From a bacterium (GTDB taxonomy: Bacteria > Acidobacteriota > Polarisedimenticolia > J045), in assembly GCA_021372775.1 (NCBI GenBank), contig JAJFTU010000472.1:1-36525 (forward strand): a DNA stretch of 36,525 nt, given 5' to 3'. Under the pieces are notes generated by a model. It made no database searches. It saw only the letters and a program-made list of their open reading frames with translations, and was not told the DNA's origin. This document shows, in pieces, positions 1-36,525 of the stretch (position 1 is its first letter; each line of letters begins with the position of its first letter). The translations under genes were made by a program, and so were the position numbers.

Positions 1-1
1 G

Positions 2-1414
2 GCCGGCCCGACGCCGGTCTCCGCGCTGATCCACGCCGCGACGATGGTCACCGCCGGCGTCTACATGCTCGCGCGGATGTCGGCTCTCTTCTGGCACGCC
101 CCGGCGGCGATGCTGGTCGTGGCGATCGTCGGCTGCGCGACCGCCGTCTTCGCCGGCTCGATGGGCATGGCGCAGTACGACATCAAGAAGGTGCTCGCCT
201 ACTCGACGGTCTCGCAGCTCGGCTACATGTTCCTCGGGATCGGCGTCGGCGCGTACGGCGCGGCGGTCTTCCACCTCGCCACGCACGCCTTCTTCAAGGC
301 CTGCCTCTTCCTCGGCGCCGGCGCGGTGATCCTGCAGTGCGGCCACACCAACGACATGCGGCACTACGGCGGCCTCTGGAAGCGGATGCCGACGACGGCG
401 AGGACGTTCCTGATCGCCACGCTGGCCCTCGCCGGGCTGCCGCCGCTGTCGGGCTTCATGTCGAAGGACGAGATCCTCGCCAAGTCGCTGCTCTCGACCC
501 ACGGGAGCTGGATCCTCTGGGCGCTCGGCACGGCCGGCGCGTTGATGACGTCGTTCTACATGTTCCGCGCCGTCTACATGACGTTCTTCGGCGAAAACCG
601 CACCCCGGCCCCGGTCGTGGTCAAGGAAGCGCCGAAGGTCATGACGAACGTGCTCGCGGTCCTCGCCGCCGGCGCGGTCGTGGTCGGCTTCGTCGGCATG
701 CCGGGCGGCTTCACGAAGGTCCTCGGCGTCGAGAGCGACCTGAACTGGTTCGCGGCGAAGCTGAAGCCGGTGGTGATGGCGCGCGGCGTCGTCGCCGCGC
801 GGGCCGGGCACGGCGAAGGCGCCGAGGCGGCGGAGAGCGCCGCGGCGGCGGCCGAGACGCCCGCGCCCGCGGCGGCCGAAGCGCCCGCGGCGGCGGCGAT
901 CCCCGCGCCGGCGAACGTCGTCCGCGAAGGGGCGAGCCACCCGTCGTATCTCGGCGAGCTCGGCCTCTTCGTCCTCGCGATCGTCGTCTGCGGCGCCGGG
1001 TTCCTCGTCGCGCGGGCCAACTTCTCCGGCGACGCGTCGAAGGCGGCGGCGTGGGGCGAGCGGCTGGCGTTCCCGCGGCGCGTCCTGCACCGCAAGTGGT
1101 TCGTGGACGAGTTCTACCAGGCGGCGCTTCTCGGACCGTTCATGGCGGCTTGCCGCGGCTTCCACGCCGTGGACCGCTGGGTCGTGGACGGCGCGGTCAA
1201 CGGGACCGGCCGGGCGACGCTTCTGGTTTCGCACATCAAGGCGGCGTTCGACCGCTGGGTCGTGGACTCGGCGGTGAACGGCGTCGGCTGGTTGGTCGGG
1301 CTGGGCGGCAAGGCGCTGCGCCGGCTGCAGAGTGGTTTCGTGCAGTCCTACGCGGCGGCGATGGTGCTTGGCGCCTTCGCCCTTTTGGCCGCCTACGTGC
1401 TGCTCGCCCGCTGA
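2..1414 (+). CDS. nuoL: NADH-quinone oxidoreductase subunit L (partial, 5' end outside window)
   Basis: This is the membrane antiporter-like, proton-pumping subunit L of respiratory complex I. The frame is open from base 2 and its first residues, GPTPVSALIHAATMVTAG, match the conserved core of NuoL, so the N-terminal part of the gene lies outside the window. Several hydrophobic helices follow, with the conserved stretch around KKVLAYSTVSQLGYM. Two oddities are visible. An Ala/Pro/Glu-rich, apparently disordered insert is encoded at about 790-920, before the last membrane segments. Near the C terminus the motif DRWVVD occurs twice, 26 codons apart (bases 1172-1189 and 1250-1267, identical over 18 bases). 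The gene ends 22 bases before nuoM, in a nuoL-nuoM-nuoN order typical of complex I operons. Confidence 0.97.
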   Translation, partial: AGPTPVSALIHAATMVTAGVYMLARMSALFWHAPAAMLVVAIVGCATAVFAGSMGMAQYDIKKVLAYSTVSQLGYMFLGIGVGAYGAAVFHLATHAFFKACLFLGAGAVILQCGHTNDMRHYGGLWKRMPTTARTFLIATLALAGLPPLSGFMSKDEILAKSLLSTHGSWILWALGTAGALMTSFYMFRAVYMTFFGENRTPAPVVVKEAPKVMTNVLAVLAAGAVVVGFVGMPGGFTKVLGVESDLNWFAAKLKPVVMARGVVAARAGHGEGAEAAESAAAAAETPAPAAAEAPAAAAIPAPANVVREGASHPSYLGELGLFVLAIVVCGAGFLVARANFSGDASKAAAWGERLAFPRRVLHRKWFVDEFYQAALLGPFMAACRGFHAVDRWVVDGAVNGTGRATLLVSHIKAAFDRWVVDSAVNGVGWLVGLGGKALRRLQSGFVQSYAAAMVLGAFALLAAYVLLAR

Positions 1415-1436
1415 CCTCGGGCGCGCGGAAGGGGTC

Positions 1437-3239
1437 ATGCCGGACATGATGCCGATTCTTTCCTCCATCGTTTTCCTGCCGCTGGCGGCGGCCCTGGCGA
1501 TCGTCTTCTTCGTGCCGAAGAAGAACGAGAAGGCGATCTGCCACATCGCGACCTGGAGCTCGCTCCTCGTCTTCTTCGTCTCGCTGATTCCCGTGCTGCA
1601 GTACGACCGGGGGAACGGCGGCTTCCAGTTCGTCGAGGCGGCGAAGTGGATCCCGACCCTCGGCGTCCAGTACAAGCTGGGCGTGGACGGCGTGTCGCTG
1701 CTGCTGGTGGTCCTGACGACCCTGCTCAGCTTCATCTCGATCCTGAGCAGCTGGACGGCGATCAAGGAGCGGGTGAAGGAGTACTACGTCTTCTTCCTGC
1801 TCCTCGAAGTCGGGATGCTGGGCGTCTTCTGCTCGCTCGACCTCTTCCTCTTCTACATCTTCTGGGAAGTGATGCTGGTGCCGATGTACTTCATCATCGG
1901 CATCTGGGGCGGGCCGCGGAAGCTCTACGCCGCGATCAAGTTCTTCCTCTACACCTTGTTCGGCTCGGTGCTGATGCTGCTCGGCATCATCGCCCTCTAC
2001 TTCAAGGCCGGCGAGGCGCTGGGGACGCGGACCTTCGACATGGTCGAGCTGCTGAAGCTCGGGCCGTCGACCGCCGTCTGGGGCGCGGGGATCTGGGTCT
2101 TCCTCGCCTTCTTCCTCGGCTTCGCGATCAAGGTCCCGATGTTCCCGTTCCACACCTGGCTCCCCGACGCCCACGTCGAGGCCCCGACCGCCGGTTCGGT
2201 GATCCTGGCCGGCGTCCTGCTGAAGATGGGCACCTACGGCTTCTACCGCTTCAGCCTGCCGATCTTCCCCAAGCAGACCGCCGACTGCCTGCCGTGGCTC
2301 CTCTCGCTCTGCGTGATCGGGATCATCTACGGCGCGATGGTCGCCCTCGCCCAGAAGGACTGGAAGAAGCTCGTCGCCTACTCGTCGGTGAGCCACCTCG
2401 GCATCACGATGATCGGGCTGTTCGCGCTCAATCCGACCGGCATCAAGGGCGGCGTGCTGCAGATGCTGAACCACGGCATCTCCACCGGCATGCTGTTCTT
2501 GATCGTCGGCATCGTCTACGAGCGCCGGCACACGCGCGAGATCTCCGAGTACGGCGGGATCGCCAAGATCATGCCGATCTTCGCCATCTACTTCATGATC
2601 GCCATGCTCTCCTCCCTCGGCCTGCCGACCCTCAACGGGTTCATCGGCGAGGTGACGATCCTCTCCGGCCTGATGCAGTCGAGCGGCGCGGCCTTCTCCT
2701 TCTTCGGCTTCAGCCCGATCTGGTGGGTCGTGCTCGCCTCGACCGGCCTGATCCTCGGCGCCGCCTACCTCCTCTGGCTCTACCAGCGGACGATGTTCGG
2801 CCCGGTGACCAACCCGAAGAACGACAAGCTGCCCGACCTGAGCTGGCGCGAGAAGTGGACGCTGATCCCGCTGATCGTCCTCGCCGTCTGGATCGGCGTC
2901 TACCCGAAGCCGTTCTTCGACATCCTCGACGCTCCGGTGCAGCGGATGGTGAGCGAGCAGATCAACCCCGTGCTGCGCGCCGCCAAGGTCCCGATCGACC
3001 TGCCGCCCGAAGCGGCCGCGGCGACGCAGCCGGCGAATCCGGACGGCCAGGCGGCGCCGGCCGCTCAGCCGACGACCACCGTTCCGCAGCCGACGCCCGC
3101 GCCGCAACCGGCCGCGCAGCCCGCCGTTCAGCCCGCGCCGCAGCCCGCCGCGCATCCGGCGGTCGCCCCCGCGGCGGCGGCGCCCGCCGCGCACGCCGCG
3201 GCGCCCGCGGTCGGCGCGCCCGCGCCGGCCGGACGCTAG
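1437..3239 (+). CDS. nuoM: NADH-quinone oxidoreductase subunit M
   Basis: This is the complex I proton-pumping membrane subunit M, 600 aa from the ATG at 1437. That ATG is preceded by GGAAGGGG at about 1427-1434 and follows nuoL directly. A longer open frame begins at 1332, but it overlaps nuoL and has non-NuoM sequence. The family core is clear: the FYIFWEVMLVPMYFIIG helix, the HTWLPDAHVEAPTAGSV loop and the KKLVAYSSVSHLG helix with its conserved lysines. A second possible start is the ATG at 1446. The last 70 or so residues are an unusual Ala/Pro/Gln-rich tail (repeated PQP/PAAQP units) beyond the last membrane helix, making the protein longer than the usual roughly 500 aa. The tail is inferred to be disordered. 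Confidence 0.97.
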   Translation: MPDMMPILSSIVFLPLAAALAIVFFVPKKNEKAICHIATWSSLLVFFVSLIPVLQYDRGNGGFQFVEAAKWIPTLGVQYKLGVDGVSLLLVVLTTLLSFISILSSWTAIKERVKEYYVFFLLLEVGMLGVFCSLDLFLFYIFWEVMLVPMYFIIGIWGGPRKLYAAIKFFLYTLFGSVLMLLGIIALYFKAGEALGTRTFDMVELLKLGPSTAVWGAGIWVFLAFFLGFAIKVPMFPFHTWLPDAHVEAPTAGSVILAGVLLKMGTYGFYRFSLPIFPKQTADCLPWLLSLCVIGIIYGAMVALAQKDWKKLVAYSSVSHLGITMIGLFALNPTGIKGGVLQMLNHGISTGMLFLIVGIVYERRHTREISEYGGIAKIMPIFAIYFMIAMLSSLGLPTLNGFIGEVTILSGLMQSSGAAFSFFGFSPIWWVVLASTGLILGAAYLLWLYQRTMFGPVTNPKNDKLPDLSWREKWTLIPLIVLAVWIGVYPKPFFDILDAPVQRMVSEQINPVLRAAKVPIDLPPEAAAATQPANPDGQAAPAAQPTTTVPQPTPAPQPAAQPAVQPAPQPAAHPAVAPAAAAPAAHAAAPAVGAPAPAGR

Positions 3240-3249
3240 GAGCCCTCCC

Positions 3250-4818
3250 GTGAACCTCAACGGCGCCCAGTACTTGGCCGACCTGTTCTGGCTCCTGCCG
3301 GAACTGTGGCTGACGCTGGCCGGATTCGCGCTGCTGCTCGTCTCGCCGTTCGTGAAGAGCGAGGCCGGCCGGCGGGGGATGGCTTGGTCCTCCATCGCCG
3401 TCCAGATCGTCGCCCTGCTGCTGCTGATCCCGTACGGCCTGCGCGACGGCGTCTTCGGCGCCTCCGGCCCCGCTTCGCCCGGGGCTGTCTTCCATCTCTT
3501 CGGCGCGGACGCGTTCCCGCTCGTCGTCGTCGACGGCTTCTCGATCGTGCTCAAGGGGACGATCCTGATCGCCGGGATCCTCTCCACGCTGATGGGGATC
3601 CGCTTCCTCGAGATCGAGAAGCTCGGCCGCGGCGAGTTCCACGCCATGCTGCTCTTCGCGATCCTCGGCGCGATGTTCCTCGTCTCGGCGAGCGACTTCA
3701 TCACGCTCTACGTCGGCCTCGAGACGATGAGCCTCTCGGTCTACCTCCTCGTGGGCTGGGCCAAGGAGCGGCGGAAGTCGAACGAGGCGGCGCTGAAGTA
3801 CTTCCTGCTCGGCTCGCTCGCCTCCGGCATCCTGCTCTACGGGATGTCGCTGGTCTACGGGGCGACCCGCTCGACGAACTTCTTCGGCGTCGCGCAGGCG
3901 ATCGCGAAGGCCGGCGCGCCCGGCCCGCTGCTCCTCGGCGGGACGCTGCTGATCGTCGTCGCCGTCGGCTTCAAGATGGCGGCGGCGCCGTTCCACATCT
4001 GGTCGCCGGACGCCTACGAGGGCGCGCCGACGCTGATCACGGCGTTCATGAGCACGGCGGTGAAGACGGCCGCGTTCGGGCTCGGCCTGCGGCTCTTCCT
4101 CGTCGCCTTCGGCTCCTCGGCGATCGCCAAGGAGTGGACGCTCTTCTTCGCCATCCTCTGCGCCCTGTCGATGACGGTCGGCAACGTCGTGGCCGTCTGG
4201 CAGGACAACATGAAGCGCCTTCTGGCCTACAGCTCGATCGCCCACGCCGGCTACGCGCTTCTCGGCCTGGTCGCGATCGGGGCCGCGCTCTCCGGGAACG
4301 TCCCGGCGGAGCGCCAGGCGGACGTCCTCCGCTGGGGCCAGCTCTCGGTCGTGCTCTACATGATCGCCTACACCGTCACGAACTGCGGCGCGTTCGCCCT
4401 CGTCGTGATGCTCCGCCGCAAGCAGATCGTCGGCGACCAGGTGGCCGACTTCGCCGGGATGGCCCGGCGAGCGCCGTGGCTCGCCGCGGCGATGACGATC
4501 TTCCTCCTCAGCCTCGGCGGCATCCCGGCGACGGCCGGCTTCGTCGGCAAGTGGTGGCTCTTCGCCGCGATCATCGACGCCGGCTACGGCTGGTTGGCGC
4601 TGATCGCCGCGCTGAACAGCGCCATTTCGCTCTTCTACTACCTGCGGGTCGTGGTGAAGATGTACATGACGCCGCCGGTCGAGGACGAGGCGCCGTACAA
4701 CCTCAATCCCGCGCTCGCCGCGACGGTGGTGGTCGCCGTCGCCGCGGTCCTGGTGATCGGTCTCTTCCCGAACGGGGTCTTGGCCCTGATCGAGGGGGCG
4801 ACCGTTCTCGCGCACTGA
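3250..4818 (+). CDS. nuoN: NADH-quinone oxidoreductase subunit N
   Basis: This is the complex I membrane subunit N, 522 aa, from a GTG start at 3250. A GGAG (3239-3242) overlaps the nuoM stop region, so translation is probably coupled. It is a multi-pass membrane protein with family landmarks: YVGLETMSLSVYLLVG, the FHIWSPDAYEGAPT loop (equivalent to the HxWxPDA loop of the other antiporter-like subunits), and KRLLAYSSIAHAGYALLG. Its length is normal for NuoN. It is the last gene of the complex I operon here, because a strong terminator hairpin lies 25 bases after the stop and the next gene has an unrelated function. Confidence 0.97.
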   Translation: MNLNGAQYLADLFWLLPELWLTLAGFALLLVSPFVKSEAGRRGMAWSSIAVQIVALLLLIPYGLRDGVFGASGPASPGAVFHLFGADAFPLVVVDGFSIVLKGTILIAGILSTLMGIRFLEIEKLGRGEFHAMLLFAILGAMFLVSASDFITLYVGLETMSLSVYLLVGWAKERRKSNEAALKYFLLGSLASGILLYGMSLVYGATRSTNFFGVAQAIAKAGAPGPLLLGGTLLIVVAVGFKMAAAPFHIWSPDAYEGAPTLITAFMSTAVKTAAFGLGLRLFLVAFGSSAIAKEWTLFFAILCALSMTVGNVVAVWQDNMKRLLAYSSIAHAGYALLGLVAIGAALSGNVPAERQADVLRWGQLSVVLYMIAYTVTNCGAFALVVMLRRKQIVGDQVADFAGMARRAPWLAAAMTIFLLSLGGIPATAGFVGKWWLFAAIIDAGYGWLALIAALNSAISLFYYLRVVVKMYMTPPVEDEAPYNLNPALAATVVVAVAAVLVIGLFPNGVLALIEGATVLAH

Positions 4819-4842
4819 CGCCGCGGGAAGCGCGACTGTTCG

Positions 4843-4872
4843 AAAGGGCCGGCCCGCGGGCCGGCCCTTTTT
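4843..4872 (+). terminator. Rho-independent terminator after nuoN
   Basis: A 13-bp perfect GC-rich stem (AAAGGGCCGGCCC pairing with GGGCCGGCCCTTT, 4843-4870) is followed directly by more T residues (five in a row, 4868-4872). It lies 25 bases beyond the nuoN stop codon, so it should end the nuo transcript. Confidence 0.9.
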
Positions 4873-4977
4873 CGTGGCGCCGCGGACGACCCGACCCTAT
4901 TTCTATCGGGGCAGGGTCGCGGTCGGCCGGGGCGGGGGGACGTCGGCCGTCGGCGCGGGGGAGAAAGGCGGACGGCC

Positions 4978-7959
4978 GTGAGCGTTGCACGGGCATGGGC
5001 GTCGCGGATCGCGCGGAAGGCGCTCGCCTTCCGGCGTTCCCTCGCGTCGCGCCGCGCCCGGGCGGCGGTGGCCGCGTTGTCGTTCTGCGCCGCGGCGGCG
5101 GCGCCCTGCGTCGCGGCGGGGAAGCCGGTCGTCGTCGGCGTCGAGGTGGACAACCCCCCGCTGGAGTATCTGGACGCGCAGGGAAAGCCGGCGGGCTACG
5201 GCGTGGACGTCGCGCGGGCCGCGGCGGCGGCGATGCAGATGGACGTCGAGTTTCGGCCGGGACAGTGGGCCGATCTGCGGGAGCGGCTGAACAGCGGCGA
5301 GATCGACGCGCTGGTGGGGATGTACGACGCCCCGGAACGGCGGCGCGACGTGGAGTTCAGCCTTCCTTACGCCGTCATGACCTACGGCGTCTTCGTGCGG
5401 AAAGGGGCGGCGGAGATTTCCGGCGTGCCGGCCTTGGCCGGGAAGCACGTGCTGGTCGGCCGAAGCGAGATCATGGAGGAACAGCTCCGCGCCGGCGGAG
5501 TTCCGCTGACGCTCGAGGCGGCGGCGAGCGCGTCGGAGGCGCTGAGCCTGCTCGCCGGGGGCAAGGGGGACGCCGCGGCGGCGCCTCTGCTCTACGGGCG
5601 GTACCTCGAGCGGACGTACCACCTCGAGAACATCCGGCCGAGCGGGCCGCCGATCCGGAGCTTCGATCTCTGCTTCGCGGTGCGCAAGGGAAACCGGGAG
5701 CTGCGCGCGCGCTTCGACGAAGGGCTGAACCTGATCCGCGAAGACGGCAGTCTGCGGCGGATCTACGTGCAGTGGTTCGGAGTCATCGAAGAGGAGTCCC
5801 GGCTTTCGTGGGCCAAGGTGATCCGCGCCGCGCTGCTGGCGTTCGTTCCGCTCCTCGCGCTGCTCGGCGCCGCGGGACTCTGGTCGTGGTCGCTGCGGCG
5901 GCAGGTGCGGCGCAAGACCGACGATCTTTCGCGGGAACTCGATCAGCGGCGACGCACCGAGGGCCTGCTGGGACGGCGCCTGGCCGCCGAGAACCTGGCG
6001 ACGGCGATCTCCGCGCGGTTCGTCGGCGGGCGCGCCTCGGGGCTCGCGGAGTCGATGGCGCTGTCGATCCGCGACTTGGCGCGGCACCTCGGCGCGGACG
6101 GCGGGCGGCTCTTGGTGGCCGACGCCGGCGGGACGCTGCGGACCGAAGCCGTTTGGCGCGACGAGAGCTTCTCGTGGCGGCCGCTCGGGCCGAAGTTCGC
6201 GCCGAGCGACATGCCGTGGGCCTTCGCCCTGCTGGCCCGCGGCGAGATCGTCCACTTCGGACGGGAGGAGGACTTCCCGCCCGAGGCCGAGGCCGAACGG
6301 CGCGCGTGGACGGAGGGCGGGAGGCCGTCGGTCGTCGCCGCGCCGCTGGTTCGGGACGGCGAGATTTCGGGATGTCTGGAACTACTCTCGCGCGGCGCGC
6401 CGATCGAACTCGACGACGTCGGCGTCTGGCTGCTGCGGCTCTGCACGGAGGTCCTGGCGAGCGCCCACGACCGGCGGGTCGCCGCGGAACGGCTGGCCGC
6501 GGAGAAGGAGCGCCTGTCCGTGACGCTCCGCTCGATCGGCGAAGGGGTGCTGGCGGCGGACGCGGAAGGACGGGTCGTGCTCCTCAACCCGGCCGCGGAG
6601 CGGATCACCGGCCGGCGGCAGGAAGAGGCCGCCGGCAGGCCGTTGTCGGAGATCCTGCCGGGCGGCGCGGCCGAGCCGTCCGCGGCGACGAGCGACGCGC
6701 GCTTCGTCGGTCGGGACGGCGCGGAGCGGGTCGTCGAGCGCTCGACCGCGCCGATCGTCGATCCCGCGGGCGGCGAGGTCGGCCGGGTCGTCGTTCTGCG
6801 GGACGTCACGCTGCGGCGGCGGATGGAGAACGACCTGCAGCGCACGGCGAAGCTCGAGGCGCTCGGCGTGCTGGCCGGCGGGATCGCCCACGACTTCAAC
6901 AACATCCTCACCGGCATCCTCGGTTCGATTTCGGTGGCCCGGATGATGCTTCCCTCCGGCACGCCGGAAGAGGAGATTCTGCAGGAGGCGGAGAAGGCGG
7001 GGACGCGGGCCGTGGGGCTCGCGCGGCAGCTGCTGACCCTCTCCAAGGGGGGCGCGCCGATCCGGGTCGCGGCGCGGATCGCGGAGATCGTCGCCGACTC
7101 GGTCGGCTTCGCGCTGCGCGGTTCGCGGACGCGCTGCGTCCTCGAACTGCCGCCGAATCTCTGGGCCGGACGCGTGGACGCGGTGCAGTTCAGCCAGGTC
7201 GTGCAGAACCTCGTGATCAACGCCGCGCAGGCGATGCCCGACGGCGGCACGGTGACGATCAGCGCCCGCAACGTGGAGTACGACGGGCGCGGGGACTGGC
7301 CGCTTCCGGCGGGGCGCTACGTGGAGACGACGGTCGCGGACGAGGGGCCGGGGATTCCCCCCGAGACGCTGTCCCGGATCTTCGATCCGTTCTTCACGAC
7401 CAAGGCGACCGGCTCGGGGCTGGGGCTGACGACGGCCCACTCGATCATGGCGCGCCACGGCGGGCACGTCGCGGTGGCCTCGACGGTGGGGCGGGGCACG
7501 ACGTTCACGCTGCTGCTGCCGGCGACGGACGAGGCGCCTCCGGCGGCGGCGCCTCCGGCGGCGGTGCACGCCGGTCCGCGCGGGCGGCTGCTGCTGATGG
7601 ACGACGAGGAACTGGTCCGCGGCGCGGCGACGGCGCTGTTCGGCGCGTTCGGGTTCGCGGTCGAGACGGCCGAGGACGGCGACGTGGCGGTCGGGATGTT
7701 CCGGCGGGCCGCGGAGGAAGGCCGCCCGTTCGAACTCGTGGTGCTTGATTTGACGGTGCCGGGGCGGATGGGGGGCGAGGAGTGCCTTCGTCTGCTGCGG
7801 GGGATTTCTCCGAAGTTGCGGGCTGTCGTGTCGAGCGGCTACTCCGACGATCCGGTGATGGCCGACTTCCGCGGGCGCGGTTTCGACGGGGTGCTTCCGA
7901 AGCCGTATCGCGCGGAGGACGTCGAGGCGATGCTCGCGACGCTGGATGGTCGGTCGTAG
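4978..7959 (+). CDS. Hybrid sensor histidine kinase: SBP_bac_3 sensor, GAF, PAS, kinase, receiver
   Basis: This is a membrane two-component sensor with a built-in receiver, 993 aa, GTG start at 4978. In order it has a basic, Ala-rich signal/anchor (about 1-47), a periplasmic amino-acid-binding-protein-like domain (about 48-270; GVEVDNPPLEY and GYGVDVARAAAAA match family 3 solute-binding proteins), a membrane helix (about 280-302) and a GAF-like domain (about 345-505). A PAS domain follows (about 510-620), then HisKA with His638 in GIAHDFNN, and an ATPase domain with N box (Asn748), G1 DEGPGIP from 788, FDPFFTTK and G2 GSGLGL from 812. The C-terminal receiver has the acidic pair MDDEE, phospho-acceptor Asp924 and PKPY. 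The layout recalls BvgS-type kinases. No partner regulator is adjacent, so its output is unknown. The exact start is uncertain because no strong ribosome site is seen. The stop codon is the first part of a long inverted repeat. Confidence 0.93.
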   Translation: MSVARAWASRIARKALAFRRSLASRRARAAVAALSFCAAAAAPCVAAGKPVVVGVEVDNPPLEYLDAQGKPAGYGVDVARAAAAAMQMDVEFRPGQWADLRERLNSGEIDALVGMYDAPERRRDVEFSLPYAVMTYGVFVRKGAAEISGVPALAGKHVLVGRSEIMEEQLRAGGVPLTLEAAASASEALSLLAGGKGDAAAAPLLYGRYLERTYHLENIRPSGPPIRSFDLCFAVRKGNRELRARFDEGLNLIREDGSLRRIYVQWFGVIEEESRLSWAKVIRAALLAFVPLLALLGAAGLWSWSLRRQVRRKTDDLSRELDQRRRTEGLLGRRLAAENLATAISARFVGGRASGLAESMALSIRDLARHLGADGGRLLVADAGGTLRTEAVWRDESFSWRPLGPKFAPSDMPWAFALLARGEIVHFGREEDFPPEAEAERRAWTEGGRPSVVAAPLVRDGEISGCLELLSRGAPIELDDVGVWLLRLCTEVLASAHDRRVAAERLAAEKERLSVTLRSIGEGVLAADAEGRVVLLNPAAERITGRRQEEAAGRPLSEILPGGAAEPSAATSDARFVGRDGAERVVERSTAPIVDPAGGEVGRVVVLRDVTLRRRMENDLQRTAKLEALGVLAGGIAHDFNNILTGILGSISVARMMLPSGTPEEEILQEAEKAGTRAVGLARQLLTLSKGGAPIRVAARIAEIVADSVGFALRGSRTRCVLELPPNLWAGRVDAVQFSQVVQNLVINAAQAMPDGGTVTISARNVEYDGRGDWPLPAGRYVETTVADEGPGIPPETLSRIFDPFFTTKATGSGLGLTTAHSIMARHGGHVAVASTVGRGTTFTLLLPATDEAPPAAAPPAAVHAGPRGRLLLMDDEELVRGAATALFGAFGFAVETAEDGDVAVGMFRRAAEEGRPFELVVLDLTVPGRMGGEECLRLLRGISPKLRAVVSSGYSDDPVMADFRGRGFDGVLPKPYRAEDVEAMLATLDGRS

Positions 7960-8287
7960 GGGAGGCTGGCGCGTCCCGACGATCGGGTCCCCGCTCAGGC
8001 TTCCTCCGCGCCTGCCTCCCGACCTGATCTCCGCGAATCGGTTTTGATGTCGGCGGAAAAGCCCGCGTTCCTATCGGCGCGGTCGGTCGTCCGTTGCGGG
8101 GGGGGCCGTCGGAACCCTTGAGTTCCAGGGTCCGACGGCCCCCCCCGGCGACCGACCGACGGCGCCGCCGGGAACGGGGGCCTTTGCGCCGATCGCTACG
8201 GCGAATTCTCGAGGTCGACGTCGGGAGGCAGGCGCGGAGGGGGCTTGAGCGGGGATCCGATCGTCGGGACGCGCCAGCCTCCCCTAC
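7956..8287. repeat. 332-bp near-perfect palindrome between convergent genes
   Basis: This stretch holds no convincing gene. It is one long inverted repeat. Bases 7956-8023 pair with 8220-8287 over 68 positions: 64 Watson-Crick pairs plus four G-T pairs (7987, 7998, 8001, 8002), with no gaps. Further in, about 8050-8090 still pairs with about 8154-8193 at roughly 80%. The centre is a very stable hairpin: eight G at 8098-8105 with eight C at 8139-8146, then CCGTCGGA with TCCGACGG, one bulged A, a 4-bp stem and an 8-base loop. The outermost bases include TAG on both strands, and these serve as the stop codons of the sensor kinase (+) and of spoVR (-). There is no U tract, so it is not a standard terminator. 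It could be a MITE-like or repetitive palindromic unit, a bidirectional transcription barrier or a double-stranded RNA source. Confidence 0.92.
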
Positions 8288-9765
8288 GTGTCGATCGATT
8301 CGTCGGTCGGCTGCGAGCCGTCGTGGCCGAGACGGCGGGCGCGCCCCTCGACGACCGTCGAGATGTGCACGGGACGCTTCCAGAGCCGCGCCAGCGCGGC
8401 CAGCGTCTCCTTCGCCCAGTCCACCCGCAGGTCCACGCCGTCGTGGGTGTGCCGCAGATGCAGCTCCGAGCGGTTGCGGAAGTTCGCGTCCACGACGTCG
8501 ATCACCGGCGTGCCGGAGTTCGTCAGGCGGAAGAGAAGCGCCTTCTTGATCTCCTCGAACTCCCGCGACTCCACGACCCACTGGTCGCGCCGCCGGTCCT
8601 GCCCGAAGACGAAGAGCTTCTGGCGGCGGCAGAAGTCCTCCGTCAGGAACTCGTCGAGGAAGGTGAGGTCGCAGTGGAAGCGCCGCGCCTCGAAGATCTT
8701 CTCCCGCCCCTGGTCGGTCGGCCGGAACCAGGCGGCGCGCTCCCCCATGTCGTCGCACTCCTCCCACTCCCGCCCGAAGCGCCCCGTGTCCCAGCGCCAC
8801 TCGATGTCGCGGAACAGCTCCAGGCCGAGCTTGTACGGGTTGAGGCGCCCCGGCTGGACGGCCGTCGTGCCCGAGTGGTGGTCGGCGTAGTCCACGACCT
8901 CGGCGTCCTCGAGCAGCCCGCCGGAGAGCATCGTCGTGTGCCAGTAGCTGGCCCACCCCTCGTTCATGATCTTCGTCTTGCGCTGCGGCAGGAAGTAGTA
9001 CGCCTCCTCGCGCACGATCCCGAGGACGTCCCGCTCCCAGGTTTCGAGCGGCGCGTTGCGCAGCAGGAAGTCGAGGACGTCCCGCCGCGGGCTGGAGGGG
9101 AACCGCTTCTTCTTCCGCCGCTCCTCGACCAGCCGGACCCGCTCCCGCTCGAGGAACTCCGGCGGGTTGACGTACCGCTGCATGTAGTCCTTCGCCGGAA
9201 TCAGCCGCACGGCCGGCGGCGGCCCGGAGTCCTCCTCCTCCTCGACCGCCTCGCCGTCGCCGCGGAAGACCGACTCCGGATCGATCAGGTCCTCGAGCGC
9301 GAGGCAGGAGTCGACGAACCGCTCGACCGTCTCCACCCCCAGCCGGTCGCGGTAGCGGCGGATCCGCGTGGCGTGGTTGGCCATCGCGTCGATCATCTTG
9401 CGGTTGGTGTGGGCGAAGTGGACGTTGTTGCGGAAGAAGTCGGCGTGGCCGTAGACGTGGGCCATCACCAGCTTCTGGTCGAGGAGCGAGTTCCCCTCGA
9501 GCAGGTAGGCGTAGGTCGGGTCGTTGTTGATGACCATCTCGTAGATCTTGGAGAGGCCGTACTCGTACGACTTGGCCAGCTCCTCGAACTCCATCCCGAA
9601 GCGCCAGTGCGGATAGCGCACCGGAAAGCCGGTGTAGGCGGCGAGCTGGTTCATCTGCGCGTAGTCCACGACCTCGAAGACGACGGGGAAGTAGGTCAGC
9701 CCGCGGCGGCGGGCGTCGGCCTCGACCCGCTCCTGCATCTCGGAGAGCTTGCGGGGCAGCGGCAC
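8284..9765 (-). CDS. SpoVR family protein
   Basis: This is a 493-aa member of the SpoVR/YcgB family, close to the usual length. The family signature is clear: YPHWRFGMEFEELAKSYEYG, then MVINNDPTYAYLLEGNS and MAHVYGHADFFRNN. The biochemical role of the family is not settled. It is named for a Bacillus cortex defect, but it is widespread in non-sporulating bacteria, normally together with PrkA and YeaH. The start is a GTG at 9763-9765 with a strong GGGAGGTGAT ribosome site that overlaps the stop of the upstream yeaH-like gene, three bases away, so the two are coupled. It is the last gene of the prkA-yeaH-spoVR unit, and its TAG stop lies in the outer arm of the long palindrome. Confidence 0.95.
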   Translation of the reverse strand: MPLPRKLSEMQERVEADARRRGLTYFPVVFEVVDYAQMNQLAAYTGFPVRYPHWRFGMEFEELAKSYEYGLSKIYEMVINNDPTYAYLLEGNSLLDQKLVMAHVYGHADFFRNNVHFAHTNRKMIDAMANHATRIRRYRDRLGVETVERFVDSCLALEDLIDPESVFRGDGEAVEEEEDSGPPPAVRLIPAKDYMQRYVNPPEFLERERVRLVEERRKKKRFPSSPRRDVLDFLLRNAPLETWERDVLGIVREEAYYFLPQRKTKIMNEGWASYWHTTMLSGGLLEDAEVVDYADHHSGTTAVQPGRLNPYKLGLELFRDIEWRWDTGRFGREWEECDDMGERAAWFRPTDQGREKIFEARRFHCDLTFLDEFLTEDFCRRQKLFVFGQDRRRDQWVVESREFEEIKKALLFRLTNSGTPVIDVVDANFRNRSELHLRHTHDGVDLRVDWAKETLAALARLWKRPVHISTVVEGRARRLGHDGSQPTDESIDT

Positions 9766-9768
9766 GGA

Positions 9769-10878
9769 TCACCTCCCGGTGGCGAGGAACGACTTCACGG
9801 CCCGCGGGATGCCGTCCTTCCCCTCGATCGGCGTCAGGACGACCCGCTCGTCGTCGCCGAACGGCCGCCGCAGGTCCTGCAGGTACTGGCCCGAGCCGTA
9901 GGGGCTCTCCACCTGGCCGTAGGCGAAGAGGTTGAGCGTCGGCAGGATCTTGTCCCGCAGCATCTCCACGCAGCGCTCGGTGTCCCCCTGGGACCAGTTG
10001 TCGCCGTCGCTGAACTGGAAGAGGTAGAGGTTCCAGTCGGTCGGGTTGTACCGCTCCTCGACGATCTTCAGCGCCAGGCGGTAGGCGGAGGAGATGACGG
10101 TGCCGCCGCTCTCGCGGGTGCGGAAGAAGGTGTCGCGGTCCACCTCGTGCGCCTCGGCGTCGTGGACGATGTAGACGGTGGAGAGGCCGCGGTACTGCGA
10201 GGCGATCCAGGTGTCGAGCCAGAAGGAGGCGATCCGCACGACCTCCTTCTGCTCGTCCCCCATCGAGCCGGAAACGTCCATCACGTAGAAGATCGCCGCG
10301 TTGGCCTGCGGCGCCGGCAGGCGCTTGAAGGTGCGGTAGCGGCGGTCCTCGCGGATCGGCGCGATGACCGGCCGGTCGGGGTCGTAGACGCCGGAGGCGA
10401 CGAGCCGCTTCAGCGCCTGGCGGAAGGTGCGCTTGAAGTGGCGCAGCGACTCCGGCCCCGCGGTGGCGATGCCGGTGTAGCGCGTCGTCCGCGCCTCGAT
10501 GTTCTTCCGCCCCTTCGGCTGGATCCGCGGCAGGCCGAATTCCTCGCCGAGCAGCTCCGCCAGCTCGGCGGGGGTCATCTCGACCTCGAGGATGTGCTCG
10601 CCCGGCAGGTTTCCGGCCTGCCCCTTGCCGTCTCCCTCCTGTCCGGCCTGGCCGAGGACGTCGCCGACGTCGCCGTCCCCCTGGCCGACGTGCGACTGCC
10701 CGCCGGGGGAGTGGACGAAGTGCGGCAGGTCGACGCGGGGCAGGGGGATCGAGACGAGGTTCCGCCCCTTGCGGCCGATCATCTCGCCGCGGGTCATGAA
10801 GCGGCGCAGCTCCTCGCGCACGCGGCCGCGGACGATCTGCCGGAAACGCCCGACGTCGGTGTCGATGTTCAGCGCCAT
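9769..10878 (-). CDS. yeaH: DUF444 family protein (YeaH/YhbH) with von Willebrand A-like fold
   Basis: This is a 369-aa protein of the YeaH/YhbH (DUF444) family, starting at the ATG 10876-10878. An N-terminal basic region is followed by a Gly/Gln/Asp-rich linker (about 58-92) and a C-terminal half with a metal-ion-dependent adhesion motif DVSGSM at residues 201-206, then [15 protein letters not shown], a conserved family stretch. In E. coli the yeaG-yeaH pair takes part in stationary-phase and nitrogen-starvation responses, and YeaH is thought to work with the YeaG/PrkA kinase; the molecular function is not settled. The gene is 58 bases downstream of prkA and three bases upstream of spoVR, which supports a shared pathway. 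A small hairpin lies in the prkA-yeaH gap. Confidence 0.95.
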
Positions 10879-10919
10879 GCGCCGCGCCCTCGCCGCTCCG
10901 GCCGCGCGGACGGGCGGCC

Positions 10920-10935
10920 GGCGGAGCCTTCCGCC
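10920..10935 (-). other. Small hairpin between prkA and yeaH
   Basis: GGCGGA (10920-10925) and TCCGCC (10930-10935) form a 6-bp stem with a 4-base loop, just after the prkA stop. It could slow RNA decay or uncouple the expression of the two genes. It is short for such a GC-rich genome, so it may mean little. Confidence 0.3.
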
Positions 10936-10936
10936 T

Positions 10937-13006
<2,070 letters not shown>

Positions 13007-13175
13007 CGGGTCCGTCCTTCGCGCCCCGCGGCGGCTCGCGCCGCGGCGCCGTTGCGGCGACAATGGCGCTCCGTCGAAACGAATACGGCGAACAGTGCGC
13101 GCGCGCCGACGCTCCGCGCGGGGCCCGGGGACGGCGCCGCCGCTGCGTGCGAGACGGCGCGCGGAGGACGTGAAA

Positions 13176-14312
13176 GTGGACGACGGGAATCGACGCGGCG
13201 AAGGCTGGGTCCTCGCCCTGGAGGGGGCGCTGGCGCCTTCCGGAGCGGCGCTCGTCCGCGGCGCCGCGGTCGTCGCCGCGGCCGAGGCGACGTCGGCCGA
13301 CGGCGCGCGCGGGGATCTGCTCGCCGCGGCGCGCGGCCTGCTCGCCGCGCACGGCCTCGGCCTCGCCGACCTCGACGGCGTCGCCGTCGGCCTCGGCCCC
13401 GGTTCGTTCACCGGACTGCGCGGCGCGGGCGGCCTCGCCCGCGGTCTCGCGCTCGGGCTTCCCGGCCTGCGCCTCGCCGGCGCCGACAGCCTGCGCATCG
13501 TCGTCGAGGCGGCGCGGCTCGCGCCGCCGGCGGCGGTCGCGCTGCCGTGGGGCCGCCTGCGGGTCCTCTTCGCGCGCCTCGACGCCGAAGGCCGTCCGGA
13601 CGGGGCCGCGCGCTTGACGCAGCGCGCCGAGGCCGCCGCGGCGACCGAATACGAAGGGGCGACGATCGTCGCCCCGCCGCAACTGGCCGATCTGGCGCTT
13701 CCGGCCGGCGCGCGCCTCGCGCCCGCGGCCGACCCGCCGGCCGAGGCGCTGGCGCGGCTCGCCGCGCGCGGCGCGTTGGAGTGGCTGCCGGCGGGGGAGG
13801 CGCCGAAGCCGGCCTACCTCGTCCCGCCCGACGCGGTCCTGCCCGCGCGGCGCGCCGCGGACGGCCCGGAGGTGGTCGCGCTCGGCCCCGGCGATCTCGA
13901 CGCCGTCGCCGCCCTGCATCACGCCTCGTTCGCCGCGCCTTGGTCGCGCGCGTCGCTCGCCGCGGAGCTCGAGGCGCGTCCCGACCGCTTCGCCCTCGGG
14001 ATGCGCGACGAGCGGGGCGGGCTGGCGGCGCTGGCCTTCGTCCGGCTCAATCCCGACGCCGCGGAGATCCTCGTCTGCGCCGTCGCCGCGGCGGCGCGGC
14101 GGCGGGGCCTCGGCCGCGCCCTCGTCCGCGCGGCGCTCGAGCGGGCGCGCGCGGCGGGGGCGGCGCGGGCCGACCTCGAGGTCCGCGTGAACAACGCCGC
14201 GGCGATCGCGCTCTACGCCGCCGAGGGGTTCGCGCCGGTCGGCCTCCGCCGCCGCTACTACGGCGACGGGACCGACGCGCTGCTGATGTCGCTGACGCTG
14301 CGCCGCGGCTGA
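13176..14312 (+). CDS. Fused TsaB (tRNA t6A synthesis) and RimI-type N-acetyltransferase
   Basis: One open frame carries two domains. Residues about 1-228 resemble TsaB, the TsaD partner required for the t6A37 modification of ANN-decoding tRNAs, with the hallmark GPGSFTGLR at 74-82. The usual LALDTS start is altered to LALEGA. Residues about 229-378 are a GNAT acetyltransferase of the RimI type (ribosomal protein S18 N-terminal alanine): acetyl-CoA loop RRRGLGRAL, then [18 protein letters not shown] and RRRYY. tsaB and rimI are often neighbours, and fusions occur. The start is probably the GTG at 13176, because GGAGG at 13163-13167 is 8 bases away; the GTG at 13170 is only 2 bases from it. 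An in-frame extension back to 13095 looks non-coding. The gene is divergent from prkA. Confidence 0.9.
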
Positions 14313-14320
14313 GCCGCGGC

Positions 14321-14350
14321 TTGCCCCGGGCGCGATCGGGGTGGTAGTGT
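14321..14350 (+). promoter_or_regulatory. Candidate promoter upstream of psd
   Basis: TTGCCC (14321-14326) and TAGTGT (14345-14350) are separated by 18 bases in the 107-base gap between the tsaB-rimI stop and psd. The match to a vegetative sigma-factor promoter is partial, and no experimental support can be read from sequence. Confidence 0.35.
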
Positions 14351-14419
14351 CCGGGCGCCGGACGGGCGGCGCGCCGCCGCGTCCGCCGGCCGCCCTCGCG
14401 CGGAGGAGACTGCGGAACG

Positions 14420-15127
14420 ATGAGCACGGTGGAAGAACCGAACGCGACGCCCGCGGACGCCCGCGCCGGCCGGATCGATCCGCCGCCGGGGTGGACGAAG
14501 TTCGTCCGGCTGGCGCCCGAAGGGATGGTCCTCCTCGTTCCGGTGGCGCTGACGACGCTGATCTCCGGCTTCATCTCGCCGTGGTTCCTCGCGCCGCTGG
14601 GGCTCGCGCTGATCTTCAGCCTCTGGTTCTTCCGCGATCCCAAGCGCCGTCCGCCGCAGGATCCGGACGTCGTCCTCTCCGCCGCCGACGGCCGCGTGGC
14701 CAAGGTCGAGCGGATCGACGAAGGCCTGAAGATCTCGGTCTTCATGAGCGTCTTCAACGTCCACGTGAACCGCTCGCCGGTCGCCGGCGTCGTCCGCGCG
14801 GCGCAATACGTCCCGGGCGAGTTCATCAACGCGATGCGCGACATCGCCGACGAGGTCAACGAGCGGCTGACGTTGACGATCGACACGCCGCGCGGCGTCG
14901 TCCTCGTCACGCAGGTCGCCGGACTGATCGCCCGGCGCATCGTCTGCCACGCCGTGCCGGGCTACGTCCTCGACGCCGGGGAACGCTACGGCGTGATCCG
15001 CTTCGGGTCGTGCGTCGTCGTCGTCCTGCCGGACGGGTTCGAGCCGCTCGTCGCCCCCGGGGCGCGCGTCAAGGGAGGCCTCTCCCCGATCGCCCGCTGG
15101 ACGGGAAGCGCGGCGGAGGCCCGATGA
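14420..15127 (+). CDS. psd: Phosphatidylserine decarboxylase proenzyme
   Basis: This enzyme makes phosphatidylethanolamine from phosphatidylserine at the inner membrane. The 235-aa protein is of the short type. It has membrane-associating hydrophobic stretches at about 35-71 and the family blocks VFMSVFNVHVNRSP and YVPGEFINA. The self-cleavage site is RFGSC, with Gly196-Ser197 as the bond at which the pyruvoyl group forms; many family members have RFGSR here. The start is the ATG at 14420, with GGAGGAG about a dozen bases upstream. The stop overlaps the start of pssA (ATGA), so the two steps of PE synthesis are translationally coupled. Confidence 0.95.
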   Translation: MSTVEEPNATPADARAGRIDPPPGWTKFVRLAPEGMVLLVPVALTTLISGFISPWFLAPLGLALIFSLWFFRDPKRRPPQDPDVVLSAADGRVAKVERIDEGLKISVFMSVFNVHVNRSPVAGVVRAAQYVPGEFINAMRDIADEVNERLTLTIDTPRGVVLVTQVAGLIARRIVCHAVPGYVLDAGERYGVIRFGSCVVVVLPDGFEPLVAPGARVKGGLSPIARWTGSAAEAR

Positions 15128-15918
15128 ACCGTCGTCCCCGCGTGCGGCTGCCGCGGCTGCGGATCGCGCGGCCGCTCCGCGGCCGGATCCGCGTCTCCCG
15201 CGCGGCGCTGCCGGGCATCGTGACGCTGGGCAACCTGCTCGGCGGCTTCGCCGCGATCCTCGCGGCGGCCGAGAAGCACTTCCTGCTGGCGGTGATCTTC
15301 GTCTTCGCCGCGGCCGTCTTCGACGCGCTCGACGGGCGGATCGCGCGGCTGACCGGATCGACGAGCGAGATGGGGGAGCAGCTCGACTCGCTCTGCGACG
15401 CGGTGTCGTTCGCCGTGGCGCCGTCGATCATCGTCTTCCACATGGGGCTGCAGTCGCTGGGGCGGGTCGGCTACGCCGCCTGCTTCCTCTACGCCGCCTG
15501 CGGCGTGCTGCGCCTGGCCCGCTTCAACGTGATGCCGTCCGACCACCACTACTTCACCGGGCTGCCGATTCCGAGCGGCGCGGCGACGGTCCTGACCCCC
15601 GCGCTGCTGCTGCGGGGCGAGCCGATCACCGAGGAGTGGATGGTCTGGGGGCTCGCGGCGCTCGTGGCGGGGACCGGCCTGCTGATGGTCAGCCGGATCC
15701 GCTACCGCACCTTCAAGGACATCCAGATCCGCGGGCGCGCCCACGTGCTGCTGCCGCTCTGGGCGGCCGCCCTCGCGGGGCTCGTCGCGCGGGCCGAGAT
15801 CTTCCTGCCCGCGCTGCTGGCGCTCTACCTCGTTTCGCCGGCGATCTTCGCCCTCTTGCCGAAGAAGAACGGCGCGGAGGCGGCGCGGCGGCGGCGGGAC
15901 GAACTGGACGCGGAGTGA
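15124..15918 (+). CDS. pssA: CDP-diacylglycerol--serine O-phosphatidyltransferase
   Basis: This integral membrane enzyme condenses CDP-diacylglycerol with serine to give phosphatidylserine, the substrate of the psd product encoded just upstream. It has 264 aa from the ATG at 15124, which overlaps the psd stop by four bases. The CDP-alcohol phosphotransferase motif is complete: Asp67, Asp70-Gly71, Ala74-Arg75, Gly84, Asp88 and Asp92. The following RLARFNVMPSDHHYFTGLPIPSGA is typical of the bacterial PssA type. About eight hydrophobic helices follow an Arg-rich N terminus. The open frame extends upstream through psd, but that part is a shadow. Confidence 0.95.
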   Translation: MNRRPRVRLPRLRIARPLRGRIRVSRAALPGIVTLGNLLGGFAAILAAAEKHFLLAVIFVFAAAVFDALDGRIARLTGSTSEMGEQLDSLCDAVSFAVAPSIIVFHMGLQSLGRVGYAACFLYAACGVLRLARFNVMPSDHHYFTGLPIPSGAATVLTPALLLRGEPITEEWMVWGLAALVAGTGLLMVSRIRYRTFKDIQIRGRAHVLLPLWAAALAGLVARAEIFLPALLALYLVSPAIFALLPKKNGAEAARRRRDELDAE

Positions 15919-15937
15919 GCGGCGGGGAGGGACGACG

Positions 15938-16723
15938 ATGATCCCCACGATCGCGCGCCGGCTGGCGGTCTTGGCGCTCTGCGCGGCGGCGGCGTGCGGC
16001 GGCGCGGCGCGCGCGGCCGACGATCAGGAGCCGGCGGCGCCGGAAACGCGGCTCGACGCGCGGCGCGCGCAGGCGGCGCTCGACGCGCTGGACGAGCGCG
16101 CGCGGCTGCTCGACCGGCTCGTCGCCGACGCGGCGCGGGCCTACCGCCGGGCGGCCGCCGACCGGCTCGCCGCGCAGCAGGAACTGTCCGACGCGCTCGA
16201 CCGGCTCGACCGCGACGCGGCGCGCCCGCGCGAACTGTCGCGGGAAGCGCTGGAGAAGACGGCCGACGACGCCTCCAAGGCGCGCGCGCGGCTGCAGCAA
16301 CTGCTCGACGATTCAGGGAAGAAGCTCGACGAACTGCTGCGGCTGCTCGCCGAGCAGGACGCGGTCGCGCGGCGCGCCGCCGAACTGCGCGGGCGGACGC
16401 CCGAACAGGCCGAGCCGCTGACCGGGGCGTGGGACGTCGTCTGGCTCCCCGGCGGACAGACCGGCACGTTCTTCCTCGACCAGTCGGGAACGCTCGTGAC
16501 CGGCCAGTACAAGCTCGGCGCGCTCGGCTCGGGAAGCGTGCAGGGGACGTTCGTCGCCGGCAAGCTGCACCTGGAGCGGATCGACGCGCAGCGCGGGCGG
16601 GACGCCGAGCTCGACGCGACGCTCGATCCGGACGGCCAGCGGCTGCGCGGCAGTTGGCAGTACTACGAGATGGTCCAAGGGGGCGTTCCCCGCGGGCAAT
16701 GGACGGCGCGGCGTGTCCACTGA
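15938..16723 (+). CDS. Exported protein of unknown function, coiled coil plus beta-rich C-terminal domain
   Basis: I do not recognise this 261-aa protein. It starts at an ATG with GGGGAGGGACG just upstream. A signal peptide (about 1-26, with ARA before the mature ADDQ) is followed by a strongly helical Ala/Arg/Leu/Asp-rich segment (about 38-160) that looks like a coiled coil. A C-terminal domain of about 90 residues (WDVVWLPGGQTGTFFLDQSG, then GQYKLGALGSGSVQG) has alternating Gly and hydrophobic residues, as in small beta barrels or sheets. A cysteine near the signal end does not sit in a proper lipobox. Its last 11 bases overlap the lolC/E-like gene, so it may take part in lipoprotein or envelope traffic. 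Confidence 0.75.
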   Translation: MIPTIARRLAVLALCAAAACGGAARAADDQEPAAPETRLDARRAQAALDALDERARLLDRLVADAARAYRRAAADRLAAQQELSDALDRLDRDAARPRELSREALEKTADDASKARARLQQLLDDSGKKLDELLRLLAEQDAVARRAAELRGRTPEQAEPLTGAWDVVWLPGGQTGTFFLDQSGTLVTGQYKLGALGSGSVQGTFVAGKLHLERIDAQRGRDAELDATLDPDGQRLRGSWQYYEMVQGGVPRGQWTARRVH

Positions 16724-17978
16724 CGAGTTGCCGGCCTCGGGGCCGCGGCGCTATCCGGTCTTCATCGCCAAGCGTTTCGTCCGCGCTCGGCGGCAGGGCT
16801 TCCTGTCGCTGATCAGCCTGCTCTCGGCGCTCGGCTTCTTCGTCGGCGTCCTCTCGCTGATCGTCGCCCTCGCGCTGATGACCGGCTTCCAGCAGGACGT
16901 CGTCGGGCGGATCCTCGACAGCAACGCCCACATCCTCGTGCAGGCGGCCGAGGGGCCGAACGCCCTCGCCGACATCGACGGCCTCGTGCGGCGGATCGAG
17001 GCGGTTCCGGGCGTCGCCGCCGCCGAGCCGGTGATCCACGGCTACGCGGGGATCGTCGGGCCGAGCGACCTCGTGCAGTGGACCGCGGTCACGGGGATCG
17101 ACCCGCAGCGGAGCGACCGCGTGACCTCCGTGGGACGGAAGGTGACGAACGGCCGGCTGGCCGACCTCGTTCGGCCGGAGGGGGCGCGGCCGGGGATCGT
17201 GCTCGGCGTCGACCTCGCGCGGCGGCTCGGGGCGCGGGTCGGGGACAACGTGCGGCTGATCGTGCCGCGGCCGCGGCTCGCGCCGTGGGGCGCGTCGATC
17301 CGCCAGCCGACGCTGCAGGTCGTCGGGATCTTCGCCGCGGGGTTCAACGAGTACGACCAGACCTGGTCGTTCGTCTCGCTGGACGCGGCGCGCGGGCTGT
17401 TCGACGTGCCGCGCGGGGCGCACTGGATCGCCGTCCGCACGACCGATCCGACGCGGATCGACCAGGCGCGCAGCGCGCTCGCCGCGGCGCTGGGGACCGA
17501 GTTCCTCGTGGACGACGTCCTCTCGCGCAACCGGGCCTTCTTCTCCGCGCTGCGGCTGGAGAAGCTGCTGATGTTTCTCGCCGTGGGGCTGATCGTCCTC
17601 GTCGCCGCGCTCGGCGTCGTCAGCACGCTCGTGCTGACCGTGACGCAGAAGGTGCGCGAGATCGGCGTCCTCTCGGCGATGGGGGCGACGCCGCGCGGCC
17701 TGATGCAGATCTTCGTCCTGCAGGGGCTGGCGATGGGGATCGCGGGGACGCTCGGCGGCGCCGCGGCCGGCGTCGGCCTCTGCCGCGTCCTCGACCGCTT
17801 CAAGCTGATCAAGCTCGATCCGGACGTCTACTACCTCGACCACCTGCCGTTCACCGTCGAGCCTTCGGACCTCGCGCTCGTCGTCGGCGTCGCGGTCCTC
17901 GTCGCCGCGCTGGCGACGATCTACCCCGCGTGGCGCGCCTCGCGGCTCGATCCCGTGGAGGCGCTTCGCCGTGACTGA
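16713..17978 (+). CDS. Lipoprotein-releasing ABC transporter permease (LolC/LolE family)
   Basis: This is a 421-aa MacB/FtsX-type permease of the Lol system, which extracts lipoproteins from the inner membrane for delivery to the outer membrane. It has a short cytoplasmic N terminus with FIAKRFVRARRQGFLSLIS, typical of LolC/E, a first helix at about 36-58, a large periplasmic domain (about 60-280) and three C-terminal helices. REIGVLSAMGATPRGLMQIF is the cytoplasmic coupling segment of the family. It starts at the GTG at 16713 inside the end of the previous gene and overlaps lolD by eight bases. Only one permease is encoded, so the complex may be a homodimer as in LolF-type or single-permease systems; LolC versus LolE cannot be decided. 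Confidence 0.92.
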   Translation: MSTDELPASGPRRYPVFIAKRFVRARRQGFLSLISLLSALGFFVGVLSLIVALALMTGFQQDVVGRILDSNAHILVQAAEGPNALADIDGLVRRIEAVPGVAAAEPVIHGYAGIVGPSDLVQWTAVTGIDPQRSDRVTSVGRKVTNGRLADLVRPEGARPGIVLGVDLARRLGARVGDNVRLIVPRPRLAPWGASIRQPTLQVVGIFAAGFNEYDQTWSFVSLDAARGLFDVPRGAHWIAVRTTDPTRIDQARSALAAALGTEFLVDDVLSRNRAFFSALRLEKLLMFLAVGLIVLVAALGVVSTLVLTVTQKVREIGVLSAMGATPRGLMQIFVLQGLAMGIAGTLGGAAAGVGLCRVLDRFKLIKLDPDVYYLDHLPFTVEPSDLALVVGVAVLVAALATIYPAWRASRLDPVEALRRD

Positions 17979-18716
17979 CGCCGCGCCGCTTCTCGCCGCT
18001 TCGGGGCTCGAAAAGGTCTACCGCCGCTGGACCGTCGGCGGCACGGTGCAGGTGCCGGTCCTCGCCGGCGCCGAGCTCGTCCTCGCCCGCGGCGAGCGGG
18101 TGGCCATCCAAGGCGACTCGGGGGTCGGCAAGACGACGCTGCTCAACGTCCTCGGCGGTCTCGACCGGCCCGACGCGGGATCGATCGTCCACCTCGGGCG
18201 CGAGATCCCGGCCGACGCCGGCGAGCGCGCCCGCTGGCGGCGCAATTCCGTCGGCTTCGTCTTCCAGTTCCACGGCCTTTTGGCCGAGTTCACGGCCGAG
18301 GAGAACGTCGCCCTCGCCGGACTGATCCGCGGCTGGCCGCGCCGCGAGGCGCTGCGGCGGGCCCTTTCGCTGCTCGACGCGCTCGGCCTCGCGGCGCGCG
18401 CCGAGCACTACCCGGCCGAACTGTCGGGCGGGGAGCAGCAGCGGGTCGCGATCGCCCGCGCCGTCGTCTGCGGCCCGTCGTTGGTGCTGGCCGACGAGCC
18501 GACGGGGAACCTCGACCCGCGCACCGGCGACGCCGTGCTCGACCGTCTGATCGAACTGCAGGAGCGGGACGGCTTCGGGCTGGTCGTGGCGACGCACAGC
18601 GCGCGCCTCGCCCGGCGCTGCCACCGCACCCTCCGCCTCGCCTCGGGGCGCCTCGAGGCGGCCGAGGCCGTAGATTTGACTCCGCGGCCCGCGGGGGCCG
18701 GCGACGGGGCCAGCCG

Positions 18717-18720
<4 letters not shown>
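17971..18720 (+). CDS. lolD: Lipoprotein-releasing ABC transporter ATPase
   Basis: This is the cytoplasmic ATPase that powers the LolC/E-type permease encoded just upstream. It has 249 aa and a GTG start at 17971, overlapping the permease gene by eight bases. Walker A is GDSGVGKTT (48-56). It also shows FQFHGLL (Q loop), LSGGEQQRVAIARA (signature), LADEPTGNLD (Walker B) and THS (switch His). This set matches the LolD/MacB/FtsE branch of ABC proteins. The last four bases overlap the clpC start (ATGA). Confidence 0.93.
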
Positions 18721-21200
<2,480 letters not shown>

Positions 21201-21241
21201 ATTCCATTCGGCGGGAACGGGCGCCGGCCGCCCGCCGGTCC

Positions 21242-21337
21242 TACAATCGCCGAGCCGTCTACCCGCCCCGAAGCGGGGCGGGGACGCCTCGCCCGCCGGG
21301 GAACGCTGACGCGTTCCGCCCCGGCCAAGGAGCTGGT
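21242..21337 (+). promoter_or_regulatory. Leader of ompH: possible -10 box and two tandem hairpins
   Basis: The 137-base gap after clpC has a TACAAT hexamer (21242-21247), a good -10 match but without a convincing -35. Hairpin one is CCCGCCCC (21262-21269) with GGGGCGGG (21275-21282). Hairpin two is GCCGGGGAACGC (21295-21306) with GCGTT (21311-21315) and CCCCGGC (21319-21325), ending next to the AAGGAG ribosome site of ompH. No T tract follows, so these look more like a stabilising or translation-controlling leader than a terminator. Confidence 0.45.
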
Positions 21338-21913
21338 ATGACCCTGAAGCAGTCCCTCCCGGTGTTGTTCGCGATCGGTTTCGGCCTGCTGGCCGGCGTC
21401 GGCGCCGCGCAAGCGCAGGAAACGAAGGTCGGCGTGTTCGATCCGCAGCGGATCACGCAGGAGACCGCCGAAGGGGCGAGGATCCAGGCCCGCTTGTCCG
21501 CGCTCAAGGACAAGAAGACGGGCGAGCTGAAGAAGCTCTCCGAAGAGCTCGAGAAGATGCAGCAGTCGTTCGTCCAGGCGGCCACGTCGGCGAGCGACGA
21601 GAAGAAGAAGGAAATGCAGCAGCAACTCGAGCGGAAGCAGATCGAGCTCGAGGGGGCGCAGAAGTCGGCCCAGCGCGAGATGCAGGTCGAGGTCGAGCAG
21701 GCGCAGGAAGGTTGGCAGAAGCGCGTGATCGAAGTGATCCGCAACTACGCCAAGGAGAAGAAGCTGTCGCTGGTCGTCGCGGCCGACGTCGCCGTCTTCT
21801 ACTCGTCGGACGTGGACATCACCGGCGACCTGATCAAGGCGATCGACGCCTCCGTTCCCGCGTCGGAAGCTCCGGCGCCGGCGGCGCCGGCCAAGCCCGC
21901 CCCCAAGAAGTAA
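21338..21913 (+). CDS. OmpH/Skp family periplasmic chaperone
   Basis: This is a 191-aa exported protein that should hold unfolded outer-membrane proteins in the periplasm. A signal peptide (about 1-27, AQA before QE) is followed by the family start KVGVFDPQRITQETAEGA, a long charged coiled coil (about 48-125) and the closing strand region SLVVAADVAVFYSSDVDIT. It ends in an Ala/Pro/Lys tail. The start chosen is the ATG at 21338, with AAGGAG six bases upstream. The open frame upstream overlaps clpC and is a shadow. The following genes fabZ and lpxA are frequent partners of skp/ompH; the usual lpxD between them is absent. Confidence 0.93.
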   Translation: MTLKQSLPVLFAIGFGLLAGVGAAQAQETKVGVFDPQRITQETAEGARIQARLSALKDKKTGELKKLSEELEKMQQSFVQAATSASDEKKKEMQQQLERKQIELEGAQKSAQREMQVEVEQAQEGWQKRVIEVIRNYAKEKKLSLVVAADVAVFYSSDVDITGDLIKAIDASVPASEAPAPAAPAKPAPKK

Positions 21914-21984
21914 CCTGCGGTCTCTGCGGCCCGGCCGGGCGGCGTCCGCCCGGCCCCGCGCCGTTCCTCGCGCGGAGGTGCAGC

Positions 21985-22434
21985 GTGCCCCCGGTTTTCG
22001 ACATTCAGAAGATTCTGGAACTCGTTCCGCACCGCTACCCGTTCCTGCTCGTCGACCGCGTGCTCGAGTTGGAGCCGCGGCGGCGCGCGGTCGGGATCAA
22101 GCTGGTGACGGTCAACGAGCCGCACTTCCAAGGCCACTTCCCCGGCCTGCCGGTGATGCCCGGCGTGCTGATCGTCGAGGCGCTGGCCCAACTGTCGGCG
22201 ACGATGATCATGAACGACATTCCGGACCGCGCCGACAAGCTGCTGCTCTTCGGCGGAATCGACGAATGCCGCTTCCGCCGCCCCGTGGTTCCCGGAGACG
22301 TGCTGCGGCTCGAGGTCGAAGTCCTCGCGCTGCGCCAGCGCGTGGCCAAGATCAAGGGCGTCGCCTCCGTCGACGGCGAAATCGCCGCCGAGGCCGTCCT
22401 CCTCTCCACCATGACGGACCGGAGTCCCAAGTGA
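21985..22434 (+). CDS. fabZ: 3-hydroxyacyl-[acyl-carrier-protein] dehydratase
   Basis: This cytoplasmic hot-dog-fold enzyme dehydrates 3-hydroxyacyl-ACP in fatty acid elongation and competes with LpxA for the same 3-hydroxyacyl-ACP pool. It has 149 aa from a GTG at 21985, with GGAGGTG at 21974-21980. Family features are [17 protein letters not shown] and the catalytic helix [16 protein letters not shown] with His51 and Glu65. Its last four bases overlap the GTG of lpxA (GTGA), coupling the two competing steps. Confidence 0.96.
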
Positions 22435-23240
22435 GCGTTTCGATCGATCCCCGCGCCGCCGTCGACCCGGCGGCGCGTTTGGCCGACGGCGTCGAAGTCG
22501 GCCCGTTCGCCGTCGTCGGGCCGGACGTCGTCGTCGGCCCCCGCACCAAGATCGGCCCCAACGTCGTGATCGACGGGAAGGTCACGATCGGCGCCGACAA
22601 CGTCTTCAACCCGGGCTGCGCGATCGGCTTCCCGCCGCAGGACTTCAGCTACAAGGGCGAGCCGACGGAAGTCGTGATCGGCGACGGCAACGTCTTCCGC
22701 GAGCACTGCACCGTCCACCGCGGCACTCCCCGCGGGGCCGGCGTCACCCGCGTCGGCAGTCACGGCTACTTCATGGTCGGGGCGCACATGGCCCACGACA
22801 ACGTCGTCGGCGACCACGTGCTGATGGTCAACGCGGCGACGCTCGCCGGGCACGTCCACATCGGCGACCACGCGGTCGTCGGGGCCTACAGCGGCGTGCA
22901 CCAGTTCTGCCGCGTCGGGGCGTACGCCTTCATCGGCGGCTACTCGGTCGTGACCCGGGACGCGATCCCGTTCTGCACGACGGTCGGAAACCGCGCCCGC
23001 TGCTACGGCATCAACCGCATCGGCCTGAAGCGGATGGGGAAACCGCAGGCGACGATCGCCGCGCTCGACGCGGCGACGCGCGCCCTGTTCCGCCCCGGCC
23101 CGACGCGCGCCGAGGCGCTGGCCGAGGTCGAGGCGAACTGGGGCTCGATCCCCGAAGTGATGATGATCGTCGAGTTCGTGCGCGGCACGAAGCGCGGAGT
23201 CGTTCCGATCCGCCTCGACGCCGAGTGGAGCGAGGACTGA
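22431..23240 (+). CDS. lpxA: Acyl-ACP--UDP-N-acetylglucosamine O-acyltransferase
   Basis: This enzyme does the first step of lipid A synthesis, moving a 3-hydroxyacyl chain from ACP to UDP-GlcNAc or its 3-amino analogue. It has 269 aa, with a GTG start at 22431. A left-handed beta-helix of hexapeptide repeats (about 1-190) and a helical C-terminal domain are visible. The catalytic His is His122 in MAHDNVVG (E. coli His125). The position that sets acyl length in E. coli LpxA (Gly173) is also Gly here (Gly170 in [10 protein letters not shown]), which would suit a long acyl chain; that is an inference. It lies between fabZ and a Gfo/Idh/MocA oxidoreductase. Confidence 0.96.
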
Positions 23241-23241
23241 G

Positions 23242-24183
23242 ATGGAAGCGAAGCTGCGCGCCGGCGTCGTCGGCGTCGGCCACCTCGGCCGGCACCACGC
23301 CCGGCTCTACGCCACCCTGCCGCGGACGACGCTCGTCGGCGTCGTGGACGCCGATCCGGCGCAGGCGGCGGCGATCGCCGCCCAGCACGGCGCGCGCGTC
23401 TTCCCCACGGTCGAGGCGCTCGCCGCGGAAGTGGACGCGCTGAGCGTCGCCACGCCGACGACCTTCCACGAGGAGGTCGCCCTGCCGCTGCTCGAGGCGG
23501 GGAAGTCGGTGCTCGTCGAGAAGCCGATCACGACGACGGTCGAGGCCGGCCGCCGGCTGATCGCGGCGGCGCGCAAGAGCGGCGCGACGCTGATGGTCGG
23601 CCACGTCGAGCGCTTCAACCCGGCGATCGCCGCGCTGCGCGAACGGGTCCGCGACCCGCGCTTCCTCGAGATCCACCGCCTCGCGCCGTTCACGCCGCGC
23701 AGCCTCGACGTCGACGTGATCCTCGACCTGATGATCCACGACCTCGATCTTTGCCGCGTCCTGCTCGGGCCGCGCGAAATCGTGCACCTCGACGCCAGCG
23801 GCACCCCCGCGCTGACCGACAAGATCGACATCGCCTCGGTGCGGATCCGCTTCGCCGGCGGCGCCGCGGCGAACGTCACCGCCAGCCGCATCTCGAACGA
23901 GAAGATCCGCCGCGTGCGGGTCTTCGAGCCGGGCCGGTTCCTCGCCTGCGACACCGGCGCCGGCACGCTGGCCTACTACTACGTCGTCCGCGAGCCCGGA
24001 AAGCCGGGCGAGGTCCGCGGCGAGACGGTCGGGCTGCCGCCCGAGGAGCCGCTCGCCCGCGAACTCTCGGCCTTCGCCGACGCGGTGCTCGACGGCGGTC
24101 CGTCGCCCTGCTCGGGCGAGGACGGCGTCGCGGCGCTCGAACTGGCGCTGCGCGTGCGGGACGCGGTCGAGGCCGGAGTCTGA
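23242..24183 (+). CDS. Gfo/Idh/MocA family oxidoreductase, possible UDP-GlcNAc 3-dehydrogenase (GnnA-like)
   Basis: This is an NAD(P)-dependent dehydrogenase of 313 aa, ATG at 23242, one base after the lpxA stop. The Rossmann fingerprint GVGHLG is at 11-16, the family motif EKP at 93-95 has Lys94, and the C-terminal substrate region has LMIHDLDL. In organisms that make lipid A with 2,3-diamino-glucose, the GnnA dehydrogenase of this family is encoded next to lpxA and works with the aminotransferase GnnB. The position fits GnnA, but no aminotransferase gene follows here, so the identification is only plausible. It could also be an unrelated sugar dehydrogenase. Confidence 0.85.
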
Positions 24184-24214
24184 GCGGGGCGCGGGGCGGA
24201 GAGGGGCGGCCGCG

Positions 24215-25348
24215 ATGACCGTTCCGGCGTCCGCGGGCCATCCGGATCTGGCGCGCTTCGTCGCCGCAGGCGCGGCGGCGGGGCGCTGGCCCGGCGGCGT
24301 CTACGCCGTCGGCGCGCTGGGCGACGTCCCGCGCTTCCTCGGCGCGGAAGGGGCGCTGGCCCTCGAGCCGGAGCGCGAAGAGGCGAACGTCGACGCGCTC
24401 TACGACCTCGCCAGCCTCACGAAGCCGTTGGCGCTGGCGCTCGTCCTGCTGCGCCTCGCCGACCGCGGCGCGGTCGATCTCGACCGCCCGCTCGACGACC
24501 TGCTGCCGGAGTTGCGGGGCTACGCCGGACGCACGCCGAGCTTCGCCGATCTCCTCACGCACTCGTCCGGTCTGCCGGCCTGGGCGCCGCTCTACCGCCT
24601 CGCCGCGCGTCCCGAAGACGTCGTGGCGGCGATCGCCGCGCTTCCCCCGGCGGCCGCCGCGGGGACCGCGGCGATCTACTCCTGCGTCGGGGCGATCGCG
24701 GCGACGATCGCGCTGCGCCGGGGAACGAAATCCGGTCTTCGGGCGTTGTTCGAACGCGAGGTCGGCGGTCCATTGGGCCTCGGAAAGGACGAGATGCTCT
24801 TCTCGCCGTTGCCGCAGGTTCTGGCGTCGCGCGCCGCGCCGACCGAGCGGGGCCGCGCGCGCGAGGCGGAGATGGCCGGCGGAGACTCTTCCCGCGCGGA
24901 CGTTCCGGGGCCGGACGAGCCGCTCCGCGGCGTCGTCCACGACGGCAACTGCCGCTGGCTCGGCGGCGACGCCGGCAACGCGGGGCTGTTCGGCACGGCG
25001 CGGGCGGTCTTCCGCGTCGCCTCGGCGCTGCTCGAGCCGGGCGCGCTGCTGTCGGCGAAGGCGCTCGCGCGGGCCGCGACGCCGGCGGCCGGCTTGGCCG
25101 GCGACGCGCGGACGTTCGGCTTCCGGTCCGGCGCCGACGCGGGGCCGGCCGGGAAGCCGCTCGGACGCGACGCGTTCGGCCACTCCGGCTTCACCGGGAC
25201 CTCGGTCTGGATCGCGCCGCGGCGGGGACTCGTCGCCGCGCTCCTGACCAACAGAGTGCATCCGCGGTGGCGCGAGGCGCCCACGGAGATTTGGCGGGGG
25301 GAGTTCAACGCGATCGCCGCGCGCGTCGCCGAGGAAGCTGGTCGATGA
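24215..25348 (+). CDS. Serine hydrolase, beta-lactamase class C / penicillin-binding-protein-like
   Basis: This is a 377-aa protein of the beta-lactamase/esterase fold. Motif one is SLTK at 67-70 (nucleophile Ser67), the second motif is YSC at 155-157, where the family has YxN (commonly YSN), and the third motif is HSG at 323-325. The sequence between them (DLLTHSSGLPAW) is typical of class C-like serine hydrolases. No clear signal peptide is seen at the N terminus (MTVPASAGHPDLA), which suggests a cytoplasmic enzyme or a mis-set start. Substrate unknown; a peptidase or esterase is as likely as anything on beta-lactams. Its end overlaps the start of the TonB-like gene by four bases. Confidence 0.88.
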   Translation: MTVPASAGHPDLARFVAAGAAAGRWPGGVYAVGALGDVPRFLGAEGALALEPEREEANVDALYDLASLTKPLALALVLLRLADRGAVDLDRPLDDLLPELRGYAGRTPSFADLLTHSSGLPAWAPLYRLAARPEDVVAAIAALPPAAAAGTAAIYSCVGAIAATIALRRGTKSGLRALFEREVGGPLGLGKDEMLFSPLPQVLASRAAPTERGRAREAEMAGGDSSRADVPGPDEPLRGVVHDGNCRWLGGDAGNAGLFGTARAVFRVASALLEPGALLSAKALARAATPAAGLAGDARTFGFRSGADAGPAGKPLGRDAFGHSGFTGTSVWIAPRRGLVAALLTNRVHPRWREAPTEIWRGEFNAIAARVAEEAGR

Positions 25349-26502
25349 AGCATTGGACCGAGGAGGCGGAGCTCAGCGCCCGAGACGTCGCGCCGTTCGA
25401 CGACGGTCGGCGTCCCGGACTCGTCACGACGATTTCGATCGTGGTGCACGTCGTCTTCGTCGGGTTGATTCTGCTCGCCGGCCAGACCTTGCCGAAACCG
25501 CCCGCGAAGCCCCCGGCCGAGGAACTGCCGCTGATGTTCGAGGAGCCGCAGCCGCCGCGGCCGCACCGCGAGCCGCTGCGCGTTCCGGTGCCGCGGGTCG
25601 TCCCGCCGGCGTTGCCCGCTCCTCCGCCCCCCGCGGCGCAGCCCCAACCGCAGCCGCAACCGCAACCGCAGCCGCAGCCGCAAATGCAGCCGCCGGGCGC
25701 GCAGCAGCCGGCGCCGCAGGCCGGCGGACAGCCCGCCCCCGCGAAGCCGCTCCTCGGCTTCAACGCGCACGGCGACAAGAAGGGAACGCCGGACCGGCCG
25801 CAGGGGCCCGAGGGGAAGGTGCACGGCCCCGAGGCGCCCGGCGAGAAGGGCAAAGGGATGAAGGACGGCGGCGGGGACGATCTCCCCACGCCGATTCCGG
25901 GCGACACGCCGCTCTCCGGCGGAAGCCCGAGCCCGATCGACCAAGGCCCGAACGGACGGCCGGCGCCGCAGCGCGGCACGGGGCGGCAGAACGGGCCGCC
26001 GTCGTTCCGCGTGCCCGGCGGCGGGATCCCCGGCCGCCGCGGACCGCGCGGCGGCGGGACCGACTTCAACGTCGGCGGCGGGGGCGGCTTCTTCGGCGAC
26101 CTCCATTTCGAGAGCAACGACTACGACTGGTCGGACTATTCGACGAAGGTCTACTTCGCCGTCTACCGCTCCTGGCTGCGCGAGCTGTACGGACGCGTCA
26201 GCCGCTTCGAGCGCGACCAGGCGCTGCGCAACCTGCAGACGCTCGACGGCGACGTCTACATCCGCTTCACGCTCAAGCGGGACGGCTCGGTGGAGGATCT
26301 GGAGGTCCTGCGCCCGTCGGTGCTGCCCGCGCTCGACGACGCGTCCTCGGCGGCGATCCGGCGCGCGGTGCTGCCGGCGCTGCCGTCCGACTTCCCGCGC
26401 AACCAGGAGCGCGTGACCTACCGCTTCCGGATCATCGGCTTCGAGTCGGCGCGGCAGCTCGAGCTGCAGTTGGAGCAGTCGCGCTGGGCGGGGGAGTTCT
26501 GA
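25345..26502 (+). CDS. TonB-like energy transducer with long disordered linker
   Basis: This is a 385-aa envelope protein from the ATG at 25345, which overlaps the previous stop (ATGA). A single N-terminal helix (about 26-46) contains Ser31-x3-His35, the same spacing as the S-x3-H pair in the TonB helix that contacts ExbB/ExbD. A Pro-rich stretch with a (Pro-Gln)n block and a Gly-rich stretch (about 50-255) could span the periplasm. The C-terminal part has the TonB_C pattern (GDVYIRFTLKRDGSVEDLEV, then AAIRRAVLPALP). exbB/exbD and a receptor are not in the window, so its partners are unknown. The last bases overlap rsmD. Confidence 0.85.
   Translation: MKHWTEEAELSARDVAPFDDGRRPGLVTTISIVVHVVFVGLILLAGQTLPKPPAKPPAEELPLMFEEPQPPRPHREPLRVPVPRVVPPALPAPPPPAAQPQPQPQPQPQPQPQMQPPGAQQPAPQAGGQPAPAKPLLGFNAHGDKKGTPDRPQGPEGKVHGPEAPGEKGKGMKDGGGDDLPTPIPGDTPLSGGSPSPIDQGPNGRPAPQRGTGRQNGPPSFRVPGGGIPGRRGPRGGGTDFNVGGGGGFFGDLHFESNDYDWSDYSTKVYFAVYRSWLRELYGRVSRFERDQALRNLQTLDGDVYIRFTLKRDGSVEDLEVLRPSVLPALDDASSAAIRRAVLPALPSDFPRNQERVTYRFRIIGFESARQLELQLEQSRWAGEF
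25645..25680 (+). repeat. Hexanucleotide tandem repeat CARCCG x6 in the TonB-like gene
   Basis: Six in-frame copies of CAACCG or CAGCCG encode a Gln-Pro run. Length changes would keep frame and alter only the linker length. Confidence 0.85.
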
Positions 26503-27098
26503 GAATCGTCGGCGGCCTGTTTCGCGGGCGGCGGCTCGCGCCGCCGCCGAAGCGCGGCGTGCGCCCGACCGCCGACCCGGTGCGGGAGGCGTTGTTCAAC
26601 ATCCTCGGCCCGTCGGTCGCCGACCGCCCCTTCCTGGACCTCGCGGCGGGGACCGGCGCCGTCGGTCTCGAGGCGCTCTCGCGCGGCGCGGCGCCGGTGG
26701 TCCTCGTGGAGCGGGACCGGGCCTCGCTCGCGGTCGTGCGGCGCAACGTCGATCTCCTCGCCCTCGATCAGGAACAGGCGGGACTCGTCTTCGTCGTCGC
26801 GGCCGACGTCGGCGTCTGGCTTGAGCGGGGCGGGGAAGGGCTCGTTCCGGGCGAGGCGGGGGTCGTCTTTCTCGATCCCCCCTACGGCGAGCCGCGCCTG
26901 CCGAAGTGGCTCGACCGTCTCGCCGCGGCGCCGTTCGTGGGCCCCGGGACGCTCGTCGTCGTGGAGCACCGGACGGGCGACGCGCCGGCCGCGCCGGCGG
27001 CGTGGGAAACGCTCTGGACGCGGCGCTACGGCGACGCCTCGCTGACCGCCTTCGCGCCGCGCGGCGAGGACCGGACGGCGGAAGGCGAAGAACCGTAA
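26499..27098 (+). CDS. rsmD: 16S rRNA (guanine(966)-N(2))-methyltransferase
   Basis: This enzyme methylates G966 of 16S rRNA in the small subunit. It has about 199 aa. Family features include RIVGGLFRGRRL at the N terminus, RPTADPVREALFNIL, the SAM-binding motif DLAAGTGAVGLEA (47-59) and the catalytic DPPY at 126-129. No ATG, GTG or TTG lies in this frame near the expected start. The family start M-R-I-x-G-G aligns with CTG at 26499, which overlaps the TonB-like stop as CTGA, so a CTG start is inferred. An in-frame ATG far upstream (25353) is inside the TonB-like gene in another frame and is not plausible. Confidence 0.9.
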   Translation: MRIVGGLFRGRRLAPPPKRGVRPTADPVREALFNILGPSVADRPFLDLAAGTGAVGLEALSRGAAPVVLVERDRASLAVVRRNVDLLALDQEQAGLVFVVAADVGVWLERGGEGLVPGEAGVVFLDPPYGEPRLPKWLDRLAAAPFVGPGTLVVVEHRTGDAPAAPAAWETLWTRRYGDASLTAFAPRGEDRTAEGEEP

Positions 27099-27105
27099 AA
27101 CCCCG

Positions 27106-27134
27106 TTGCCTCGCTTCCCGCGATGGATTTAAAT
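27106..27134 (+). promoter_or_regulatory. Candidate promoter of the LysM-protein gene
   Basis: TTGCCT (27106-27111) and TTAAAT (27129-27134) are 17 bases apart, in one of the few AT-rich spots of the window, about 50 bases before the ATG. The match to a vegetative sigma-factor promoter is good for such a GC-rich genome. Confidence 0.5.
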
Positions 27135-27186
27135 TCGCCGGGGTGGTCCGCGGCTACTCGCCGCGCGCCGCCGCGAGGAGAGGAGA

Positions 27187-28371
27187 ATGGGAACGTTGCC
27201 GCTCCGCGGCCTGTTGGCGTTTTCGGCGCTCGCGCTTTGCGCGGCGCCGTCCTTTGCGGCCGACGATCAGCAAGAGAAGCCGCAAACCCTCACCCCGCCT
27301 CCCGGCGTGCAGGTTGACCGTTCGCGGGCGATCGAGAAACAGTACGTTCCGCCGCCGGTCCACCTGAAGAACGTCGGCGGGCACTGGACGCCGTACGATC
27401 CGCCGACGCCGCCCGAAGGGGCGGAGGTCTACACGATCGTCGCCGGCGACAGCCTCTGGCGCATCGCCGGCGCGAAGTACGGCGACCCGTACCTCTGGCC
27501 GATCGTGTGGGACGCGAACCGCTACATAACGCAGGCCCACTGGATCTACCCGGGCGACCCGCTCGTCCTGCCGACCGCGCCGCAAGTCGTGGAAGAGCAG
27601 GGGCCGGCGCCCGCGCCCGAGCCTCCGCCCGCGCCGTTCGCCGAGGAAGCGAAGCCCGCTCCGAAGCCGGTCGCCAAGGGGCCGGCGCTCTTCGCCGCCG
27701 CCGACGCGCGCGAGATGAACTGCGCGCCGCAGCTGCTCGAGGTCTACGATCCGGGGCCGCTGACGATCTCGGGGCGCGAAGAAACCAACAAGACCATGCA
27801 GGGACAGGGCGACGTCGTCTACCTCAGCGCCGGAAAGGACATGGGAATCCAGCCGGGCGCGGAGTACGTCGTCGTCCGCTCCGGGCCGGTCGTCAAGAAC
27901 CCCGACACGCGGAAGCCGATGGCCGTCTACGTGATGCGCTTCGGCCGGGTGCGGGTGCTCGCGGTGCAGGAAAACTCCGCCACCGCCGAGATCACCTTCT
28001 CGTGCGACGACATCCACGAAGGGGACCACCTGATTCCGTACCGCGAGATGCAGGCGCCGCTGATCGAGCGGATTCCGTTGGCCAAGCTCGCGTCGCCGAA
28101 TCCGGGGCGGCTCCTCGGCGTCGTCGCCGTGCTGGCCGATCCGCGGGCGACGATCGCCGGCGCCGGCCACCTCGTCGGCATCGACGTCAACAGCCACGCC
28201 GGCGTGACCGGCGGGGACCGCGTGCTCTTCTTCCATCCGGGCGTCGGGAACGCGCCGCGGGACGTCTTCGCGCAGGGCGTGATCCTGTTCACGAACGGCG
28301 GCGGCTCGATCGTCAAGGTCCTCGAGTCGGTCTCGGAGGTCGAGGTCGGCGACAAGGTCGACGTCCGCTGA
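27187..28371 (+). CDS. Exported LysM-domain protein
   Basis: This is a 394-aa protein with a signal peptide (about 1-24, SFA before ADDQ). A LysM domain at about 78-127 (VYTIVAGDSLWRIAGAKYGD, then WPIVWDANRY and GDPLVLP) should bind peptidoglycan or a related glycan. A Pro/Glu-rich linker follows, then a C-terminal region of about 220 residues that I do not recognise, rich in beta pattern (DVVYLSAGKDMGIQPGAEYVV, VRVLAVQENSATAEI) and probably built of two similar halves. ATG at 27187 with a strong GAGGAGAGGAG ribosome site. It stands alone: a candidate promoter lies upstream and a terminator follows. Likely a structural or regulatory envelope protein; no catalytic residues are seen. Confidence 0.88.
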   Translation: MGTLPLRGLLAFSALALCAAPSFAADDQQEKPQTLTPPPGVQVDRSRAIEKQYVPPPVHLKNVGGHWTPYDPPTPPEGAEVYTIVAGDSLWRIAGAKYGDPYLWPIVWDANRYITQAHWIYPGDPLVLPTAPQVVEEQGPAPAPEPPPAPFAEEAKPAPKPVAKGPALFAAADAREMNCAPQLLEVYDPGPLTISGREETNKTMQGQGDVVYLSAGKDMGIQPGAEYVVVRSGPVVKNPDTRKPMAVYVMRFGRVRVLAVQENSATAEITFSCDDIHEGDHLIPYREMQAPLIERIPLAKLASPNPGRLLGVVAVLADPRATIAGAGHLVGIDVNSHAGVTGGDRVLFFHPGVGNAPRDVFAQGVILFTNGGGSIVKVLESVSEVEVGDKVDVR

Positions 28372-28395
28372 CGGCTCGTCGGTCCTGAAACGACG

Positions 28396-28428
28396 AACGG
28401 GACGGCCGCGCGGCCGTCCCGTTTCTTT
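28396..28428. terminator. Rho-independent terminator between the LysM gene and amrA (probably two-way)
   Basis: A 13-bp stem of AACGGGACGGCCG (28396-28408) with CGGCCGTCCCGTT (28411-28423) and a 2-base CG gap is followed by TCTTTTG on the plus strand. It lies between convergent genes; the plus strand has the better T tract. Confidence 0.88.
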
Positions 28429-28446
28429 TGCGGCGCCGGCGGGCGG

Positions 28447-29064
28447 TCAGCGCGCGAGATCGCGGATCCGGCCGTCGTCGCCCACGACGAGCGCGGCGAA
28501 GCGGAAGACGCGCGCCCCGCGGCGCCATTCGTCCCGCGGAAGCCCGGCCTTCCGGCAGGTTTCGTCGAGGAAGGTCTCGGGCGTCCAGTCGCGGTCGGAG
28601 GCGACCTGCGGCAGCAGCAGCCCGCGGCGGCTTCCCCGCTCGACGACCAGCCCGTGCCTGCCGACCTCCACCCCCTGCGGAAGGACGGCGGGATCCAGTT
28701 CCTCGAGCGGCGCGAGCAGCGAGACCTCGACGTCCAGCCGCGGCAGTTCGGCGGGGCGGACGACGGGGAAGCGCGGATCCTCGAGCGCCGAGGCGCGGGC
28801 CGAGCGGACGACGAGGTCGGCCGCGGCGCGCACGTCGCCGAGCGAGCCGATGCAGCCGCGGAGATCGCCGCCCCGTTCGTGGATCGTGACGAACGCGCCG
28901 AAGACGGGAACGTCCGGCACGCCGGCCCTCGCCTCCGCCGGCAGGGGCGCGTCCTCGACCGCGGCCCGGACCGCGGCGACGGCGAGGCGGTGCAGCGCCG
29001 CCGCGCCGTCCGGCCCGAGCGCCGCGGCCAGCGCGTCGGCCCCGCCGAGCGGCCCTGCGGCCAT
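28447..29064 (-). CDS. amrA: AMMECR1 family protein (AmrA)
   Basis: This is a 205-aa AMMECR1-domain protein, with the near-invariant LRGCIG at 68-73. The family is known as protein A of the AmmeMemoRadiSam system, whose other members are a Memo-like protein (AmrB) and a radical SAM enzyme (AmrS). None of those partners is in this window, and the biochemical function of AmrA is not settled. The ATG at 29062-29064 overlaps by one base the stop of the upstream MshEN/GAF-like gene (TGATG), so the two are translationally coupled. The sequence extends upstream in the same frame but that part is a shadow. Confidence 0.93.
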   Translation of the reverse strand: MAAGPLGGADALAAALGPDGAAALHRLAVAAVRAAVEDAPLPAEARAGVPDVPVFGAFVTIHERGGDLRGCIGSLGDVRAAADLVVRSARASALEDPRFPVVRPAELPRLDVEVSLLAPLEELDPAVLPQGVEVGRHGLVVERGSRRGLLLPQVASDRDWTPETFLDETCRKAGLPRDEWRRGARVFRFAALVVGDDGRIRDLAR

Positions 29065-30482
29065 CAGAGGGCTCCGCTCTCCTTGAGGATCTTGGCCCTC
29101 AGGATGGCGATTTCGACGGCGCAGGCGGCCAGCGAGGTCAGTTTGCGGGCCATCGCGAAGTCGGGCATCGGGCTGGAGCCGTCCGGATCGTCGGCGTAGA
29201 GGACCAGCACGGACCGGCCGCGCACGATGACCGGCGCGACGAGCGCCGAGGCGGGTGACGTCGTCCCCAGACGGGCGAAGAACTCCCGGTCGGCCGGGCT
29301 CGCCTCGAACGGGCCGAACGCCAGCCGCCCTTCGAGGGCCGGCGCCAACACGCTGGGCCCTTTGAGCGGCAGCGCGGCGCCCGCCGGCGGGTCGGGCAGG
29401 CCGCGTACCTGCACGGGCACCGCCTGGTCGCCGCGGACGATGAAGACGATCGCGCGGGGCAGCAGGCGCGTCAGTTCGTCGGCGGCGATCGCCACGACGT
29501 CTTCTTTGTCGATCGCCGCGGCGAGCCTCCGGCCCGCGATCGCCAGCGTGCCGACGTGGTCTTCGACCTGCGCGGCGGCGCCTCCGCGCGCGGCGGGCTG
29601 CGGCTCGCGGCTCGGCGACGCGGCGACCGCGACCGCCGGAGGCGCGGGGGGCGCGGCCGCGGCGCCGGCCTCCGCGGGCCGTCTTCCGACATCGGACGCG
29701 GCCGGACGCGGCATGACTTCCGTCGGCGTCGCCTCGGCGGCGGCCTCTTCGAGAGCCTCGATGGCCACCGGCCCGGTGTCGGCCGTCTCCTCGGCCGCGG
29801 CCGGCGGCGCCGGCTCGCCGTGCGCCTCGGTGGGCACGGACTCCTCGTCGCGCTCTTCGAGCGCGGCGGCGGACATCGCCGGGACGGCCGCGGACGACGC
29901 CGCGGCGACGCCCGCTCCGCCCGCGGGGGCGGCCGCTTCGGGGCCGGCGCCCGCGGCCGTCGTCGGCGCGGTCCGCGGCCGCGGCGGCAAAGGAACCCCC
30001 GCGGCGGCGGCCAGCGCCCGCGCGCGCGCCTCGAGCTTGGCGAGCGAGAGGTCGGGCAGATGATGGTGGCGCGCCAGCGCGGCCCGCACGGCGACTTCCG
30101 AGGCGACGTACGGCGCGATCACGAAGCCGGTCAGGAACGCCGCCTCGTGGACCGCGAGCGTGTCCGACGGGTTCTGCATCGCGAGCGCGAGGCTCTCCCC
30201 TTCGACGCGGAAGGGGATGGCGCGGTGGCGCCGCGCGTAGTCGGCCGAGAGCAGGGCGACGACCTCCGGCGGGGCCTCCAGCAGCTGGTCTCGTCCGACG
30301 CAGGGAACCGCGTAGACGCGCGACAGCGCCGCCCCCAGCGCCGCCTCGTCGAGGACCCCGAGCGCCAGGAGATGCGTGCCGAGCGAACCGCCGAACTGGC
30401 GCTGGGCTTCGAGCCCCAGCTCCAGCTGGTCGGCGGAGAGGATGCCGTCCTCGAGCAGACAATCGCCCAACCGTCGGGCCAT
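29064..30482 (-). CDS. MshEN (GspE N-terminal) domain protein with GAF-like C-terminal domain
   Basis: This is a 472-aa protein without an ATPase domain. Residues about 1-150 match the N-terminal domain of GspE/PilB-type assembly ATPases, including RLGDCLLEDGILSADQLELG and the following LEAQ. This fits the RLGxx...G...L...L..Q pattern described for MshEN domains that bind cyclic di-GMP. An Ala/Pro/Glu-rich linker of about 140 residues follows, then a C-terminal domain (about 315-465) with a GAF-like pattern (LTRLLPRAIVFIVRGD, then SALVAPVIVRGRSVLVLYAD). The start is the ATG at 30480-30482 with GGAGG about 10 bases upstream. It is coupled to amrA by a one-base overlap. Function inferred as a c-di-GMP or type IV pilus/secretion-related regulator; moderately sure of the domain, not of the ligand. 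Confidence 0.82.
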   Translation of the reverse strand: MARRLGDCLLEDGILSADQLELGLEAQRQFGGSLGTHLLALGVLDEAALGAALSRVYAVPCVGRDQLLEAPPEVVALLSADYARRHRAIPFRVEGESLALAMQNPSDTLAVHEAAFLTGFVIAPYVASEVAVRAALARHHHLPDLSLAKLEARARALAAAAGVPLPPRPRTAPTTAAGAGPEAAAPAGGAGVAAASSAAVPAMSAAALEERDEESVPTEAHGEPAPPAAAEETADTGPVAIEALEEAAAEATPTEVMPRPAASDVGRRPAEAGAAAAPPAPPAVAVAASPSREPQPAARGGAAAQVEDHVGTLAIAGRRLAAAIDKEDVVAIAADELTRLLPRAIVFIVRGDQAVPVQVRGLPDPPAGAALPLKGPSVLAPALEGRLAFGPFEASPADREFFARLGTTSPASALVAPVIVRGRSVLVLYADDPDGSSPMPDFAMARKLTSLAACAVEIAILRAKILKESGAL

Positions 30483-30587
30483 CGCGAAGCGTCCTCCGCC
30501 CGTTCCTCGAACCCCCAGTCCGAAGGATCGCGGGCAGCGACGACATTCTGCGGGGCGCGGCGCGCCGCGGGCAAGCGCCCGCGCCGC

Positions 30588-30619
30588 AAAAAAGTAACGG
30601 CCCGCCTCGCGGCGGGCCG
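30588..30619 (-). terminator. Rho-independent terminator after pnp
   Basis: On the minus strand a 9-bp stem of CGGCCCGCC with GGCGGGCCG (30598-30619) has a GCGA tetraloop and is followed by a T-rich tail (TTACTTTTTT; plus-strand A6 at 30588-30593). It lies 21 bases after the pnp stop and ends the infB-pnp cluster. Confidence 0.9.
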
Positions 30620-30640
30620 TCGAAGCCGATTTGAAGGAAC

Positions 30641-32758
<2,118 letters not shown>

Positions 32759-32769
32759 GTTGAACTCCC

Positions 32770-32790
32770 GCCGCCTCCCCTAGAGGCGGC
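32770..32790 (-). other. Hairpin beside the pnp ribosome-binding site
   Basis: Minus-strand GCCGCCTC and GAGGCGGC pair with a 5-base TAGGG loop (8-bp stem, plus positions 32770-32777 and 32783-32790). The GGGAG ribosome site follows directly. A folded leader next to the start is reminiscent of the PNPase/RNase III-controlled pnp leader in E. coli, but the sequences are not comparable. Confidence 0.5.
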
Positions 32791-32887
32791 CAACACATGA
32801 GGCCCGGCGCGCGCCGTCGGCAGGCCGCGCGCGGTGCGCGGCCCTGGGCGGGAGCGTCGGAACCTTCGGGATGGACTGAACCGTGAA

Positions 32888-32941
32888 GACACCGAACCGC
32901 GCCGCGCGGAGCGCGGCGCGGAAGAACGACCCGTCGGTGTC
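32888..32941 (-). ncRNA. Structured spacer between rpsO and pnp: two-step hairpin
   Basis: An outer stem, GACACCGA with TCGGTGTC (32888-32895 and 32934-32941), encloses a 10-bp perfect stem, CCGCGCCGCG with CGCGGCGCGG (32897-32906 and 32912-32921), with a 5-base loop. Another large stem lies at about 32971-33006. This is a likely RNA-processing or regulatory site in the rpsO-pnp transcript rather than an independent RNA gene. No T tract is present. Confidence 0.5.
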
Positions 32942-32970
32942 CTGGTGGACTGCCAACCGAGAAACCGAGC

Positions 32971-33006
32971 GCCGCGCCGCGCCGGCCGGAAGACGCCGGC
33001 CCGCGG
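32971..33006 (-). other. Long GC hairpin just after rpsO
   Basis: On the minus strand GCGCCGCG then GGCCGG, a 6-base loop, CCGGCC, a two-base bulge and CGCGGCGC form a 14-bp stem starting a few bases after the rpsO stop. No T tract follows, so it is better read as a stability or processing element, or a weak terminator, between rpsO and pnp. Confidence 0.5.
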
Positions 33007-33015
33007 CGCGGGGAC

Positions 33016-33285
33016 TCACTTGCGCAGGCCGAGCCGCTGAATCAGCTCGCGGTAGCGGCCGATGTTCTTGCGGCGCAGGTAGTTCAGCAGCCTGCGGCGC
33101 TGGCCGACGAGCTTGAGCAGGCCGAGCCGCGACGCGTGGTCCTTCGGGTGGCTCTTGAAGTGCTCGGTCAGGTGCTGGATCCGATCGGTCAGCAGCGCGA
33201 TCTGCACTTCGGGAGAACCCGTGTCGGTCGGGTGCACCTGGAACGAGTGGATCGTGTCTTCGCGGACTTCGCTGTGAGCGGGCAA
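33016..33285 (-). CDS. rpsO: 30S ribosomal protein S15
   Basis: This primary 16S rRNA-binding protein of the small subunit has 89 aa, exactly the usual S15 length, when translated from the TTG at 33283-33285. GAGGAG lies eight bases upstream of that TTG. The sequence has the invariant [19 protein letters not shown], then [20 protein letters not shown] and ends RLGLRK. The open frame extends upstream but without S15 likeness, and no ATG or GTG gives a better start. It lies between truB and pnp, and a promoter at the truB end should drive it. S15 represses its own synthesis in several bacteria by binding its leader. Confidence 0.96.
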
Positions 33286-33386
33286 GGCCGGAACTCCTCG
33301 CGGCCGTCGTCCCGGGGGACCGCGGACCGCGTCAGGCGGATCAAATCTTCCGCATGGGATGATTCCAAATACGATGACGGCGAAGG
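33286..33386 (-). promoter_or_regulatory. Leader of rpsO, possible S15 autoregulatory region
   Basis: About 95 bases lie between the expected transcription start and the TTG of rpsO. On the minus strand it can form GTCC/GGAC and CGCGG/CCGCG stems around 33299-33327, just upstream of the GAGGAG ribosome site. S15 leaders in other phyla have similar compact structures but with very different sequences, so this is a candidate only. Confidence 0.35.
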
Positions 33387-33415
33387 ATTCTAAAGCGGCC
33401 CCGCGCCTTCGGCAA
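33387..33415 (-). promoter_or_regulatory. Promoter for rpsO overlapping the truB stop
   Basis: On the minus strand TTGCCG (33410-33415) and TAGAAT (33387-33392) are separated by 17 bases. The -10 box contains the TAG stop of truB. This is the best vegetative-type promoter seen in the window and would give rpsO and pnp their own start within the cluster. Confidence 0.65.
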
Positions 33416-34346
33416 CAACGAAGTTGCCTTGCTCCGAACGGCCGACGCCCGCGACCCCTCCGCGGAGGACGACGCGGGGCGACAAGCGGCCCCCTTCGCC
33501 GATCTCGCCGATCCCCTCCATGCGGGCGTCGGGGCCGAGGACGCGGGCCGGCCCGCAAAGACCGGCCGGATCCCCCTCGACCTCGCGGCCGCCGCGGAAA
33601 CGGTCCGCGCCCCCTTCGTCGAGCCGGACGACCGGGAGCGGCAGCGGGATCGCCTCGGGCGGCAGGAGGGCCGCCAGAAGCGCCTCGCTCGTCGCCTCGG
33701 CGCGCGCCGGCGTCGCGCCGCGCGCCCGGAGCGGGCCGATCGCCGTGCGGCGCAGCGCGGCGAGGCAGGCCCCGCTGCCGAGGAGCCGTCCGAGGTCGCG
33801 CGCGAGGGAGCGGATGTAGGTGCCGCTCGAGACGCGCGCCGCGAAGGCCAGGCGTCCCCGTCCCGCGGGGAGGAAGCGGAGGCGGTGGACGGTCACTTCG
33901 ACCGCCGGCAGGACCGGCGGCCGCCCGTGCCGGGCCAACTCGTGGGCCGGCGTGCCGCCGATCTTCTTCGCCGAGTAGACCGGCGGGATCTGCATCTGGC
34001 GGCCGGTCAGGCGGGCCGCGGCGGCGTCGAGGACGGCGCGGGGCGGCAGCGGCGGGGGGACGAACCCCGCGACGTCCACGCCGTCGAGATCGCCGGTTTC
34101 CGTTTCCAGCCCCAGCAGCACGACGCCGACGTAGGTCTTCGGCCAGTCGTGGAGATAGGGCACGAGGCGGGTCGCGGGGCCGACGAGCAGCGGCAGCAGG
34201 CCGGAGGCGAGCGGGTCGAGCGTCCCGGCGTGGCCGATCCGCCGCTCGCCGAGCCTCTTCCGGGCCCAGGAAACGACGTCGTGGCTCGTCGCTCCGGTCG
34301 GTTTGTCGGCCAGGAGCAGGCCGACCAGGCCGCTGGGACGCCTCAT
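33390..34346 (-). CDS. truB: tRNA pseudouridine(55) synthase
   Basis: This enzyme makes pseudouridine 55 in the T loop of tRNAs. It has 318 aa with the family start [17 protein letters not shown] and the catalytic motif [12 protein letters not shown] (Asp44). [17 protein letters not shown] and [14 protein letters not shown] follow, then a C-terminal PUA-like region. The ATG at 34344-34346 overlaps the ylxP stop (ATGA). The order infB-ylxP-truB-rpsO-pnp is typical, but rbfA, normally between ylxP and truB, is missing here. Confidence 0.95.
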
Positions 34347-34633
34347 CCGAGGAACTCGCGCGCGGTCTCGGTCACCGTGCCCGGCACGATCTCCTCGGCC
34401 TCGATGACGATCTGGTCGAAAAGACGGCCGAGCGGCGCCTCCGCCGCGGCCACCGCGGAGAAAGCGATCTCGGCCCTTTGCAGCAGATCTTGGTATTCGG
34501 TCTCGGCGGCGGCGACGTTGTGCCGCGCGCGGACCCGGTCGATCAAGGAGCGGACCACCCGGCGCTTGTCCTTCAGCGATCCGCTCCCGACGACGCGCAG
34601 CTCGAGAACCAGCAGGCCAACGACGACGGCCAT
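34343..34633 (-). CDS. ylxP: DUF503 family protein (YlxP-like)
   Basis: This is a 96-aa protein of the YlxP/DUF503 family, encoded after infB in many bacteria and suggested to act in ribosome assembly; its function is not established. It has the family start [20 protein letters not shown], then [13 protein letters not shown] and the closing REFL. The ATG (34631-34633) overlaps the infB stop by one base, and its own stop overlaps truB by four, so all three are coupled. The same frame continues upstream inside infB, which is a shadow. Confidence 0.92.
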
Positions 34634-36525
34634 CAGTCGGCCTTGGGGATCTCGAGCGACTCGCGCTTGGACAACTCGATCGTGAACGCCTCGATCTCGT
34701 CGCCCGGTTTGAGGTCCTGGTACCGTTCGAGGCCGATCCCGCATTCGAAGCCGGTCTTGACCTCCTTGGCGTCGTCCTTGAAGCGGCGCAGCGAGTCGAT
34801 CCGCCCTTCGTGGACGACCACGTTGTCCCGCAGCAGGCGCACCTTGGCGTCGCGGCGGACCGTCCCTTCGACGACGTAGCAGCCGGCGATCGTGCCGACC
34901 TTCGCCACGCGGAAGACCTGCCGCACCTCCGCCCGGCCGAGGAAGACCTCCTTCTCGACGGGGGAGAGGGTGTTGAGCATCGCCTGCTTGATCTCGTCGG
35001 TGACGTTGTAGATCACCGTGTGCAGGCGGATGTCCACGCCCTCGCGCTTGGCGATGTCGCCGACGCCCCGCTCCGGGCGGACGTTGAAGCCGACGACGAT
35101 CGCGCCGGAGGCGGAGGCGAGGAGGATGTCGGTCTCGGAGATCGCGCCGGTTCCGGCGTGGATGACCTTGACCACGACTTCCGTGGTGGAGAGGTCTTCG
35201 AGCGACTTCCGCAGCACCTCGACGGAGCCTTGGACGTCGGCCTTGACGACGATCGGCAGCTCGTGGACCTCGCCCTCCTGGATGCGGGAGGCGAGGGTTT
35301 CGAGCGTCGGGAGCTTCATCCGGCGGGCGGCGTCCTCTTCCTGCTGCTTGGCCAGCCGGTAGTTGGCGATCTGCCGCGCCTTCGCCTCGTCCGGGAAGAC
35401 CTGGAAGAGGTCGCCGGCGGCCGGCACGCCGTCGAGGCCCATCACCACGACCGGCGTGGACGGACCGGCCTCGGTCAGGCGGCGGTCCCGCTCGTCGGCG
35501 AGGGCGCGGACGCGCCCCAGCGCCGAGCCGACGACGAAGACGTCGCCGACCTTGAGCGTGCCGTTCTGCACGAGGATCGTCGCCACCGGGCCGCGCGCGC
35601 GGTCCAGCTTGGCTTCGAGGACGGTGCCGCTGGCGGGCCGCGCCGGGTTGGACTTCAGCTCGGCCATGTCGGCGACGAGCAGGATCATGTCGAGCAGTTG
35701 GTCGAGGCCGATCTTGGCCTTCGCCGAAACCTGCACGGCCACGGTCTCGCCGCCGTACTGCTCGACGAGCACGTTGCGCTCGGCCAGCTGCTGCAGCACC
35801 CGCTCCGGGTTGGCGTTCGCCTTGTCGATCTTGTTGACCGCCACGACGAGCGGCACGCCGGCCGCCTTGGCGTGGTTGATCGACTCCAGCGTCTGGGGCA
35901 TCACGCCGTCGTCGGCGGCGACGACGAGCACGACGATGTCGGTCACGCGCGCGCCGCGGGCGCGCATCAGCGTGAACGCCTCGTGGCCCGGGGTGTCGAG
36001 GAAGACGATCTCGCGCTCGGTCCCCTCGCGCATCTGGCGGACCTTGTAGGCGCCGATGTGCTGGGTGATGCCGCCCGCTTCGCGCTCGGCGACGCGGGTG
36101 GCGCGGATCGCGTCGAGCAGGCTCGTCTTGCCGTGGTCGACGTGTCCCATGATCGTGACGACCGGCGGACGGGAGACGAGCTGCTCGGCGGCTTCGGCCT
36201 CGGCGGGGGTCGCCTCGGCGATCGCCTCCTCGGCCATGTCCACCTGCTGCGCCGTGCCGCCGAACGCTTCGACGACCCACCGGGCCGTCTCGAGGTCCAA
36301 GGCGTGGTTGATCGTCGCCATGATCCCCTTCTCGAGGAAGAGGCGCTTGATCACGTCCTTGGCCTTGCGGTCCATCCGCTCCGAAAGGTCCTTGACGGTG
36401 ATCCCTTCGGAAACCTTGACCTCGCCGACCGGCTTCTCGGCCTCGACGTGGCGCGGGGAGGGGGTCGGCGCGGCGGCGGGAGCGGCCGCGCGCCCGCGGG
36501 CGGGACCCTGCGGTCCGCGGCGGTC
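34633..36525 (-). CDS. infB: Translation initiation factor IF-2 (partial, 5' end outside window)
   Basis: This GTPase brings initiator tRNA to the ribosome. The 630 visible residues run to the right edge, where the frame is still open (Ala/Arg/Gly-rich linker typical of the IF-2 N terminus). An IF2_N domain ([16 protein letters not shown]) is followed by the G domain with [14 protein letters not shown] (G1), DTPGHEAF (G3), NKID (G4) and SAKAKIG (G5), and by the elongation-factor-like C-terminal domains ending in [14 protein letters not shown]. It heads the infB-ylxP-truB-rpsO-pnp group in this window. Confidence 0.97.

Follow-up and report, generated by a model that had tools for sequence, protein, structure and literature searches.

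A near-perfect palindrome between two convergent genes of an Acidobacteriota genome is very probably a REPIN, an inverted pair of outsized GTAG-tagged REP units

The window, i.e. the whole 36,525-nt stretch of DNA analysed here, carries a 332-bp palindrome (7956-8287) where two genes converge, a hybrid histidine kinase gene on the + strand and spoVR on the - strand. The latter comes last in the cluster prkA - DUF444 (yeaH-like) - spoVR (8284-13006, - strand), and the kinase whose gene this cluster adjoins has a periplasmic solute-binding domain. Both flanking genes are full length. The sequence-only reading described the palindrome as filling the gap between them; it does lie between them, but overlaps each by its last codon, the two stop codons falling within the outermost GTAG/CTAC. 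The features of the locus are as follows.

4978..7959, + strand: hybrid histidine kinase gene (SBP_bac_3, PAS, HisKA, HATPase_c, Response_reg)
7956..8022, + strand: left REP unit, whole (unit alignment and covariance model, 83.8 bits)
7956-7959, + strand: left REP unit, GTAG foot
7957-7959, + strand: TAG of the left foot, stop codon of the histidine kinase gene
7960-7966/8014-8020, + strand: left REP unit, outer stem
7967/8013, + strand: left REP unit, T·T mismatch
7968-7973/8007-8012, + strand: left REP unit, inner stem
7974-8006, + strand: left REP unit, 33-nt apical region
8021-8022, + strand: left REP unit, GA
8021..8222, no strand: spacer between left and right REP units, 202 nt (against 63-66 nt in 29 canonical pairs)
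8049..8192 (limits approximate), no strand: second palindromic repeat in the spacer, with ends AAAGCCCGCGTTCC.../...GGAACGGGGGCCTTT
8097..8147, no strand: core hairpin of the second repeat, G8/C8 with apical ACCCTTGAGTTCCAGGGT
8221..8287, - strand: right REP unit, inverted (covariance model, 83.4 bits)
8287-8284, read on the - strand: right REP unit, GTAG foot
8284-8286, - strand: TAG of the right foot, stop codon of spoVR
8284..9765, - strand: spoVR (PF04293 and SpoVR_C)
9769-10878, - strand: DUF444 gene, upstream of spoVR
10937-13006, - strand: prkA, upstream of the DUF444 gene

The arms (7956-8023 and 8220-8287) pair over 68 positions without gaps, as had been seen from the sequence alone; 64 of the 68 are Watson-Crick, and the other four (7987/8256, 7998/8245, 8001/8242 and 8002/8241) are all G·T on the + strand. 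Also borne out are the imperfect inner stem and the central hairpin (8097-8116/8128-8147), with its G8 run at 8098-8105 and C8 run at 8139-8146. The predicted RNA fold of the palindrome reaches -316.8 kcal/mol, against -186.6 ± 5.6 for shuffles (z = -23), and this is the sole inverted repeat of the window with at least 54 of 60 arm matches within 400 nt. Intrinsic terminators consist of a short GC-rich hairpin with a U tract downstream of it; there is no T run at either end of the palindrome, and the U tract of such a terminator is absent, as first stated. An Rfam search of the window gave no match above the gathering score.

The sequence of 7956-8287 matches many places in its own genome, a draft assembly of 494 contigs (labelled C below). 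Comparison of the copies reveals that what recurs is a unit of 65-67 nt, not the 332-bp palindrome as a whole. The unit has the consensus GTAG + GGGMGGC-T-GGCGCG, a 33-nt variable region, and CGCGCC-T-GCCKCCC + GA, usually GACG. With a covariance model built on the unit, the 3.67-Mb assembly gives 142 matches (~140 units), and an 18-base pattern matches 147 times, against 18 for the reversed pattern. The GTAG foot is exact in 102 of 117 good units, and the T·T mid-stem mismatch is kept in most, almost never being replaced by a pair. At stem position 8, which is A or C with T or G as its partner, the two sides are coupled in 114 of the 117 (Fisher p ~1e-29); each unit is therefore kept as a hairpin in its own right. 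On the opposite strand, units usually have CGTC at their inner end (e.g. 8021-8024 and 8219-8222); the other published REP superfamily has this as its tag, and a single unit thus bears both published tags. Two single 69-nt units (C293:765-833 and C27:32158-32226) have GTAG at both ends, CTAC replacing GACG; at the C293 unit the feet on either side apparently hold the ends of convergent genes, just as at 7956-8287.

Neighbouring units within 330 nt of each other form 36 inverted pairs with GTAG outward, two with GTAG inward and 11 tandem pairs. In 29 of the 36 outward pairs the spacer is 63-66 nt long and contains a short complementary stem. The pair at 7956-8287 has its two units at 94% identity, the top value among the pairs compared. 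Its palindrome is unusually long and perfect because the two units are near-identical and because a second palindromic repeat lies inside the spacer; the 332-bp palindrome is a composite of two repeat families, the REP pair and this second palindrome. The earlier reading held that nothing in the sequence identifies a known element, yet the palindrome is recognisable as REP/REPIN by its GTAG foot, the mismatch in mid-stem and the inverted pairing of its units. We consider it very probable that the palindrome is a REPIN, i.e. two GTAG-tagged REP units set head to head with GTAG outward, and one copy of the ~140-unit family.

The second family has a G7-G8/C7-C8 stem and a conserved apex ACCCTWGARYTCMAGGGT, in ~12 copies. 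Besides 7956-8287, it lies between two REP units on contig C358, and probably on C278 also. Other copies are at C33:2357-2457, C274:6394-6691, C217:193-446 and C404:120-209 and on C242, C77, C13 and C247, several of the family (those on C33, C274, C217 and C404 and others) being outside REP pairs. Many contigs of the draft end at or near these repeats, above all at the G7-G8 hairpin; the frequent position of the second repeat at contig ends suggests that it breaks assembly. This is also what might recommend an assembly artefact, a fold-back chimera or collapsed repeat, which had been named as grounds for discarding the palindrome. Against it, four positions distinguish the two arms, neither flanking gene is truncated, the structure recurs in ~140 units spread over many contigs, and C358 (probably C278 too) carries the same composite; an artefact is thus scarcely credible.

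Using gene calls from a simple codon-based finder, we placed elements of the family 26 times between convergent genes, 21 times between co-directional and three times between divergent ones. The bias is towards gene 3' ends, beside co-directional genes as well. Among 55 genes running towards an outer foot, 15 have the foot TAG as their exact stop, while TAG accounts for just 2 of the 40 other stops. Of 16 coding frames that stay open into a foot, 15 are in the TAG frame (frame 0).

Another explanation, offered in part by the earlier reading, is that the long duplex between the convergent genes is itself selected, as a bidirectional terminator, a transcription barrier or a source of dsRNA. The strong predicted fold, the 26:3 convergent bias and the G·T nature (on the + strand) of all four arm mismatches at 7956-8287 are in keeping with this. 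We compared the folds in an alignment of the 29 canonical pairs, with 500 shuffles. A fold of two hairpins with a spacer stem pairs 97.5% of cells (99.2-99.7% for the within-unit stem cells), with covariation above that of all 500 shuffles; the arm-to-arm long fold pairs 78.9%, with covariation below that of every shuffle. At the stem columns that vary, pairing reaches 28% of cells in the long fold and 100% in separate hairpins. Moreover, the two units have different stem alleles in 26 of the 36 outward pairs. The conserved structure of the family is the hairpin within each unit, not the arm-to-arm duplex, which was ruled out as such by covariation; together with the mixed alleles, covariation below the shuffles makes the long duplex look, for the family, like a by-product of inverted pairing. 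As the U tract is also missing, and the positional bias is one towards gene 3' ends with co-directional neighbours included, selection for the long duplex is most improbable, and the idea of a barrier or dsRNA source loses its footing, arm-to-arm pairing not being conserved across the family. A side effect of 7956-8287 on the two flanking mRNAs is possible.

The earlier proposal of a MITE-like or REP-like mobile palindrome fares well in its second half, with GTAG-tagged units in REPIN arrangement and ~140 of them genome-wide. A MITE of a classical DDE-type insertion sequence, whose transposase would cut the ~70-bp arms as terminal inverted repeats, would share with these elements the inverted-repeat ends, a length of 195-330 bp and the many copies. 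We nevertheless judge it very unlikely. Target-site duplications beside the copies do not exceed what random re-pairing of flanks gives (smallest p 0.08); each arm forms a hairpin of its own, with covariation inside the unit and alleles that differ from one arm to the other; clusters of other kinds, head-tail among them, occur as well; and the units have the GTAG foot. The REP family is presumably mobile.

Relatives gave little. The unit covariance model produced a single marginal match (E 0.003), none convincing, in 11 other genomes of the family; 60 relatives, belonging to other genera, gave short marginal pieces at most, and neither a plasmid collection nor a GTDB-220 pattern scan (where the genome's own record may be left out) gave any match. 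In other genera of the family the tails of spoVR orthologues vary in length, some being a few residues longer, and no comparable palindrome lies downstream of orthologous spoVR. An ordinary gap in close relatives had been put forward as counting against the palindrome; such a gap is found at these orthologues, yet insertion predicts it equally. The ~140-copy GTAG-tagged REP family is previously undescribed and lineage-specific.

Searches for a Y1 transposase or RAYT with the PF01797 and NF047646 profiles were negative in the assembly and positive in control genomes, PF01797 being positive in 13 of the 41 genomes searched. The usual association of REP with RAYT is therefore not seen here. GTAG hairpins beside Y1_Tnp genes of relatives included no convincing REPtron. 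In a fragmented assembly a RAYT gene with REPs on either side could be lost, and the transposase locus is missing in some other species with GTAG repeats (PMC3733652).

The GTAG-tagged REP superfamily (Di Nocera et al. 2013, PMC3733652) takes in the REPs of E. coli and Pseudomonas and the SMAGs of S. maltophilia. Our units have in common with it the 5' GTAG foot; a hairpin with alternative complementary stem residues; head-head dimers, conserved spacers with complementary ends, and heterodimers; and location downstream of genes, the foot TAG serving as stop of the flanking ORF. They differ in size, 65-67 nt with a 33-nt apical region against 20-40 nt with loops of at most 27, and in usually carrying CGTC on the opposite strand at the other end and hence both published tags. 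Because the size criterion describes known families and not mechanism, we take ours as a size variant. The absence of target-site duplication, the covariation within units and the mosaic and tandem clusters have likewise been described for GTAG REPs or REPINs (PMC3733652, PMC3116915, PMC8266576). The host is also outside the phyla that the survey gives for GTAG repeats; its entries for Acidobacteriota are transposases with terminal inverted repeats, GTAG repeats not being among them (PMC3733652). With REPINs (Bertels and Rainey 2011, PMC3116915) the family shares inverted doublets at fixed spacing, tandem clusters and singlets beside doublets; the REPs of P. fluorescens SBW25 stand 71 and 110 bp apart, those here 63-66 nt, and no RAYT gene was found in this assembly. 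As in the E. coli REP recognized by TnpA-REP (PMC8266576), GTAG is joined to an imperfect stem with a conserved central mismatch, here a single T·T instead of an AA/GC bulge; the T·T recalls the bulge that the E. coli REP transposase needs in the stem (PMC8266576). The combination of a REP pair with another palindrome is known from the GTAG-15 dimers of Anabaena variabilis (PMC3733652), although those sit inside longer palindromes, whereas at 7956-8287 the second palindrome is inside the spacer and also occurs elsewhere alone.

Under the REPIN interpretation, the units would have spread as non-autonomous mini-transposons, each folding alone as single-stranded DNA into a GTAG guide and a mismatched stem. 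The folded units would be handled by a HUH tyrosine transposase of RAYT type, the enzyme being either absent from the genome or unassembled. Insertions may persist at gene 3' ends where the foot TAG makes an in-frame stop, out-of-frame cases being lost. In mRNA, each of the two convergent genes has the hairpin immediately behind its stop codon; there, as E. coli REPs suggest by analogy, it may shield the 3' end, impede read-through and perhaps slow ribosomes at termination. E. coli REPs at most 15 nt from the stop codon are reported to reduce translation, according to a passage citing that work in PMC12306157.

The palindrome adds an example to a known kind of bacterial mini-transposon and is not a new kind of structure; its main departures from published REPs are unit size and the missing transposase. 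A bolder version seems unlikely: an orphan, outsized REPIN family, double-tagged with GTAG/CGTC, that expanded in an Acidobacteriota lineage without RAYT, is moved by an unrecognised or outside-supplied enzyme and is able to carry a palindrome in its spacer. What the locus adds is an extension of GTAG-tagged REP/REPIN elements to an Acidobacteriota genome, with a new and outsized family; a clean measure of the frequency with which a dispersed repeat forms its neighbours' stop codon; and, through the natural allele mix in 36 pairs, a way to ask which fold is conserved, the answer being two separate hairpins in place of a single long one. That distinction has been drawn in connection with REPIN transposition (PMC3116915).

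We finally note some peculiarities of the arrangement of units: (i) The allele difference between left and right units (26 of 36 pairs) is commoner than independent draws would give (Fisher p 0.017). (ii) C426:4903-5381, C405:5804-6304 and C12:3322-3877 are tandem or mosaic arrays of REP pairs that include flanking DNA, like BIME/REPIN clusters, and a further mosaic or tandem cluster is found at C346.
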